DNA from: Alphaproteobacteria bacterium
Lineage (GTDB): Bacteria > Pseudomonadota > Alphaproteobacteria > UBA8366 > Aestuariispiraceae
Assembly (NCBI GenBank): GCA_033344895.1
Contig: JAWPMN010000001.1
Coordinates: 3,976,001-4,040,000 of the forward strand
Length of the DNA: 64,000 nt
Reading direction: 5' to 3'
Part shown: piece after piece, positions 1-64,000 of the stretch
How the letters are laid out: each line of letters starts with the position of its first letter
How positions within the stretch are numbered: the stretch's first letter is position 1
Notes under the pieces: generated by a model
Seen by the model: the letters and a program-made list of their open reading frames with translations, nothing else
What the model was told of the DNA's origin: nothing
The model's database searches: none
Made by a program: the position numbers and the translations under genes

Positions 1-60
1 TATCGCCCCGACCAGGTCAATATTCAGGGCCGTCTCGTCGGTCTGCTTCGAAAGTACTGA
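1..60 (+). CDS. lexA: LexA repressor, C-terminal fragment (partial)
   Basis: The window opens inside a plus-strand reading frame that ends at TGA 58-60. Its last residues, ending QGRLVGLLRKY, resemble the C-terminus I know from alphaproteobacterial LexA, the SOS repressor and self-cleaving serine protease. Only 19 codons are present, so no catalytic residues are visible. It faces comEC tail to tail with a 10-base gap, an arrangement that occurs with lexA in alphaproteobacteria. The call rests on the short tail and this context. Confidence 0.75.
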   Translation, partial: YRPDQVNIQGRLVGLLRKY

Positions 61-70
61 TCCTCGTCGT

Positions 71-2227
71 TCAATGCGTCCAGGGCCGTTCGCCGCGCCG
101 GGATTCGACTGATATCGCCACCAGACCTGTCGAACGACCGAAGATGGCATGGGCGCCGTTCCGGCGGAGCATGGCCGGATCGATGGCCAGGGTGTCGCGG
201 CAACGGCTTGGATGCGGAACGACCGGCAGGCGGACAAGGTCTGACAGGGCACAGTCTTCCAGCAGGGTTCTGGGATCACGGGAAAAGGCCGCCGATACGG
301 TATTGCCGGACTTCAGGGTCAGCGCCGTTGCACAGCCGAGTGGATCGCACCGGATCGGTGCGTCCTTCCGGTCGGCGAGGTCGCTCCAGTCGCCCGCAAT
401 CGGAAAGGCGGTTTTCTCGCTCCACACATTTTGTGCGAAGCGTTCCTTTCGGGTTGCTTCAACCCAGAGCGCATCGTTCCAGACAATCGCGGATTGTTCG
501 CCTTCCTCATGAAGTATGAGGATCGGAGTTGGCATCCAGAATGGCGACAGGATGCCGATGACAATGAGAGGCAGGCCAAGATAGCGCCACCGGCGCAGCC
601 AGATCGCGCACCACATTCCGCCGCCCACGACGAGGGCCAACCCCCAATCCGGCATCGCGGGAACTTGTCCCACGGCGCCAGGCAGGTCCGCCACCCATCG
701 TGCGATCCACAGCACACCGTCTATCCCCCACCCTGCGCCCATCGCCGGCAGGGCTTCCAATCCGAATGGCATCGCCACAAGGCTCAGAAGTCCCAGCGGC
801 ATGACGAGAAAGGTCACGATCGGAACGGCGATCAGATTGGCCAGAACCGAGTAATGGGCGACCTGTCCGAAATGATAAATTGCGAAGGGCGCGGTCGCCG
901 CTCCGGCGATGACCGTCGTCAGGCATACCGCTCCAAGGTAAGTCAGTATCTTGCCATGGGGCCCCTGCAGACTGGGATACATCGCATGCCGACGAAACTG
1001 TTCGTAGACCGCGACCAGGGCGATTACTGCTGCGAATGACAACTGAAAGCTGGCGCCGACGATGCTTTCCGGTGACAGAACCAGGACCGTTGCCGCTGCA
1101 ACGGCAACCAGTCGCATGGAAATTGCCAGTCTGTCGGTCAGCACCGCAATCAGCACCAGGCCGGTCATCAGAAAGGCCCGTTGCGTGGGGATCGTGGCCC
1201 CGGACAGGATGAGGTATCCGAAACTGGCCAGCAGAGCCACGGCGGCCGCCCATTTCTTGATCGGATGGTCGCGGGCCCAACCCTCCCGCAAGGCCAGAAG
1301 GAAGCGGATCGTCACGAAGACAATCGCCGCGACCATGCCGATATGAAGTCCGGAAATTGCCAGAAGATGGGCAAGACCGGACCGTCGTAGATCCTCCAGC
1401 ACCGGCTCCGGAACGCCGGACCTGTCTCCGGTCAGGAGCGCTGCGAGAACATGCCCCGAGATATCCGGCTCGGCCGACCGCAGCCGGGATGCGATCTTGT
1501 TCCGGAACCGCTCGGTCCCTCCTGCAAGCCGTTCCCAATGCGTCAGAGGCCGGACGGCGGGCACGTCCTGCCAGTGCGAATAGGCGAAGCCGACCCCGCC
1601 CAGTCGATCGAACCAGGCATTGCGGGCAAAATCAAAGGCGCCCGGATAGCTGGGCCTTGGCGGCGGTGACAGTCTCGCCGTGACCTTTACCCACTGACCC
1701 GCATGGGGACGCGGGCTATCCCGGCGCAGTTTGATGCGCACTGCCTCAGGCAGTGCGACGTGCCCGTAATTACCTTCAAGGGACAGGTCCTCCAGTCGAA
1801 TTCGCGATCCGTCGGGAAAGGGCTCGACGGCTGTAATCCTCCCCGTAAGGCCCGACAGAACCGTCGCATGCGACAGGACGAGAGCTTCCGCCCGCAGGGT
1901 TGCGATGCCAACCAGGATAAGTCCGAAGGCCGCCGCCATGACCAGGGCTGAAACGGCTGCCCAGGCGTCGGCACGTCGAAGGCAGGCGACCGTGAACCCG
2001 GCAACCGCCGCCGCAAGGAGCCCAATGCCCAGGACAAGCGGGGGCTCGAACGGCAGTGAAAAATAGAAGGCGATCCCGGATCCCATGAGAACCGGCAGCC
2101 ATAGTGCCCAGCGGTCGCGCTCAGCAATCAGGCAGGCGCGGGCACGCGAGACGATGGAAGCAGGCGAAAGTGCTGCGATCGCCGCACCACTCGTTGACCA
2201 AACCGGCTGTTGGTGTCCCCGATTCAT
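71..2227 (-). CDS. comEC: ComEC/Rec2-family inner-membrane DNA uptake protein
   Basis: About 718 residues. The family forms the inner-membrane channel that takes up single-stranded DNA in natural transformation. The start at 2227 (MNRGHQQ) is preferred because AGAGGA lies about seven bases upstream; an in-frame extension to 2365 would leave almost no room for the gltX leader. Hydrophobic helices occupy roughly residues 40-110 and 230-550, and the ComEC core motif HLLAISGLHIGM is present. The C-terminal part is short and shows none of the HxHxDH signature of a metallo-beta-lactamase domain, so this is the short form common in alphaproteobacteria. It is convergent with lexA and divergent from gltX. 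Competence itself is not shown by this gene alone. Confidence 0.88.
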   Translation of the reverse strand: MNRGHQQPVWSTSGAAIAALSPASIVSRARACLIAERDRWALWLPVLMGSGIAFYFSLPFEPPLVLGIGLLAAAVAGFTVACLRRADAWAAVSALVMAAAFGLILVGIATLRAEALVLSHATVLSGLTGRITAVEPFPDGSRIRLEDLSLEGNYGHVALPEAVRIKLRRDSPRPHAGQWVKVTARLSPPPRPSYPGAFDFARNAWFDRLGGVGFAYSHWQDVPAVRPLTHWERLAGGTERFRNKIASRLRSAEPDISGHVLAALLTGDRSGVPEPVLEDLRRSGLAHLLAISGLHIGMVAAIVFVTIRFLLALREGWARDHPIKKWAAAVALLASFGYLILSGATIPTQRAFLMTGLVLIAVLTDRLAISMRLVAVAAATVLVLSPESIVGASFQLSFAAVIALVAVYEQFRRHAMYPSLQGPHGKILTYLGAVCLTTVIAGAATAPFAIYHFGQVAHYSVLANLIAVPIVTFLVMPLGLLSLVAMPFGLEALPAMGAGWGIDGVLWIARWVADLPGAVGQVPAMPDWGLALVVGGGMWCAIWLRRWRYLGLPLIVIGILSPFWMPTPILILHEEGEQSAIVWNDALWVEATRKERFAQNVWSEKTAFPIAGDWSDLADRKDAPIRCDPLGCATALTLKSGNTVSAAFSRDPRTLLEDCALSDLVRLPVVPHPSRCRDTLAIDPAMLRRNGAHAIFGRSTGLVAISVESRRGERPWTH

Positions 2228-2377
2228 CCCGGATCCTCTCGAAGGTACGACCATAGATCGTATGGGCGGATCGGGCGACATCCGTTTTACGGCTTTGCTG
2301 GTTCCCCGCCGCCTGTGGTAAACGACCGGAAATCCCGCCGGCCGAGTTCCCCGGTCGACAGCCATTCAGGAGTGATC

Positions 2378-3790
2378 ATGACCGTCGTAACCCGATTTGC
2401 CCCCTCCCCGACCGGCTATCTGCACATTGGCGGGGCCAGAACGGCGTTGTTCAATTATCTCTACGCCCGGCATTGCGGCGGCACCTACAAGCTGCGCATC
2501 GAGGACACCGACAAGAAGCGGTCGACGACCGATGCCATCGAGGCGATTTTCGACGGTCTGTCCTGGCTGGGCCTGCAAGGGGATGGTGAACCGGTCTATC
2601 AGTCCGCGCGGGCGGATCGACATGTGGAAGTCGCCCGGGATCTTCTGGAAAAGGGCCATGCTTATCGCTGCTATTGCTCTCAGGAAGAACTGGCGGCAAT
2701 GCGCGAACGCATGAAGGATGAGGGGCGCAAGACGCCTTACGACGGTACCTGGCGCGATCGCGACCCGTCGGAGGCGCCGGCCGGCGTCGATCCGGTCATT
2801 CGCATCAGGATGCCCAGAGATGGCGGCAGCACGACAATCAGGGATCTCGTGCAAGGCGACGTGACCATCGAGAACGACCAACTCGACGATTTCATTCTGC
2901 TTCGCGCCGACGGGTCGCCCACATACATGCTGTCCGTGGTGGTCGACGACCATGACATGGGCGTCAGCCATGTCATCCGGGGCGATGATCATCTGGTCAA
3001 CGCCTTCCGGCAATATCACCTTTTCAAGGCAGCTGGGTGGGATGTGCCGGCATTCGCGCATATTCCGCTGATCCACGGGCCGGACGGCGCCAAACTGTCC
3101 AAGCGGCACGGTGCGCTCGGCGTGGAGCAGTATCGGGACATGGGATACCTGCCGGAGACATTGAAGAACTACCTGCTACGCCTCGGCTGGTCTCATGGTG
3201 ACGACGAAATCATTTCCGAGGAACAGGCCATCGAATGGTTCGATCTGGATGCGGTGGGGCGCTCCCCCTCGCGCATGGACTTCCAGCGAATGGAAAACCT
3301 GAACGGCCACTATCTGCGCGCCGCTGATCCGGACCAGCTGGCATCGCGTGTCGCGGAAGAACTCGGCGTTTCGGGAAACCCGGCTCTGGTTTCCCGTCTT
3401 TCCGCAGGCATGGCTGGATTGACGAAACGGTGCGACACCATCCCGCAACTCGTCGAGGCAGCGCGGTTCTATGTCGAACCGCCGACATTCCCGCTGGAAG
3501 ATGCCAAATCCGCCAAACTTGTCGCGGGGGCCGGCCCGGCCCTGGCCAAGGAACTGGCGGATACGGTGCTGAGCGATCTCGACCCTTGGACCGAGGAAGC
3601 GCTCCACGATGCCCTGAAAGGATTTGTGGAGGCGAAAGGCGTCGGTTTTGGTAAGGTGGCGCAGCCGGTTCGCGGCGCTTTGACAGGCACCTTCGCCTCC
3701 CCGGATCTGACGGAGGTCATGCGGGTTCTGGGTAAGGAGGAATGCCTCGCGCGGATCGCGGCTCTGCCGGAGACTCCGGACGCGGTATAA
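2378..3790 (+). CDS. gltX: Glutamyl-tRNA synthetase
   Basis: 470 residues, a normal length for the bacterial class Ic enzyme, which charges tRNA(Glu) in the cytosol using ATP. The N-terminus carries FAPSPTGYLHIGGART (HIGH motif) and the middle carries KLSKRHGA (KMSKS equivalent). The ATG at 2378 is chosen because AGGAG precedes it by about six bases and the catalytic fold begins at once; the upstream in-frame extension has no domain. It is divergent from comEC and 161 bases before gltA. Confidence 0.97.
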   Translation: MTVVTRFAPSPTGYLHIGGARTALFNYLYARHCGGTYKLRIEDTDKKRSTTDAIEAIFDGLSWLGLQGDGEPVYQSARADRHVEVARDLLEKGHAYRCYCSQEELAAMRERMKDEGRKTPYDGTWRDRDPSEAPAGVDPVIRIRMPRDGGSTTIRDLVQGDVTIENDQLDDFILLRADGSPTYMLSVVVDDHDMGVSHVIRGDDHLVNAFRQYHLFKAAGWDVPAFAHIPLIHGPDGAKLSKRHGALGVEQYRDMGYLPETLKNYLLRLGWSHGDDEIISEEQAIEWFDLDAVGRSPSRMDFQRMENLNGHYLRAADPDQLASRVAEELGVSGNPALVSRLSAGMAGLTKRCDTIPQLVEAARFYVEPPTFPLEDAKSAKLVAGAGPALAKELADTVLSDLDPWTEEALHDALKGFVEAKGVGFGKVAQPVRGALTGTFASPDLTEVMRVLGKEECLARIAALPETPDAV

Positions 3791-3951
3791 GGGCAACGCA
3801 GGGCGCGTCATTCCGACTTATTGTGCGCTGCGTCATATCCGGTTAATGTGCCGCACCGATTGCGGGGAGAGTACCTGTCCAATGCGGGCGGGCGTTATTT
3901 TAGCCCGGATTTCATTGGGTTCGGTCTTAAAAATTAACAGGAGGCGCCGGT

Positions 3952-5253
3952 ATGAGCGACACGAAAAAGCATACAATGACCCTTACTGACAATGCGACCG
4001 GGGATAGCTGGGAACTGCCGGTCATGGCTGGCTCCGTTGGCCCGAAAGTGATCGATATCCGGAAGCTGTATGGTCAGACCGGCTACTTCACCTACGATCC
4101 CGGCTTCACGTCGACGGCGTCCTGCGACAGCGCCATCACCTATATCGACGGCGACAAGGGCATCCTGCTTCACCGCGGCTACTCGATCGAGGATCTGGCC
4201 GAAAACTGCGACTTCATGGAAGTCTGCTATCTGCTGCTGCGCGGCGAACTGCCGAACGAGACCGAACGCAAGGATTTCGAAAAGACCATCACCTATCACA
4301 CGATGGTCCATGAGCAGCTTCTCAACTTCTATCGCGGTTTCCGCCGCGACGCGCATCCGATGGCAATCATGGTCGGGGTCGTCGGGGCTCTCAGTGCCTT
4401 CTATCACGACTCCACGGACATCAACGATCCGGAACAGCGGATGATCGCGTCGCACCGACTGGTCGCGAAAATGCCGACGCTGGCGGCGATGGCCTACAAG
4501 TATTCCATCGGCCAGCCCTTCATGTATCCGCGCAACGATCTCAGCTACGCAGCAAACTTCATGCAGATGACCTTCGGCGTACCGGCAGAGGATTATGTCA
4601 TCTCCCCGGCCGTCGAACGCGCCATGGACCGGATCTTTATCCTGCACGCTGATCATGAGCAGAACGCGTCGACCTCCACCGTTCGGATCGCCGGATCTTC
4701 GGGCGCCAATCCGTTCGCCTGCATTTCGGCGGGGATTTCCTCGTTGTGGGGCCCGGCGCATGGCGGTGCCAACGAAGCCGTCCTGAACATGCTGCATCAG
4801 ATCGGCCACAAGAAGAACATCCCGGAATTCCTGGAGCGCGCCAAGGACAAGAACGATCCGTTCCGCCTGATGGGCTTCGGCCACCGTGTCTACAAGAACT
4901 ACGACCCGCGCGCCGGTGTCCTCAAGAAGAGCTGCGACGAGGTTCTGAAGGAACTCGGCGTCGAAGACCCGCTTCTGGAACTCGCCCAGGAGCTGGAACA
5001 GATCGCGCTGAAGGACGATTACTTTGTCGAGCGTAAGCTGTTCCCGAACGTCGATTTCTATTCGGGCATCATCCTGAAGGCGATCGGCTTCCCGACATCG
5101 ATGTTTACCGTGCTGTTCGCTCTGGCGCGGACCGTCGGCTGGGTCGCCCAGTGGAATGAAATGATTGCGGATCCGTATCAGAAGATCGGTCGTCCCCGGC
5201 AGTTGTTCCTTGGGCACGACAAGCGTGAATTCCCGGCCATGAACAAGCGCTGA
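3952..5253 (+). CDS. gltA: Type II citrate synthase
   Basis: 433 residues; condenses acetyl-CoA and oxaloacetate at the entry of the TCA cycle. Family motifs are intact: [26 protein letters not shown] and [15 protein letters not shown] carry the conserved histidines, and NVDFYSGI carries the catalytic aspartate. The ATG at 3952 has AGGAGG about five bases upstream. The 161-base leader is AT-richer than its surroundings and probably holds the gene's own promoter; TTGTGC and TAATGT with a 17-base gap around 3829-3857 is a weak candidate. A strong terminator follows at 5279. Confidence 0.97.
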
Positions 5254-5278
5254 TAGCGTATCGAACTTTTGGGTTTTG

Positions 5279-5317
5279 CGCGGCTCGGGATCAGCTTCCC
5301 GGGCCGCGTTTTCCTTT
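5279..5317 (+). terminator. Rho-independent terminator of gltA
   Basis: Left arm 5279-5290 (CGCGGCTCGGGA) pairs with 5297-5308 (TCCCGGGCCGCG) over 12 bases with one G-T wobble, leaving a 6-base loop. TTTTCCTTT follows. The orientation fits gltA. The loop contains the stop codon of the convergent lpxB (TCA at 5291-5293), so the last lpxB codons lie in the right arm and tail. Confidence 0.88.
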
Positions 5318-6478
5318 GTGGACGATTTCCATCACCGCGTCAGCCGCGGCGACGCTCGGAAGGTCCGTGCCCTCCGGGCGTAAGGTCTCCAGAACCGGCG
5401 CCAGGGCGTCCACCTGGGCCCGTCCTGCCGCCCCTTCCAGACCGAGCAGCAACTCAGCGATTTCATCAGGATTGCACCGTTCCTGGATCGCCTCCGGCAC
5501 GATTTCCCGATCCGCCGCGATGTTGAGCAGATGGGCAAAGCGCGTGCGAACCAGGCGTCGAAGGATCTGGAATGTCAGTGCATTAAGCCGGTACGCAACC
5601 ACGGCAGGCACACGTGCCATGGCCAGTTCGAGGGCAACGGTTCCTGAGGCGGCTAGCGCCAGGTCGGACGCGGCCATTGCATGGTATTTGTCCTGCGAAT
5701 CGACAAGATGGACCGGAACCGGCCAATCCTTGGTCCGCTCCTCGAGATGGTGTCGAAGATGACCGACCACCGGCATGAGAACCTGGATATCCAGGTCGCT
5801 GCGTTGCTGCTGATAGCGCGCCATGGCCGCTTGAAAGACCGGTAGCAGGCGCTGCGCTTCGCCGGCCCGGGAGCCTGGGAGCACGCAGAGCAACCGCGTG
5901 TCGGCCGCCAGCCCGAGTTTCTGCCGGAAGGTTGCGCCCTGCCCCTTGTCCGCCCCACTCTCCAGGATGGAATGCCCAACGAAACGTGCATCCAGCCCCA
6001 CTGCCGTGAAGTATTCGGGTTCAAACGGCAGAAGACACAGAAGGGAATCGAACAGGGCCTTGAACTTGTGGACGCGGCCGGGGCGCCAGGCCCATACCGT
6101 AGGCGCCACGTAATGAACCTTCGGACAGGTCAAATCTCCACAGGATGCCGCCAGGCGCTTGTTGAAGCCCGGGGCGTCTATTGTGACGATCACGTCCGGG
6201 GAAAAGGCCGTTGCCGCTCTCGCCGTTTCCGCGATCCGCCGCTTGAGCCTCGGAATGTGGGGCAGGATTTCGACCAAACCCATCAACGCCAATTCCGACA
6301 TGGGAAACAGGCTGGTGAGGCCCTGTCGCGCCATTTCAGGACCGCCGACCCCCTGAAGTTCAAGGCCGGCCGGGCAGCGTTCAGTCAGGGCGGCGATCAA
6401 GCGCCCACCCAGAACATCGCCGGAGCTTTCCCCGGCGGAGAGGAAAACCCTGAGCGGACGATCAATGCCGGGGTTCAT
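5291..6478 (-). CDS. lpxB: Lipid-A-disaccharide synthase
   Basis: 395 residues; a GT19 glycosyltransferase that joins lipid X and UDP-2,3-diacylglucosamine into the tetraacyl disaccharide of lipid A at the inner face of the membrane. The N-terminus RVFLSAGESSGDVLGG and the central LLCVLPGSRAGE motif are typical. It overlaps lpxI by four bases, which implies translational coupling, and is the last gene of the minus-strand envelope block. Its 3' end lies inside the gltA terminator. Confidence 0.95.
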   Translation of the reverse strand: MNPGIDRPLRVFLSAGESSGDVLGGRLIAALTERCPAGLELQGVGGPEMARQGLTSLFPMSELALMGLVEILPHIPRLKRRIAETARAATAFSPDVIVTIDAPGFNKRLAASCGDLTCPKVHYVAPTVWAWRPGRVHKFKALFDSLLCLLPFEPEYFTAVGLDARFVGHSILESGADKGQGATFRQKLGLAADTRLLCVLPGSRAGEAQRLLPVFQAAMARYQQQRSDLDIQVLMPVVGHLRHHLEERTKDWPVPVHLVDSQDKYHAMAASDLALAASGTVALELAMARVPAVVAYRLNALTFQILRRLVRTRFAHLLNIAADREIVPEAIQERCNPDEIAELLLGLEGAAGRAQVDALAPVLETLRPEGTDLPSVAAADAVMEIVHKGKRGPGS

Positions 6479-7311
6479 TTCGGGCTGTCCCGCGTCACCG
6501 CGACCAGAAACAGGCCGGCGGCATTTGCGCGCCTGATCGTTTCGTCGCGCGATACGATCAGGCTCCGTTCAGCCTCGATGGCAATCCCCGACAGGCCGGC
6601 TTCCTGGGCCTGGTCGATTGTATCTGGTCCTATCGTCGGCAGGTCCGCCCGGCCGGTTTGCTCCGGCTTGCTCATCTTGACCAGAACCGGACCGTCACAG
6701 TCTCGGCGCAAGGGGCCACATCGGGCCAACAGGGCAGCGGTCCCTTCGATCGCTTCTATTCCAAGGACAAGTCCGTTTTGAATGACGGTGGCCTGTCCCA
6801 CGTCCTGCGGCGCCAAGGCGTCGAGCACATCGATGCCCCGTCGGATGTCGGCATCGGCGTGATCCGGCAAGGCGACATCCCCGATCTGTCCGGCCCGTGG
6901 CTTATGGCTGTTCAGGAATTCGTCGACCGCATGAACCCGAAAGCCCTCATGCTCCTCCAGATACCTGATGACGGATCGAAGCAGCCCGTCGTCCCCCAGT
7001 CTGAAGAGACCCTTTCCCAGTATTTTGGCCGCCGTGGCATCCAGACTGAGTTCCTTGAAGGACGGTCGACGCACCCCGCCAGCAAAAACGATATCCTGGA
7101 CCTTCTGTTCGCGAACGAGGGATATAGCTTCCGCGGCCGCGCCCAGTCGGATCATGAATGTCGGGAATCGATCTTCGAACAGCGTTGAATCGCCCTGATC
7201 GCGCAGGACGAAAACATGAACCTTGATGCCGTTTTCGGCGGCCGCCTCGGCTATCTCGAGGGGTAGTTTGCCGCTTCCAGCGATAACACCCAGTCTTTCG
7301 ATCGACGACAT
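6475..7311 (-). CDS. lpxI: UDP-2,3-diacylglucosamine pyrophosphatase LpxI
   Basis: 278 residues, the DUF1009/LpxI family found in alphaproteobacteria in place of LpxH. It hydrolyses UDP-2,3-diacylglucosamine to lipid X and UMP. The N-terminus (RLGVIAGSGKLPLEIA) and the internal FAGGVRRPS stretch are family hallmarks. It sits between lpxA (34 bases upstream) and lpxB (four-base overlap), which matches the order of the reactions. Confidence 0.93.
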   Translation of the reverse strand: MSSIERLGVIAGSGKLPLEIAEAAAENGIKVHVFVLRDQGDSTLFEDRFPTFMIRLGAAAEAISLVREQKVQDIVFAGGVRRPSFKELSLDATAAKILGKGLFRLGDDGLLRSVIRYLEEHEGFRVHAVDEFLNSHKPRAGQIGDVALPDHADADIRRGIDVLDALAPQDVGQATVIQNGLVLGIEAIEGTAALLARCGPLRRDCDGPVLVKMSKPEQTGRADLPTIGPDTIDQAQEAGLSGIAIEAERSLIVSRDETIRRANAAGLFLVAVTRDSPK

Positions 7312-7345
7312 TGCGGTGGTTCCGCTTCGAAGGGGGCGCTGTTCG

Positions 7346-8149
7346 CTATTCGCCCGATCCCAAAGAGCGCGGCTGGGTCAGGCCCCGGCTGGATTGCGCG
7401 CGAACGAATTCGAGAATCTGGTGTACGGCCTCTTCCTCGCCGAAGACTTCGCTGACGTCGTCGACGCGTTCCTTGATCGTCCCCTCATCCGCAAAGAGCA
7501 TCCGATAGGCGGAGCGCATGCGGTGAATCGTTTCCTTGTCGAAGCCCCGCCGCTTCAGTCCGACAATGTTCAAACCGCAGAGACTGGCCCGGTCGCCCAT
7601 GACGGATCCGTAAGGAATTACGTCATGCTCAACGCCGGACATGCCGCCGATCATGGCGTGCGGGCCGATCCGGACAAACTGATGGACGGCGGAGAGCCCG
7701 CCGACGATGGCGAAGTCGCCCAATGTGACATGACCGGCCAGGGTGGCATTGTTGGCCAGGATGACATGGTTGCCCACCATGCAATCATGCGCCACATGGG
7801 ATCCGACCATGAACAGACAATCGTTGCCTACCCTGGTCAGCGCGCCGCCGCCTTCCGTGCCGGGATTCATGGTCACATATTCACGAATTTTCGTGCGTGC
7901 GCCGATCTCCAGGCGGGTCTTTTCGCCACGATACTTTAGGTCCTGAGGCGCAAGGCCAAGGCTCGCGAAGGGAAATATTTCAGTACCTTCGCCGATTGAC
8001 GTATCGCCATCAATGACGACATGGGACCGGAGTACGACATTCTCGCCCAGTTCGACGTCGGGGCCGACCGTGCAGAATGGACCGATCGATACAGAATCCG
8101 CCAGCGTTGCGCGTGGATCGACGACTGATGTGGGATGAATTTCCGCCAT
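7346..8149 (-). CDS. lpxA: UDP-N-acetylglucosamine acyltransferase
   Basis: 267 residues. It catalyses the first step of lipid A synthesis, transferring a 3-hydroxyacyl chain from ACP to the 3-OH of UDP-GlcNAc. The sequence is a left-handed beta-helix of hexapeptide repeats over about residues 1-190, with the conserved histidine in VAHDCMVGNHV, and a helical C-terminus. The start codon directly abuts the fabZ stop (8150), so the two are translationally coupled. Confidence 0.96.
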   Translation of the reverse strand: MAEIHPTSVVDPRATLADSVSIGPFCTVGPDVELGENVVLRSHVVIDGDTSIGEGTEIFPFASLGLAPQDLKYRGEKTRLEIGARTKIREYVTMNPGTEGGGALTRVGNDCLFMVGSHVAHDCMVGNHVILANNATLAGHVTLGDFAIVGGLSAVHQFVRIGPHAMIGGMSGVEHDVIPYGSVMGDRASLCGLNIVGLKRRGFDKETIHRMRSAYRMLFADEGTIKERVDDVSEVFGEEEAVHQILEFVRAQSSRGLTQPRSLGSGE

Positions 8150-8617
8150 TCAGGGCCTGTCGCGAATCATGGCGGCGAAGGTCGCTTCGGCACAGAGCTT
8201 TCCGTCGACAAAGGCCTCGCCCCGGAATTTCCATACCTGGCCGCGGTTCTGCTTCTTGGTAACATGCACTTCCATATAGTCGCCGGGCTCGACAGGTCGG
8301 CGGAATTTCGCCTCTTCGACCGACATGAAGTACACCAACTTGCCCTCGGATTCGGGGCCGAGGCTGGTCACCACCATGACACCGGCGGTCTGTGCCATGC
8401 TTTCAATAATCAGCACGCCCGGCATGACTGGCTTACCGGGGAAATGGCCCTGGAAATGCGGCTCCCCCATCGAAACGCACTTGATTCCGACAGCGCTTTC
8501 GAAAGGGATGACTTCGCGAACCTTGTCGATCATCAGGAACGGAAACCGGTGAGGAATCCGGTCCATGACCCGCATGATATCGATATTCTTGGTATAGTCT
8601 TCTTGCGTTTCGCTCAT
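8150..8617 (-). CDS. fabZ: 3-hydroxyacyl-ACP dehydratase FabZ
   Basis: 155 residues; dehydrates 3-hydroxyacyl-ACP in fatty acid elongation. Active-site elements are visible: HRFPFLMIDKV, then GHFPGKPVMPGVL with the catalytic histidine, and IESMAQ with the glutamate. Its place between lpxD and lpxA is the usual one, where it competes with lipid A synthesis for 3-hydroxyacyl-ACP. It lies 12 bases after lpxD. Confidence 0.97.
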   Translation of the reverse strand: MSETQEDYTKNIDIMRVMDRIPHRFPFLMIDKVREVIPFESAVGIKCVSMGEPHFQGHFPGKPVMPGVLIIESMAQTAGVMVVTSLGPESEGKLVYFMSVEEAKFRRPVEPGDYMEVHVTKKQNRGQVWKFRGEAFVDGKLCAEATFAAMIRDRP

Positions 8618-8629
8618 GGCTCGCTCGTC

Positions 8630-9661
8630 TTAGTCTTTATCAACCTTACCGGTCGCGGCGGCTTTGCTGAGGACTGCGTGCTGTCGCAGCCATTGCCGAA
8701 CCGGTACGGCCGGTAGACCGCCGACCCTGTTCCCCGGTTCGACGTCGCGAATTACGCCCGCCTTGGCGGCAATCTGCGCGCCGGAATGCATTGTCAGATG
8801 CCCCGCGATTCCTGACTGTGCGCCGCATGCAACGAAATCCTGTAGCACGGTGCTTCCCGCGATCCCGACTTGTGCCGCGACGACACAGCCACGTCCCAAA
8901 CGGACGTTGTGCCCGATCTGTACGAGATTATCAATCTTGCACCCGTCGCCGATAACCGTATCGGGGCCCATGCCCCGGTCGACGGTCGAGTTGGCTCCGA
9001 TTTCAACGTAACTGCCAATCTTGACCGTTCCCAATTGGGGGATGTCCAGATGGCCCTGTGGACTCATGGCGAAACCAAATCCACGGGTTCCGATCCGGAC
9101 GCCCGGATGAATTCTGTTGTGGTCACCCAGATCGGCATAGCCGACATAGGCGTTTGCGCCAATCCAGGTTCCCTTCCCTATGACAACGCCACGATCAATG
9201 ACCGCATTGGGCCCCAACCACACACCGTCGCCAAGTACCACATTGTCGCCGACTACCGCGCCAGCGTCGATGCGCAGGTCCCGACCTAGAGTCGCGCTGT
9301 CCGAAATGGCCGCCGTTTCGTGAATCGCCGGTTCCGGGGACGGCTCCGGATAGAAGAGTTGGGAGACTTGGGCGAAGGCATAATACGGATCGCGATGAAC
9401 CAGTCCGACACAGCCATCCGGAAGTCGGCTGGCGTATTGTGGCTGAATAAGGACTGCGCCGGCGGCGGTGCCGGCCAGGTCGTCCAGATACCGCTTGTTG
9501 GCGAGAAAACCGACCGTTTCGGGCCCTGCGGAGTTCAACGTCCCGACGTCTGTCACACGTTTTTCAAGCGCCCTCGAATCCGATACCTCGCAACCGGTAA
9601 TTTCTGCGATTTCGCGAAGCGTGTAAGGACCGCCGTGAGTGAAAAAACGTGGATCTGCCAC
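8630..9661 (-). CDS. lpxD: UDP-3-O-(3-hydroxyacyl)glucosamine N-acyltransferase
   Basis: 343 residues; adds the second hydroxyacyl chain, on the amine, in lipid A synthesis. The first 100 residues form the uridine-binding domain. Hexapeptide repeats follow to about residue 310 (for example GDGCKIDNLVQIGHNVRLG, which contains the conserved histidine), then a helical tail. It lies 16 bases after the skp-like gene in the same transcript. Confidence 0.96.
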   Translation of the reverse strand: MADPRFFTHGGPYTLREIAEITGCEVSDSRALEKRVTDVGTLNSAGPETVGFLANKRYLDDLAGTAAGAVLIQPQYASRLPDGCVGLVHRDPYYAFAQVSQLFYPEPSPEPAIHETAAISDSATLGRDLRIDAGAVVGDNVVLGDGVWLGPNAVIDRGVVIGKGTWIGANAYVGYADLGDHNRIHPGVRIGTRGFGFAMSPQGHLDIPQLGTVKIGSYVEIGANSTVDRGMGPDTVIGDGCKIDNLVQIGHNVRLGRGCVVAAQVGIAGSTVLQDFVACGAQSGIAGHLTMHSGAQIAAKAGVIRDVEPGNRVGGLPAVPVRQWLRQHAVLSKAAATGKVDKD

Positions 9662-9677
9662 AGAATGTCGCTGCCTC

Positions 9678-10256
9678 TTATTGAGCGGGGACGCTGAATT
9701 CTACTGTCGGCAGCTTCTGATCCAGGCGCTTGATCACGGTCTCGGTAATGTTGATTTCCGGAGACGCGACGACAATGGTCGGGTCAGCATTCGACTGATC
9801 GAGAATTAGGTTGTAACCCTTTTCCTCCGTGATACCGAGCAGGATGTCACGGATTTCCTTGATAATCCTGTTCTTGGCCTCAACGAGGGCACGTTCGACA
9901 GCCTGTCGACGTTCATTTGACGTCTGAACCATCTCACGGCGTTTCTGCTCGAATTCCGCCACCTTGGTTTCAAAAGCCTCCGGAGCAAGGATGGCCTGTT
10001 GCTGCTGCAGCGCCTTGGCCTCCTCTTCGAGTGCCGATTGCTGCGGCTGCAGATCCTGAAGCACCTTTTCTTGTGCGGCCTTGAGTTTTTGACTCAGGTC
10101 TTTCCAGGCTGACGCCTCGTTCTGGATGCGTTGCATCTCCACGATTGCGACCTTGACCGGCGGGATGTCCTGAGCGGCAGCGTTGACGGACATCATGGAC
10201 GCGACGGCGACGAACACCGCAATAACGGTGCGCACGCTCATCGATTGCCAGGGCAT
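9678..10256 (-). CDS. OmpH/Skp-family periplasmic chaperone
   Basis: 192 residues. The N-terminus is a signal peptide (VRTVIAVFVAVASM, cleavage near VNAAAQD). A long charged, glutamine-rich coiled-coil region follows (roughly residues 55-130), as in Skp, the trimeric 'jellyfish' chaperone that carries unfolded outer-membrane proteins to BamA. The start at 10256 lies one base after the bamA stop and has GAGG at the right distance; a longer in-frame extension would run far into bamA. A second ATG at 10241 is possible. Confidence 0.9.
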   Translation of the reverse strand: MPWQSMSVRTVIAVFVAVASMMSVNAAAQDIPPVKVAIVEMQRIQNEASAWKDLSQKLKAAQEKVLQDLQPQQSALEEEAKALQQQQAILAPEAFETKVAEFEQKRREMVQTSNERRQAVERALVEAKNRIIKEIRDILLGITEEKGYNLILDQSNADPTIVVASPEINITETVIKRLDQKLPTVEFSVPAQ

Positions 10257-10257
10257 A

Positions 10258-12621
10258 TTAGAACCTCGTGCCGAAGTTGAACCGGAAGAACTCCGTTTCA
10301 TCGAAGTCTTCTTTGAGAACGGCGTGTGAGAAGTCCACCCGGATCGGGCCGAATGGAGAACTCCACGTGATGCCTGTCCCCACGGACGCGCGCAGGGAAG
10401 GCTCATCCTGGATCCCGCTGCCTTTCTCATCAACCTCGGTCAGGTAACCGACATCGGTGAACAGCGCGCCGGACAGCCCGAATTCTTCGGGAAGACCGAG
10501 CGGGAAGATGAATTCCACCGACCCGTTCGCCATGCGCTCCCCACCCAGGGAATCGCCGCTGGCGGAGTCGCGGGGACCGGCGCCGGCAAATTCAAAGCCG
10601 CGCAGATTGTCGCCTCCCAGGAAGAAGCGATCGTTGATCCGAACATCGTCGCCAAGACCGACCAGTGATCCGACCTCTGCGCCGGTGACAAGGCGCATAT
10701 CGTCGGTGATCGGAATATACCAGGAGCCGCGCAATGTCGTCCGCATGTACTGGACTGAACCACCCAGACCGGCGAAATCTGTGCCGAAGGCGAAAAGATA
10801 GCCGTCTGTCGGATCGATCCGGCTATTGCGTCGATCAAAGGTCAGAGTCTGACCGACCAACGAGACAAACTTCGAACCTTCCTCTTCCTTGATGAAGCGG
10901 TTGGCGGAGGAGTCGATATTCTCGATCGTTTCCTCGGCAAACCTGTACCGGAGTTGCTGACGCCAGTCTTCATTCAAATCGTAGCCGAGGCGAAGCCCGA
11001 AACCGGTTTCCCGACTGTCGTAGGACGCAACATCCTGGTTGTCCCGAACGATGTGGAACAAATCCACACCGGCGGACAGATCGCGATCCAGAAAATACGG
11101 TTCAGTGAAGGCGAAATCGACCATCTGACGGCGCTGAGACAAGGTCGTACCGAGGCGCAAATCCTGGCCGCGACCAAGAAGGTTGCGCTCACGAATGGTC
11201 AGTTCACCCAACGCGCCATCCGTGCTCGAGAAGCCCGCCCCGATCGAGAGTTCCCCGGTGGACTGTTCTTCGACGTCAACCTGAACCACGGTCTTGTCCG
11301 GATCGGAACCCGGAACGTTGGTGACTTCGACATTGGAGAAGAAACCGAGATCGCTGATGCGCTGACGTGAACGGCGCAGCTTGGTTGCGTTGAACGCGTC
11401 GCCTTCGACGAGCAGGAATTCGCGGCGAACGACTTCGTCGAGCGTGCGAACGTTGCCGCGGATGTCGATGCGCTCGACATAGACCCGCGGCGCCTCCTGA
11501 ACCTCGAACGTGATGTTGATCGTGCGGTTTTCCTTGTCGCGATCGACGATCGGACGCACATCAACGAAGGCATAGCCCAGATCGCCAACCGCATTGGTGA
11601 TCGACACGATCGTGTCATCCACCGCATCGGCATTATACCAGTCGCCGGTCTCGAGCCCGATGGCATCCTTGAGCGGTTCCGGATCAATATCCGGAATCTT
11701 GGACGTCAGATCGAACGCACCGAACTGATAGCGCTCCCCTTCCTCGACCGTGAAGGTAATGAAGAACGCCTCCTGGTCTTCCGTCAGCTCTGCCACGGCC
11801 GAGATCACGCGGAAATCAGCAAAACCGTTGGCGAGATAGTAGCGCCGCAGCAATTCGCGATCGAAGGTCAGTTTGTCCGGATCATAGGTATCGGCGTTGG
11901 AAAGAAAGCGATACCAGCGAGACTCCTTGGTCGCCAACTCTTCCCGAAGGGCGCTGTCCGAGAAGTAGTCGTTCCCGATGAAGCTGATCTTCTCGATACC
12001 GGTGACGGGGCCTTCTGAAATCTCAAAGACCAGGTCGACGCGGTTCTGTTCAAGCTGGATTACCTTCGGTTCCACCCGCGCTGCGAATCGGCCGCTGCGG
12101 CGATACAGATCGAGAATGCGCTGCACATCGTTCTGGACGCGCGTCCGGGTGTAGACGACACGGGGACGAAGCTGCGTTTCCGTCTCCAGCGTTTCGTCAT
12201 CGATGCGCCGGTTCCCTTCATAGGCGATCCGGTTGATGATCGGGTTTTCAACCACTCGAATGGCCAGCGTGCCGCCCGTCATCTGCATGGTGACATCGGC
12301 AAACAGGCCTGTCGCGAACAAGGTCTTCAGAATCTCGTTCACGCCCTGGGCGTCGATCTTGTCACCTTCGCGAACCCCGATATAGGACAGGATCGTCGCA
12401 CGCTCGATACGCTGCGCGCCTTCGATGGAAATCTGACTGATCGTTGGGGCGTTCGGGTCGACCCGCGGCTGCGAATCCCCTTGCTGACCGGGGGTGGTGC
12501 CCTGTGGTTGAGGGGCGACAATGGGCGGAACGGTCTGAGCCGAAACAGCGCCGGAAGTCAGCAGCAATACGCCTGCGACCGCCACCAAACACGATACATT
12601 TCTCGGGAAGATCGCCACCAA
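10258..12621 (-). CDS. bamA: Outer-membrane protein assembly factor BamA
   Basis: 787 residues; the Omp85 core that folds and inserts beta-barrel proteins. A signal peptide (about residues 1-28) precedes five POTRA-type repeats (about 40-370) and a C-terminal barrel that ends in phenylalanine (FNFGTRF). Length and layout match the family. The gene has its own promoter at 12719-12747 and lies 168 bases from rseP, so it can be transcribed separately from the upstream block. The skp-like gene follows with a one-base gap. Confidence 0.97.
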   Translation of the reverse strand: MVAIFPRNVSCLVAVAGVLLLTSGAVSAQTVPPIVAPQPQGTTPGQQGDSQPRVDPNAPTISQISIEGAQRIERATILSYIGVREGDKIDAQGVNEILKTLFATGLFADVTMQMTGGTLAIRVVENPIINRIAYEGNRRIDDETLETETQLRPRVVYTRTRVQNDVQRILDLYRRSGRFAARVEPKVIQLEQNRVDLVFEISEGPVTGIEKISFIGNDYFSDSALREELATKESRWYRFLSNADTYDPDKLTFDRELLRRYYLANGFADFRVISAVAELTEDQEAFFITFTVEEGERYQFGAFDLTSKIPDIDPEPLKDAIGLETGDWYNADAVDDTIVSITNAVGDLGYAFVDVRPIVDRDKENRTINITFEVQEAPRVYVERIDIRGNVRTLDEVVRREFLLVEGDAFNATKLRRSRQRISDLGFFSNVEVTNVPGSDPDKTVVQVDVEEQSTGELSIGAGFSSTDGALGELTIRERNLLGRGQDLRLGTTLSQRRQMVDFAFTEPYFLDRDLSAGVDLFHIVRDNQDVASYDSRETGFGLRLGYDLNEDWRQQLRYRFAEETIENIDSSANRFIKEEEGSKFVSLVGQTLTFDRRNSRIDPTDGYLFAFGTDFAGLGGSVQYMRTTLRGSWYIPITDDMRLVTGAEVGSLVGLGDDVRINDRFFLGGDNLRGFEFAGAGPRDSASGDSLGGERMANGSVEFIFPLGLPEEFGLSGALFTDVGYLTEVDEKGSGIQDEPSLRASVGTGITWSSPFGPIRVDFSHAVLKEDFDETEFFRFNFGTRF

Positions 12622-12718
12622 AACCGCCCTCTTCGTCCCACAAACCGCGAATCATCAATCGAGCCGGATCCGAACAGCGCCCGGAAACCGGCTCAGTGAT
12701 ACCTTATCGTTGCAACGG

Positions 12719-12747
12719 ATTAAACCCGAAAATACCGCGCGAATCAA
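12719..12747 (-). promoter_or_regulatory. Sigma70-type promoter ahead of bamA
   Basis: Read on the minus strand, TTGATT (12747-12742), a 17-base spacer and TTTAAT (12724-12719) form a near-consensus promoter. The predicted start near 12712 leaves a leader of about 90 bases before bamA. It lies in the 168-base gap between rseP and bamA. Seen by eye only. Confidence 0.6.
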
Positions 12748-12789
12748 TTCTCTAAGAACGGATTCACTCTGTTCTCACTTGGGGCGGTT

Positions 12790-13878
12790 TCAAAAGTAAC
12801 CGAGCAGATCGTTTCCAGTGACGACAATCATCACAAAGAGCAGCAACGCGAGCCCGCCGCGGAGCAGATATTCCTGCGTTCGCTCGTTCAGAGGGCGTCC
12901 TCGCAAGGCCTCGATGGCATAGAAGAACAGATGCCCCCCATCGAGCATGGGAACAGGCAGCAGGTTCAACAGTCCAAGGTTGATGGACAAGACCCCCATG
13001 AAGACGATCAGGTCGAGCGCCCCCCGTTGCGCCACCTGATTCGACAGATCGACGATCTTTACCGGCCCGCCCATATCATCGAGGCTTCGGGAACCGGTAA
13101 TGATCTCGCCAATGGCCGTAAGGGTCAGAACGCTGTAATCCCAGGTCCGTTCTGTCGCCATGGCAAGGGATTCGAGAGGACCGAATGTAACCACCTGAAA
13201 AGGTGCATGAATCCCGATCAGATACGTGCCCGTCTCCGGATTCTGCCGCGGCGTGATCCGCTTGGTCGAGACCAATCCGTCCCGTTCCACCTTGAGGATC
13301 AGTTCGCGCCCGTCACTCGACTGCACCTCGCGAACCAGGGTTTCCCAGTCGGGAACGCTGCGGCCATCGATGGAGAGGATGCGATCCCCCTCCTCAAGCC
13401 CTGCTTCAGCAGCTGCACTTTCGGGCACGATGGCACCGACACCATAGGCCGCGAAGTCACGTGTTTCCCGAACACCGGCCGCGCCGAAAAGAACGGCCAG
13501 AATGGCAATCGCGAAAAGGAAATTCATGGCCGGGCCGGCAAAAACGATGGCAGCCCGCTGGGCCAGGGGCTTGTGATCGAAGGACACCGCCTTCTCTTCT
13601 TCACTGATCGCGCGTCCGGTATCGCCCTGAACATCTTCCATGCTGTGTTCGCCAAACATGCGAACATATCCCCCGAGCGGGATCATGCTGAATTTCCAAC
13701 GTGTTCCGGATTTATCCGTCCAGCCGAACAGCTCCCGACCGAAGCCGATGGAAAACACCTCGATCCGCACGCCGCACCACCGCGCCACCAGGTAATGGCC
13801 CATCTCATGGATGTAGACCAGAATGCAGAAGATGATGATGGCGTTGAAATGGCCCACGCCGCCGATCAGAGAATCCAT
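12790..13878 (-). CDS. rseP: RIP zinc metalloprotease RseP/MmpA-type
   Basis: 362 residues; a site-2 intramembrane protease. The zinc motif HEMGHYLVAR (HExxH) lies in the first membrane segment. A PDZ domain spans about residues 125-215, and a C-terminal segment contains NLLPVPMLDGG, the third zinc ligand motif. In the family it cleaves anti-sigma factors or other membrane proteins. It lies between dxr (21-base gap) and bamA, the classical order that links envelope stress to outer-membrane assembly. Confidence 0.95.
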   Translation of the reverse strand: MDSLIGGVGHFNAIIIFCILVYIHEMGHYLVARWCGVRIEVFSIGFGRELFGWTDKSGTRWKFSMIPLGGYVRMFGEHSMEDVQGDTGRAISEEEKAVSFDHKPLAQRAAIVFAGPAMNFLFAIAILAVLFGAAGVRETRDFAAYGVGAIVPESAAAEAGLEEGDRILSIDGRSVPDWETLVREVQSSDGRELILKVERDGLVSTKRITPRQNPETGTYLIGIHAPFQVVTFGPLESLAMATERTWDYSVLTLTAIGEIITGSRSLDDMGGPVKIVDLSNQVAQRGALDLIVFMGVLSINLGLLNLLPVPMLDGGHLFFYAIEALRGRPLNERTQEYLLRGGLALLLFVMIVVTGNDLLGYF

Positions 13879-13899
13879 ACGCTACCTTTCCAAATCCGG

Positions 13900-15066
13900 C
13901 TATTCCGCAGCGACGGCCACGTGCTCCCGGGCTTTCGCGCGCGCTTCGATTTCAAGATCGAAGACGTCTTCCAGTGTATCGAGGGGGCGCGGCGCAATGG
14001 CGCTCAGCGTTGCCTCCACCGTCCGGGGGATATCGGCAAAGCCACAGCGTCCCCCGAGAAAGGCCGCTACGGCCTCCTCATTCGCGGCATTCATGATAGT
14101 TGGTGCATATGCGCCGGCTTGCAAGGCCTCCCGAGCCAGTCGCAGCGACGGGAATCGCCGTTCATCCGGCGGCTCGAAGTCAAGGCGCGCCAATTTGAGA
14201 AAATCCAGCCGCTCCGACGGACTGGACATTCGGCCTGGCCAGGCAAGGGTGTTCGCGATCGGCGTGCGCATGTCCGGCGGCCCGAGTTGGGCTAGAACCG
14301 AGCCGTCCGCGTATTCCACCATGCTGTGGATGATGGATTGTGGATGCACAACGATCTCTATGCGGTCCTCCGGCATATCGAAAAGGTAATGCGCTTCAAT
14401 CAGTTCCAGCCCCTTGTTCATCATGCTGGCGGAATCGACGGAGATCTTTGCGCCCATGCTCCAGTTCGGGTGTGCTACCGCCTGTGCCGGGGTGGCCGCC
14501 GCCATTCCGGCGGTATCCCACGTCCGGAACGGTCCCCCGGATGCCGTCAGAATCAGGCGCGTGATCGCGGCGCGGTTGCCGGATTCGAATACCTGAAAAA
14601 TCGCGTTGTGTTCGGAATCGACCGGCAACAGCGTCGCCGCATGAGCAGCCACTTCCCGCATCATCAGCCGGCCGGCGGAAACCAGACATTCCTTGTTCGC
14701 GAACGCCACGCAGGTCCCTGTCCGAACCGCCGCCAGTGTCGGCCGCAGACCGACGGACCCTACGATCCCCGCCATGACATAGTCGGCGGGACGTTCGGCC
14801 AGTTCGGCGATGGCCGCCTCCCCTGCCAGGGGCTCAGTTGCCGTGCCGGTCAGGGCCTGTTTCAGGTCGTCATACAGGGCCGGATCGGCAATCGCGGCAC
14901 AATCGGCATTGAATTCCCGCGCCAGCCGCGCGAGATCGGCAACATTTCGGTGTGCCGTCAATCCGACAACATCGAATGCGGTCGGATCCTGTCGTACAAG
15001 ATCCAGAGTGCTTTGGCCGATAGAGCCGGTGGCTCCAAGGATGGTGACGCGTTTTGGTGCGGTCAT
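13900..15066 (-). CDS. dxr: 1-deoxy-D-xylulose 5-phosphate reductoisomerase
   Basis: 388 residues; converts DXP to MEP with NADPH, the committed step of the non-mevalonate isoprenoid pathway. The N-terminus TILGATGSIGQSTLDLV is the NADPH-binding loop. The metal and substrate region (VDSEHNAIFQ) and the SMGAKISVDSASMMNKG stretch are intact. It overlaps cdsA by four bases. Isoprenoids made here feed the neighbouring uppS. Confidence 0.97.
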   Translation of the reverse strand: MTAPKRVTILGATGSIGQSTLDLVRQDPTAFDVVGLTAHRNVADLARLAREFNADCAAIADPALYDDLKQALTGTATEPLAGEAAIAELAERPADYVMAGIVGSVGLRPTLAAVRTGTCVAFANKECLVSAGRLMMREVAAHAATLLPVDSEHNAIFQVFESGNRAAITRLILTASGGPFRTWDTAGMAAATPAQAVAHPNWSMGAKISVDSASMMNKGLELIEAHYLFDMPEDRIEIVVHPQSIIHSMVEYADGSVLAQLGPPDMRTPIANTLAWPGRMSSPSERLDFLKLARLDFEPPDERRFPSLRLAREALQAGAYAPTIMNAANEEAVAAFLGGRCGFADIPRTVEATLSAIAPRPLDTLEDVFDLEIEARAKAREHVAVAAE

Positions 15067-15926
15067 CCGCCGATCGCTCCGGTTTCATGAAGCAACAGCC
15101 ACGGACCGAGGCCCAGGACTGCGGCTCCCATGAAGCCGTCAAACCGGTCCAGCAACCCGCCGTGGCCGGGGATCAGTCTACCAGAATCCTTTTGTCCCGC
15201 ACGTCGCTTCAGCCAGGATTCGACCAGATCGCCAATCTGTGAACAGACGGAGAGGATGGTAAGCATGACCAACGTGTCGATCAGCGGGGCCTGCAAGCCG
15301 TTCTGCCGAAATGCCCAGACGGTTGCCGTTCCGGCCGCGACCGCGATTGCCACACCGCCGATCGCGCCGGACCATGTCTTGTTGGGGCTGACCTTGGGCG
15401 CAAGCTTCGGGCCGCCAAGTGCCCGGCCAACGAAATAGGCCCCGATATCGGTACCGATCACGGCCGGGACCAGCAGGATCAGTGGCGGGATCGTATAAAA
15501 CTCAGACCGCAACTCCGCCAGAACGATCACCAGACATCCGATGCAGACCGATGCGGCGGCGACCATGCCAAAGGGAAAGGCCCTTTTGCGCGTGGCCGCA
15601 CTCCAGGCAAAGATCAATGTCCCCCCCATCAGGCACAGGGAAATCCAGACTGGAAAGCCACCATTCGGCAGGGCCGGCATCAGGGCCAGGAAAGCGGCGC
15701 CCGTCAGTGCCGTTGCCGTCAGACGCCGCAGCCTGCCGCGAACGCCGGTAAGGTTCAGAGCCTCCCAGATCATGCCGCAGGCCAGCAACCCGATGAACAC
15801 AACGAAATAGGAGCCGCCGAGATAGAGCTCCGCCACCGCTATTGCGATCAGCACTGAGCCGGAGGCGGCCCGAATCTTCAGGTCGGAAGGAAGGACAGTC
15901 TTGCCGCCGGCCGCATCGGAAGTCAT
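15063..15926 (-). CDS. cdsA: Phosphatidate cytidylyltransferase
   Basis: 287 residues; an integral membrane enzyme that makes CDP-diacylglycerol from phosphatidate and CTP. About eight hydrophobic segments are visible. The C-terminal signature is present as KRRAGQKDSGRLIPGHGG and DRFDGFMGA. It overlaps uppS and dxr by four bases on each side, which implies tight coupling in one transcript. Confidence 0.95.
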   Translation of the reverse strand: MTSDAAGGKTVLPSDLKIRAASGSVLIAIAVAELYLGGSYFVVFIGLLACGMIWEALNLTGVRGRLRRLTATALTGAAFLALMPALPNGGFPVWISLCLMGGTLIFAWSAATRKRAFPFGMVAAASVCIGCLVIVLAELRSEFYTIPPLILLVPAVIGTDIGAYFVGRALGGPKLAPKVSPNKTWSGAIGGVAIAVAAGTATVWAFRQNGLQAPLIDTLVMLTILSVCSQIGDLVESWLKRRAGQKDSGRLIPGHGGLLDRFDGFMGAAVLGLGPWLLLHETGAIGG

Positions 15927-16654
15927 GCGTAGCTCGCCGTCGCGCCGAAGCGTCGGTCCCGGCGGCGGAAGTCCTCGATAGCCGCGGAAAGCTCGGCTTC
16001 GTCAAAATCCGGCCAATAGACGTCAGTGTAGTAGAATTCGGTATAGGCACATTGCCAGAGCAGGAAATTGCTGATGCGTTTTTCCCCGCTTGTCCGGATC
16101 AATAGATCCGGGTCAGGCAGTCCGACGGACCAAAGGTAGCTTTCGAACAGCTTCTCATCGATTGCCGCCGGTTCCAGAAGGCCAAGGCGGGCCGATTCCG
16201 CGATACGGCGTGCCGCATCCGCAATTTCCGCCCGACCGCCGTAAGACAGGGCCAGAGACAGTGTTAGATGCGTGTTTTCAGCCGTCATCTGCTCGGCATC
16301 CTGAACCAGGGCCTGAATGTCCTTGTCCAGGCGATTGCGTTCGCCGATCACCTTGAACCGAACATTCTTGCGGTGCAGTTCGGCAATCTCGGATTTGAGA
16401 TAGCGCCGCAACAGGCCCATCAGATCGCTGACTTCCTCCTCCGGACGACGCCAGTTCTCCGACGAGAAACTGAAAAGAGTCAGGTATTCAATCCCCAGGC
16501 GCCCGGCTGACTCGACAACCTTGCGCACGGATTCGGCGCCCTGCCTGTGGCCAGCAACACGCGGCAGGCCGCGGCGTTTCGCCCAGCGGCCGTTGCCGTC
16601 CATGATTATGGCCACGTGTTTCGGCGGCGAAATGTCGGTGGAGGATTCGGTCAT
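15923..16654 (-). CDS. uppS: Undecaprenyl diphosphate synthase
   Basis: 243 residues; a cis-prenyltransferase that makes the C55 carrier lipid for peptidoglycan and polysaccharides. HVAIIMDGNGRWAKRRG carries the catalytic aspartate, and the C-terminus has DLLIRTSGEKRISNFLLWQ. The start at 16654 (MTESSTDIS) is used because the longer in-frame option would overlap frr; this start lies 31 bases after the frr stop. It overlaps cdsA by four bases. Confidence 0.96.
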   Translation of the reverse strand: MTESSTDISPPKHVAIIMDGNGRWAKRRGLPRVAGHRQGAESVRKVVESAGRLGIEYLTLFSFSSENWRRPEEEVSDLMGLLRRYLKSEIAELHRKNVRFKVIGERNRLDKDIQALVQDAEQMTAENTHLTLSLALSYGGRAEIADAARRIAESARLGLLEPAAIDEKLFESYLWSVGLPDPDLLIRTSGEKRISNFLLWQCAYTEFYYTDVYWPDFDEAELSAAIEDFRRRDRRFGATASYA

Positions 16655-16685
16655 AACGGAATCGACGATCGTCCCGGCGCCCCGG

Positions 16686-17240
16686 TCAGACCTGCATGAT
16701 GTCCTTTTCTTTCTCTGCCAGCGCAGCGTCGACCTTTGCGACATATTCATCGGTCAACTTCTGGATATCGTCCTGGCCACGGTGCAGCTCGTCCTGGCCG
16801 ATCTCACCGTCCTTCTCCTGACGCTTCAGCGTATCCATGCCATCCCGTCGGATGTTGCGAACGGCGATGCGGGCGTGTTCAGCGTATTTACCGGCGACGC
16901 GAGTCAGTTCGGTGCGGCGCTCCTCGTTGAGTTCCGGCAGCGGAATTCGCATCACGTTGCCTTCCGTCATCGGGTTCAGCCCCAGTTCCGACTCGCGAAT
17001 GGCCTTTTCGACAGCCTTGACCATGCTGTTGTCCCAGACGGTGACGGACAGCATACGGGCCTCCGGCGCCGAAATACTGGCGACCTGGTTCAGCGGCATG
17101 CTGGCGCCATAGGCGTCGACATGGATCGGCGTCAGCAGATCCGTGGATGCGCGTCCCGTCCGGAGACCTTGAAACTCGGTCGCCAGATTTTCCAGTGCAC
17201 CTTCCATCCGGCGCTTCAGATCTTTCATATTCGCAGACAT
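16686..17240 (-). CDS. frr: Ribosome recycling factor
   Basis: 184 residues, the usual length for RRF, which with EF-G splits post-termination ribosomes. The helical N- and C-terminal arms flank the domain 2 region. The stretch [11 protein letters not shown] near residue 30 and the charged C-terminal helices are typical. Its position between pyrH and uppS is conserved across proteobacteria. Confidence 0.97.
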
Positions 17241-17343
17241 TTCCTATTCACCCCAATCTTTCGGCGTCGCCATCGACCCGAGCGATGTTTTATCCGGTTT
17301 GCCCGCGTCGGTCCAATGATGCAGAGCGATTTTCGGACAACAA

Positions 17344-18078
17344 TTAGGACCCTTCCATCACCTTTGTGAACCGACCCTGCCCGCGGACCACTTGGGCGAA
17401 CATGCCGGGTTCGTAAAGTGAGAAAACCAGGATCGGAATGCCGCGGTCGCGCGACAAGGTGATCGCGGACGCATCCATCACCTTCAGATTGTCCGTCAGG
17501 ACCTGCTGATAAGTCAGTGTTTCGTAACGTTGTGCATCGGGGTCCTTCATGGGATCCGCGGTGTACACGCCATCGACCTTCGTCGCCTTCAGCATCGCAT
17601 CACAGTCCATTTCGGACGCGCGCAAAGCGGCGGCGGTATCGGTGGTGAAGAACGGGTTGCCGGTTCCCGCCGCGAAGATGACGATCCGGCCCTTCTCCAT
17701 ATGCCGTGTCGCGCGGCGGCGGATATAGGGTTCACAAACGGTCGCCATCGGAATCGCAGACTGAACCCGCGTGGGAACGCCCTTTGCCTCCAGGGCGGAT
17801 TGCATGGCAAGGGCGTTCATGACGGTCGCCAGCATGCCCATATAGTCGGCGGTCGTGCGTTCCATCCCCTTTGCGGCCACGGACACGCCGCGGAAGATGT
17901 TGCCACCGCCGATAACGAGGCAGATCTCGCAGCCCAGTTCCCGGACCCCCTTGATTTCATCAGCGATCCGGCTGACGACCTCCGGGTCCAGCCCGAAGTC
18001 TCGGTCGCCCATCAGGGCCTCGCCGGACAGTTTCAGAAGAACGCGCTTGTAGGTCAGATCGGATCCATCAGTCGGCAT
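17344..18078 (-). CDS. pyrH: UMP kinase
   Basis: 244 residues; an amino-acid-kinase-fold enzyme that phosphorylates UMP to UDP. The N-terminus [15 protein letters not shown] is the phosphate-binding region, [10 protein letters not shown] follows, and the central [15 protein letters not shown] stretch is typical. It lies 113 bases after the tsf stop. A terminator at 18139-18172 separates it from tsf, so some transcripts may be attenuated there. Confidence 0.97.
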
Positions 18079-18138
18079 GGGGCTTCACTATCCTTCCTCG
18101 GAGAGGACCGCATTGTGATTATTCGGGACGTTACAGGC

Positions 18139-18172
18139 AAAAGAAAAGGGCCGCTCCCGTGGGGAACGGCCC
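18139..18172 (-). terminator. Rho-independent terminator after tsf
   Basis: On the minus strand an 11-base-pair stem (arms 18172-18162 and 18158-18148, one G-U pair, a loop of about three bases) is followed by TTTTCTTTT (18147-18139). It lies between tsf and pyrH, so the rpsB-tsf transcript probably ends, at least partly, before pyrH. Confidence 0.88.
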
Positions 18173-18191
18173 TTTTCATGCATATCGAGCC

Positions 18192-19118
18192 TCAGCTCTT
18201 CATCGCCGCGGCAACTTCGGCGGCAAAGTCTTCTTCCTTCTTCGCGATGCCTTCGCCCAGTTCGAAACGGACGAAGCCGGTCAGCGTCACCGGGGCGCCG
18301 ACGTCCTTCGCAGCGTCTTCGACGACCTTCTTGACCCGGTTCTCGCCATCGACGACGAAGACCTGCTCCAGCAGAACAACTTCCTCGTAATACTTGCGAA
18401 TCCGGCCCTCGACCATCTTCTCGATGATGTTGTCCGGCTTGCCCGAAGCCTTGGCCTGCTCGACCAGAACTTCGCGCTCGCGATCCAGGTTGCTGCTATC
18501 GACATCTTCGATCTTCAGCGCTTCCGGGCGGGCGGCCGCGACATGCATCGCGATCTGCTTGCCCAGAGCTTCCAGCTTCTCGGTATCGCCCGTCGATTCC
18601 AGCGCGACCAGCACGCCGATCTTGCCGAGGCCCGGCGCCGTGGCGCTGTGCACATAACCGGCGACAACGCCGTTCTCGACCGACAGGGCGATCGCGCGGC
18701 GGAAGCTCATGTTCTCGCCGATCGTCGCAATGTTGTGGGTCAGCTGTTCTTCGACGTTGCGGTCCGTGCCCGGATAGGCGGAAGCCAGCGTCTTCGCGGC
18801 ATCGCCGCCATTCGCCAGGGCAATCTTGGCCACTTCCGAAACGAAGGCCTGGAAGCTTTCGTTGCGCGCGACGAAATCGGTCTCGGCGTTGATCTCAACC
18901 GCGGCGCCGGCCTTGCCGTCCGTCACGACCGCGACCAGACCGTCGGACGCAACGCGGCCCGACTTCTTCGCGGCGGCGGCAAGACCTTTCTTGCGCAGCC
19001 AATCGACGGCGGCTTCGACGTCACCGTCGGTTTCCGCCAGAGCTTTCTTGCAATCCATCATGCCCGCGCCGGTCTTTTCGCGCAGGTCCTTTACCATGCT
19101 CGCCGAAATCTGGCCCAT
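18192..19118 (-). CDS. tsf: Translation elongation factor Ts
   Basis: 308 residues; the nucleotide exchange factor for EF-Tu. The N-terminal UBA-like helix bundle ([19 protein letters not shown]) and the exchange motif TDFVARN are intact. It follows rpsB after 177 bases, the universal rpsB-tsf pair. The gap can form hairpins (GTCGGGG with CCCCGAC, and CACAATCTTGTG), which may stabilise or attenuate the transcript. A terminator follows. Confidence 0.97.
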
Positions 19119-19295
19119 GGAACGGCTCCTCTTGTCTTAGCGTTTTCGCGGTCGCGTTGCCGGCGGGCCGGCCGGACCGCTGTCCGGTTCAATCAAATCA
19201 AAGGCTGGATGGCGGCCCCGACTGTCCGACCCGCTGTGCCACAAGATTGTGACAGGGCGTTGACGGTCGGGGCGCGCATCACGATCGCAGGGCGA

Positions 19296-20144
19296 TCAGG
19301 CCTCGGTCTTGGCTTCTTCCGAGCCGTCGGCACCCGCTTCCGGTGCTGCTTCCGCCGGAGCGGCTTCTTCGGCCGGGGCGGCCTCTTCCGTCAGGGCCGG
19401 CTCGACAGCCGGTTCGGCCGCGGCACCCAGGTCAACGCCGGACTTGCCGAGCGATTCCTGCAGGCCACCCAGAACGGCGCCGGCGACGAGGTCGCAATAC
19501 AGGTTGATGGCGCGCATGGCGTCGTCATTGCCCGGGATCGGGAAGGCAACCCCATCCGGGTCGGAGTTGGAGTCCAGCACCGCAACGACCGGAATGTTCA
19601 GATTGCCGGCCTCCTTGATCGCGATCGATTCCTTGTTGGTATCGATGATGAAAATCAGGTCCGGCAGGTTGGACATGTCCTTGATGCCGCCCAGGGCGCG
19701 GTCCAGCTTCTCGCGCTCCCGCTCCAGGCCCAGTCGCTCACGCTTGGTCAGGCCCTGCAGGTTCGCTTCGTCTTCAAACTGGGCTTCCAGGGCCTTCAGG
19801 CGCTTGATCGAGTTCGCGATCGTCTTCCAGTTGGTCAGCATGCCGCCGAGCCAACGGTGGTTGACGTAGTACTGACCGCATTTCAGCGCGTGCTCCGCAA
19901 CGATCGTCTGTGCCTGGCGCTTCGTGCCGACGAACAGGATGCGGCCGCCGGCCGCTGCGACGCGCGACACTTCTTCCAGCGCGCGGGTCAGCATCGGAAC
20001 GGACTGTTCCAGATCGATGATGTGAATGCCGTTGCGCTCACCAAAGATGAACGGTTTCATCTTCGGGTTCCAGCGACGGGTGGTATGTCCGAAATGCACG
20101 CCCGCTTCGAGCAGCTGACGCATGGTAAAAGTCGGCACGGCCAT
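19296..20144 (-). CDS. rpsB: 30S ribosomal protein S2
   Basis: 282 residues. The first 240 or so match S2 ([43 protein letters not shown]). The last 40 residues are a low-complexity alanine/glutamate/proline tail, longer than in enteric S2 but common in alphaproteobacteria. A strong promoter lies about 120 bases upstream, leaving a leader of a size compatible with the S2 autoregulation known in other proteobacteria (inference). Confidence 0.97.
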
Positions 20145-20273
20145 AAAATGGCTCCTTTGCTTCTCCGGTTAATCCTCCATGAGACCCTTGGTATAAGCCG
20201 GAAGCCCGGCACCGGACGGAACGGGCCCTATGACGGCCACATCCCGGAAAGTCCCATGTGTGTTGTGCGGCGG

Positions 20274-20302
20274 CGTATATACCGCGGAACCGGCGATGAC
20301 AA
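20274..20302 (-). promoter_or_regulatory. rpsB: Sigma70-type promoter of rpsB-tsf
   Basis: On the minus strand TTGTCA (20302-20297), a 17-base spacer and TATACG (20279-20274) give a near-consensus promoter with a start near 20267. It lies in the gap after the ABC exporter gene and leaves a leader of about 120 bases before rpsB. Confidence 0.65.
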
Positions 20303-20323
20303 GCCCTCTTCCCGGCCGCCGCC

Positions 20324-22195
20324 CTATTCCGATTTCGGACTGACCGAACGGTCCAGGGCGATTCCGTCGCCTTCCTCTCCCTCCTGCTGACGCCGCCACA
20401 TCTCGGCATAGACGCCGCCTTGGGTCAGCAGGGTCGAGTGTGTACCGCGCTCCGCAATCCGACCGGCCTCCAGAACGATGATCTCATCGGCGTCAACCAC
20501 GGTCGAAAGGCGGTGCGCAATGACAAGCGTGGTGCGCCCCCGGCTCACCTCGCGCAGGGATTTCTGGATTTCCCGCTCCGTTGCGGTGTCGAGGGCGGAT
20601 GTCGCCTCGTCGAAGAGCAGTATCTGCGGCTGTTTGAGAATGGCGCGGGCAATGGCGACGCGCTGTTTTTCGCCCCCAGACAGCTTGAGGCCGCGCTCCC
20701 CGACAGTCGTTTCATACCCGTCCGGCAGGGACTCGACGAAATCGTGGATTCGTGCCAGTCGCGCCGCTTCGCGGATTTCCTCCCGGCTCGCCCCCGGTCG
20801 TCCATAGCCGATATTGTACTCGATCGTGTCGTTGAACAGGACCGTGTCCTGCGGCACGATTCCGACCGCGGCACGCACGCTGTCCTGCGTAGCGTCCCGC
20901 AAATCGACACCGTCGATGGTCACGGCGCCCCCGACAGGATCGTAAAAACGGAACAGCAGCCTGCTGATCGTGGACTTACCGGCTCCTGACGGACCGACAA
21001 TTGCAAGCGTCTTGCCCGGCTCGACCGTGAAGTCGACGTCCTTCAGAATGGGGCGGCGCGGGTCATATCCAAAATCGACATGATGAAAACTGAGCCGCCC
21101 TTCCGGCGCACGCAGCGTTTCGGCCTTCGGCTTATCCTGCACTTCCTGCGGCACATGCAGCAGTTGGAACATGTCCTCCATGTCGGTCAGGCTCTGCCGG
21201 ATCTGGCGATAAACGAACCCCAGGAAGTTCAGCGGCAGGTAAAGCTGGATCAGGTAGGTGTTCACCAGAACGAAATCGCCCAGTGACATGGTGCCGGCCG
21301 CCACACCGTTGGCTGCCATCAGCATCAGAACCACGAGACCAAGGGCAATGATGCCGCCCTGCCCGACATTGACCACCGACAGGCTGACCGTCGAACGAAC
21401 CGCAGCGTTTTCATAGCGTTTCAGGGCACCATCGTACCGGTCGGCCTCATGCCCTTCATTGCCGAAATACTTCACTGTCTCGTAATTCAGCAGGCTGTCG
21501 ATCGCCTTGGTATTCGCGTTCGTGTCGCTGTCGTTCATTTCGCGGCGATACTTCAGCCGCCATTCCGTCACGATCAGCGTGTAGGCGATATATCCGGCGA
21601 TGGTGACAAAGGTCACCGCCGCATAGGTGATGTCGAACAGCCCCCACAGGATGACACAGACCAAGCCGATTTCCAGCAGGGTCGGCAGAATGTTGAACAG
21701 CATGAAGTTCAGGACGAATTCGATGCCTTTCACCCCCCGTTCGATGACGCGGGAAAGACCGCCTGTCTGACGCTCCAGATGGAAGCGCAGGCTCAACGCG
21801 TGCAGGTGCCGAAAGGTCTGCAGCGCGACCGTCCTGATCGCGGTCTGAGCCACACGGGCGAACAGCGCTTCGCGAATTTCCTGAAATACGACGGCAAGAA
21901 GTCGCGTCAGGCCGTATCCGACCAGCAGAGCAACCGGGATAGCCACAATCCCGGCGACAGCGGCGCCTTGTTCGCTGCCGGCGGCGTCCAGGGCATCCAC
22001 GGCGCGCTTGTAGAAGATCGGGACGATGACGTTCGCCCCCTTGGCAAGGGCCAGCGCGATCAGCGCACCGACGACACGATACCTTATATTGGGGCGCCCG
22101 GCAGGCCACAGGTAAGGCAGCATGGTACGCAGGGTCCTGAGTTGGACTCCGCGCCTGGTTTTTGCCTCGGACCCGGTTTGTGTATCAGTGGCCAT
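20324..22195 (-). CDS. Atm1-type ABC exporter, fused permease and ATPase
   Basis: 623 residues; a half-transporter that would act as a homodimer. Six membrane helices span about residues 35-330. The ATPase domain has Walker A (GPSGAGKST), the signature LSGGEKQRVAIARAI, Walker B (ILLFDEATSALD) and an H-loop (VIAHRLSTV). Overall similarity is to the Atm1/ABCB7/HMT group, which exports glutathione-linked sulfur or metal species and is near-universal in alphaproteobacteria. The substrate is inferred from the family. It is a single gene with a 184-base upstream gap. Confidence 0.88.
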   Translation of the reverse strand: MATDTQTGSEAKTRRGVQLRTLRTMLPYLWPAGRPNIRYRVVGALIALALAKGANVIVPIFYKRAVDALDAAGSEQGAAVAGIVAIPVALLVGYGLTRLLAVVFQEIREALFARVAQTAIRTVALQTFRHLHALSLRFHLERQTGGLSRVIERGVKGIEFVLNFMLFNILPTLLEIGLVCVILWGLFDITYAAVTFVTIAGYIAYTLIVTEWRLKYRREMNDSDTNANTKAIDSLLNYETVKYFGNEGHEADRYDGALKRYENAAVRSTVSLSVVNVGQGGIIALGLVVLMLMAANGVAAGTMSLGDFVLVNTYLIQLYLPLNFLGFVYRQIRQSLTDMEDMFQLLHVPQEVQDKPKAETLRAPEGRLSFHHVDFGYDPRRPILKDVDFTVEPGKTLAIVGPSGAGKSTISRLLFRFYDPVGGAVTIDGVDLRDATQDSVRAAVGIVPQDTVLFNDTIEYNIGYGRPGASREEIREAARLARIHDFVESLPDGYETTVGERGLKLSGGEKQRVAIARAILKQPQILLFDEATSALDTATEREIQKSLREVSRGRTTLVIAHRLSTVVDADEIIVLEAGRIAERGTHSTLLTQGGVYAEMWRRQQEGEEGDGIALDRSVSPKSE

Positions 22196-22379
22196 AGGGG
22201 AATCTTTGAAGGAAACGAATTAGTGTACTTTTAAGATGGCAGGCCGGTCGGCAAAAGCAATGTCGAATAATTCTCCGTCAGATTTCCCCATTCCGTCCCC
22301 CTGTGATCCGATTGCATTCGCCGGACCCGGGCGATAGCCTCGCACCCGATTCACGCGTCGATTTCGGGAGGTTTCCGCC

Positions 22380-23213
22380 ATGGCTATCAAGACCCTGCTC
22401 GTCCATCTTGCACCGGATCCCGATTGCGACAACCGGCTCAAGGTGGCGGTCGGCCTGGCGAGCAAGCTGGACGCCCATCTGCTGGCGCTCTACGTCGCGA
22501 CGCCGGTCCACCTTCCGCCCGGTGCCGAAGGACGCGGTGCCTCTGCATTGTATCTTCAGGAAGCCAGGGAACGTGCCAGGGAGAAATCGACGGCGATCAA
22601 GTCGCGTGTCGAAGAAGTCTGTGCGGCCGCCAATGTCTCTCACGAATGGATCTATGGCGAGGAAGATCACCTCGACACCTTGCTGGATGAAGTTCACCAC
22701 GTCGACATGACCGTCGTGAACCAGGTTGGCTTCGACAGTTTCGAGGACCGGTTGATGTACCAGATGCCGGAAAAGCTGGTCATGGGAGCCGGCGGACCGG
22801 TTCTGGTGATTCCGAAAGGCATGACCGAATTCGATCTGGATACGGTCGGAACGATCCTGGTGGCCTGGACCTACTCGAAGGAAGCCATCCGGGCCCTGCG
22901 CGATTCCCTGCCGATGCTGACCAAGGCGAAGTCCGTACATCTGCTGACCTGCGGTTCAGACCGGCAGGTGGCTTCGGAATCCGCCAACCGGGTTGTCGAC
23001 TACCTGAAGCGGCATGGCGTCGAAGTCTCACAGATCTCCCAGGCGCAATCCGGGCACGCCGGGGAGGAGATTCTGCTGACGGCTGAGGCGGTGAAGGCCG
23101 AAATGGTCGTCATGGGCGCCTACGGGCACACGTCCTTCCTGGACAAGCTGTTCGGGTCCGCCAGCCGCTACGTGATTGGCCACACCCATATTCCCCTGCT
23201 GATGTCGCACTGA
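22380..23213 (+). CDS. Tandem-domain universal stress protein
   Basis: 277 residues with two Usp domains (about 1-145 and 150-277). The second ends with the ATP-binding motif G-2x-G-9x-G-S seen in GAYGHTSFLDKLFGSAS. The first domain looks degenerate there. E. coli UspE has a similar tandem layout. The ATG at 22380 is preceded by GGGAGG. It stands alone, divergent from the ABC exporter and convergent with the antiporter gene. I see no FNR-type box upstream. Confidence 0.88.
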   Translation: MAIKTLLVHLAPDPDCDNRLKVAVGLASKLDAHLLALYVATPVHLPPGAEGRGASALYLQEARERAREKSTAIKSRVEEVCAAANVSHEWIYGEEDHLDTLLDEVHHVDMTVVNQVGFDSFEDRLMYQMPEKLVMGAGGPVLVIPKGMTEFDLDTVGTILVAWTYSKEAIRALRDSLPMLTKAKSVHLLTCGSDRQVASESANRVVDYLKRHGVEVSQISQAQSGHAGEEILLTAEAVKAEMVVMGAYGHTSFLDKLFGSASRYVIGHTHIPLLMSH

Positions 23214-23268
23214 TCATCCGCCCCGGCGGGCTGGGTGCGGCCATGCCCATCGGACGGTTATGCGCGTC

Positions 23269-24723
23269 CTAAAGGAAGAACAGGAACGTCACCACGACGA
23301 AGATGGGCAGCAGGATCAGGCCGGACCAGGCCATGTAGCCAAAGAAGCTGGGCATCGCGATACCCCGTTCTTCGGCAATCGAACGGACCATGAAGTTCGG
23401 CGCGTTCCCGATATAGGTATTTGCCCCCATGAAGACCGCGCCAGCTGAAATCGCCAGCAAGGTGGTCGACAATTCGTTCATCAGAACCTGGGCATCACCA
23501 CCGGCGGTGTTGAAGAACACCAGATAGGTCGGCGCATTGTCCAGGAAGCTGGACAGAATCCCGGTCGCCCAGAAATACATCGCATTCACCGGCTCGCCAT
23601 CTTTGGAAACCAGGGAAACGATCGGTTCCAGCGCACCATCGGTTCCCGCCTTCAGAATCGCGATAGCCGGAATGATCGTCATGAAAATGCCCGCGAAGAG
23701 CTTGCCGACCTCGACGATCGGAAACCAGCTGAACCCGTTCGCCCGGCGGCTTTCGATGGAGGTCAGATGCCAAGACAGCCCGGCCAGCCCGATCAGGGCC
23801 AGATCACGGACGATGTTCTGAAGCTTTACATCCACATGATAGATTTCGAAGGCGATCCCGGTTTTCCAGATGCCGGACATCAGAACGGCACCGATGACGC
23901 CGACCAGAAGCAGGATGTTGATCCCGCCTTCGATCCCCAGCGGATGGGTCTCCTCGTTCTCCTTGGGCAGACCGACCTGCGACCCGGCCTTGCGTTCTTT
24001 CGCAAACAGGATCGAATCCGCGATGTAGTAGCCAATCAGAAGCACGATGGACACGCAAAGCATCGGCACGAACATTTCCGTCGTCGGCCAGAAGAACGAA
24101 ACCCCCTTGAGGAAACCGAGGAACAGCGGCGGGTCGCCAAGCGGCGTCAACGAGCCCCCGATATTCGCCACCAGAAAGATGAAGAACACCATGGTATGGA
24201 CCTTGTGTTTGCGGTCCTCATTGGCGCGGATCAGCGGCCGAATCAGAAGCATGGCCGCTCCCGTCGTGCCCATCCAGCTGGCTATCACGGTTCCGATCAG
24301 CAGGATTCCCGTATTCACTGCCGGTGTTCCGGCCAGATACCCCTTCACCCGGACGCCACCGGCAACCGTGAACAGCGACAGCAACAGAATGATGAACGGC
24401 AGATATTCCAGGAACAGGACGTGGACGACCTCGTAGAGGGCCAGATTGAAGCCGTACACGAGGGTGAACGGAACCAGGAACAACAGCGCCCAAACCGCTG
24501 AAATCTTTCCAAAATTATGATGCCAGAAATGCGGCGCGACGAGCGGAAAGATGGCAATGGAAAGCAGCATGCCGACAAAGGGCACGACCCAGATCAGCCC
24601 CATGGAAGCCCCGTCGAGATGCGGGGCGCCGGGGGCGGCCGCAAGCGCGGACTGACCAAATCCGAACGAAGAAAACAGCAGAGCCGAGACGAATACGGTG
24701 GCGGCGGATCGGAGCATCGGCAC
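23269..24723 (-). CDS. NhaD-type sodium/proton antiporter
   Basis: 484 residues with about twelve hydrophobic segments after a signal-like N-terminus. The sequence belongs to the ion-transporter superfamily that includes NhaD and the citrate/arsenite carriers. Characteristic stretches are NIGGSLTPLGDPPLFLGF and, near the C-terminus, MGANTYIGNAPNFMVRSIAE, related inverted-repeat ion-binding loops. Na+/H+ exchange is the usual family role. I cannot exclude an organic-anion substrate from sequence alone. Confidence 0.78.
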   Translation of the reverse strand: MPMLRSAATVFVSALLFSSFGFGQSALAAAPGAPHLDGASMGLIWVVPFVGMLLSIAIFPLVAPHFWHHNFGKISAVWALLFLVPFTLVYGFNLALYEVVHVLFLEYLPFIILLLSLFTVAGGVRVKGYLAGTPAVNTGILLIGTVIASWMGTTGAAMLLIRPLIRANEDRKHKVHTMVFFIFLVANIGGSLTPLGDPPLFLGFLKGVSFFWPTTEMFVPMLCVSIVLLIGYYIADSILFAKERKAGSQVGLPKENEETHPLGIEGGINILLLVGVIGAVLMSGIWKTGIAFEIYHVDVKLQNIVRDLALIGLAGLSWHLTSIESRRANGFSWFPIVEVGKLFAGIFMTIIPAIAILKAGTDGALEPIVSLVSKDGEPVNAMYFWATGILSSFLDNAPTYLVFFNTAGGDAQVLMNELSTTLLAISAGAVFMGANTYIGNAPNFMVRSIAEERGIAMPSFFGYMAWSGLILLPIFVVVTFLFFL

Positions 24724-24804
24724 GGTGTTTCCAAGCTGATTCGAAGGAAGGGCCCAGGGTCCGAAACACGGACCCCTCGTCCATAATACCCTGTCGCGGC
24801 AAGA

Positions 24805-26079
24805 TCAAGGCGGGCTCTTCGTCCCGTCCTGCGCCCTGGCGTCCTCGTCCGGCTGCGGTGCAGCATCGGCTCTGGGATCGAGTTCGAAAGCCATGGGAGT
24901 GGACTTCGGAACGGCCTGAAATCCCTCCGGGGCCGGTTCGGCCCGCTCGGGACGCTGCCGCATACGCCACAGGATGAAGAGAGCGATTCCCGCATGGACG
25001 GATGCCGTCCACCAGAACAGGGCCTGGTGCCCGAACGCATCCATCAGCGCCGCGCCGGGCATCGCACCGATCAGGGCACCGACCCCGTACAGCAGTAGCA
25101 GACCGCCGCTCACGGATACGAAATCTTCCGGCCCCGCCTTGTCGCCGGCATGTGCGACGAGCATGGCATAGATCGATTGCGCGAAGGCGCCGTAGACGGC
25201 CGCGATGGACAGGATTAGGAGCACACCGTCGGAGAAGGACATCATCAGCCCGAGCGCACTGGCGCCAAAAAAGCAGCCGACTATCGGAATGCGTCGGTCA
25301 ATTCGGTCGGACAGCCAGCCAATGGGCCACTGCAGAACGGCATTCCCGAGTATGACCGAGGTGATCAACATGCCGACCGTTTCGGTCGACAATCCGATTC
25401 CCTGGGCAAAGAGCGGCGCCAGGCTCCAGAATGCCCCATTTGCCAGACCGACACCGAGACTGCCCAGCGTGGCAACAGGGGATGTCTCATAGAGTCGACG
25501 CAGGTTCAGGCTGGCCGTGCGCAGCGGCGTCGGCGACGGAGAGGTGGTCACAGCGATCGGCACAAGCGATAGGCAGATCGCAATCGCCGCCACAAGGAAC
25601 AGCGTGACTTCCTTTGCCGGGATGAACAGAAACACCTGCTGGCTGAGGGCCTGGGCGGCGATATAAACCAAGGTATAGATTGCCAGCACGCGGCCGCGGT
25701 TGCCCTGCCCGGCCTTTTCGTTCAGCCAGCCTTCGACGATCATCAACAACCCTGATCCCGCAAGGCCGTAGACGAAACGCAGCACGATCCACGGGGCCGG
25801 TTCGAGAAACAGCGCGAAGCCGAGTGTCGTGCTGGCGGTTATCGCGGCAAGCGCGCCGAAGGCACGAATATGGCCCACACGCTGAACCAGCCAGGGCGTC
25901 AATCTGCAACCGAGTATGAAGCCAATGAAATAGCCGGTGCCCATGCCGCCAACGAAGATCGCGTCGAAACCTTCCTGCCCGGCCCGGACAGGCAGAAGCG
26001 TGCCCATCATCGTATTGCCCCCGTATAGCAGGGCGATGGACAGCAGAATGGCGGCTATGGACCCGTAGATACCGGGCAT
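24805..26079 (-). CDS. Major facilitator superfamily transporter, YcaD-like
   Basis: 424 residues with about twelve membrane helices. LSDRIDRRIPIVG is the MFS loop 2-3 type motif, here repeated at the start of the second half. The first half carries VEGWLNEKAGQGNRGRVLA, a feature I associate with the YcaD group of unknown substrate. The C-terminal 30 residues are a hydrophilic proline/aspartate-rich tail. It lies 81 bases after the antiporter start on the same strand; shared function is not evident. Confidence 0.8.
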   Translation of the reverse strand: MPGIYGSIAAILLSIALLYGGNTMMGTLLPVRAGQEGFDAIFVGGMGTGYFIGFILGCRLTPWLVQRVGHIRAFGALAAITASTTLGFALFLEPAPWIVLRFVYGLAGSGLLMIVEGWLNEKAGQGNRGRVLAIYTLVYIAAQALSQQVFLFIPAKEVTLFLVAAIAICLSLVPIAVTTSPSPTPLRTASLNLRRLYETSPVATLGSLGVGLANGAFWSLAPLFAQGIGLSTETVGMLITSVILGNAVLQWPIGWLSDRIDRRIPIVGCFFGASALGLMMSFSDGVLLILSIAAVYGAFAQSIYAMLVAHAGDKAGPEDFVSVSGGLLLLYGVGALIGAMPGAALMDAFGHQALFWWTASVHAGIALFILWRMRQRPERAEPAPEGFQAVPKSTPMAFELDPRADAAPQPDEDARAQDGTKSPP

Positions 26080-26144
26080 GGGGAACTCCGGTTCGCTGAT
26101 TTGCGATCAGCCTACCGAACGATTGGCCGGCGGGCCAGACAGGT

Positions 26145-26657
26145 TCAGCGGCGGGCGACCGGCTTTGCGGTCGGGACCCACTTCTTCAGGATCCGGCCAT
26201 CGGAGGTTTTCACCTGGCTGCCTATGTCTGGTTTGCTGGTGAAATGCTTCGCAATTGTTTCGAACGGTATTACCGTGCCCGGCTCCTTCCGGTACGCACG
26301 GCGATAGACTTCGTTGTGGCTCATCATCCGGTTCAGATAGTCGGGCGAGTGATGGCCATATTTCCGCCAGATGCGGGACAGGAAGTTCTCGGCCTCCGGC
26401 TTCATCCGGTGCTGCGCGATGGGCGGACGGCTGTCCTCGAAGATATGAAAAACGGTAGGTTCGGTCGGTCCGGTCTCGCCGGCGACGAAGGTCGCAGGCA
26501 TCAGCATGCGACCGTGATTCTCCGCGGCATAGAGTGCCTGCGCGATCCACAGCAACCGCTGGAGTTTCTGGGCAGGCAGATGCAGTTCGTCCCGACGACT
26601 CTGGTCGAAGAACCAGAGAGCGACATCCAGGGTCGATCCGACTACCGGAACCGTCAT
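26145..26657 (-). CDS. Panacea (DUF4065/SocA)-like domain protein
   Basis: 170 residues, basic. The N-terminal half follows the Panacea pattern: a helix starting LPAQKLQRLLWIAQALY, then a long loop with MPATFVAGETGPTEPTV in place of the usual 'aW..GPv.P.v'. Panacea domains act as antitoxins or as proteolysis adaptors such as Caulobacter SocA. No toxin-like partner is adjacent: MFS lies downstream and coxG is divergent. The C-terminus (KTSDGRILKKWVPT) is unfamiliar. The domain call is from memory of the pattern and is moderate. Confidence 0.55.
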   Translation of the reverse strand: MTVPVVGSTLDVALWFFDQSRRDELHLPAQKLQRLLWIAQALYAAENHGRMLMPATFVAGETGPTEPTVFHIFEDSRPPIAQHRMKPEAENFLSRIWRKYGHHSPDYLNRMMSHNEVYRRAYRKEPGTVIPFETIAKHFTSKPDIGSQVKTSDGRILKKWVPTAKPVARR

Positions 26658-26767
26658 AACCGTTATAACCCTCTCTCGATTTCCAAAATCCTTTTCACTT
26701 GATATAGCAGGGCCGGTGCCTCAGATCGAATGCGCCGCGCCGAACCACAGAGAAAAGGAACCCCGTC

Positions 26768-27535
26768 ATGGACATGCAAGGCGAATACCGGATTCCGGCG
26801 TCCCGCGAAACCGTATGGGATGCGTTGAACGATCCGGAGGTTCTGAAGGCCTGCATCTCCGGCTGCGAATCGCTGGAGCGAACCGAGGACGGTGGTTTCG
26901 AGGCGACCGTCAAGGCCAAGGTCGGCCCGGTCAAGGCGACCTTCAAGGGCGCGGTACGGCTGGAAAACGTCAATCCGCCGGAAAGCTACACCATCGTCGG
27001 TGAAGGCAAGGGCGGCGCGGCCGGTTTCGCCAAGGGCGGTGCCGACGTCAAACTGACCGAGGATGACGGCGAAACGATCCTGAACTACACGGTCAACGCT
27101 CAGGTCGGCGGAAAGCTGGCCCAGATCGGGGCGCGGCTGGTGGATTCCACGGCCAAGAAATACGCCACCGATTTTTTCGAGAAATTCGTTGAAATCGTGA
27201 ACGACCGTGAGGCCGAAAACCGGGAAGTGGTCGCAGAGACGCCCGCTCCCGAACCCGAAACTCCCCCGCAAGCGGACCCGGAGGCACAGCCCGAGACCGG
27301 CCCCGAATCCAATGCGACATTGGGAAGTGCGGAAGATTCGGCAACGACCGCCTCCCATGCCACCCAGGACACCCGCGATGACATTGCGCGGGCGGCGATC
27401 GACGCGGTTGATGCAACCAAGGCGAAACGAAAGGGGCTGTCACCCTTCCAGTGGATCCTGCTGCTTGTCGCGGTTCTGGCAGGGTTGACCCTGCTGTTCG
27501 GCGGCGGCGGCCCGACGACCGGCACCGGCGGGTAA
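26768..27535 (+). CDS. coxG: CoxG-like SRPBCC protein with membrane anchor
   Basis: 255 residues. Residues 1-145 form an SRPBCC (START-like) lipid or ligand pocket typical of CoxG (GEYRIPASRETVWDALNDPEVL). Residues 150-230 are an acidic proline/glutamate/threonine linker. Residues 232-250 form a single C-terminal membrane helix (FQWILLLVAVLAGLTLLF). CoxG accompanies carbon monoxide dehydrogenase-type enzymes, ties them to the membrane, and in an actinobacterial case has been proposed to deliver quinone. It lies 167 bases upstream of coxS on the same strand. AAAGGA precedes the ATG. Confidence 0.85.
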   Translation: MDMQGEYRIPASRETVWDALNDPEVLKACISGCESLERTEDGGFEATVKAKVGPVKATFKGAVRLENVNPPESYTIVGEGKGGAAGFAKGGADVKLTEDDGETILNYTVNAQVGGKLAQIGARLVDSTAKKYATDFFEKFVEIVNDREAENREVVAETPAPEPETPPQADPEAQPETGPESNATLGSAEDSATTASHATQDTRDDIARAAIDAVDATKAKRKGLSPFQWILLLVAVLAGLTLLFGGGGPTTGTGG

Positions 27536-27702
27536 TTCGCTACCGCACTCACCGGCGGGCGCTGATATCGGAAAAAGTCATAGGGAATTCACAAAACCCC
27601 TTCTCCGAGTACCCTTGACCCGCTACGAACGGCGCTCCAAACTCCCTGCCTGAGAAGGCGGCCTTGTCGAGGCTGTCCCGCCTGCACAGGGAGGATAACT
27701 GC

Positions 27703-28191
<489 letters not shown>

Positions 28192-28290
28192 CGCGCCGCC
28201 AATGCCGAATTCACGCGCGCAGGGGCCGGACGCCATGACGTCACACAGAAGCCTCGCGCCGCAACAGGGACTTCTTTCGGGAGAAACGTC

Positions 28291-30669
28291 ATGAGTGCTA
28301 CCGGAATCGGTGCTTCGGTAAAGCGTAAGGAAGATTTCCGCTTCCTGACCGGCCGCGGCAATTACACGGACGATATCAATCAGCCGGGCCAGACCTACGG
28401 CTATATCCTGCGCAGCCCGCACGCCCATGCGAAGATCAACGGCATCAACACCGATGCGGCTAAGGCCGCAAAGGGCGTGATCGCCGTCTTCACCGGCGCC
28501 GACATGGAAGGTGTCGGCGGCATTCCCTGCGGCTGGGGTGTCAACAACAAGGACGGCAGCCCGATGAACGAGCCGCCGCACCCTGCCCTTGCGGTCGGCA
28601 AGGTCCGTCATGTCGGCGACCAGGTCGCGATTGTGGTGGCCGAGACATATGCCCAGGCCAAGGACGCGGCGGAACTGATAGAAGTCGACTATACGGAACT
28701 GCCGGCCGTGGCGCACATGGAAGCGGCTCTGGCAGATGGCGCGCCGCTGGTCCATGACGATGCCGCACCGGGGAACCTCTGCTATGATTGGGAGCTTGGC
28801 GACGAGGCCGAGGTCGACGCGGAGTTCAAGAATGCCGCCCATGTCGTTTCCATCGACCTGACCAACAACCGCCTTGTCCCGAATGCCATGGAGCCGCGGG
28901 CGGCCATCGGCGACTACAACAAGGGAACGGGCGAATACACGCTCTATACGACCAGCCAGAACCCGCATGTGATCCGGCTTCTGATGGGCGCCTTCGTCCT
29001 GCAGATTCCGGAACATAAGCTGCGGGTCGTCGCGCCCGATGTCGGCGGCGGTTTCGGCTCCAAGATTTATCACTATGCGGAGGAAGCCATCGTCACCTGG
29101 GCCGCGGGCAAAGTACGCCGGCCGATCAAATGGGTGGCCGAACGCTCCGAGAGCTTCCTGTCGGACGCCCATGGCCGGGATCACATTTCCCATGCGGATC
29201 TGGCCATCGATGCCGACGGCAAGTTCCTGGGACTGAAGGTCTACACGAAGGCGAATATGGGGGCATATCTGTCCACATTTTCGACCTGCGTGCCGACCTA
29301 TCTCTATGCGACGCTGCTGGCCGGCGTCTACACGACGCCGAAAATCTATGCCAATGTGAAGGCGATCTTCACGAATACCGTGCCGGTCGATGCCTATCGG
29401 GGGGCAGGACGCCCGGAAGCGACCTATCTGCTGGAGCGTCTTGTCTCCAAGGCAGCACGCCAGCTCGGTATGGATCAGGTCGAAATTCGCCGGAAGAACT
29501 TCATTCCCGCCGACGCGTTCCCCTATCAGACACCGGTTGCCCTGACCTATGACAGCGGCAACTACGAGGCCACGCTCAAGAAGGCGATGGAACTGTCCGA
29601 TTGGAACGGGTTCCCGGCCCGCAAGACGGAGGCCGCCGGGCGCGGAAAACTGCGCGGAATCGGTATTTCGACCTATCTCGAGGCCTGCGGCATCGCCCCG
29701 TCGGCGGTCGTCGGCTCTCTCGGTGCCCGTGCCGGCCTGTTCGAAAGCGCGAATGTCCGCGTGCATCCGACCGGCTCGGTGACGATCTATACCGGGTCCC
29801 ACAGCCATGGTCAGGGGCACGAGACGACCTTTGCGCAGCTGGTGTCCGAGACCCTGGGCATTCCGCTGGAGAATATCGACATCGATCACGGTGATACCAA
29901 CCGCATCGCTTTCGGGATGGGCACCTATGGATCGCGGTCGCTGGCGGTCGGTGGTGAAGCCATCATGAAGGCCCTGGGCAAGGTCATCGACAAGGCCAGC
30001 AAGATCGCCGCCCATCTGATGGAGGCCTCGCCGGAGGACGTCGAGTTCAAGGACGGCAAGTTCACCGTCGCAGGGACGGACAAGGAGGTCGATTTCGGCA
30101 CCGTGGCGCTGACCGCCTATGTACCGCACAACTTCCCGCATGAAACATTGGAACCGGGGCTGGAAGAAAACGCCTTCTATGATCCGATGAACTTCACCTA
30201 TCCCGGCGGATGCCATATCTGCGAAGTTGAGATCGATCCGGATACCGGCGTGACGGAAATCATCAACATGACCGCCGTCGACGATGTCGGCCGCGTCATC
30301 AACCCGATGATCGTCGAGGGTCAGATTCACGGCGGTCTTGCCCAGGGGATCGGGCAGGCACTGCTGGAATCCTGCGAGTATGACGAAAGCGGGCAGCTGA
30401 TTTCCGGGTCCTACATGGATTACTGCATGCCGCGGGCCGACAACCTTCCCGGGTTCCAGGCAACGACGGAGAGTACACTTTGCGCGCATAACTCTCTGGG
30501 CGTGAAAGGGTGCGGCGAAGTCGGAGCCATCGGCTCCCCGCCGGCAGTAATCAATGCGGTGCTCGATGCACTGGCGGAGCGGGGTGTCGAGGACATCTCA
30601 ATGCCCGCAACGCCGCAGAAGGTTTGGCAAGCGATCCAGTCCGCCAGTGTCCCGGCCGCGGCCGAGTAA
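28291..30669 (+). CDS. coxL: Form II CO dehydrogenase-like molybdenum subunit
   Basis: 792 residues; the catalytic subunit binding molybdopterin cytosine dinucleotide. The active-site loop is A368-Y-R-G-A-G-R374. This is the form II signature, not the AYxCSFR of proven CO oxidisers, so CO oxidation is not assured and the substrate may be another aldehyde or purine-like molecule. The catalytic glutamate lies in GCGEVGAIG (E743). MCD-binding glycine-rich stretches are intact ([24 protein letters not shown]). The S-L-M order also fits form II. Confidence 0.9.
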
Positions 30670-30695
30670 CCGGCGGAGGATGAAAGGATAAGAAA

Positions 30696-31487
30696 ATGTA
30701 CGATTTCTCGTATCACACACCATCGACCGTCGCTGACGCCGCCAATGCGATGTCCGGCGCCGAGGACGGCAAGATTCTTGCCGGTGGCCAGACCCTGCTG
30801 CCGACGATGAAACAGCGCCTGGCGGCGCCCAGCGATGTCGTGTCGCTGCGCGGCTGCCGGGATCTGGTCGGCATTGCGTCCGACGGGGCCACGGTAACCA
30901 TTGGTGCCATGACGACCCATGGTGCCGTCGCCGCATCGGCCGAGGTCAAGGCGGCAATTCCCGCCCTCGCCGCCCTGGCCGGCGGGATCGGGGACCCTCA
31001 GGTCCGCAATCGCGGCACGATCGGCGGGTCCCTGGCCAACAATGACCCGGCCGCCGATTATCCTGCGGCCGTCCTCGGATTGGGCGCGACGGTTGTGACG
31101 ACGAAGCGGGAACTCTCCGCCGAGGAATTCTTCCAGGGTATGTTCGAGACTGCATTGGAAGACGATGAGATCATCACGGCGATCCGTTTCCCGGTGCCGA
31201 AATCCGCAGCCTATATGAAGTTCGATAATCCGGCATCGCGCTACGCCCTGGTGGGGGTTTTCGTGGCCCATACCGATGGCGGGGTCCGGGTCGCGGTCAC
31301 CGGCGCCGGTCAGGACGGCGTCTTCCGGGCGGGCGGAATTGAGGAGCAAATCGCTTCCGGACAAACCCCGGACAGCAGTTCGATCGATGAGGGCTCGCTC
31401 AATGCCGACATTCACGCCTCCGCTGCCTATCGCAAACATCTGATCGGTGTCATGGCGAAACGGGCGGCCCAGGCCGCCGCGGGCTGA
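30696..31487 (+). CDS. coxM: Form II CO dehydrogenase-like FAD subunit
   Basis: 263 residues; the flavoprotein subunit that passes electrons from the 2Fe-2S clusters to the acceptor. FAD pyrophosphate-binding motifs are present as KILAGGQTLLPTMK and, further on, VRNRGTIGGSLANNDPAADYP. It starts 26 bases after coxL with AAAGGA upstream. A strong terminator at 31521 ends the coxSLM transcript. Confidence 0.93.
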   Translation: MYDFSYHTPSTVADAANAMSGAEDGKILAGGQTLLPTMKQRLAAPSDVVSLRGCRDLVGIASDGATVTIGAMTTHGAVAASAEVKAAIPALAALAGGIGDPQVRNRGTIGGSLANNDPAADYPAAVLGLGATVVTTKRELSAEEFFQGMFETALEDDEIITAIRFPVPKSAAYMKFDNPASRYALVGVFVAHTDGGVRVAVTGAGQDGVFRAGGIEEQIASGQTPDSSSIDEGSLNADIHASAAYRKHLIGVMAKRAAQAAAG

Positions 31488-31520
31488 CCTCCAGGTCTCT
31501 CCGCATTCGATTGATCCAAT

Positions 31521-31554
31521 GGGACCCGCCTGGTGCGGGTCCCTTTTCTTTTTT
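31521..31554 (+). terminator. Rho-independent terminator of coxSLM
   Basis: A perfect nine-base stem (GGGACCCGC at 31521-31529 with GCGGGTCCC at 31535-31543) and a five-base loop are followed by TTTTCTTTTTT. It lies 33 bases after the coxM stop. Confidence 0.93.
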
Positions 31555-31605
31555 CGGATCTCTGGGCAGAGTAATGCCATGAAGGGGGAATCGGGGAACG
31601 CAGCC

Positions 31606-32445
31606 ATGGTACGGCGATTGATCATGATCGTGGCGATTCTGACGGCCCTTTCCGGCCGGGCGACGGCACAGGATTTCCGCGAGATGGAAATGATCTGCAG
31701 CGACGCGGGCCGGGAGCCGGCGCCTCGGATCTCCGCTTGTACCAGCCTGATCGACGGTGCGGCCTTCACCGACCTTTCGGACTACGCCCGTACTCATCTG
31801 AACCGTGCAGCGGCCCGGCAATCGGCCGGGGAACTTGATGCCGCGCTGACGGACCTTGATACGACTTTGGATTACGATCCCTACAGCTTCGAAGCCTATA
31901 TGAACCGCGGCGATCTTCTGCTGCGGCTCAATGAACCTTATCGAGCGATCGCGGATTTCAGCGTTGCGGCAGGCCTCAATCCCCTGTCGGCAACGCCTTA
32001 TGCCAGACGGGGGCTCGCCCTCTATGCACATCGGGAATACGGATCGGCAATCCAGGATCTGGAAACCGCACTCGGCCACGATCCCGAACTGCGCGAGGCA
32101 AGGCAGACCCTTGCCTGGATTCTGGCAACGGCCCCCCTGCCCGAACTTCGGGACGGTCAACGCGCTTCCGACCTGCTGCAGGACATCGAAGCGGAAACGG
32201 ATCAGACCGGGATCGTCGAAGCGGCCGTCCTTGCAGAATCCGGGGACTTGGATGGTGCGCTTTCCCGCTATCGGCAGATTGCCGACGGCAATGCGGCGGC
32301 GACGTCGCGATTTCAATCCTATCTGCAATCGGCGGGCTACTATGACGGTCCGATCGACGCGACGTTCAGTGCGGCTCTGGAAGACGCCCTGCGTCGCTGT
32401 CTTCAGAATGGCTGTCGCATCGGGGCTCCGCGATCAGCCCGATGA
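31606..32445 (+). CDS. Secreted TPR protein with peptidoglycan-binding-like tail
   Basis: 279 residues. The start at 31606 puts a clean signal peptide first (RRLIMIVAILTALSG, cleavage near TAQ) with GGGGAA upstream. An ATG at 31579 is the alternative, but it has no ribosome site. A cysteine-containing N-terminal segment is followed by TPR repeats (about residues 60-165: YDPYSFEAYMNRGDLLLRL, LNPLSATPYARRGLALYA). The last 45 residues (LQSAGYYDGPIDATFSAAL) resemble the small peptidoglycan-binding repeat. Its stop overlaps the ydbH start (ATGA), so it probably belongs to that operon. Confidence 0.8.
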   Translation: MVRRLIMIVAILTALSGRATAQDFREMEMICSDAGREPAPRISACTSLIDGAAFTDLSDYARTHLNRAAARQSAGELDAALTDLDTTLDYDPYSFEAYMNRGDLLLRLNEPYRAIADFSVAAGLNPLSATPYARRGLALYAHREYGSAIQDLETALGHDPELREARQTLAWILATAPLPELRDGQRASDLLQDIEAETDQTGIVEAAVLAESGDLDGALSRYRQIADGNAAATSRFQSYLQSAGYYDGPIDATFSAALEDALRRCLQNGCRIGAPRSAR

Positions 32446-35351
32446 GCGATCCGGAAAAAAGTCCTCTGACCGCCGAAGAACGCCCCAGCGATGGCACTGC
32501 CAAGGCAGAACCGCTGATCGTGGCGGTCCTGGCGAAATGGTTGCTGTTCACGCTTTTGGGCCTCGTGATCGTGATGGCAGCGGCCTGGCCGTTCCGGATC
32601 GAACTTCTCAACCGTTTCGGGCCGGGGCTCGCGTCCACCCAGCTTGGCCTGGATATCCGGTTCATTGCGACGCGGGCGGATTTTGATCGGATCGAACTGT
32701 CCGATGTTGCCGTCCAAAACGGCCCTTCGGCCCGAACGATCATTGTTTCATTCACCGCAAACCCCTTTTCGACACCGTTCCTGCAAAACGTCACAGTCGA
32801 CGGGCTGCGGATGCATGTCACAGCCGATGACACCGGGGTTGTGGTTGAGGGGCTGGATCTGCCGCCGCCCTCCGCGACCGAAGACACTGGACCGGTCGAC
32901 GTTCCGGTCCGCCGGTTTGTGCTCACCGATCTCGTGGTCGAAGTCGACAGCCCTGTCGGACGCAACACGCTTTCCGGGGAAGTGGATCTGTCCCTGCCTT
33001 CAGCGCCCCGCCTGTTCCCTCTGAATGGACGGCTCAGGTTGGAAGATCCCGTTTCCAGAAGTGCCGTACTGACCGAGTTCGATTCATCGAATGACAGCTT
33101 TTCCGCTACGGGAACCGGAGACCTGTCTCTAGCGCACTGGCTGCCGTTGAGCCCGGGTATCGAGTCGGCCCGCGGCAGAGCCACCGCGCGTTTCGACTTT
33201 TCCATGTTGGGCCGGCCCTCGGATGCAGGGCGTCAGGTCGGCGGAGAGGTCGAGCTTGCCTGGACCGGCGCCGGGCTGAAACCGAAAGGATACCCGGAAC
33301 TGTCACTAGAGGACGGATTGATCGAAGTGGCGAGTGACGGCGCCACGCACAGGGTGACGCTGCCGCAACCCATTGAGATCGCCGCTACCAGCCTCCCCGA
33401 ATTCCTGGTCGCACAGGTCCCGGACACGTTTCGGCCCTATCTCAGCGGCGCCCCCCAGATTGTGCTGGATGCGCGGACGGATGATCCCGCGCTGGTTTTC
33501 GGCACCACTGACACGGAAAGCCGCCTTGATCTCGATATGTCGGCTTCGCTGACCATCGGGCCGCTCGCGGCGGAAATCGAACCGGCATCCCTGACCCTGG
33601 ACCCCGACCTGGCCCCGAAAGCCGTCTTCATCCGGCGTTCCAGCCTGTCCGTGCTGCGCGGCGTCGACCTGCCCCGGGATCTGTCGGCCCATCTTGAGCT
33701 TGGTGCCCTGGAACTGGATCTGGCGGCCTATCTCCGAGGCGCCTTCCCTCCAATTCGCCTGTCCTACGCCCTGGAGGGCACGATGACGGGGACCATTTTC
33801 GATCCTGTCTGGGTGCGACAGGCGACGTTTCGTGGAGAAGGAGTCGCGGATCTCGATGAAGGTCTTGGCGGGATCGGCATTACCGTTGAACCGGGCGGCC
33901 AGGTGCGTGCCGACGGTCTGACCGGAACCGGAGACGCGCGCCTGTCCCCCGATCTTCGGGTGGATGTGGCCGGGCGAGATCCGCTGTCCGTTCGGATCGG
34001 CTTCGATGACCCGGCCGGCAGCTTGGAGGCCAAGGGATCACTGCGAATCGGTGAACTCAGCGTTGCCCTGCCCGGTCGCGACGGGACGACGTCGATCCGG
34101 TTCGGGCGGCAACCGGCGTCGATCGAGTATTCGGGCGGAGCCCTGGGCGTCGTCCTCGGACCGTCGGACATCGCCTCACCGTCACTGGACGCCGCGGCCC
34201 TCGGGTCCGTAATCCGTGGCACATGGCACGGCAAAACCGGCACCTTTTCTTTCAGCAGTGAACAGCTGATGACCAGCGGACGCCCCATTGCCCCGGGACG
34301 CGCTGCGATCGACCTCGCGGTCTCCTTGACGAAGGACGGTCGGCTTTCGGCTGAGGGGCCGATCTCCCTCGCCGACGGTGCGATTTCCGCCAATCTTGGC
34401 GTTGCCCAAACCGAACAGGCGCCGGTTCAGACCCGAATTTCTCTTTCCACGCAGCCGATCACCTTCGGAAGTGGCGGTATCGATCTCGTCGATTTCGTGC
34501 CGCCGCGCTTCCTTGTCGATGCGAATGCCCTGCCGGCGTTGTCCGGACGGGTGTCTGCATCGCTGGAGGCTGTCCTCAGCGATACCGATGTTTCAGGCAC
34601 CCTGGCCTTGGACCTGGCTGACCTCGCGGTCAAATCCTCAGAAGGCGCCGTGCAGGGGCTGAATGGGCCGCTGACCTTCGATCTGGCGAATTTTCCGGCC
34701 ACGCTTGGCACGCACGCCTTCACGGCGTCGGCGAGTCTGCCCGGCATGCCGACAGTGCCGGTTTCAGCGCGGTTTCGGGTCGACCGCAACGCCCGTATCA
34801 ACATCGATGAAGCAACCCTGACACTGTTCGGGGGCTCCATCGCGCTGATCGATGCCGTCGCAGATGCCGCGAATGGCAGCTTGGAGGGGACGGTCCGTCT
34901 GCGGCGGGTCTCACTGGCGGATGCAATGACCATGATCGATATCGAAGGTGTCGAGGCCACCGGTCAGGTATCCGGTTTGCTGCCGATACAGCTTCGGTCC
35001 GGGGATGCGGTCATCCAGGGCGGCAGCATCGGTGCTGAGGGAGGCGGTGTTCTCAAGGTCGACAATCCTTCGGTCAATCGGGCCCTCGCGAGCGATGAGG
35101 AGACTGTTCAACTGATGACGGAGGTCCTGAAGGACTTTCACTATGACAGCCTCACCGCGGAGGTGGACTTGCCCGAAGACCGGGATGGTACGATCCTCCT
35201 GAGCATGGGCGGACGCAATCCCGCAGTCCTGGAAGGACATCCGTTTCAGCTGAATATTTCCCTGGAAAGCGATTTCCGAAAACTTTTCCGTGTCTTGCAG
35301 CAGGTTCTTAACCTCTCGACGGATATTCTTGGGCGCCGATCCCGCGATTGA
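32442..35351 (+). CDS. ydbH: YdbH-family AsmA-like intermembrane phospholipid transporter
   Basis: 969 residues. A hydrophilic N-terminus is followed by one membrane helix (about residues 28-52, LLFTLLGLVIVMAAAWPF). The rest is a long periplasmic domain of repeated beta-strand segments, as in YdbH and the related TamB/YhdP bridge proteins that carry phospholipids between inner and outer membrane. The C-terminal region contains the YdbH pattern GSIGAEGGGVLKVDN. The pairing with ynbE and ydbL downstream confirms the family. The start overlaps the preceding TPR gene by four bases. Confidence 0.88.
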   Translation: MSDPEKSPLTAEERPSDGTAKAEPLIVAVLAKWLLFTLLGLVIVMAAAWPFRIELLNRFGPGLASTQLGLDIRFIATRADFDRIELSDVAVQNGPSARTIIVSFTANPFSTPFLQNVTVDGLRMHVTADDTGVVVEGLDLPPPSATEDTGPVDVPVRRFVLTDLVVEVDSPVGRNTLSGEVDLSLPSAPRLFPLNGRLRLEDPVSRSAVLTEFDSSNDSFSATGTGDLSLAHWLPLSPGIESARGRATARFDFSMLGRPSDAGRQVGGEVELAWTGAGLKPKGYPELSLEDGLIEVASDGATHRVTLPQPIEIAATSLPEFLVAQVPDTFRPYLSGAPQIVLDARTDDPALVFGTTDTESRLDLDMSASLTIGPLAAEIEPASLTLDPDLAPKAVFIRRSSLSVLRGVDLPRDLSAHLELGALELDLAAYLRGAFPPIRLSYALEGTMTGTIFDPVWVRQATFRGEGVADLDEGLGGIGITVEPGGQVRADGLTGTGDARLSPDLRVDVAGRDPLSVRIGFDDPAGSLEAKGSLRIGELSVALPGRDGTTSIRFGRQPASIEYSGGALGVVLGPSDIASPSLDAAALGSVIRGTWHGKTGTFSFSSEQLMTSGRPIAPGRAAIDLAVSLTKDGRLSAEGPISLADGAISANLGVAQTEQAPVQTRISLSTQPITFGSGGIDLVDFVPPRFLVDANALPALSGRVSASLEAVLSDTDVSGTLALDLADLAVKSSEGAVQGLNGPLTFDLANFPATLGTHAFTASASLPGMPTVPVSARFRVDRNARINIDEATLTLFGGSIALIDAVADAANGSLEGTVRLRRVSLADAMTMIDIEGVEATGQVSGLLPIQLRSGDAVIQGGSIGAEGGGVLKVDNPSVNRALASDEETVQLMTEVLKDFHYDSLTAEVDLPEDRDGTILLSMGGRNPAVLEGHPFQLNISLESDFRKLFRVLQQVLNLSTDILGRRSRD

Positions 35352-35441
35352 CAAGGCAGCAATGTCTTTCGGTTCGGGGAAATCTTGCCTAGTCTTCCAA
35401 TAGACACGCGGACCTCCTAGGGAGCCGCATTCTAAAGAAAG

Positions 35442-35657
35442 GTGCTGAAATCCGTGAGTGGACCTGCCCGCATACCGATATGGCCCATTGCCGTGCTGGC
35501 ATGTGCGGTTGCGATTTCCGCATGTACACCCAAAGTTCAGGTGGAAGCGCCCCGCGAGCCGATCACCATCAATCTTAATGTAAAACTGGACGCGGATGTC
35601 CGTCTGCGTTTGATCGAAGAGGCCAATGATGACGTCGATTCGAACCCGATCTTCTGA
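35442..35657 (+). CDS. ynbE: YnbE-family outer-membrane lipoprotein
   Basis: 71 residues. A lipoprotein signal ends in AISAC (lipobox), followed by PKVQVEAP and a short conserved tail (PITINLNVKLDADVRLRL) typical of YnbE. In E. coli YnbE forms an intermembrane bridge with YdbH. The start is GTG at 35442; GTG at 35454 with AAAGG upstream is equally possible. It overlaps ydbL by 32 bases and lies 90 bases after ydbH. Confidence 0.88.
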   Translation: MLKSVSGPARIPIWPIAVLACAVAISACTPKVQVEAPREPITINLNVKLDADVRLRLIEEANDDVDSNPIF

Positions 35658-36024
35658 CAAGGCTGACAGCCTGAGCGCGCCGGATCGCCGTTCCCTGCTG
35701 CTGGCAGCGGGTGGGCTTCTGGTTGCAGCCGGAGTTCTCATCCCGGGCCTTGCCAGGGCGGCTGATCCCCTCGACGCCCCACGCAATATCGGGACGGTTG
35801 GGGAACGCCATGACGGTTATGCAGTAGCCCGCGACGGTGCTAGTGCCGAAACACAGCAACTTGTCGACAGCATCAACCAGAAGCGCCAGGCCTTCTACAA
35901 ATCCAAGTCGGCAGAACAAGGCGTATCGATTTCGGCCATTCAGGAAATCTATGCCAAGGCGATTTTCGACAAGGCCCCATCCGGCTGGTGGTTCCTGACC
36001 CAATCCGGGTGGCGGCAAAAATAG
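35626..36024 (+). CDS. ydbL: YdbL-family (DUF1318) periplasmic protein
   Basis: 132 residues. The mature part has the DUF1318 core (QLVDSINQKRQAFYKSKSAE) and a C-terminus (APSGWWFLTQSGWRQK) typical of YdbL, the accessory factor of the YdbH-YnbE bridge. The signal sequence is unusual: RRSLLLAAGGLLVAAG carries a twin-arginine-like motif preceded by a polar stretch, so Tat export is possible. The start is ATGATG at 35626 with AAGAGG upstream, inside ynbE. It is the last gene of the operon; the next starts 149 bases on. Confidence 0.85.
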   Translation: MMTSIRTRSSDKADSLSAPDRRSLLLAAGGLLVAAGVLIPGLARAADPLDAPRNIGTVGERHDGYAVARDGASAETQQLVDSINQKRQAFYKSKSAEQGVSISAIQEIYAKAIFDKAPSGWWFLTQSGWRQK

Positions 36025-36173
36025 TCACGTCCCGTCCGGGATAGATAAAATCCCAGCTAGCTTCGCTACACTTTCCCGTGGTGATGGCATAGGCTCTGCT
36101 CGATCAGCCCTGTCGGGGTGACTTTTCGCCCGGCGCATTCTCGTCGGCTGGGTATGGTTGGGGAGCAATCGCC

Positions 36174-38129
36174 TTGGATGGTGAGATTCGAACACTCGGT
36201 GACGGAGAAGTGGTTTTCCGTCAGAACGAGCCGAGCGATTTCGCCTGCCTGATCGATTCCGGCGAAGTAGAGGTTTTCACGGAGTCTGAAGAAGGCGAGA
36301 TCACCATCGCCCTTCTGGGACCCGGTGAGATGCTGGGCGAAATGGGCGTCATTGACGGCCGCCCCCGCTCTGCATCGGCCCGTGCCAAAGGCCCCGTGAC
36401 CGTGCGGTCGTTTCCGGCACGGGACTTTCTGCAACAAATCAGCATCGACCCGAAGTTCGCATCGGACATCATGGCAGTGCTGGTATCCAGGCTGCGTCGG
36501 ACAACGGCCAGTGTCGAAGCCGCGCCAAGATCGCGCGCAACCCAACCTGAAGGCCGACCCGGCGCCGTTTCCGGCATTCAGGAACAGTCCGTAACCACCG
36601 AAGTGAGTCCTGCCCCAGCCCCCCAACCTGGCGGCCATGCGGGTTCCGCGAGTTCCAGGGTTCAGGCGCCCGTCTCGAACCCGCCGGAGAAGAAAACGGC
36701 AAAACTTGTCTTGGGGAAGCCGGCGCCGGCGCTCAAGAAGCTGGAGGTCTCTCCGGACGCCGCCGTGGGCGGCCCGCAACGCGCTGATCGTCCGATCGGA
36801 TCGGAAGAGTCCGGCGCCGCCAATCTCACCGGCAATCTGCCGCGTGTCCTCATAGGCCCACTTCTGGGCGATCCGCAGGGAATCTGCTTCGAGGCGCTGC
36901 AGACATGGCTCGACCGTGCCGACAGTTTTGTGACCATCAACTGGACGGACGACAGGTTTGCCGAGCCCGGCCTGTCCTGGGATGACCGCATATCCCAGGC
37001 ACGGCGGGCCATTGCGGAGGCCGGGGCTGCTCTCGCGCTGGTCGGGGCGGTCCAGAGCCCGGAGACGCCACGCCTTCTCGAGATGGCGGTCGTGACGCCC
37101 TGGCCGGATGAGGAAGCGCGAGTTGGCGGATTCTCCATCCATGACCGCTTCTTCATCCCCATCGACGCTACGGACGAGACGCTGAACTATGTCCATGCTC
37201 TCATTCGGGCGGCCATTCCCGGCCGCGTGCAGGGGTTGGCGGAGGCCCTCGAACGAGATCTGCCGCTGGATCTGCCGCGTGCCCGTGCGTCGGGCGTGCT
37301 GAACGAAAACCGGCTGTCCAAGCAGGCCATAGGGCATCAACTGGTGACTTTCGGCAATGCGATCTCCCGGGCGGCGCTTCTGGAACAGGGAAGCAAGGCC
37401 CTGGATGATGCGGCCGAAGCCTATCGCGAAGCCATTAAAACCCTGCCGGTCGAAGACTCCCTGGGGCGCGGCATGGCCTTCCTGCATCTTGCCCTTGTCC
37501 TGAACGCAAAGGCCGAACGGGCGGACAGCCTGCCCGATCGGATGTTGGCCCGGGATGCCGCCGCCCAGGCCGCGAAGCTTTTCGACCCCAGAAAGCACAC
37601 CTATCAGTTCCTGACGGCGCATGCGCGATACGGCGCAATTCTTTATCGATGTGCGCTGGCGACCAGCAATCTGGACGCCTGCAAACAAGGTGTCGAAGCG
37701 TTCAATCGTGCCCTTGCCGTCTGCGACAAGCGCGTCATGCAGGACCCGTGGGCGGATACGATGAACGGGCTAGGGCAAATCCTTGTGCTGCTGGGGCGCT
37801 TGGCCAAGAACACGGAGTTCCTGACCTGGGCCGCACAAGTCTGCAAGAATGCCATGGAAATCCGCAATCGCGAGCATAACCCGCTCGGTTGGGCCAGAAC
37901 CCAGAACAACCGAGCCACAGCGCTATATCTCCTGGGCCGCGCCGAGGGACAGATTGCCCTGCTCAAGGAAGCCATAGAGGCCTTCACATCCGCGGCCGTC
38001 GTGTTTCAGACGTACCGGGCAAAGTCACTTGCCGACACGGCAAAAAGGAACCGCAAACACGCCGAAGGTGCCGTCAACCGGCTGGAATCCGGAAAGGTCG
38101 GCAGGGATGAGGCATGGTGGACCGGCTGA
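36174..38129 (+). CDS. Cyclic nucleotide-binding domain / unknown domain / TPR protein
   Basis: 651 residues, starting at TTG with GGGGAG eight bases upstream; no in-frame ATG serves. Residues 1-115 form a cNMP-binding barrel (GDGEVVFRQNEP, LGPGEMLGEMGVIDGRPRSA, with the E and R that contact the phosphate). Residues 116-220 are a proline/alanine-rich linker. Residues 224-345 form an unrecognised alpha/beta segment beginning RVLIGPLLGDPQGICFEAL. Residues 400-630 are TPR-like helices. No HTH or enzymatic domain is visible, so it looks like a cNMP-responsive scaffold (inference). It lies between ydbL and coxD, and could be independent of both. Confidence 0.75.
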   Translation: MDGEIRTLGDGEVVFRQNEPSDFACLIDSGEVEVFTESEEGEITIALLGPGEMLGEMGVIDGRPRSASARAKGPVTVRSFPARDFLQQISIDPKFASDIMAVLVSRLRRTTASVEAAPRSRATQPEGRPGAVSGIQEQSVTTEVSPAPAPQPGGHAGSASSRVQAPVSNPPEKKTAKLVLGKPAPALKKLEVSPDAAVGGPQRADRPIGSEESGAANLTGNLPRVLIGPLLGDPQGICFEALQTWLDRADSFVTINWTDDRFAEPGLSWDDRISQARRAIAEAGAALALVGAVQSPETPRLLEMAVVTPWPDEEARVGGFSIHDRFFIPIDATDETLNYVHALIRAAIPGRVQGLAEALERDLPLDLPRARASGVLNENRLSKQAIGHQLVTFGNAISRAALLEQGSKALDDAAEAYREAIKTLPVEDSLGRGMAFLHLALVLNAKAERADSLPDRMLARDAAAQAAKLFDPRKHTYQFLTAHARYGAILYRCALATSNLDACKQGVEAFNRALAVCDKRVMQDPWADTMNGLGQILVLLGRLAKNTEFLTWAAQVCKNAMEIRNREHNPLGWARTQNNRATALYLLGRAEGQIALLKEAIEAFTSAAVVFQTYRAKSLADTAKRNRKHAEGAVNRLESGKVGRDEAWWTG

Positions 38130-38210
38130 CGGCCCGGCCGTAAATCGGTTGAGACGACCCGGTCTCGCGCTATATCGTGCGGTTCTACCACACCGTTTGA
38201 AAGAGGCCGC

Positions 38211-39137
38211 ATGACCTCCCTTCCCGACTCCGTCGACGATACGCTCGCATTGCTCTCTGCCGGGGATTACGTTTCCGACCGGTCTCTGGCGACCGCGCTT
38301 TATCTGTCGCTCAAGCTGAACCGGCCGCTGTTTCTCGAAGGAGAGGCCGGCACCGGCAAGACCGAAATCGCCAAGGTCTTGTCGAAAACACTGGATCGGC
38401 CGCTGATCCGCCTGCAGTGCTACGAGGGCCTGGATGTTTCCTCGGCGGTCTATGAATGGAACTACGGCCGCCAGATGATGGAGATCCGTCTGTCCGAAGC
38501 CGCCGGCAGCGGCGACAGGCAATCCATGGAAGACACGCTGTTCTCGGAACGGTTTCTGATCAAGCGGCCGATCCTCCAGGCGCTGGAAAGCGCGCGCGCC
38601 GGCAAGCCGCCCGTCCTGCTGATCGATGAACTGGACCGCACGGATGAACCTTTCGAAGCGTTTTTGCTGGAGGTCCTGTCCGACTTTCAGGTAACCGTGC
38701 CGGAATTGGGCACGATCAAGGCGGACGAGCCGCCTCTGGTGGTGCTGACGTCCAACCGGACGCGCGAAATTCACGACGCGATCAAGCGTCGCTGCTTCTA
38801 CTACTGGGTCGATTATCCGGACGCCGCGCGTGAACTGGAAATCCTGTCGGTGAAGGCGCCGAACGCCCCGGCCGAACTGTCCCGCCAGATCGTCGCCTTC
38901 GTCCAGAAGATCCGAACCCTGGATCTTTTCAAGCTGCCGGGTGTTGCAGAGACCATCGACTGGGCTCAGGCACTGACCCAGCTGGACCGACTGGCCCTCG
39001 ACCCCGATACGATCAATGACACTCTGGGGGCGCTGCTGAAATACCAGGATGACATCGCCAAGCTGCGCGGGTCCGAGGCCGCACGAATTCTGGAGGAAGC
39101 CAAGGCCGAACTGGCGCAGGAGGGGGCCGCCGCGTGA
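38211..39137 (+). CDS. coxD: MoxR-family AAA+ ATPase, CoxD-like
   Basis: 308 residues; an AAA+ chaperone-like ATPase. Walker A is GEAGTGKTEIAK and Walker B is VLLIDELDRTDE; sensor 1 lies in VLTSNRTREIHD. With CoxE it is needed in Oligotropha for inserting the copper and sulfur of the CO dehydrogenase site, so a role in maturing the neighbouring Mo enzyme is likely. Its stop overlaps the coxE start (GTGA). Confidence 0.9.
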   Translation: MTSLPDSVDDTLALLSAGDYVSDRSLATALYLSLKLNRPLFLEGEAGTGKTEIAKVLSKTLDRPLIRLQCYEGLDVSSAVYEWNYGRQMMEIRLSEAAGSGDRQSMEDTLFSERFLIKRPILQALESARAGKPPVLLIDELDRTDEPFEAFLLEVLSDFQVTVPELGTIKADEPPLVVLTSNRTREIHDAIKRRCFYYWVDYPDAARELEILSVKAPNAPAELSRQIVAFVQKIRTLDLFKLPGVAETIDWAQALTQLDRLALDPDTINDTLGALLKYQDDIAKLRGSEAARILEEAKAELAQEGAAA

Positions 39138-40387
39138 CGGACGCGTCCAAACCCGCCGCCAACCTCGTTGTCGGACAGGCCGACGGTGGCCACCTTGCCG
39201 AAAACATCATGCATTTCGCGCGCGTTCTTCGCGCGGCCGGCCTTCCCGTCGGCCCCGGAAAGGTTATGGAGGCCCTGGAGGCCGTATCTGCGGTCGGCGT
39301 CGACAACCGGAAGGATTTCTACTGGACCTTGCACGCCGTTTTTGTGAATCGCCGCGACCACCGCGACCTGTTCGATCAGGCATTTCATTTCTTCTGGCGA
39401 AACCCGAACCTGCTTGAAAAGGCGATGGCGATGCTGCTGCCGGCCATGAAGGGTGAGCAGGAGGCGCCGAAGCAGGAGATGGCGACGCGCCTGGCGGAAG
39501 CCCTGGCCAAGGAAAGCCCGCCCGGCGAAAACGAATCCGAAGACGACGGGGACGACGAGTTCGACATTGATGCAACCCTCACCTTCTCGAAACGCGAAGT
39601 CCTGAGCGAAAAGGATTTCGAGAAGATGACCGGCGCGGAGCTGGACGCCGCCCGAAAGGCGATCCGTCAGATGCGGCTTGCGTTCAAACCGGTCCCGACG
39701 CGCCGTTTCTATCCCGATCCCAAGGGACGGCGGACCGATCTGCGCGCCACATTGCGCCGTGCGGCCCGGACCGGCGGGGATCTCGGGAAACTTGCCATGC
39801 GCAAGCGGCGCCGTCGTGTGCCGCCGCTTGTCATACTGTGCGACATTTCGGGGTCGATGGACCGCTACGCCCGAATGATGCTGCATTTCATTCACACACT
39901 GACCAATGACCGGGATCGGGTGCAGAGCTTTCTGTTCGGCACACGCCTGACGAATGTGACCCGGACCATGCGGCGCAAGGATCCGGACGTCGCGGTGGAT
40001 CAGTGCGCGGCTCTGGTTCAGGACTGGGCGGGCGGTACGCGCATCGGCGTCACACTTGCCGAGTTCAATCGCGACTGGTCCCGCCGGGTCATGACACAGG
40101 GGCCGATCGTCCTTCTGATATCGGATGGTCTCGATCGGGATGGCGCGGCCGGGCTGCCGGAAGAAATGGAACGCCTGCACAAATCCTGTCGGCAGCTCAT
40201 CTGGCTCAACCCCCTGCTGCGCTGGGACGGGTATCAGCCGAAAGCCAGCGGGGCACGGGCCATGATCAATCACGTGGACAGTTTCCGTCCGATCCACAAT
40301 CTGGACAGCCTGTCGCAACTGGCAGATGCTCTGTGCCGCGATCCGGGGCCACGCGAAACGGGCGGATGGAAGGAGCATGCGGCATGA
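39134..40387 (+). CDS. coxE: VWA-domain protein CoxE
   Basis: 417 residues. The first 200 residues are the CoxE-specific helical and acidic region. The von Willebrand A domain starts around residue 230 with the MIDAS motif DISGSMDRY. It is the partner of the MoxR ATPase in maturation of molybdenum hydroxylases. The start is GTG at 39134, overlapping coxD; the stop overlaps the next gene (ATGA at 40384). This spacing indicates one transcript with coxD. Confidence 0.9.
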   Translation: MTDASKPAANLVVGQADGGHLAENIMHFARVLRAAGLPVGPGKVMEALEAVSAVGVDNRKDFYWTLHAVFVNRRDHRDLFDQAFHFFWRNPNLLEKAMAMLLPAMKGEQEAPKQEMATRLAEALAKESPPGENESEDDGDDEFDIDATLTFSKREVLSEKDFEKMTGAELDAARKAIRQMRLAFKPVPTRRFYPDPKGRRTDLRATLRRAARTGGDLGKLAMRKRRRRVPPLVILCDISGSMDRYARMMLHFIHTLTNDRDRVQSFLFGTRLTNVTRTMRRKDPDVAVDQCAALVQDWAGGTRIGVTLAEFNRDWSRRVMTQGPIVLLISDGLDRDGAAGLPEEMERLHKSCRQLIWLNPLLRWDGYQPKASGARAMINHVDSFRPIHNLDSLSQLADALCRDPGPRETGGWKEHAA

Positions 40388-40710
40388 CGACGGATATCAA
40401 CGACCCCCTTCAGGCAGCCAAGTCCTGGCAGGATTCCGGACTTTCAGTGGCCTTGGCCACGGTCGTCGAAACATGGGGTTCCTCCCCCCGCCCCGCGGGA
40501 AGCCAGCTCGCGGTAAACGAAAAGTCGGAATTCGAAGGCTCCGTGTCGGGCGGGTGCATCGAAGGAGCCGTCGTGACTGAAGCCCTGGATGTCATGGAAA
40601 CGGGTGTGCCGAAACTGATGGAATTCGGCGTCTCCGACGCCATGGCATGGGAAGTGGGTCTCGCCTGTGGCGGGACCGTCCGGGTCTTCGTCGAGAAACT
40701 GGAGAAGTGA
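40384..40710 (+). CDS. XdhC/CoxI family protein, N-terminal half as separate gene
   Basis: 108 residues covering only the XdhC_CoxI N-terminal domain: VALATVVETWGSSPRPAGS and SGGCIEGAVV with the conserved cysteine. XdhC-type proteins bind the molybdenum cofactor, assist its sulfuration and hand it to the apoenzyme. The usual Rossmann half is encoded by the next gene, one base downstream. The start is ATG at 40384 in the coxE stop; the longer in-frame extension is antifunctional overlap with coxE. Confidence 0.88.
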   Translation: MTTDINDPLQAAKSWQDSGLSVALATVVETWGSSPRPAGSQLAVNEKSEFEGSVSGGCIEGAVVTEALDVMETGVPKLMEFGVSDAMAWEVGLACGGTVRVFVEKLEK

Positions 40711-40711
40711 G

Positions 40712-41407
40712 GTGAAGCGCGCCCTTCTGGACCGTCTGGACTCGTTCCGGGCGGAAAGCCGTCCCGCCGCGCTCGTCACCCGCATTGCCGATGGCGCACA
40801 GGCGCTCGTCGCCGACGGAAAGGTTGCAGCCGGAGACCTGGAACTTGGCGATCCGATTTTCGAAGCCATTGAAACCGCATTGCGGCGTGACAAGTCCGGC
40901 CCCGCAGAGCCCGGCCTGTTTATCCAGGTCTTCAATCCGCCGCTGCGGATGATCCTGGTCGGTGCAGTTCATATCTCCCAGAATCTGGCACCGATGGCGG
41001 CGATGACGGGGTACGATGTCACGATCATTGATCCCAGAGGCGCCTGGGCCAGTGAGGCCCGGTTTCCGAACATCGACGTCGTCCAGGATTGGCCGGAAGA
41101 AGCAATGGAACGCCTTGCGCCGGACCGCCGAACCGCCGTTGTCGCCCTGACCCATGACCCGAAGCTGGATGACCCGGCCCTCGCGGTGGCGCTCCGATCC
41201 GACGCCTTCTATGTCGGAGCCCTCGGCAGCCGGAAGACTGCAGCGGCGCGAGCCATCCGGTTGAAGGAATCAGGCGTGGCCGATGCGGATATCGCACGGA
41301 TCGACGGCCCGATCGGTCTGGATATTGGCGCGGTTTCCCCGGCTGAAATCGCCGTCGCAATTTTGGGCAAGGTGACCGTGACCCTGCGCGGCCCGAAAGG
41401 GCGATGA
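40712..41407 (+). CDS. XdhC Rossmann-domain protein, C-terminal half as separate gene
   Basis: 231 residues. A short N-terminal region precedes the XdhC_C Rossmann domain (MILVGAVHISQNLAPMAA, TIIDPRGAWASEARFP, VGALGSRKTAAAR, IGLDIGAVSPAEIAVAIL). The start is GTG at 40712, one base after the previous stop, with GGAGAAG upstream. Together with the preceding gene it makes up one complete XdhC. In the cox system of Oligotropha the comparable function is also spread over CoxF and CoxI. Confidence 0.88.
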   Translation: MKRALLDRLDSFRAESRPAALVTRIADGAQALVADGKVAAGDLELGDPIFEAIETALRRDKSGPAEPGLFIQVFNPPLRMILVGAVHISQNLAPMAAMTGYDVTIIDPRGAWASEARFPNIDVVQDWPEEAMERLAPDRRTAVVALTHDPKLDDPALAVALRSDAFYVGALGSRKTAAARAIRLKESGVADADIARIDGPIGLDIGAVSPAEIAVAILGKVTVTLRGPKGR

Positions 41408-43033
41408 ATGCATTTCGGACCGGTCCCTCCCCAGGATGCCGAAGGGGCGATCCTTGCCCATTCACTCGATGCCGGCGGCCGTCGCCTGAAGAAGGGCCGC
41501 GTTCTGTCGGCGGATGACTGTGTAAGCTTGGCAAAGGCTGGTCTGGCGGCGGTAACAGTCTGTCGACTCGGCCCCGATGACCGCCACGAGGACCTGGCCG
41601 CCGACATGCTGGCAGCCGCCGCGACCGGCCATGGACTGTCCTGCAGTGCGGCCTTCACCGGTCGTGTCAACATGATCGCCGATGCGCCTGGCATTCTGGT
41701 CTACGACGATGCGGCGCTGCGTGCGCTGAACAGGGTTGATGAAGGCATTACGCTTGCAGCCCTTCCACCTTTTAGCCGCGTCGCTGCCCGACAGATGGTG
41801 GCAACGGCGAAGATCATCCCGTTCGGTGTACCGCAGGATGCTCTGAACCGGGCCCTGCCGACCGCACCGCTCCTGAACCTGCATCCATTCCGGCCGGTCC
41901 CGCTATCCCTGATCCAGACCGAATTGCCGGGGACAAAACCGTCGGTTCTCGACAAGACCGAAACCGTCATGGAAGACAGGGCAAGGTCGCTCGGCGCCCG
42001 GATGTCGGTGCCGGTTCGTTGTCGCCATGACGAGGACGCCCTCACCGGCGCTTTGAAGGAGGCGGCTTCCGCCGCCCCTACGGCGATCACGGTTGTCGGC
42101 GCTTCCGCCATTGTCGACCGTCGCGATGTCATCCCGGCAGCGATCGAGGCCGCCGGAGGCGAAATCCTGCATTTCGGCATGCCGGTCGATCCGGGAAACC
42201 TTCTCCTTCTGGGGCGAATTGGCGATATCCCGGTGATCGGCGCGCCGGGTTGCGTACGGTCGCCGAAGCCGAACGGATACGATTGGGTGCTGGAGCGCCT
42301 GGTTGCTGGCCTGCCGGTCGACGGTCCGGCGATCATGGAAATGGGGTCCGGCGGCTTTCTGAAGGAAATTCCGTCCCGCCCGCTACCCCGCGCCGAAGCC
42401 GACCCCGCACCGCCCGCCATGGCCGCCCCGAGGATTGCCGGAATTCTGCTTGCGGCGGGGCAGTCGCGGCGCATGGGACCTGTCAACAAACTGCTGGAAA
42501 CCCTTGATGGGAAAAGCCTTGTCCGCCACGCCGCAGAGACGATGCTGGCGGCAGGCGTCGATAGTGCTACGGCTGTGACCGGTCATGAATCCGACCGTGT
42601 CCGCAAGGCACTGGATGGCCTGGACATGGCCTACACCCTGAATCCGGACTATGCGCGCGGACTATCCGAGACCGTCAAGAGGGGGGTTGCTTCGGTTCCC
42701 GACGAGGCCGATGGCGCCCTGATCTGCCTCGGCGACATGCCGCGGGTCCAGGCATCGACCATCCGGAAACTGATTGCCGCCTTCGATCCGGTCGAAGGGC
42801 GGTCCATTTGCGTCCCGGTGCACAATGGCAAACGGGGCAACCCGGTTCTTTTATCCAGGCGGTTCTTTGCGGAAATCATGGAGCTTTCCGGCGATTCCGG
42901 GGCCAAGGCACTGATATCCGCCTATGAGGATCAGGTCGCGGAGGTCGCGGTGGACGATCCGTTCATTTTCCTGGACCTGGACACACCGGAGGCACTCGAG
43001 CAGGCCCGCTCCGACAGCGCATTGAAGGGTTGA
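41408..43033 (+). CDS. MoeA-like molybdopterin-binding / MocA-like cytidylyltransferase fusion
   Basis: 541 residues in two parts. Residues 1-335 resemble a molybdopterin-binding (MoCF) domain, with VVGASAIVDRRDVIPAAI and the substrate loop GAPGCVRSPKPNGYDWVL. Residues 341-541 form a MobA/MocA-type nucleotidyltransferase (GILLAAGQSRRMGPVNKL, ICLGDMPRV, NGKRGNPVLLS). MocA makes molybdopterin cytosine dinucleotide, the cofactor of the CoxL family, so the position beside cox accessory genes fits. It starts immediately after the XdhC stop. Confidence 0.87.
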   Translation: MHFGPVPPQDAEGAILAHSLDAGGRRLKKGRVLSADDCVSLAKAGLAAVTVCRLGPDDRHEDLAADMLAAAATGHGLSCSAAFTGRVNMIADAPGILVYDDAALRALNRVDEGITLAALPPFSRVAARQMVATAKIIPFGVPQDALNRALPTAPLLNLHPFRPVPLSLIQTELPGTKPSVLDKTETVMEDRARSLGARMSVPVRCRHDEDALTGALKEAASAAPTAITVVGASAIVDRRDVIPAAIEAAGGEILHFGMPVDPGNLLLLGRIGDIPVIGAPGCVRSPKPNGYDWVLERLVAGLPVDGPAIMEMGSGGFLKEIPSRPLPRAEADPAPPAMAAPRIAGILLAAGQSRRMGPVNKLLETLDGKSLVRHAAETMLAAGVDSATAVTGHESDRVRKALDGLDMAYTLNPDYARGLSETVKRGVASVPDEADGALICLGDMPRVQASTIRKLIAAFDPVEGRSICVPVHNGKRGNPVLLSRRFFAEIMELSGDSGAKALISAYEDQVAEVAVDDPFIFLDLDTPEALEQARSDSALKG

Positions 43034-43104
43034 GCCGCAGCGAAAACCGGTGTCATAGTCGCGCGGAGTATTTGTCTGAACATTAATTCCGAGAAGGCTT
43101 CACA

Positions 43105-44409
43105 ATGACGGAACGGTTTGACGCGATCATCATCGGGGCGGGCGTTATCGGCTCCGCGGTTGGTCTGGAACTGGCCCGAAAGGGCTACAAGACACTGAAT
43201 GTCGATAAGCTGCCAGCCGCCGGCTATGGCTCGACATCGGGATCCTGCGCAATCATCCGGACCTACTACTCCACCGTCGACGGTTCCGCGCTGGCCTATG
43301 AAGGGTACTTCTACTGGAAGAACTGGAAGGACTATCTCGACGCGCCGGATGACGAGCCCCTGGCCCAGTTCCATGAAACCGGCACGATGGTCACGAAATG
43401 CGAGGCCAATGACTTCATGAGCCGCGCCAAGGAAATCGCGGACGAAATCGGCGTGCCCTATGAGGAATGGAGCAACGACGACATCCGCAAGAAGATGCCG
43501 CATTACGACCTCCGCTGCTTCTATCCCGCGAAGAGGCCGGAGGATGACGGTTTCGGGGAACCCACCGGCGGCGAAGTCGGCGGCGCGGTCTATTTCCCCA
43601 AGGGAGGCTACATCAACGATCCGCAGCTATCCGCCCAGAATCTGCGCAGCGCGGCCGAACGGGCGGGCGGCGCCTTCCGGTTCAATGCTGAAATCACGGA
43701 AATCCGAAAAAATGGGGACGGATCGGTTGCCGGCATTACCCTGAAAGACGGCAGCCAGATCGACGCCCCCATCGTGGTCAATGTCGCGGGCCCGCATTCC
43801 GCCAAGGTCAACGCCATGGCCGGCGCCCTGGACGACATGAACGTCAAGACCCGCGCGCTGAAGCAGGAAGTGGTCCATGTGCCGATGCCCGTGGAAGGGT
43901 GGTACGAGAATGGCTGGGTCACGTCGGACAGCGATATCGCCTGCTATACACGGCCGGAGAAGGGCAACTTCCTGCTGATCGGTTCGGAGGATCCCCCCTG
44001 TGACGAGCAGGCCGAGGTCGATCCGGACGACTGGGACCGGAATTTCAGCGAACAATGGCGTGTTCAGGCCCTCCGCGTGGCTCAGCGCATTCCCTCCCTT
44101 GGTATTCCCAGCCAGATGAAGGGCGTAACCGAGCTTTACGACACTGCCGATGACTGGATTCCGATCTACGACAAGTCGCAGGTACCGGGATTTTACATGG
44201 CCGTCGGTTCCTCCGGGAACCAGTACAAGAATGCGCCCGTCGCGGGCAAAATGATGGCCGAACTGATCGATGCGGATCAGAAGGGTCAAGATCACGACAA
44301 GGATCCGGTCCAGTTCAAGATGGATTATACCGGCCGCACATTGAATCTCGGCTTCTTCTCGCGGCGCAGGACAATCAACAAGGACAGTTCTTTCTCCGTC
44401 CTTGGATGA
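43105..44409 (+). CDS. FAD-dependent oxidoreductase of the DAO family
   Basis: 434 residues. The N-terminal dinucleotide-binding motif is IIIGAGVIGSAVGLELARKG. The DAO fold continues with VVNVAGPHSAKVNAMAG and ends with a C-terminal glycine-rich motif (AVGSSGNQYKNAPVAGKMM). It resembles sarcosine oxidase beta or related amine oxidases; the substrate is unknown. GAGAAGG precedes the ATG by about seven bases. It is 71 bases after the mocA fusion gene and has its own terminator. Confidence 0.82.
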   Translation: MTERFDAIIIGAGVIGSAVGLELARKGYKTLNVDKLPAAGYGSTSGSCAIIRTYYSTVDGSALAYEGYFYWKNWKDYLDAPDDEPLAQFHETGTMVTKCEANDFMSRAKEIADEIGVPYEEWSNDDIRKKMPHYDLRCFYPAKRPEDDGFGEPTGGEVGGAVYFPKGGYINDPQLSAQNLRSAAERAGGAFRFNAEITEIRKNGDGSVAGITLKDGSQIDAPIVVNVAGPHSAKVNAMAGALDDMNVKTRALKQEVVHVPMPVEGWYENGWVTSDSDIACYTRPEKGNFLLIGSEDPPCDEQAEVDPDDWDRNFSEQWRVQALRVAQRIPSLGIPSQMKGVTELYDTADDWIPIYDKSQVPGFYMAVGSSGNQYKNAPVAGKMMAELIDADQKGQDHDKDPVQFKMDYTGRTLNLGFFSRRRTINKDSSFSVLG

Positions 44410-44419
44410 CATGCGGTTC

Positions 44420-44447
44420 ACCGGGGCTTCGGCCCCGGTTTTCTTTT
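44420..44447 (+). terminator. Rho-independent terminator after the DAO-family gene
   Basis: An eight-base perfect stem (ACCGGGGC with GCCCCGGT) is closed by a TTCG tetraloop and followed by TTTCTTTT. It begins 10 bases after the stop codon. Confidence 0.92.
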
Positions 44448-44561
44448 GAAACAGTGCGTTATGCCAACGTCCCGGATTGAATGGCGGGCCGCCCGTCCCG
44501 GCTATGCAAAAAACGCTGCCCCCCCTTGCAAAAAGCAGGAAAGCATCCGGGCGATTTATCA

Positions 44562-44589
44562 TTGAACCTGAACACCGATCGGTTAGATA
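44562..44589 (+). promoter_or_regulatory. Candidate sigma70 promoter of the 39-residue membrane protein
   Basis: TTGAAC at 44562, a 16-base spacer and TAGATA at 44584 lie about 78 bases before the ATG at 44667. The region lies between two terminators, so this small gene needs its own promoter. Confidence 0.5.
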
Positions 44590-44666
44590 GGCGATACGAA
44601 CAACGGGTCACGGCCCGCCCCGAAACCGAAGCGCACCGCGCCAGACTGTAGAGAAGGAGACGATCG

Positions 44667-44786
44667 ATGGATAAAGATGATCTGATCCGCATGTACCGCA
44701 ACAATGCTGCCTCTTGGCCTGCGGTGGTCGGTCTCTATTCCATTCTGGTCGGCGGGCTGATCGCCTCGGCATCGGCGGTCCTGTAG
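44667..44786 (+). CDS. Small single-helix membrane protein, 39 residues
   Basis: An open frame from ATG 44667 to TAG 44786 encodes a polar N-terminus (MDKDDLIRMYRNNAAS), then one membrane helix (WPAVVGLYSILVGGLIASA). GAGAAGGAGA lies about eight bases upstream, a strong ribosome site. A terminator precedes it and another follows 36 bases later, with a promoter between, so it is a monocistronic unit. I do not recognise the family. The charged start and short helix recall small subunits or regulators of membrane complexes, but nothing specific is shown. Confidence 0.65.
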   Translation: MDKDDLIRMYRNNAASWPAVVGLYSILVGGLIASASAVL

Positions 44787-44822
44787 CGGACCCATCGGCA
44801 GCTTCAGCCGACCGGAAATTTC

Positions 44823-44860
44823 GAAGGGCCGCATCTGTGTGAGATGCGGCCCTTCTTCAT
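44823..44860. terminator. Bidirectional terminator hairpin
   Basis: A perfect 14-base-pair stem (44823-44836 with 44842-44855) and a five-base loop lie between the 39-residue gene (+) and the ExoD-like gene (-), followed by TTCATTT on the plus strand. The minus side has a weaker T-run. Confidence 0.85.
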
Positions 44861-44866
44861 TTCCGC

Positions 44867-45475
44867 TTACTCGATCCCGGGGATCGACATGACCCCGGTC
44901 AGCAGGAACAGGCCGAACGCTGTCGAAAGCGCAGAGATCGCTCCGGCGAACACGGCCAATGCCCCATCCCTGCTGATGATCGACAAGCCGAAGAATGCGA
45001 CGGCAATGCCCAGCACCGATGCCGCAAATGGAATGAAGGCGTAGGGTATCATCAGGAGGGCCATCGCTGCGCAAAGAGCGATGCCGAAATTGAGGAACGG
45101 CGGGACGAACAGAAAGGTCAGCCGGGGACTGAGCATCCTGTCCACGAAACGGGCAACCGGCCGACACCAGCGGATGGCGGAGTTCATTCTTTCGGATCCG
45201 ATCCGCATCTTTGTCAGCCGCTGCGGCAGCCACGGCGTCTTGGGCGACAGAACGATCTGTATGGCAATCAGAAAGATCAGCAGGCCGCCCCCGATGGATA
45301 CGCCGGGAATGGCACTGGTCGGCGCAGCAACCAGAAAGCCTGGAAAAAACAGCAATGCACCGTGACTGCGCCGACCGAACCCCTCCAGGATTTCGCTGAC
45401 CGTTACGCTGCCGCGCTGTGATTTTTCCGAAAGACTATCAAGAAGGTCCGTCAGATTTGCAGGATCTCTCGTCAT
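44867..45475 (-). CDS. ExoD-family membrane protein
   Basis: 202 residues. A polar N-terminus (about 45 residues) precedes several hydrophobic helices. The pattern VSEILEGFGRRSHGALLFFP and the stretch SAIPGVSIGGG are typical of the exopolysaccharide synthesis ExoD family, whose biochemical role is unclear. The start at 45475 (MTRDPAN) is chosen because the upstream in-frame extension lies in the terminator of the preceding minus-strand gene. It ends seven bases before the shared terminator. Confidence 0.85.
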   Translation of the reverse strand: MTRDPANLTDLLDSLSEKSQRGSVTVSEILEGFGRRSHGALLFFPGFLVAAPTSAIPGVSIGGGLLIFLIAIQIVLSPKTPWLPQRLTKMRIGSERMNSAIRWCRPVARFVDRMLSPRLTFLFVPPFLNFGIALCAAMALLMIPYAFIPFAASVLGIAVAFFGLSIISRDGALAVFAGAISALSTAFGLFLLTGVMSIPGIE

Positions 45476-45490
45476 GCCTTGGGTCCCCGA

Positions 45491-45528
45491 AGCAGAGAAA
45501 GGGCGCCCCACACCATGGCGGGGCGCCC
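45491..45528 (-). terminator. Rho-independent terminator of the small acidic protein gene
   Basis: GGGCGCCCC and GGGGCGCCC (arms 45501-45509 and 45520-45528) form a nine-base perfect stem. On the minus strand TTTCTCTGCT follows. It isolates the 45581-45898 gene from the ExoD-like gene. Confidence 0.8.
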
Positions 45529-45580
45529 GGAACGTGCCCCGGCCGCCACTTGATGTGACATGCCGGTTCGACAGTCGGAT

Positions 45581-45898
45581 TTACGAGTTATCTGCCGTCA
45601 TTTCGTCCCATTCTTCCTGAAACTCATTCCAGTTCTCCTGGAAGGTCTCCTTGGCGGCTTCCCAGTTCTCGTCGGCCGCCTGAGTCAGGTCGTCCCAGCT
45701 CTCCTCAACGGCGTCCCAGGCGCTTTGCGTTTCCTCGTTCAGATCCATGTCCTTCATGGAATCCTGACGGTCTTCCATCATTTCATGCATCTTGGCCTCA
45801 TAGACGTCACGGCTGGAGGTAGTGTTTTCTGCATAAGCCATTGGCGCCGTCAGCCCCATGGTAAGAGCAATAGTCGCGGCAGTCAGAAGCGGTTTCAT
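45581..45898 (-). CDS. Secreted acidic helical protein with periodic tryptophans
   Basis: 105 residues. A signal peptide (LLTAATIALTMGLTAPMAYA) is followed by about 80 strongly acidic residues predicted to be helical. Tryptophans occur at residues 61, 68, 79, 90 and 97, spaced 7, 11, 11, 7, so they would line one face of a long helix in a heptad/hendecad pattern. It is monocistronic with its own terminator and divergent from a cytosolic coiled-coil protein with the same W-11-W spacing. I do not recognise a named family. Interaction with membranes or stress protection is speculation. Confidence 0.75.
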   Translation of the reverse strand: MKPLLTAATIALTMGLTAPMAYAENTTSSRDVYEAKMHEMMEDRQDSMKDMDLNEETQSAWDAVEESWDDLTQAADENWEAAKETFQENWNEFQEEWDEMTADNS

Positions 45899-46276
45899 GT
45901 CAGTCTCCTTTACTTCGACTTCGCCGTCCGGCTTGAAAAGTCACCGCACTGGGGCGAAGGAACTGTTACCAACGATGCGTCCATCCAGAGCGCATCGCCC
46001 GTGATCGGCCGGACCGAAAAAGACCGGCCTTTACCGATCAACGCTCAGACGGTCACTTGGTTGCAGAAATGCCGATCACAAACCCAAATATCTGAATTCA
46101 GGAGATTTTTCATATTCCTGCCGGCGCCATGCCGTATCAAAGCAGAAAATCTGTCCGGAATATGGCAATTTCCGGGCATTCAGTCCGCGGCGCATTGTGA
46201 TCCGAAAATCCGATCCGCATCTGAAGGCTCGGAACGACGAAACTTTAGATTTCAGACCTTCTAAAGGAGGATTCGC
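45899..46276. other. Divergent intergenic region between two tryptophan-repeat protein genes
   Basis: 378 bases without a gene. The part near 46080-46260 is AT-richer than the surroundings and must hold both promoters. Inverted repeats are visible: GATGCG/CGCATC around 45974-45997, and a nested structure with TGATCGG (46002) pairing CCGATCA (46034) and GGCCGG (46007) pairing CCGGCC (46024). A clear EcfG-type GGAAC-16/17-CGTT promoter is not found. TTAGAT near 46245 could be a -10 for the plus-strand gene, and AAAGGAGG at 46263 is its ribosome site. Confidence 0.6.
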
Positions 46277-46561
46277 ATGGCACTTCGTGACGCCTATATG
46301 GACAAGCTGGACGCGCAACTTCGGGAAGCGGAGGCGGAAGTCGAGCGACTCAACGCCAAGGCGAATACCGCGCGTGCCGATAATCGGGTCGAGTATGAAA
46401 AGCAGATCGCCAACCTGAAAGCCCGGCAGGAAAAGCTGAAGGAAGAAATTGTATCGCTGCGAAAAGCCGGCGAAGAAGCGTGGCAGGATCTTGTGACCGG
46501 CGCGGAGACCGCCTGGACAGATCTTCGCACGGCCGTTCGATCCGCCTCACAGCGCTTCTGA
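46277..46561 (+). CDS. Small cytosolic coiled-coil protein
   Basis: 94 residues, no signal peptide. Residues 5-62 form a highly charged coiled coil (LDAQLREAEAEVERLNAKAN, VEYEKQIANLKARQEKLKEE). The tail has tryptophans at 69 and 80 in EEAWQDLVTGAETAWTDL, 11 residues apart. This layout is widespread in bacteria as small coiled-coil proteins of unknown function, sometimes called stress-response proteins. A strong AAAGGAGG lies six bases upstream. It is convergent with dnaE, with only five bases between stops. Confidence 0.75.
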   Translation: MALRDAYMDKLDAQLREAEAEVERLNAKANTARADNRVEYEKQIANLKARQEKLKEEIVSLRKAGEEAWQDLVTGAETAWTDLRTAVRSASQRF

Positions 46562-46566
46562 CCGGT

Positions 46567-49500
46567 CTAAAGGTCCTGAACGTCGACAATCCCGGGAATG
46601 GACTTCACCGCCTGCCGAAAAGCCGCCGTGACCTGAAAACCCCGGTCGAGGGCCAGATCGACATCGCCCTGGGCCGTGTTCAGGGCGCGCAGTTCGATCC
46701 GTCCCCTGCCCGGCTTGGCATGGCCATCAAATATGGATTTCAGCTTGGCGATATCGCTGTCCTCGTTGATGACGATCCGCATGCCCTTCGCGGCCTGAGC
46801 CGCCTCTTCGTCGAGGCTCTTGACCGCGTTTGCGGTCAGCCGCAATTCGGCATCCGGTCCCTCTCCCTTCTTGTCGACATTGACCGTGACCAGGAGCGGC
46901 TGCCCGCTGTCGAGGAGTTCACGGGCGGTAGAAAGTGTTTCCGAGAACAGCGTCACTTCAAAATTGCCGCTTGCGTCAGACATGGCAACGAAGGCCATTT
47001 TCGACCCGCGCGATGTGGTCATGATGCGCCGGCCGCCGACGATCCCGGCCAGTTTCACCCCCTTGGAGAGCGGAACCCGGCCGGAAAGCACATCGGCCCA
47101 TTGTGACACGCCCAGCTTTCGGCAGGATGCCTCATAGGCTTCCAAAGGGTGCGCCGACATATAGAAGCCGATGGCGTCAAACTCATTGGACAGTTTGTCA
47201 TTGGGCGCCCACTCCGGAAGGTCCGGCAGTTTGGGGCGGTTCGCGGTCGACAGATCGCCGCCGAACAAGCCGGCCTGGGCGCTGACCTTATCGGCCTGTG
47301 TCGCCGCGCCATGGCCCAGAATGGCCTCGAGAGCCTCGAACAAACGCCGCCGGTTGGGCTCCATGGAATCGAAGGCGCCCGCCTTGACCAGGTTCTCGAC
47401 CAGCCGCTTGTTCAGAGCCTTGGCATCGACACGCTCCGCGAAATCGAAGATGTCCTTGAACGGCCCGCCATCGCGCCTTGCCTCGACAACGGATTCCATG
47501 GCACCGGACCCGACATTCTTCAGTGCGGCGAGGGCATAGCGTACGCAGCGCTCCCCCTTTTCGTCCTTCTCGACACTGAATGCGACCTCGGACTTGTTCA
47601 CGTCCGGCGGCAGGAGACCGATGCCAAGCCGCTGAATTTCCTCGCGGAACACGTTCAGCTTGTCGGTGTTATGCATGTCGAGAGTCATGGACGCAGCCAT
47701 GAACTCGACCGGATAATTGGCCTTCAGCCAGGCCGTCTGATAGGCGACCAGCGCATAGGCGGCAGCGTGCGACTTGTTGAAGCCGTACCCTGCGAAGGCG
47801 TTGATCATATCGAAGATCTCATTCGCCTTCTTGGCGTCGACGTCGGAATGTTCCTTTGCGCCTTCGACGAAGATCTGGCGCTGCTGATCCATTTCCGCCT
47901 GGATCTTCTTACCCATGGCCCGGCGCAACAGGTCAGCGCCCCCCAGCGTATAGCCGGCCAGCACCTGGGCCATCTGCATCACCTGCTCCTGATAGATCGG
48001 GATGCCGAACGTCTCCTCCAGGACCGGTTTCAGCTTTGGATGCGGATAGGTGGGCTCCTCCTCACCATGCTTGCGCTTAATGTAGGTCGGGATGTTTTCC
48101 ATCGGCCCCGGACGATACAGGGCCACGACGGCGATCAGATCCTCAAGCCTGTCAGGCTTCATGGTCTTGAGCACGTCCCGCATGCCCGAGCTTTCCAACT
48201 GGAATACGCCGGTCGAAATCCCGCGACAGAGCATCTCGAAGCTTTTCGGGTCGTCGAGCGGGATCTTTGCGATATCCAGCGGCTCGTCCCGGTCGTCGCG
48301 CAGGTCGATCAGTCGTCGCGCCTTGTCGATGACCGTCAATGTCTTGAGGCCCAGGAAGTCGAACTTCACAAGGCCCGCCTGCTCAACGAACTTCATGTTG
48401 AACTGTGTCACCGGCATGTCGGACCGCGGGTCGCGATACAGCGCGACCAGATCGTCCAGCGGCCGGTCGCCGATCACGACGCCGGCGGCATGGGTGGAGG
48501 CATGGCGGTAAAGGCCTTCGAGGGCCTTGGCCATCTTCACCAACCGCGCAACCGCCTCATCCTCGTAGATCTGCGCCTGCAGCAACGGTTCGCCATCGAT
48601 GGCCTGCTGCAGGGTCACGGGGTTTGCCGGGTTGTTCGGGACCAGTTTGCAGATCCGGTCGACCTGTCCGTAAGGCATCTGCAGGACACGGCCGACATCG
48701 CGCAGCACCGCGCGGGCCTGCAACTTTCCGAAGGTGATGATCTGGGCAACCTTGTCGGCACCGTACTCGTTCTGAACGTACCGGATGACCTCGTCCCGGC
48801 GGTCCTGGCAGAAGTCGATGTCGAAGTCAGGCATCGACACGCGTTCCGGGTTGAGGAAGCGTTCGAACAGCAGCTGGTACTTCAGCGGATCCAGGTCCGT
48901 AATCGTCAGCGCCCAGGCGACCAGAGACCCTGCACCGGACCCGCGGCCCGGCCCGACCGGAATGTCATGTGCCTTGGTCCATTGGATGAAGTCCGCAACG
49001 ATCAGGAAGTAGCCCGGGAATCCCATCTGGTTGATGATGCCCAGTTCGAAATCCAGCCGCTCCCAGTACGGCTTCGCGACGTCCTCGCGCTTGGCCTCGT
49101 CCATGTCATCGGTGAAGACCTCTTCCCGAAGCCGGACCTTGAGCCCTTCGACCGACAGGTCACGGAGTGCTTCTTCCGACGTGCGATCGCCGCGCTTGGT
49201 ATAGTCCGGCAGCAGCGGTTTGATCTTTTCCGGCATGTAGGCGCAGCGCCGGGCGATCACGAGGGTATTGTCCACGGCCTCCGGCAGATCGGAGAAAAGC
49301 GCCCGCATTTCCTCCGCCGTCTTGAACCGGTGATGCGGTGTCAGCTTGCGACGGTTCCCGTCGGTCAGCACCGTGCCCTGCGCGATGCAAAGCAGCGCAT
49401 CATGGGCCTCATACATGTCCTCTGTCGGGAAGTAACAATCATTCGTCGCGACCAGAGGAATGTCGTGATCGTAGGCCAGTTGAACCAAGGCGTCTTCGAT

Positions 49501-50067
49501 CCGCTCCTCGTCCACCAGGTGATGGCGCATGATCTCGACATAGAGCCGGTCGCCGAAGATTTCCTTCAGACGCAGCAGCACGGCTTCCGCGGCCTGGTTC
49601 TGACCATCGATGAGCAGTCGGCCGACAGGGCCGTCCGTTCCACCGGTCAGCATGATGAGCCCTTCATGCCGTGTCGCCAGATCGTCGACACCGACCTGTG
49701 GCGTTTCCCCGGCTTCCGTCTTCAGGAAGGCCCAGCTGACCAGGGTCATCAGGTTTTGATACCCTGCCTCGTTCTGGGCCAGCAGGACCACCTTGTCCGG
49801 CGGCGGCTTGATGCCGTGCTGGGCAGGGCCTTCCCGTTCCTCCCGGCGCAGACTGAGTTGCACGCCGGTGATCGGTTGAACCCCGGCGCCGGAGGCCGAC
49901 TGCGCGAATTCCAGTCCGCCGAACATGTTGTTGGTATCCGTGACGGCGACCGCCGGCATGCGCAGCTCGGCGCAGGTCTTCACCAGATCCTTAACGCGGA
50001 TGGCCCCTTCCGCCAGAGAATAAGCGGAATGCACACGCAGATGGACGAATGCGGCATGGTTGCTCAT
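46567..50067 (-). CDS. dnaE: DNA polymerase III alpha subunit
   Basis: 1166 residues, close to E. coli DnaE. The N-terminal PHP domain begins FVHLRVHSAYSLAEG. The polymerase core has PDFDIDFCQDRRDEVI with two catalytic aspartates, plus GRGSGAGSLVAWAL. Helix-hairpin-helix, OB-fold and C-terminal regions follow to VDVQDL. It is the replicative polymerase of the chromosome. It stands alone, with no ribosomal or lipid genes beside it. A 98-base gap separates it from the XRE regulator. Confidence 0.97.
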   Translation of the reverse strand: MSNHAAFVHLRVHSAYSLAEGAIRVKDLVKTCAELRMPAVAVTDTNNMFGGLEFAQSASGAGVQPITGVQLSLRREEREGPAQHGIKPPPDKVVLLAQNEAGYQNLMTLVSWAFLKTEAGETPQVGVDDLATRHEGLIMLTGGTDGPVGRLLIDGQNQAAEAVLLRLKEIFGDRLYVEIMRHHLVDEERIEDALVQLAYDHDIPLVATNDCYFPTEDMYEAHDALLCIAQGTVLTDGNRRKLTPHHRFKTAEEMRALFSDLPEAVDNTLVIARRCAYMPEKIKPLLPDYTKRGDRTSEEALRDLSVEGLKVRLREEVFTDDMDEAKREDVAKPYWERLDFELGIINQMGFPGYFLIVADFIQWTKAHDIPVGPGRGSGAGSLVAWALTITDLDPLKYQLLFERFLNPERVSMPDFDIDFCQDRRDEVIRYVQNEYGADKVAQIITFGKLQARAVLRDVGRVLQMPYGQVDRICKLVPNNPANPVTLQQAIDGEPLLQAQIYEDEAVARLVKMAKALEGLYRHASTHAAGVVIGDRPLDDLVALYRDPRSDMPVTQFNMKFVEQAGLVKFDFLGLKTLTVIDKARRLIDLRDDRDEPLDIAKIPLDDPKSFEMLCRGISTGVFQLESSGMRDVLKTMKPDRLEDLIAVVALYRPGPMENIPTYIKRKHGEEEPTYPHPKLKPVLEETFGIPIYQEQVMQMAQVLAGYTLGGADLLRRAMGKKIQAEMDQQRQIFVEGAKEHSDVDAKKANEIFDMINAFAGYGFNKSHAAAYALVAYQTAWLKANYPVEFMAASMTLDMHNTDKLNVFREEIQRLGIGLLPPDVNKSEVAFSVEKDEKGERCVRYALAALKNVGSGAMESVVEARRDGGPFKDIFDFAERVDAKALNKRLVENLVKAGAFDSMEPNRRRLFEALEAILGHGAATQADKVSAQAGLFGGDLSTANRPKLPDLPEWAPNDKLSNEFDAIGFYMSAHPLEAYEASCRKLGVSQWADVLSGRVPLSKGVKLAGIVGGRRIMTTSRGSKMAFVAMSDASGNFEVTLFSETLSTARELLDSGQPLLVTVNVDKKGEGPDAELRLTANAVKSLDEEAAQAAKGMRIVINEDSDIAKLKSIFDGHAKPGRGRIELRALNTAQGDVDLALDRGFQVTAAFRQAVKSIPGIVDVQDL

Positions 50068-50165
50068 GGCCGGTCAGTCTATGCGAGTCTTGCCGACTGT
50101 CAGCGGGAACAGTCGCGAACAAAACGGATTTCTGGGGACAAGTCTGGGGAGAACCTCCGCCGTCC

Positions 50166-51059
50166 CTAATTGTCCTTGCACGCCGCCTTGAGGCTGAGAA
50201 TGTAACCCGGCATTTCATGGGCCTGTACCTTGGCCGCCCGAACCAGTTCGTCAAAATGATCCGTCAGGGTGCGGATGTGCTCCCGGGTATTGAAGACGAA
50301 ATACATCTGTCCCAGGAAAACCGCCGCCCGCTTCGGCCCGAAGACCGTGTAGGGGATCGAATAGACGCGCCGGCCGTCGAAAAGGAACAATCGAACCCGG
50401 GGATAGAGCTCACGCAGCAAAGCCGCCATATATTCAAGCTGTTCCAATCTATCGTCGCGGGGAAAGTCGCTCCACACGCCCTCCCCGATGGCGAAGGAAC
50501 GCAATGCCTGCCACGAACAGCAGATTTCCATCTCCATTTCCGGGTTACGGGACAAGGCAAGGCGGTTCTCGGTCGTCACCTTCATGTCGTCCGCGGACTT
50601 CGCCTGATAATCCGCATATTCGAACGCAAGTAGCCGATCTGACTTCAGAAGATCGGGCAGCGATGAGGGAACATAGCGAACCTTGTAGCCGACGGCCTCG
50701 GCGTGCCACTGCTCCAGCAGCTTGTCCGACCCGCCAATCGCATCGGGTCGCGCGATCTCGACGGATTCCCTCAGGATCGCCGCCCCCTGTCCGGGCTCTT
50801 CCGCCAGCCCCAGCAACCAATCGGTACTGACCTGCAGCGCGGTTGCCATGGATGCGACGGTATCCGCGCGCGGCAGGCGTTCGGCGGAGCGCGACAGCAG
50901 TTGCGACAGGGTCGAACGGTCGACGCCGATCGCGCGAGCCAGGCCGGATTGATTGATCCCGACCTTGTCCATTGCCGCTTCCAGGCGCGTGCGGAAGGCC
51001 GAGACAGTTTCACGACGATCCGTGCTGCGGCCGATGGGAACACCGGGTTGTTTTGCCAT
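50166..51059 (-). CDS. XRE-family transcriptional regulator with large C-terminal domain
   Basis: 297 residues. An N-terminal helix-turn-helix of the XRE type spans about residues 22-85 (MDKVGINQSGLARAIGVDRS then TLSQLLSR). The C-terminal 200 residues are unfamiliar, rich in aromatic and charged residues, and may sense a ligand. The start is ATG at 51059. It is divergent from the desaturase gene at 51195, so it may control that gene and itself; a candidate operator lies between them. The ligand and target are inferred from position only. Confidence 0.82.
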   Translation of the reverse strand: MAKQPGVPIGRSTDRRETVSAFRTRLEAAMDKVGINQSGLARAIGVDRSTLSQLLSRSAERLPRADTVASMATALQVSTDWLLGLAEEPGQGAAILRESVEIARPDAIGGSDKLLEQWHAEAVGYKVRYVPSSLPDLLKSDRLLAFEYADYQAKSADDMKVTTENRLALSRNPEMEMEICCSWQALRSFAIGEGVWSDFPRDDRLEQLEYMAALLRELYPRVRLFLFDGRRVYSIPYTVFGPKRAAVFLGQMYFVFNTREHIRTLTDHFDELVRAAKVQAHEMPGYILSLKAACKDN

Positions 51060-51097
51060 TCCACCACCATGTTTCGCAAAGGCGTCTATGTTTATTT

Positions 51098-51127
51098 ATA
51101 TCACCATATGCGGTGTTTTGGTGACAA
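51098..51127 (-). promoter_or_regulatory. Candidate XRE promoter with overlapping CACC-N6-GGTG palindrome
   Basis: On the minus strand TTGTCA (51127-51122), an 18-base spacer and TGATAT (51103-51098) could form the promoter of the XRE gene. A CACC-N6-GGTG palindrome (51102-51115) lies in the spacer, where bound repressor would block it. The whole 135-base gap is AT-rich compared with its neighbours. Confidence 0.42.
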
Positions 51128-51194
51128 GTATATCGTTTTCAAAACAAGTGTTCCAATGCAAATAGCCAGTATCACAAGGGCGTGAGGAGGACAT

Positions 51195-52133
51195 ATGGCG
51201 ACACTGGCAGGCATTCGAAGCAACACCCTACCGGATCCGACGGTCCCTCGGGGCCGGACCGCCCTTGCGGAATGGCCGACCTGGATTCTCTGGGCAACCC
51301 ATTATGCGGGATTTGCAGGACTGACCTATTTCTGGACCAGCCTCCCCGTCTGGGTTTCGATTCCCGCCCTCGCCTATCTGATCTGCTTTCACACGCATCT
51401 GACCCACGAGTTGATCCACGGGCACCCGACCCGAAACCGTCTGGTCAACCGGCTATTGATGCTGCCCAATTTGACGGGATGGGTTCCCTACGAGATTTAT
51501 CGGGACAGCCATATCGCGCATCACGAAACTGGCCATCTGACACATCCCCTGGAGGACCCGGAAAGCTACTATGTACCGCAAGCCATCTGGGATCGCCTTC
51601 CCACGCTTGCCCGCTGGCTGCTGACCGCGAACAACACGATGATCGGACGCATGGTCCTGGGACCGCCCCTGATCATCTCGCAGTTTTTCCTGTTCGAGGT
51701 GAAACGCATCCTGGCGGGCGACTTCCGCTATGTCGGTGCATGGGCGATACTCGCGGTCAGCAATATCGTGCTCGGCTACTGGCTCTTCGCGATTTGTGGC
51801 ATGTCGGTGCTGGCGTTCGGGCTCGCCGCTTATGGCGGTGCTTCGCTGATGACGGTGCGCTCCTTCATCGAACATCGCCCGTCGGACAGCCAGGACGCCC
51901 GCTGCGCGATCGTTGAGGCCGGCCCGATCATGCAGCTGCTGTTTCTCAACAACTGCTTCCACCTGGTCCACCACGACCGGCCCTCACTCGCCTGGTATGA
52001 AATTCCGCGCGTCTATGCCGCCGACCGCGAGACCTGGCGGGCACGCACGGGTGGCCATTGGTTTCGGGGCTACTGGGACGTGTTCCGGCGCACGGCATTG
52101 ACCCCCAAGGACAGTCCCCGCTTCCCCGGCTGA
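51195..52133 (+). CDS. Membrane fatty acid desaturase/hydroxylase (histidine-box family)
   Basis: 312 residues; a di-iron integral membrane oxygenase. Histidine boxes are HELIHG (within HTHLTHELIHGHPTR), HIAHHETGH and HLVHHD. About four membrane helices are visible. The family includes fatty acid desaturases and AlkB/xylene monooxygenase-type hydroxylases, and the boxes do not settle which. GAGGAGG lies five bases before the ATG. It is divergent from the XRE regulator and convergent with the cyclodeaminase gene, so it is transcribed alone. Confidence 0.85.
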   Translation: MATLAGIRSNTLPDPTVPRGRTALAEWPTWILWATHYAGFAGLTYFWTSLPVWVSIPALAYLICFHTHLTHELIHGHPTRNRLVNRLLMLPNLTGWVPYEIYRDSHIAHHETGHLTHPLEDPESYYVPQAIWDRLPTLARWLLTANNTMIGRMVLGPPLIISQFFLFEVKRILAGDFRYVGAWAILAVSNIVLGYWLFAICGMSVLAFGLAAYGGASLMTVRSFIEHRPSDSQDARCAIVEAGPIMQLLFLNNCFHLVHHDRPSLAWYEIPRVYAADRETWRARTGGHWFRGYWDVFRRTALTPKDSPRFPG

Positions 52134-52161
52134 CGGCTCCGCGGCAAGGCAGACTATCGGG

Positions 52162-53163
52162 TCAGGCGTATTTCAACGTCTGGCCCAGCCCCATTTCCGC
52201 CGCCTTGGCCAGCATAGCCGCGCCCAATGCGATATCGCTCAGCGACAGGCCGCGATGCCAGAAAAGGATGGTTTCGTCGTCCCGCTCACGGCCGGAAATC
52301 TTCCCGACCGCAACCTCGCCCAACTCGCCGTGAATGCTGGTTTCGGACACCTTTCCGGCGTCGATATGCGGACGCAGCGCCCCCAGATGCCCTGCCCGCA
52401 TCTGGCCGCGATCGTCGACAACGATCTTGTCCATGATGTCGGTGAAGTCGATCGGAAGCGTGCTCATCGTGCCGTAAGGTACGACGAAAGCGCCCTTCTT
52501 CACCCAGTCGGTTTGAAACAGTGGTTTCGGCTCCGGCAGTCGGGATGCTTCGACCAGAATATCCGCCTGATCAAGGCAGGCTTCCCAATCCTCGGTCGCC
52601 ACGACGGGTTTTCCCAGATCTTCGCTGAGGCGCGCCGCGAAGGGATCCCTGCTTTCCTTGCGCCGAGAGTGAACTCGGATTTCTTCGAAGTCGTAGATTG
52701 AATCCAGTAGTCTGACGTTCCAATAGGCCGTGCCACGCGCCCCGATATGCCCCAGTCGTTTGGCCTTCTTCGGGCCCAGATACTTTGCCCCCAGGGCCGT
52801 CAGCGCGCCGGTCCGCATCTCGGTAATGGCCGTCGCGTCCAAAATGGCCTTCGGCATACCCGTTTCGGGATCGAAAAGATTCAGCATCGCCATTTCGGAC
52901 GGAAGACCACGTTTGTAGTTATCTACATAGTCTCCGACGATTTTCACGCCTGCATATTTCAACGGCGCAACATAGCCACGCAAGACATTGAAATGCCCAT
53001 TGAAAGTCGGGTCCGGCGTCAGATGCATGCGTGGCTCGATCACGCATTCGCCTTTTCCCTGTGCGATCAGGCCCGCTTCGACCGCCGCCAGTATCTCCGC
53101 ATCGGTCATCTCCAGCCGCTCGATATCCGGCCCGTTCAGATAGGTGAAGTCGATCCCAGTCAC
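52162..53163 (-). CDS. Ornithine cyclodeaminase/mu-crystallin family protein
   Basis: 333 residues. The NAD-binding part contains HIGARGTAYWNV and the substrate part contains KYAGVKIVGDY and AILDATAITEMRTGALTALG, typical of the family. Members deaminate ornithine to proline or reduce ketimines and related imino acids, so the substrate is uncertain. It is monocistronic: divergent from the Nudix gene and convergent with the desaturase. Confidence 0.88.
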   Translation of the reverse strand: MTGIDFTYLNGPDIERLEMTDAEILAAVEAGLIAQGKGECVIEPRMHLTPDPTFNGHFNVLRGYVAPLKYAGVKIVGDYVDNYKRGLPSEMAMLNLFDPETGMPKAILDATAITEMRTGALTALGAKYLGPKKAKRLGHIGARGTAYWNVRLLDSIYDFEEIRVHSRRKESRDPFAARLSEDLGKPVVATEDWEACLDQADILVEASRLPEPKPLFQTDWVKKGAFVVPYGTMSTLPIDFTDIMDKIVVDDRGQMRAGHLGALRPHIDAGKVSETSIHGELGEVAVGKISGRERDDETILFWHRGLSLSDIALGAAMLAKAAEMGLGQTLKYA

Positions 53164-53250
53164 ACGCCCGCCCTTTGTTGATGGTTTCCTTTATGCGAGT
53201 GGATATATTCCGCGTGCACACGTCCAGTCACAACCGTGGGAAAAACACTT

Positions 53251-53856
53251 ATGCCGGATGATCGAAAGGTCGATTTGATCAGGAAAGAGACGCCGTTTCA
53301 GGGTTATTTTCGGGTCGACAGATATCACCTGCGTCACAGCCAGTTTCGCGGCGGCATGGGCCCGGAAATCTCCCGCGAGGTATTCGAACGCGGTCATGCC
53401 GGCGCGGTTGTTCCCTACGACCCGAACACCGGAGAAATCGTCCTCATCGAGCAATTCCGTGCCGGGGCGTTGGCCGCGAACGACCCCGACCCCTGGCTGA
53501 TCGAGATCGTCGCCGGCATCATTGAAGAGGGAGAAACCGCGGAAAACGTGGTCCTGCGCGAGACGGAGGAAGAGGCCGGCGTGGCGGTCACCGACCTTGT
53601 GTCCCTTGGCACGCATTACATGACACCGGGCGGAAGCAGCGAGAGCATCGCCTTTTTTGCCGGGCGGTGTGATGCAAGTTCGGTCGGCGGCGTACACGGT
53701 CTGCTGTCGGAAGGAGAAGACATCCGTGCCTTCACCCTGCCCCTTCAGGAAGCCGTCGATCTGGTCCTGAACAACCGCATCCGAAATGCGACGGCTGCCC
53801 TTGGCATCCTGATGGTTCATGCACGGCTGGAGGACTTGCGGCGGCGTTGGGTGTGA
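53251..53856 (+). CDS. Nudix hydrolase, ADP-ribose pyrophosphatase-like
   Basis: 201 residues from ATG 53251; a GTG at 53236 would add five residues. The Nudix box reads GIIEEGETAENVVLRETEEE followed by AGV, matching GX5EX7REUXEEXGU. The fold around it (IVLIEQFRAGALAANDPDPW, YMTPGGSSESIAFFAG) resembles the ADP-ribose pyrophosphatase group that clears ADP-ribose and similar sugars. cysK follows 55 bases on. Confidence 0.88.
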   Translation: MPDDRKVDLIRKETPFQGYFRVDRYHLRHSQFRGGMGPEISREVFERGHAGAVVPYDPNTGEIVLIEQFRAGALAANDPDPWLIEIVAGIIEEGETAENVVLRETEEEAGVAVTDLVSLGTHYMTPGGSSESIAFFAGRCDASSVGGVHGLLSEGEDIRAFTLPLQEAVDLVLNNRIRNATAALGILMVHARLEDLRRRWV

Positions 53857-53911
53857 CTTATTTACGGTTAGCCGCGCGCAAACCGAAATATTCACACAAA
53901 GGCGTAGTCAA

Positions 53912-54913
53912 ATGACCATCCGATCCGATTTCACCGACGCCGTCGGAAACACCCCCCTGATCAAGCTCAAGCGCGCGTCCGAAGAAACCGGCTGCACGAT
54001 TCTGGGCAAGGCGGAGTTCCTGAATCCCGGCGGATCGGTCAAGGACCGGGCGGCAAAGTACATCATACTGGATGCCGAGGAGCGGGGTGAGTTGGAACCC
54101 GGCGGTCTGATCGTCGAAGGTACGGCCGGCAATACGGGCATTGGCTTGGCCAGCGTCGGCAACTCGCGCGGCTATCGCACGCTGATCGTCATTCCGGAAA
54201 CGCAGAGCCAGGAAAAGAAGGATGCTCTGCGTCTTCTGGGCGCTGAACTGGTCGAAAATGTAGCGGTGCCTTTCAAGGATCCGCGCAATTATGTGCACAC
54301 GGCGAAGCGCATTGCCGAAGAACGCAAGGTTACCGAGCCTCATGGTGCGCTCTATGCAAACCAGTGGGACAACCTGTCCAACCGCGAAGCGCATATCCGG
54401 TCGACGGGCCCCGAAATCTGGGACCAGACCCAAGGCAAGATCGACGGGTTTACCTGCGCCATGGGAACCGGCGGCACGCTGGCCGGACTGAGCCTTTATC
54501 TGAAGGGCAAGAACAAGGACATCCAGATCGCGGCGGCAGACCCTTGGGGCGCCGCCATGTACAACTGGATCAAGTCGGGTGAATTGAAGGCCGAAGAAGG
54601 CGGATCGATCGCGGAAGGCATCGGCCAGGGTCGTGTCACCGGGAATATCGACGGCGCTGTCTTCGACGATGCTTACAAGATTAAGGATGAGGAAGCCCTT
54701 CCCATCACGCATCGGCTACTCAAGGAAGAGGGCCTGTGCCTGGGCTTGTCGTCCGGTGTGAACGTCGCAGGCGCCATTCGACTGGCGAAGGAGATGGGAC
54801 CCGGGCACACCATCGTCACGATCCTTTGCGATTGGGGCCATCGATATATGGGCAAGGTCTGGAACCCTACCTTCCTGAAGGAGAAGGGTCTTCCCGCCCC
54901 CGACTGGCTGTAG
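53912..54913 (+). CDS. cysK: Cysteine synthase A (O-acetylserine sulfhydrylase)
   Basis: 333 residues; PLP enzyme forming cysteine from O-acetylserine and sulfide. The PLP lysine lies in NPGGSVKDRAAKY. The phosphate-binding loop is EGTAGNTGIGLASV and the substrate loop is DAVGNTPLIKL. It is close to the cystathionine beta-synthase group in length, so some CBS activity cannot be excluded. The ATG at 53912 is chosen because the fold begins there and a longer frame overlaps the Nudix gene. The ribosome site is weak. Confidence 0.9.
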   Translation: MTIRSDFTDAVGNTPLIKLKRASEETGCTILGKAEFLNPGGSVKDRAAKYIILDAEERGELEPGGLIVEGTAGNTGIGLASVGNSRGYRTLIVIPETQSQEKKDALRLLGAELVENVAVPFKDPRNYVHTAKRIAEERKVTEPHGALYANQWDNLSNREAHIRSTGPEIWDQTQGKIDGFTCAMGTGGTLAGLSLYLKGKNKDIQIAAADPWGAAMYNWIKSGELKAEEGGSIAEGIGQGRVTGNIDGAVFDDAYKIKDEEALPITHRLLKEEGLCLGLSSGVNVAGAIRLAKEMGPGHTIVTILCDWGHRYMGKVWNPTFLKEKGLPAPDWL

Positions 54914-55000
54914 TCCTGTCGGCCAAATCGGCTCTGGCAAAATCGGCCGCCTTGATTAGGCTGTGACGCATTCCGCGCGCACCTTGATCTGGAGGCCACC

Positions 55001-55717
55001 ATGACCGAAAGAACCGAAGAGCTCTTTCGAGACGATTCCTATCTGAAGACCTGTGATGCCACCGTGATCGAAGTGAACGATCGCGGCGGTATCGTCCTGG
55101 ACCGCACCGTCTTCTATTACACGGGCGGTGGCCAGCCGGGCGACACCGGCACGTTGCGCTTCGAGGGTGGAGAGATCCGGATCGGCACGACCATCAATGT
55201 CGACGGGGACATCATCCATGTGCCGGAGGACGGTCAGGACCTGCCTTCACCCGGCACACCGGTAACGGCCGAAATCGATTGGGACCGCCGCTACAGCCTG
55301 ATGAAGATGCACACCTCCATGCATCTTCTCTGCTCCCTTGTGCCCTGCGGTGTGACGGGCGGCCAGGTCGGCGCCGACAAGAGTCGCCTGGATTTCGACG
55401 TCGGCGATTACACGTTGGACAAGGAGGCCCTGACCGAGGCGCTGAACCGCCTGATCGACGAGGATCATCCGCTGGAGACCATGTGGATTTCGGACGCCGA
55501 TCTGGACGCCAATCCGGATCTGGTGCGCACCATGTCGGTTCAGCCCCCACGCAATGCCGGCCGTGTGCGGCTGGTCAAGGTGGGCGAGGCTGTCGACCTC
55601 CAGCCATGCGGCGGGACCCATATCGCCCATACCGGGGAGATTGGCCGGCTACGGGTCGGAAAGATCGAGAACAAGGGGGCGCGGAACCGGCGCGTGAACA
55701 TCCACCTGGAAGCATGA
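55001..55717 (+). CDS. alaX: Alanyl-tRNA editing protein AlaX-type
   Basis: 238 residues. The N-terminal barrel has FYYTGGGQPGDTGTL. The editing domain has zinc ligands in HTSMHLL (HxxxH) and CGGTH (CxxxH). AlaX hydrolyses serine or glycine mischarged onto tRNA(Ala), or, in some groups, other misacylated tRNAs. GGAGG lies about six bases before the ATG. It lies between cysK and sseA, on the same strand; the run may be loosely co-transcribed. Confidence 0.9.
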   Translation: MTERTEELFRDDSYLKTCDATVIEVNDRGGIVLDRTVFYYTGGGQPGDTGTLRFEGGEIRIGTTINVDGDIIHVPEDGQDLPSPGTPVTAEIDWDRRYSLMKMHTSMHLLCSLVPCGVTGGQVGADKSRLDFDVGDYTLDKEALTEALNRLIDEDHPLETMWISDADLDANPDLVRTMSVQPPRNAGRVRLVKVGEAVDLQPCGGTHIAHTGEIGRLRVGKIENKGARNRRVNIHLEA

Positions 55718-55741
55718 AGCCGAACGAACGGAGACCGCATC

Positions 55742-56599
55742 ATGAGTACATTCCCCCTGGTATCCGCCCAATGGCTGAAGGGAAAACGGGACGACCCAGG
55801 AATCGTGATCCTGGATGCCACCTTTCACTTGCCGACCGCCAAGCGCGATGCCTATGCCGAATTCTGCGCGGAGCGGATTCCGGGCGCCCGGTTCTTTGAT
55901 GTCGATGGCATCAAGGATCCGGACAGCCCGCTGCCGCATATGATCCCTTCTCCCGAGCAATTCGCGGCGCATGTCAGCGCGCTGGGGATCAGCAATGACA
56001 CTCATGTTGTCTGCTACGACACGTATGGCCTGTTCTCGGCGGCACGCCCCTGGTGGATGTTCCGACTGTTCGGTCATGACAAGGTCTCGGTTCTGGATGG
56101 CGGACTGCCGGCCTGGAAGGCCGCTGGCTTACCCTTGCAGACGGAGCCGCCGGCCGAAGTCCATGCCGCGCGTTTCACCCCCAGTTTCAGGCCCGGTCTG
56201 GTACGACGGGTCGAAGAGGTAATGCAGAATCTCAACGATCCGAAGGAGGTGGTGCTGGATGCGCGCCCGGCCGATCGGTTCGACGGCAGCACGCCGGAAC
56301 CTCGGCCTGAGGTACGTGGCGGCCATATTCCCGGCTCGAAGAACCTGCCCTTCAATCTGCTGACCGATCCGGAAACCAAGAAAGTCCGGGACATACACGC
56401 CCTTGAGAAATTGTACCGTGAGGCGGGAATCAGGGTTGGCCGGGACAAGGTTGTAACCAGTTGTGGATCGGGCGTTACCGCCTGTGCTCTGGTTCTGGGC
56501 CTGCATTTGCTTGGCGACGAGTCCGCTGCGGTCTATGACGGGTCCTGGTCGGAATGGGGAACCCGCACGGACACCCCGATCGACAATCCCTCCGCATAG
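55742..56599 (+). CDS. sseA: 3-mercaptopyruvate sulfurtransferase
   Basis: 285 residues; two rhodanese domains. The catalytic cysteine sits in TSCGSGVTACALVLGL, whose CGSGVTA loop fits mercaptopyruvate rather than thiosulfate as donor. Substrate-binding arginines lie in the N-terminal CRDxA-like stretch ERIPGARFFDVDGI. It transfers sulfur from 3-mercaptopyruvate, a cysteine breakdown product, and begins 24 bases after alaX. Confidence 0.93.
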   Translation: MSTFPLVSAQWLKGKRDDPGIVILDATFHLPTAKRDAYAEFCAERIPGARFFDVDGIKDPDSPLPHMIPSPEQFAAHVSALGISNDTHVVCYDTYGLFSAARPWWMFRLFGHDKVSVLDGGLPAWKAAGLPLQTEPPAEVHAARFTPSFRPGLVRRVEEVMQNLNDPKEVVLDARPADRFDGSTPEPRPEVRGGHIPGSKNLPFNLLTDPETKKVRDIHALEKLYREAGIRVGRDKVVTSCGSGVTACALVLGLHLLGDESAAVYDGSWSEWGTRTDTPIDNPSA

Positions 56600-56642
56600 G
56601 CGCTTGCGTCGAATTCGGCGCTGTTGAGACAAGGAAATCAGT

Positions 56643-57662
56643 ATGGAAATCCGGGAGATCGCCGACGGCGATGAAGCGCATCTCGTCCGTTTGTGGAAAG
56701 CCTGCGGGCTGACCCGTCCCTGGAACGATCCCGACAGCGATATCCGCACCGTCCGGGCGTCGGCCGGCGGCACGATCCTGGTAGGACAGGTGCAAGGGGC
56801 AATCGTGGCCTCCGCCATGCCCGGATTCGATGGGCACCGCGGCTGGATCTACTACGTCGCCGTCCGTCCGGACCTGCAGGGTAACGGTTATGGTCGGCAG
56901 ATCATCGCCGCGGCCGAGGACTGGCTGCGCGCGCTCGACTGTCCGAAGGTGGAATTGATCGTCCGGGCGGATAACACCCCGATCATCGACCTATACAAGG
57001 CGCTGGATTACCGTCAGGAACCGCGTGCGCTGCTGGCGAAGTGGCTGAAGGAACCGCCGGCCCAGTCACCCGACATGGCCCCGCCGCGCGACCTGGACGT
57101 GACGATCACCTATCTGGAAATGACGGAGCCACCGTCGCGCCCCGCGGCCAGCCCGCCCCATACGCAGCGACCGATGGCTCTGCAGCGGATTCAGGCCCCG
57201 ACCGTTTCATATTACCGCTATCTGCAGCACACGGTCGGAGACCCCTGGCTGTGGTGGGAACGCCGGGCCTTTTCCGACGAAGACCTTGCGCGGATCATTC
57301 AGGACGATGCGGTGGAGATCTATGTCCTCAGCCTCGGCGGCGTGCCCGCGGGATTTGTCGAACTGGATTTCCGTGACATGCCGGATCGGGCCGAAGTCGC
57401 CTATTTCGGGCTGCTGCCGGACTTCATTGGTCGGGGACTAGGTCCCTATCTCCTGAACTGGGGGATCGATTGTGCCTGGAACCGCACCCCCGCCCCGACA
57501 CGTTTGACGGTGAATACCTGCACCCTGGATCATCCCGCCGCGCTGAAGGGATATCAGAAGGCCGGATTCCAGGTCGTCGACAGGGTCACGAAACAGGTAC
57601 CGGATCCGGTGGCTTCCGGATTCATCCCGAAGTCGGTGAAGGTCCTGAGCCCAGGCTATTGA
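56643..57662 (+). CDS. Tandem GNAT acetyltransferase (YpeA-like plus second GNAT)
   Basis: 339 residues. The first 140 match a YpeA-type GNAT (VRPDLQGNGYGRQIIAAAEDWL is the acetyl-CoA loop). A proline-rich link (ASPPHTQRP) joins a second GNAT domain, about residues 180-330 (LLPDFIGRGLGPYLLNWG). Each half has its own acetyl-CoA loop, so both may be active. GNATs acetylate amines; the substrates are unknown. It starts 43 bases after sseA and is convergent with ccoP. Confidence 0.85.
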   Translation: MEIREIADGDEAHLVRLWKACGLTRPWNDPDSDIRTVRASAGGTILVGQVQGAIVASAMPGFDGHRGWIYYVAVRPDLQGNGYGRQIIAAAEDWLRALDCPKVELIVRADNTPIIDLYKALDYRQEPRALLAKWLKEPPAQSPDMAPPRDLDVTITYLEMTEPPSRPAASPPHTQRPMALQRIQAPTVSYYRYLQHTVGDPWLWWERRAFSDEDLARIIQDDAVEIYVLSLGGVPAGFVELDFRDMPDRAEVAYFGLLPDFIGRGLGPYLLNWGIDCAWNRTPAPTRLTVNTCTLDHPAALKGYQKAGFQVVDRVTKQVPDPVASGFIPKSVKVLSPGY

Positions 57663-57671
57663 TCTTGAACG

Positions 57672-57698
57672 AAAAGGGCGGCCGCACTGCGACCGCCC
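57672..57698 (-). terminator. Terminator of ccoNOQP
   Basis: The hairpin at 57676-57698 (GGGCGG pairs CCGCCC and CGCA pairs TGCG around a C-A mismatch) is followed on the minus strand by TTTTC. It lies 29 bases beyond the ccoP stop and 13 bases beyond the convergent GNAT stop, so it may also serve as a weak plus-strand terminator. Confidence 0.75.
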
Positions 57699-57727
57699 TT
57701 CCCGTCTGTCCAGATTGCAGACCTCGG

Positions 57728-58597
57728 CTACTGCCCGCCCCCCAGTTCATGAACATAAACCGTCAGCATCTTGATGGTGACCGGGCTGAGCCGGTTTTCC
57801 CAGGCGGGCATGACGCCATGGCGAGGCTTCGCGATCTGCGTCGTGATCTCCTCTTCCGTAGCGGCATAGAGCCAGACCGCATCATTCAGGGCCGGGGCGC
57901 CGAGTTCCGGATCGCCGTCACCGGATTCCTTGTGGCATGCCGCGCATTGCTCCGCATAAACCGCCTGGCCCGACCGGGCGGCCTCGGCATCATGCGCCAG
58001 CCCTGCCAGACGAAGGACATATTGGGTGGTCGCCTCGATTTCAGCCCGGCTCAATATGCCGTCACCGAAGGCGGGCATTTCTGAATAGCGGGTATCTTCA
58101 TCCTGTTCCCAGCGGATGCCGTGGCGGATCGTTGCGCTGATGGCGTTCAGATCCCCCCCCCAAAGCCAGTCGTCGTCCTGTAGATTGGGATATCCCGGTC
58201 CGCCGGTCGCTCCCGTACCATGACAGGCGGCACAGTTTTCCGCGTATGCCGCGCTCCCCCCCGCGACGGAGAAGGCCAGCAAGGACTGATCACCGCGGAT
58301 CGCGGCAAGATCGGAATCCGCGACCCGTGCCAGCAGGTCGCCCTGGGCGTCCCTTGCGGCTGCCAATGTTTCGGCAACTTCGACCCGCGCGGAATAATCC
58401 GAGGTACCGGCAAAATAGGTCGTTCCGAGGGGAACCGATGGAAATATGACCATATAGGCGATCGAGTAGACGATTGAGGCGTAGAAGACGTATAGCCACC
58501 AGCGCGGCAGCGGGTTGTTCAGTTCCCGCACCCCATCCCATTCGTGACCGGTCGTATCGACCCCCGTCACCTGATCCTTCTCAACTTTGGTTGGCAT
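57728..58597 (-). CDS. ccoP: cbb3 cytochrome oxidase subunit III (CcoP)
   Basis: 289 residues. The N-terminus carries the CcoP motif region (HEWDGVRELNNPLPRWWLYVF), one or two membrane helices and two c-type haem motifs, CAACHGTG and CAACHKES. It feeds electrons from the bc1 complex or cytochrome c to CcoN. The ATG at 58597 is preferred because GAGGAGG lies seven bases upstream; a TTG at 58612 would be the alternative. It lies 11 bases after ccoQ. Confidence 0.95.
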   Translation of the reverse strand: MPTKVEKDQVTGVDTTGHEWDGVRELNNPLPRWWLYVFYASIVYSIAYMVIFPSVPLGTTYFAGTSDYSARVEVAETLAAARDAQGDLLARVADSDLAAIRGDQSLLAFSVAGGSAAYAENCAACHGTGATGGPGYPNLQDDDWLWGGDLNAISATIRHGIRWEQDEDTRYSEMPAFGDGILSRAEIEATTQYVLRLAGLAHDAEAARSGQAVYAEQCAACHKESGDGDPELGAPALNDAVWLYAATEEEITTQIAKPRHGVMPAWENRLSPVTIKMLTVYVHELGGGQ

Positions 58598-58608
58598 CAC
58601 ATGCCTCC

Positions 58609-58815
58609 TCAATTCCGGCGGTCGCGACGGCTGTCCGCCCGGCGTGCTGCAACCTCGTCAGCCGCCCCCTCTTCAAGGGGAATGCGCGCGGCGTGGTCCA
58701 TCTGTGCCTGACGCATCCGGGTTGGCCACAGGGCATAGGCAATGGCGATCAGGAACATCAGCAGCAGCCACGCGTTCCATCCGGCATTCGCGAATTCGAC
58801 AATCATGTCCCACAT
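58609..58815 (-). CDS. ccoQ: cbb3 oxidase subunit IV (CcoQ)
   Basis: 68 residues. One membrane helix (residues 13-30, AWLLLMFLIAIAYALWP) is followed by a charged tail (RRADSRRDRRN). It is typical of CcoQ, which stabilises the complex and in Rhodobacter relays redox signals. It lies between ccoO and ccoP with short gaps. Confidence 0.93.
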   Translation of the reverse strand: MWDMIVEFANAGWNAWLLLMFLIAIAYALWPTRMRQAQMDHAARIPLEEGAADEVAARRADSRRDRRN

Positions 58816-58829
58816 GGGTTTGTTCCCCC

Positions 58830-59558
58830 TTACTGGCGCAGTGCGTCGGCGTCGTACTGGCTGAAATCAACCAGCGTACCGAGCATCTGCAGATAGGCGA
58901 CAAGGGCATCCATTTCCGTCAGGCGCGCCGGGTCACCGTCAAAGTCGCCGACAACGGCCCCCGGATATCGGGACTGAATTGCGTCCCAATCTCCGTCAGG
59001 GTCGGCCTGCCCCTTCATATCTGCGGCGGCCTCGACGATCATTTGCTGGGTGTAGGGCACACCGACATGGGTCAGTGCCGTCAGATGATCGGCGATTTCC
59101 TGGGTATCCAGTGTGCGGTCTGCGAGCCAGGGATAGGCCGGCATGATTGATTCCGGCACGACCGCGCGCGGATCGACCAGGTGCAGTACCTGCCAATCGT
59201 TGGAATATTTCCCGCCGACACGTGCCAGATCCGGCCCCGTGCGCTTCGACCCCCACTGGAACGGATGGTCGTACATGCTCTCCGCCGCAATGGAGTAATG
59301 GCCGTAGCGTTCCACCTCGTCCCGGAACGGCCGAACCATCTGCGAGTGACAGTTGTAGCAACCTTCGCGGATGTAGATGTTCCGGCCGGCCAGTTCCAGC
59401 GGCGTATACGGCCGCACGCCATCCACCTCTTCGATCGTGCTTTCGATCGTGAACAGCGGCACCAGTTCCACGATCCCGCCGATGGACACCGTGATCAGGA
59501 CCAGGACGGTCATCAGGGAAACGTTCGTTTCGATGAACTTGTGCTTGATTAGCGACAT
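58830..59558 (-). CDS. ccoO: cbb3 oxidase subunit II, monohaem cytochrome c (CcoO)
   Basis: 242 residues. An N-terminal membrane helix ([19 protein letters not shown]) is followed by a single haem c motif CYNCHSQ in the [13 protein letters not shown] context, typical of CcoO. The axial methionine would lie in the C-terminal half (SIMPAYPWL). ccoN precedes it by 18 bases. Confidence 0.96.
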
Positions 59559-59576
59559 TTCTGGTTCCCTCCCCGG

Positions 59577-61043
59577 TCACTCGGCCGCGGCCGGCGCCGG
59601 CTGAAACCGCTCGACCGGCGTTTCGCTGCGCAGGTCCCCGCGCATGGTGCGATACAGGTTGTAGACCATGATCAGCGAGCCCAGCAGGAAGAAGACCCCG
59701 CCGATCGCCCGGATCACATAGAACGGATGCATGGCTTCCACGGTTTCGACAAAGCTGTACTGAAGGAAACCCAACTCGTCGTAGGACCGCCACATCAGCC
59801 CCTGCAGAATTCCCGACACCCACATTGATGTGATGTAGAGGATGATGCCGATGGTCGAGATCCAGTAGTGCCAGGCAACGAGACGAAGGCTGTACAGGCG
59901 CTCACGATTCCAGAGTACCGGCACAAGGTAATAGACCGCCCCGAAACTGATCAGAGCGACCCAGCCAAGGGCACCGGAATGCACATGGCCGATAGTCCAG
60001 TCGGTGTAGTGGCTCAGTGAATTGACCGCGCGGACCGACATCAGGGGCCCTTCGAAGGTCGACATCCCGTAAAAGGCGACGGCGGTCACCATGAAGCGCA
60101 GGACCGGATCTGTCCGCAGTTTCTCCCAGGCACCGGACAGGGTCATGATGCCGTTGATCATGCCGCCCCAGCTGGGCATCCACAGCATGACCGAGAAGAC
60201 CATGCCCAATGTCTGCGCCCATTCCGGCAATGCGGTGTAATGCAGGTGGTGCGGACCGGCCCAGATGTAGAGGAAGATCAGCGACCAGAAATGCACGATG
60301 GACAGTCGGTAGGAATAGACCGGCCGGTTCGCCTGTTTTGGAATGATGTAATACATCATCCCCAGAAAACCCGCGGTCAGGAAAAAGCCGACGGCATTAT
60401 GCCCGTACCACCATTGGGTCAGCGCGTCCTGAACGCCGGAAAAGGCCGAATAGGATTTCGCCCCAAACAGTGAAACGGGCATGGCCAGGTTGTTCACGAC
60501 ATGCAGCAGCGCAACGGTGACGATGAAAGCCAGATAGAACCAGTTGGCGACATAGATATGCGGCTCCCGGCGGCGTATGATCGTGCCCAGGAACACGATC
60601 AGGTAAACCACCCAGACCAAGGTCAGCCACAGGTCCACATACCATTCCGGTTCAGCATATTCCCGACCCTGGGTAACGCCGGTGACGTAGCCTACGGCCG
60701 CCATGACGATGAACAGCTGATAACCCCAGAACAGGAACATGGCGACGTCGCGCCCGCCGTAAAGCGGCACCCGACAGGTTCGTTGAACCACATGCAGAGA
60801 GGTTGCGAACAACGCGCACCCTCCGAATGCAAAGATCGCTGCGGATGTATGCAGCGGCCGCAGCCGTCCAAAAGACAGCCATGGCAGATCGAAGTTCAGG
60901 ATGGGGAACGCCAACTGGAAGGCGATCGTCACGCCCACCAGAAAGGCGACGACACCCCATAGGACGGTCGCAACCGTGAAGTACCGGACTACGGTTTCAT
61001 CGTATTGCGGCGCAGCCCCCAATTCGGCATGCGTAGCTTTCAT
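59577..61043 (-). CDS. ccoN: cbb3 oxidase catalytic subunit I (CcoN)
   Basis: 488 residues with about twelve membrane helices; contains low-spin haem b and the haem b3-CuB site that reduces oxygen with high affinity. Motifs include [31 protein letters not shown] and [12 protein letters not shown] with the haem and copper histidines. ccoN leads the ccoNOQP operon. A class II FixK/FNR promoter lies upstream (61097-61138). The usual assembly genes ccoGHIS are not in this window. Confidence 0.97.
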
Positions 61044-61096
61044 CTCTCATATCTCCAACCGCGTGCGGATCGCCCGGGGGCGACTCAACTGTGCGC

Positions 61097-61166
61097 TTTA
61101 TGACCTGCGCCGCATCAAGCTTCATTGATGCAGGTCAAGGCGGGGTCGGAAATCGGCGGTCATAAA
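61097..61166. promoter_or_regulatory. FixK/FNR box with two divergent class II promoters
   Basis: The box at 61125-61138 is TTGAT-GCAG-GTCAA, which matches TTGAY-N4-RTCAA in both directions. Toward ccoN a -10 CATAAA sits at 61102-61097, so the box is centred at -41.5 with a start near 61090. Toward the plus strand CATAAA at 61161-61166 gives exactly the same -41.5 spacing, with a start near 61173. The surroundings of the two -10s mirror each other (GGTCATAAAG). Low-oxygen control by FixK or FNR is the family expectation. Confidence 0.8.
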
Positions 61167-61212
61167 GGCGCACCGGAAACGATCCGGTCATACCTGCATC
61201 GGGAGTAAGACA

Positions 61213-61377
61213 ATGACGAGTTGGGGTTTGGGAATTGTAATGACCGGACTGGCCCTGATGGGGCTTATCCTCGCCGCGGGCGCAGCGGACCAGACCATGG
61301 AATGGGTCGGGTTGCTGCTGATGCTTTTCGGAGTTGGCTATACCTACGGGCTGATCGTCCAGAATACCGGTCGTTAA
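61213..61377 (+). CDS. Small two-helix membrane protein, divergent from ccoNOQP
   Basis: 54 residues, ATG 61213 to TAA 61377, with GGGAG about eight bases upstream. Two hydrophobic segments, about residues 3-22 (GLGIVMTGLALMGLILAA) and 31-50 (WVGLLLMLFGVGYTYGLIV), are joined by a short polar loop (GAADQTME). It shares the FixK/FNR box with ccoNOQP at mirror-image spacing, with a leader of about 40 bases, so it should be induced together with the oxidase. Its stop overlaps that of the convergent oxidoreductase gene by three bases. I do not recognise the family. A role with cbb3 oxidase is inferred from this. Confidence 0.72.
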   Translation: MTSWGLGIVMTGLALMGLILAAGAADQTMEWVGLLLMLFGVGYTYGLIVQNTGR

Positions 61378-62498
61378 GCCTGGAGCCGGCCCAGCACTTC
61401 GGTTGCGATCGCCAGCGACGAGGTCAGGCCCGGGCTCTCGATACCGCAAAGCGCAACCAGCCCCGGAATGCCGTGTCGTTCCGGCCCGTCTATCTGGAAG
61501 TCGTCGCCGACGGCACCTTGCGGGCTCAGCTTTGGGCGGATGCCGGCATAGCCGGGGCTGAGCGCGCCGTCCGCCAGGTCCGGATAGTATCGACGGATGG
61601 CAGCGTAAAAGGCCTCCCCCCGGGCCGGATCGACCTTCAATGTCGCTTCTCCGTTCAGCCCGTCGATCCATTGGGTGTCCGGACCGAACCGCATGCCGCC
61701 GCCCATGTCCAAGGTGACATGGACGCCCAGCCCGGACTTCACCGGCACCGGGTAAATAAGATGCCGGAATGGCGCCTTGCCAGCGGTGATGAAATAGTTC
61801 CCCTTGCAGAAGTATTGACCGGGTACCAGGGCCGCCGGATAGCCCGAAAGGTTCCTGAGAAACGTCTGACTGTGCAAACCGGCGGCGACGACCACCTCGC
61901 GCGCCGAAAGCGACATCGGCGATGCGCCCCCCGTCTTGATCAGAATGCGCCCGTCGCCCAGGGCCCCGGCCGTCACCGGCGTTTCGAAGGCCAGCATCGC
62001 CCCCGCCGCTTCCGCATCGCCCTGATAGGCCAACATCAGCGCATGACTGTCGATGATCCCTGTCGAAGGCGACAAAAGCGCCTTCGTGCAACGCAGGGCC
62101 GGCTCCATCGCCCTCGCCTCCTGACCCGATACCCAGACCAGGTCATCCGCGCCGACCACACCATTGGCACGGGCCTTTTCCAGGATTTCATTCAGAACCG
62201 GCTCTTCCTCTGCGGAGGTGGCGACAATCAGCTTGCCGCAGCGACGGTGCGGCACACCGCGCGCCTCGCAGTATTCGTAGAGCCTTCTGCGGCCCTGGAC
62301 GCACAGCTTCGCCTTCAAACTGCCCTGCGGATAGTAGATGCCGGCGTGAATCACTTCGCTGTTGCGGGAACTGGTTTCCGTGCCGATCGCATCGGCGCGT
62401 TCGATCACGACCACGTCCCGTCCCGACTCGGCGAGAATCTTTGCACAGGCCAGACCGACCACGCCGGCGCCGATCACGACGGTTTCAACCTCATCCAT
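61374..62498 (-). CDS. lhgO: L-2-hydroxyglutarate oxidase-like FAD protein
   Basis: 374 residues. The start MDEVETVVIGAGVVGLACA at 62498 begins with the FAD-binding motif. The LhgO group features are visible: SSRNSEVIHAGIYYP, a substrate loop VHVTLDMGGGMRFGPDTQW, and GIESPGLTSSLAIA near the end. LhgO oxidises L-2-hydroxyglutarate to 2-oxoglutarate with electrons to quinone. The exact substrate is inferred. It is divergent from the metC-like gene and its stop overlaps that of the 54-residue gene. Confidence 0.87.
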   Translation of the reverse strand: MDEVETVVIGAGVVGLACAKILAESGRDVVVIERADAIGTETSSRNSEVIHAGIYYPQGSLKAKLCVQGRRRLYEYCEARGVPHRRCGKLIVATSAEEEPVLNEILEKARANGVVGADDLVWVSGQEARAMEPALRCTKALLSPSTGIIDSHALMLAYQGDAEAAGAMLAFETPVTAGALGDGRILIKTGGASPMSLSAREVVVAAGLHSQTFLRNLSGYPAALVPGQYFCKGNYFITAGKAPFRHLIYPVPVKSGLGVHVTLDMGGGMRFGPDTQWIDGLNGEATLKVDPARGEAFYAAIRRYYPDLADGALSPGYAGIRPKLSPQGAVGDDFQIDGPERHGIPGLVALCGIESPGLTSSLAIATEVLGRLQA

Positions 62499-62598
62499 TC
62501 CGCTGTTCCCCGACCAGGATTTGCAATTCCGACGAAGGCGCATAGGCTGCTCGCCGACGGGTGCGACAACAAGCAGAAATCAAAGGGTGGATCGGCGC

Positions 62599-63798
62599 GT
62601 GGACGAAAACAAGAAACATAACGACGATACGATCGCGGTGCATGCCGGACGGCGACCAATGGAAAATTTCGGCGTCGTCAATCCGCCCGTATACCACGCC
62701 TCAACAATCCTGCACCCGACCGTCAAATCCTGGGAAGGACGCAAGGAAGGCACGGCCCACAAGGTCGGCCGGCACTCGGTCATGTACGGCCGGATGGGAA
62801 CACCGACGCAGTTCGCACTGCGCGATGCGCTGACCGAGTTGGAAGGCGCAGCGGACACGGAGCTGCTGCCAAGTGGCATGTCCGCCTGTGCCCAGCCCTT
62901 CATGGCGCTGGCGGCCCCGGGCGCTCATTTCCTGATCCCGGACAACGTCTATCTGCCGGTCCGATCCCTGGGCAGCGGATACCTGACCCAACTGGGCTGC
63001 GAGATCACATTCTACGACCCCGCCATCGGATCGGGAATTTCGGATCTGATCCGTCCGGAAACCAAGATGGTCTGGACCGAGGCGCCGGGCTCCCTGACAT
63101 TCGAAATGCCGGATCTGCGTGCGATCATTGCAGCAGCCAAGGAGAAAGGCGTTCTGACGGGAATCGACAACACCTGGGGCGCCGGATACTTCCTGAAACC
63201 GATTGCGTTGGGGATCGATTTCTCGGCACATGCCTTGACCAAGTATCCCTGCGGCCATTCCGACGCCATGCTGGGCAGCGTGTCCTGCGCCACGCAGGAA
63301 CTCTACGAGTTGATCCATCAGACGGTCATGTTCCAGGGCATCGGCGTTTCGCCCGACGATTGCTATCTGGTTCAGCGCGGTCTGCGCACCATGCCGACGC
63401 GGCTGATGCGTCACCATGAGAATGGCATTCGTATCGCCCAGTGGCTTGCCGAGCGGCCGGAGGTCGTTCGGGTCCTGCATCCGGCCCTGCCCGGCGATCC
63501 CGGCCACGAAATCTGGAAGCGTGATTTTACCGGCGCCTGTGGTCTGTTCGGTGCGGTGATCAAGGCACCGGACCGCGACCGACTTGTGGCGATGGTCGAA
63601 GGCTACGAGCTGTTCGGGATAGGCGCTTCCTGGGGAGGTTTCGAAAGCCTGTGCATCACCTCCTATCCGGAGAAAATCCGCACGGCGACCGACTGGCCGC
63701 AGGACGGTCAGGTGCTGCGCTATCATATCGGGCTGGAGGATCCGGAAGACCTGATCCGTGATCTGGAGCGCGGTTTCGATCGGCTTGCCGGAAAGTGA
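62599..63798 (+). CDS. metC: Cystathionine beta-lyase-like PLP enzyme
   Basis: 399 residues of the Cys/Met metabolism PLP family. The PLP lysine lies in HALTKYPCGHSD, and YGRMGTPTQFALRDAL and LPSGMSACAQPFMAL are family motifs. Members of this branch include cystathionine beta-lyase and related lyases, so the symbol is tentative. The start is GTG at 62599 with AAAGGG about 12 bases upstream; GTG at 62587 is possible. Its stop overlaps modA by three bases. It lies in reach of cysK and sseA, though it is a separate unit. Confidence 0.82.
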   Translation: MDENKKHNDDTIAVHAGRRPMENFGVVNPPVYHASTILHPTVKSWEGRKEGTAHKVGRHSVMYGRMGTPTQFALRDALTELEGAADTELLPSGMSACAQPFMALAAPGAHFLIPDNVYLPVRSLGSGYLTQLGCEITFYDPAIGSGISDLIRPETKMVWTEAPGSLTFEMPDLRAIIAAAKEKGVLTGIDNTWGAGYFLKPIALGIDFSAHALTKYPCGHSDAMLGSVSCATQELYELIHQTVMFQGIGVSPDDCYLVQRGLRTMPTRLMRHHENGIRIAQWLAERPEVVRVLHPALPGDPGHEIWKRDFTGACGLFGAVIKAPDRDRLVAMVEGYELFGIGASWGGFESLCITSYPEKIRTATDWPQDGQVLRYHIGLEDPEDLIRDLERGFDRLAGK

Positions 63799-64000
63799 AG
63801 CTATTCGGCCTGCGCATCTTTCTGGGGATCGTCGCCCTGGTCGCGGGGGCATCGACTTTCCCGACCGAAGGCCAGACCCAGGACCGTGTGCGGGTCTTTG
63901 CAGCGGCAAGCCTGGCGGAGCCGCTGGCCGCGATCCTGTCGGAAATCGACGGCGCGGACGGTGTCTTCGCCTCCAGCGGCACCCTGGCGCGCCAGATCGT
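63795..64000 (+). CDS. modA: Molybdate ABC transporter substrate-binding protein, N-terminal part
   Basis: A GTG start at 63795 overlaps the preceding stop. The signal peptide is followed by VRVFAAASLAEPL, the typical start of mature ModA, and then FASSGTLARQI, which begins the oxyanion-binding loop. The gene runs past the window end, so only 68 residues are seen. Molybdate uptake would supply the cox-type enzyme's cofactor, though the two loci lie 33 kb apart. Confidence 0.85.
   Translation, partial: MKLFGLRIFLGIVALVAGASTFPTEGQTQDRVRVFAAASLAEPLAAILSEIDGADGVFASSGTLARQI

Follow-up and report, generated by a model that had tools for sequence, protein, structure and literature searches.

The window, the whole 64,000-nucleotide stretch of alphaproteobacterial DNA analysed here, contains a small gene read away from ccoNOQP whose product is probably a detached CcoN N-terminal hairpin, and a candidate accessory subunit of the cbb3 oxidase under the oxidase's own FNR switch. 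The cbb3 oxidases serve bacterial respiration at very low oxygen, for example in root nodules. The small gene is related to a piece that in many other bacteria is fused to the front of CcoN, and so probably encodes a component of the enzyme that has been missed. The features concerned are listed below by position in the window.

57728..58612, minus strand: ccoP (FixP_N, E 2e-22; Cytochrome_CBB3, E 4.7e-27); the true start may lie slightly inside
58609..58815, minus strand: ccoQ (FixQ, E 1.2e-9)
58830..59558, minus strand: ccoO (FixO, E 1.7e-97)
59577..61043, minus strand: ccoN, short form, 488 aa, without the N-terminal two-helix extension (COX1 domain, E 1.2e-122; N-terminus read)
61097..61102 (TTTATG on the plus strand), minus strand: putative -10 hexamer CATAAA for ccoNOQP at class II distance from the box; transcription predicted to begin near 61090
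61125..61138, common to both directions: FNR-type box TTGATGCAGGTCAA
61161..61166, plus strand: putative -10 hexamer CATAAA for the small gene at class II distance from the box; transcription predicted to begin near 61173
61213..61377, plus strand: small gene for a 54-aa protein with two predicted membrane helices, homologous to the CcoN/FixN N-terminal two-helix extension and proposed as a cbb3 accessory subunit

A ccoS gene is present elsewhere in the window's genome. On the far side of the small gene, an FAD-dependent oxidoreductase gene (DAO, 61374-62543) converges on it and overlaps its end by four bases.

The eight divergent proteins were built into an HMM, which was searched against 5,176 open stretches upstream of 130 ccoN loci and matched N-terminal extensions in frame with CcoN (E 2e-8 at L073, 2e-7 at L030 and 7e-6 at L079); the best reversed decoy of the stand-alone search stood at E 0.13. 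Profile-profile comparison of 30 stand-alone with 55 fused sequences gave a Prob of 96.6 (E 4.9e-10, 68 columns), and comparison with 39 extensions from genomes missed by the stand-alone model gave 96.4 (E 1.4e-9). At the main threshold, two hydrophobic segments were seen in 25 of 25 stand-alone sequences and in 8 of 8 others. Judged by sequence, with decoys and core controls, the small protein is a homologue of the CcoN/FixN N-terminal two-helix domain. It is encoded by a separate ORF on the other strand from ccoN and is not covalently part of CcoN; it is therefore described here as a detached homologue, and not as the CcoN domain itself.

That unrelated hydrophobic hairpins should resemble one another in this way by chance is very improbable. 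Short two-helix hydrophobic segments are prone to false matches, and the rhizobial-type extensions taken alone matched weakly (Prob 60.8, E 8e-5). Against this, neither CcoN-core segments nor reversed sequences matched, all 12 of the former remaining at a Prob of at most 1.8 and the reversed extensions at 0.8. Moreover, 22 genome matches lie in frame before CcoN, albeit in related and not independent genomes. Conserved residues point the same way: the alignment of stand-alone proteins (A3) has an invariant D26 and an almost invariant A24, and in the extended CcoNs D37 hardly varies.

The small protein of the window reached no Pfam or NCBIfam cut-off (DUF3789 at E 0.11 and DUF6249 at E 0.53, both below cut-off), and the stand-alone proteins gave only scattered sub-cut-off matches in these two collections. 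A tblastn search with two stand-alone proteins gave no match in the plasmid collection; tblastn also missed the small gene of one locus, L004, which the search with the 54-aa protein and the HMM search (as L015) both find. CcoQ/FixQ and CcoS/FixS were considered as identities, and neither PF05545 nor PF03597 was among the matches of the window's protein or of the 25 A3 members; both were dropped, and so was CcoM. CcoM, which has one membrane helix, is likewise a small membrane protein linked to a cbb3 oxidase. It is set apart by size and helices, not by sequence, being a 36-aa subunit of the Pseudomonas stutzeri cbb3 oxidase (PMC10433244, available text), against 54 aa and two predicted helices here. 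Among the matches listed in the open-licence PMC literature, neither the stand-alone genes nor their homology to the CcoN extension were described, and both are unreported as far as these searches reach. Of the texts consulted, PMC7876108 alone mentions the extra CcoN helix; the available portion of PMC6431628 has no occurrence of 'CcoN' or 'N-terminal'.

The extension also occurs in the CcoN sequences of two solved oxidases. A profile of extended CcoNs (A4, 33 of 45 sequences included) aligned from its position 4-5 with chain n of 6xkw, the CcoN of Rhodobacter capsulatus, and with chain t of the alphaproteobacterial 9g83, and with the CcoNs of 3mk7, 9g6b and 8smr, by contrast, the match starts at position 62-66; the extension region of the two former chains is homologous by this profile. 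Whereas the hairpin is a separate gene in the window, in 6xkw chain n and 9g83 chain t it is an N-terminal extension of CcoN (TMH0). The first aligned residues are 57 and 65, respectively, the ordered lengths are 471 of 532 and 470 of 539, and the extension seems to be unmodelled in both deposited chains. For R. capsulatus CcoN, one more helix at the N-terminus, lying on the outer edge close to TMH3/TMH4, was fitted tentatively and not deposited; the available text counts one extra helix (PMC7876108), in contrast to the two predicted in a model of the fused CcoN of L073. In that model the helices span 12-34 and 38-64 with a local pLDDT mostly of 80-91 (mean pLDDT 73.9, pTM 0.79). VIA-align and Foldseek placed the model on CcoN cores, which is uninformative for the hairpin. 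The stand-alone alignment searched against the PDB gave no credible match, only 6g6q_A at E 0.13, and the search did not reach the extended CcoNs deposited there.

The occurrence of the two forms was analysed in a class-wide sample of 387 genomes, with CcoN called at E 1e-100 and family members at E 1e-3. CcoN was found in 170 genomes and a match to the stand-alone model in 108; 93 had both, 77 CcoN only, 15 the stand-alone model only and 202 neither. The CcoN N-terminus was sorted in 148 of the 170, the 22 without a listed place being left out; where a genome has more than one CcoN, the listed copy decided its class, and 22 fused assignments were taken from coordinates (in frame, same strand, close) and the remaining sortings from the DNA. 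Eighty-three genomes carried a short CcoN and 65 an extended one. A stand-alone copy occurred in 62 of the 83 short-CcoN genomes (within 10 kb of ccoN in 47, not so in 15), in contrast to a single fused genome (G421) out of 65, with a Fisher P of 3.8e-22 that counts relatives. Two genomes classed as short (G124 and G189) also have a long frame, of 554 and 556 aa, which matches the hairpin model and is probably a second, extended CcoN. Since 21 of the 83 short-CcoN genomes show no small gene, it is not essential to every cbb3 oxidase.

Several loci were assigned individually. The truncated L023 and the duplicates L060 and L062 were left out, and L125 was also left out of the tree; L103 and L110, with one hydrophobic segment, were moved from fused to short, L110 having a separate gene. 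G148 and G315, with one segment each, were counted as fused, and G343 and G277 were assigned to the short class by hand. Twenty further stretches were drawn, with L223-L231, L235, L238 and L239 left out. In a quick tree of CcoN, all 54 fused rows fell into one clade (1 change, support 92), and on this placement the fusion probably happened once. Because the fused CcoNs form one clade, the Fisher P overstates independence and the complementarity may rest on few events; as proof of many independent events it was dropped.

At the level of the order, the 25 genomes with CcoN comprised 8 with a short CcoN and the small gene, 9 with an extended CcoN and no stand-alone copy, 7 with a short CcoN and no gene, and 1 truncated; the match in G038 is its own CcoN extension and not a stand-alone copy. 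In the window's genus, three species have a short ccoN together with the small gene, two have a fused ccoN without it and one has a truncated ccoN. One genus thus holds two ccoN types (G003 and G005 versus G000, G001 and G004). In the CcoN tree the extended type falls in the rhizobial-like part, together with other members of the family, a placement suggestive of gene replacement.

The search of the 130 ccoN loci placed the small gene in four kinds of position: next to ccoN and divergent from it, directly upstream on the same strand, at a distance of 1-1.5 kb, or in frame as the beginning of CcoN itself. The place of ccoN was listed for 84 of the 93 genomes with both CcoN and a match to the stand-alone model. 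The match lay in frame just before CcoN in 22 of them (the related genomes mentioned above), adjoining upstream on the same strand in 15, adjoining and divergent in 7, within 10 kb in 25 and unlinked in 15. At 29 of 30 distinct loci where a stand-alone gene is nearby (the exception being L043), the small gene has an FNR-type box on its upstream side, as read in its own direction, sometimes with another gene in between. At L156 and L159, the two closely read loci in which the small gene lies some 6 kb beyond ccoN on the downstream side, ccoS comes immediately before it (FixS match confirmed for L156). Because members also occur in 15 of the 217 genomes without a CcoN match, one pair of them next to genes for a histidine kinase and a PEP mutase, the family extends beyond the oxidase.

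Other neighbours recur. A DUF2189 membrane gene lies between the FNR box and the small gene, or adjoins it, at L036, L041 and L150 (by Pfam), and L046, L047, L053 and L061 resemble these loci by eye. In the window's own genome an FNR-type box precedes a DUF2189 domain (C1:1595937) by about 300 bp, and DUF2189 may belong with the microoxic oxidase as another partner. At L144 (by Pfam) and, by eye, at L143, the small family stands beside a histidine kinase (HATPase_c) and a PEP-mutase-like gene; by eye, too, a kinase-like gene was seen at L142, L145 and L152 and a mutase-like one at L141, and the kinase/mutase group was also found in genomes without a CcoN match. The two-helix unit is in places repeated within one open frame, with two copies in L147 and L149 and three in G176:C9:10112-10774.

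In the window, the box TTGATGCAGGTCAA differs at one position from the FNR-type palindrome TTGATNNNNATCAA. Each CATAAA lies 29.5 bp from the box centre at 61131.5, with an offset of 22 from the box end on both sides, which bears out the earlier note's claim of an identical hexamer at -41.5 spacing on either side. Predicted starts 7 nt beyond each hexamer, at 61090 (minus) and 61173 (plus), place the box at -41.5 both ways, the class II position, and are 83 bp apart. The mirrored flanks described in the note are likewise present, GGTCATAAAG standing in register on both arms around the box. As to whether such symmetry could arise by chance, a mirrored in-register run of at least 10 was found at 4 of 63,880 centres in the window, the box centre among them, which is unusual, although the test is post hoc. 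CATAAA itself is rare in the window (4 on the plus and 2 on the minus strand), and the core TTGATNNNNRTCAA occurs at 8 places in the whole genome. In the corresponding gap of a related species (G004, locus L011), the mirrored flank reads CGGCGTCATAAA on both arms, as against GGTCATAAAG on both arms in the window (61085-61178). Both arms may appear to have changed together, in a comparison of two species in which chance is possible.

A search of 59 genomes with the 54-aa protein matched 9 of them at E <= 0.01, the window's own included; one match (G022, E 0.0065, within a 389-aa frame) was left out, giving eight genomes. In all eight, window included, the small gene is kept head-to-head with ccoN, so that the divergent gene of the earlier note is real; the other seven proteins are 38-81% identical to the window's. 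Two further divergent cases in the class-wide sample, G078 and G124, are outside this set. An FNR-type box lies between ccoN and the divergent gene in 8 of 8. In contrast, both exact CATAAAs are found in only two of the eight genomes (G000 and G004). G001 keeps the ccoN-side hexamer alone, and the other five (G006, G009, G010, G021 and G030) have neither. Among relatives the exact plus-strand CATAAA is thus kept in G004 only, being absent from G001 and these five; of the conservation that the note proposed to check, that of the small gene held and that of the exact plus-strand -10 largely failed.

A weaker form of the -10 is nevertheless evident at the class II position. Likeness to TATAAT was scored by position across 60 offsets in the eight divergent loci, with a permutation test, and the class II offset was the best of 60 on both sides (P = 0/20,000 on the small-gene side and 0.0005 on the ccoN side). 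Without G000 and G004, the small-gene side remained at rank 1, tied (P 0.0019), and the ccoN side at rank 4, tied (P 0.036). The claim that one box drives two class II promoters is thus borne out as regards the box and a -10-like signal on each side, and not as regards the exact hexamer pair. Taken as a group, 98 other boxes upstream of cco genes also showed a -10 peak at the class II offset, and did so on either side. Of the 101 nearest boxes, the eight included, 16 reached at least 3 matches in both directions, 32 only towards ccoN, 29 only on the back and 24 in neither direction; about 21 two-sided boxes are expected if the sides are independent, and there is no positive box-by-box linkage. 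Two-way use of cco boxes may, on these sequences, be common as a group. Because the two-way signal occurs at other cco boxes as a group, unlinked box by box, symmetry alone was dropped as the finding.

The best HTH_Crp_2 protein of the genome (E 5e-19) has an N-terminal cysteine cluster, as an FNR-like regulator does; these cysteines presumably bind a cluster. Because of them, the regulator may be FNR instead of FixK. One of the 8 TTGATNNNNRTCAA sites lies about 600 bp from the HTH of this protein and, by arithmetic, roughly 100 bp upstream of the frame start. In E. coli, 19 of 23 promoters directly activated by FNR and with a known start have the site at -41.5 +/- 4 (PMC3688515, available text). 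The window has the same type of box and the same spacing from box to -10 (its starts being predicted), and differs in that one box would serve both directions and the flanks are mirrored.

The pseudo-symmetrical core elements of E. coli bidirectional promoters overlap. Such promoters likewise hold two divergent starts in one DNA region, and they use these core elements both ways, whereas the window has two separate -10s flanking one activator site (PMC12825309, available text). The window's promoter is a variant of the known class II and bidirectional designs. The 'equal, simultaneous' induction suggested by the earlier note is not supported: by analogy with the E. coli bidirectional promoter in which a CRP site at -40.5 of one arm blocked the divergent arm, explained by polymerase competition (same source, in the part available), alternating and not simultaneous firing would be expected at the window's box.

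In many other Alphaproteobacteria the two-helix hairpin is fused to the N-terminus of CcoN (FixN). In the window's lineage CcoN is short, and we propose that the hairpin is a separate polypeptide there, read in the opposite direction from the same FNR box. With falling oxygen, FNR would bind the box and activate a class II promoter on either side, such that oxidase and hairpin would be produced under one signal, single DNA molecules probably firing in one direction at a time. As an accessory subunit, the hairpin would then lie next to CcoN in the membrane, at the site where the extra helix of R. capsulatus was tentatively seen, with a possible role in stability, assembly or supercomplex contact.

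Two other readings bear on separate parts of this proposal. In one, which we consider rather unlikely, the small gene is homologous to the CcoN extension, and its product acts in assembly or regulation within the microoxic regulon without being a subunit of the finished oxidase; the fused clade would have recruited it once as a tether. Members in the 15 genomes without a CcoN match, and unlinked in 15 with one, fit such a factor, as do the loci where the small gene forms a unit with DUF2189 or follows ccoS, an assembly gene, and the single clade of fused forms. Linkage within 10 kb or fusion in 69 of the 84 genomes speaks for a closer tie to the oxidase, and the near absence of a stand-alone copy from the fused genomes (1 of 65) fits replacement of the small gene by the fused form.

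The other reading, which is unlikely, concerns the promoter: only the ccoN side would work, the plus-strand CATAAA would be a by-product of the symmetry of a palindromic activator site and promoter, and the small gene would be read weakly or from elsewhere. The exact plus-strand hexamer is indeed found in only 2 of 8 genomes, window included, a backward -10 signal is seen at other cco boxes too, and activation of one arm can repress the other (PMC12825309, available text). However, in the eight loci it is the small-gene side that has the stronger positional signal, also without the nearest two (P 0.0019), and the small gene lies downstream of a box in other arrangements as well (29 of 30). The detached hairpin, expressed from the oxidase's box, remains the preferred reading.

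On a broader scale, the chances seem evenly balanced that alphaproteobacterial cbb3 oxidases have an unnamed two-helix element, made either as a stand-alone subunit controlled by the oxidase's FNR box or as the N-terminal part of CcoN, the two designs being separated by a single fusion event and the window's promoter acting as a symmetric two-way switch that keeps enzyme and subunit under common control. If the detached-hairpin reading is true, a function would be found for a small gene outside the curated families, and the CcoN N-terminal hairpin, which seems to be missing from the models of two solved structures, could be given a role open to test. Deleting, tagging or moving the stand-alone gene leaves CcoN itself intact, and comparison of the fused and separate forms would be a clean route to distinguish between assembly, stability and supercomplex contact as functions of the hairpin.
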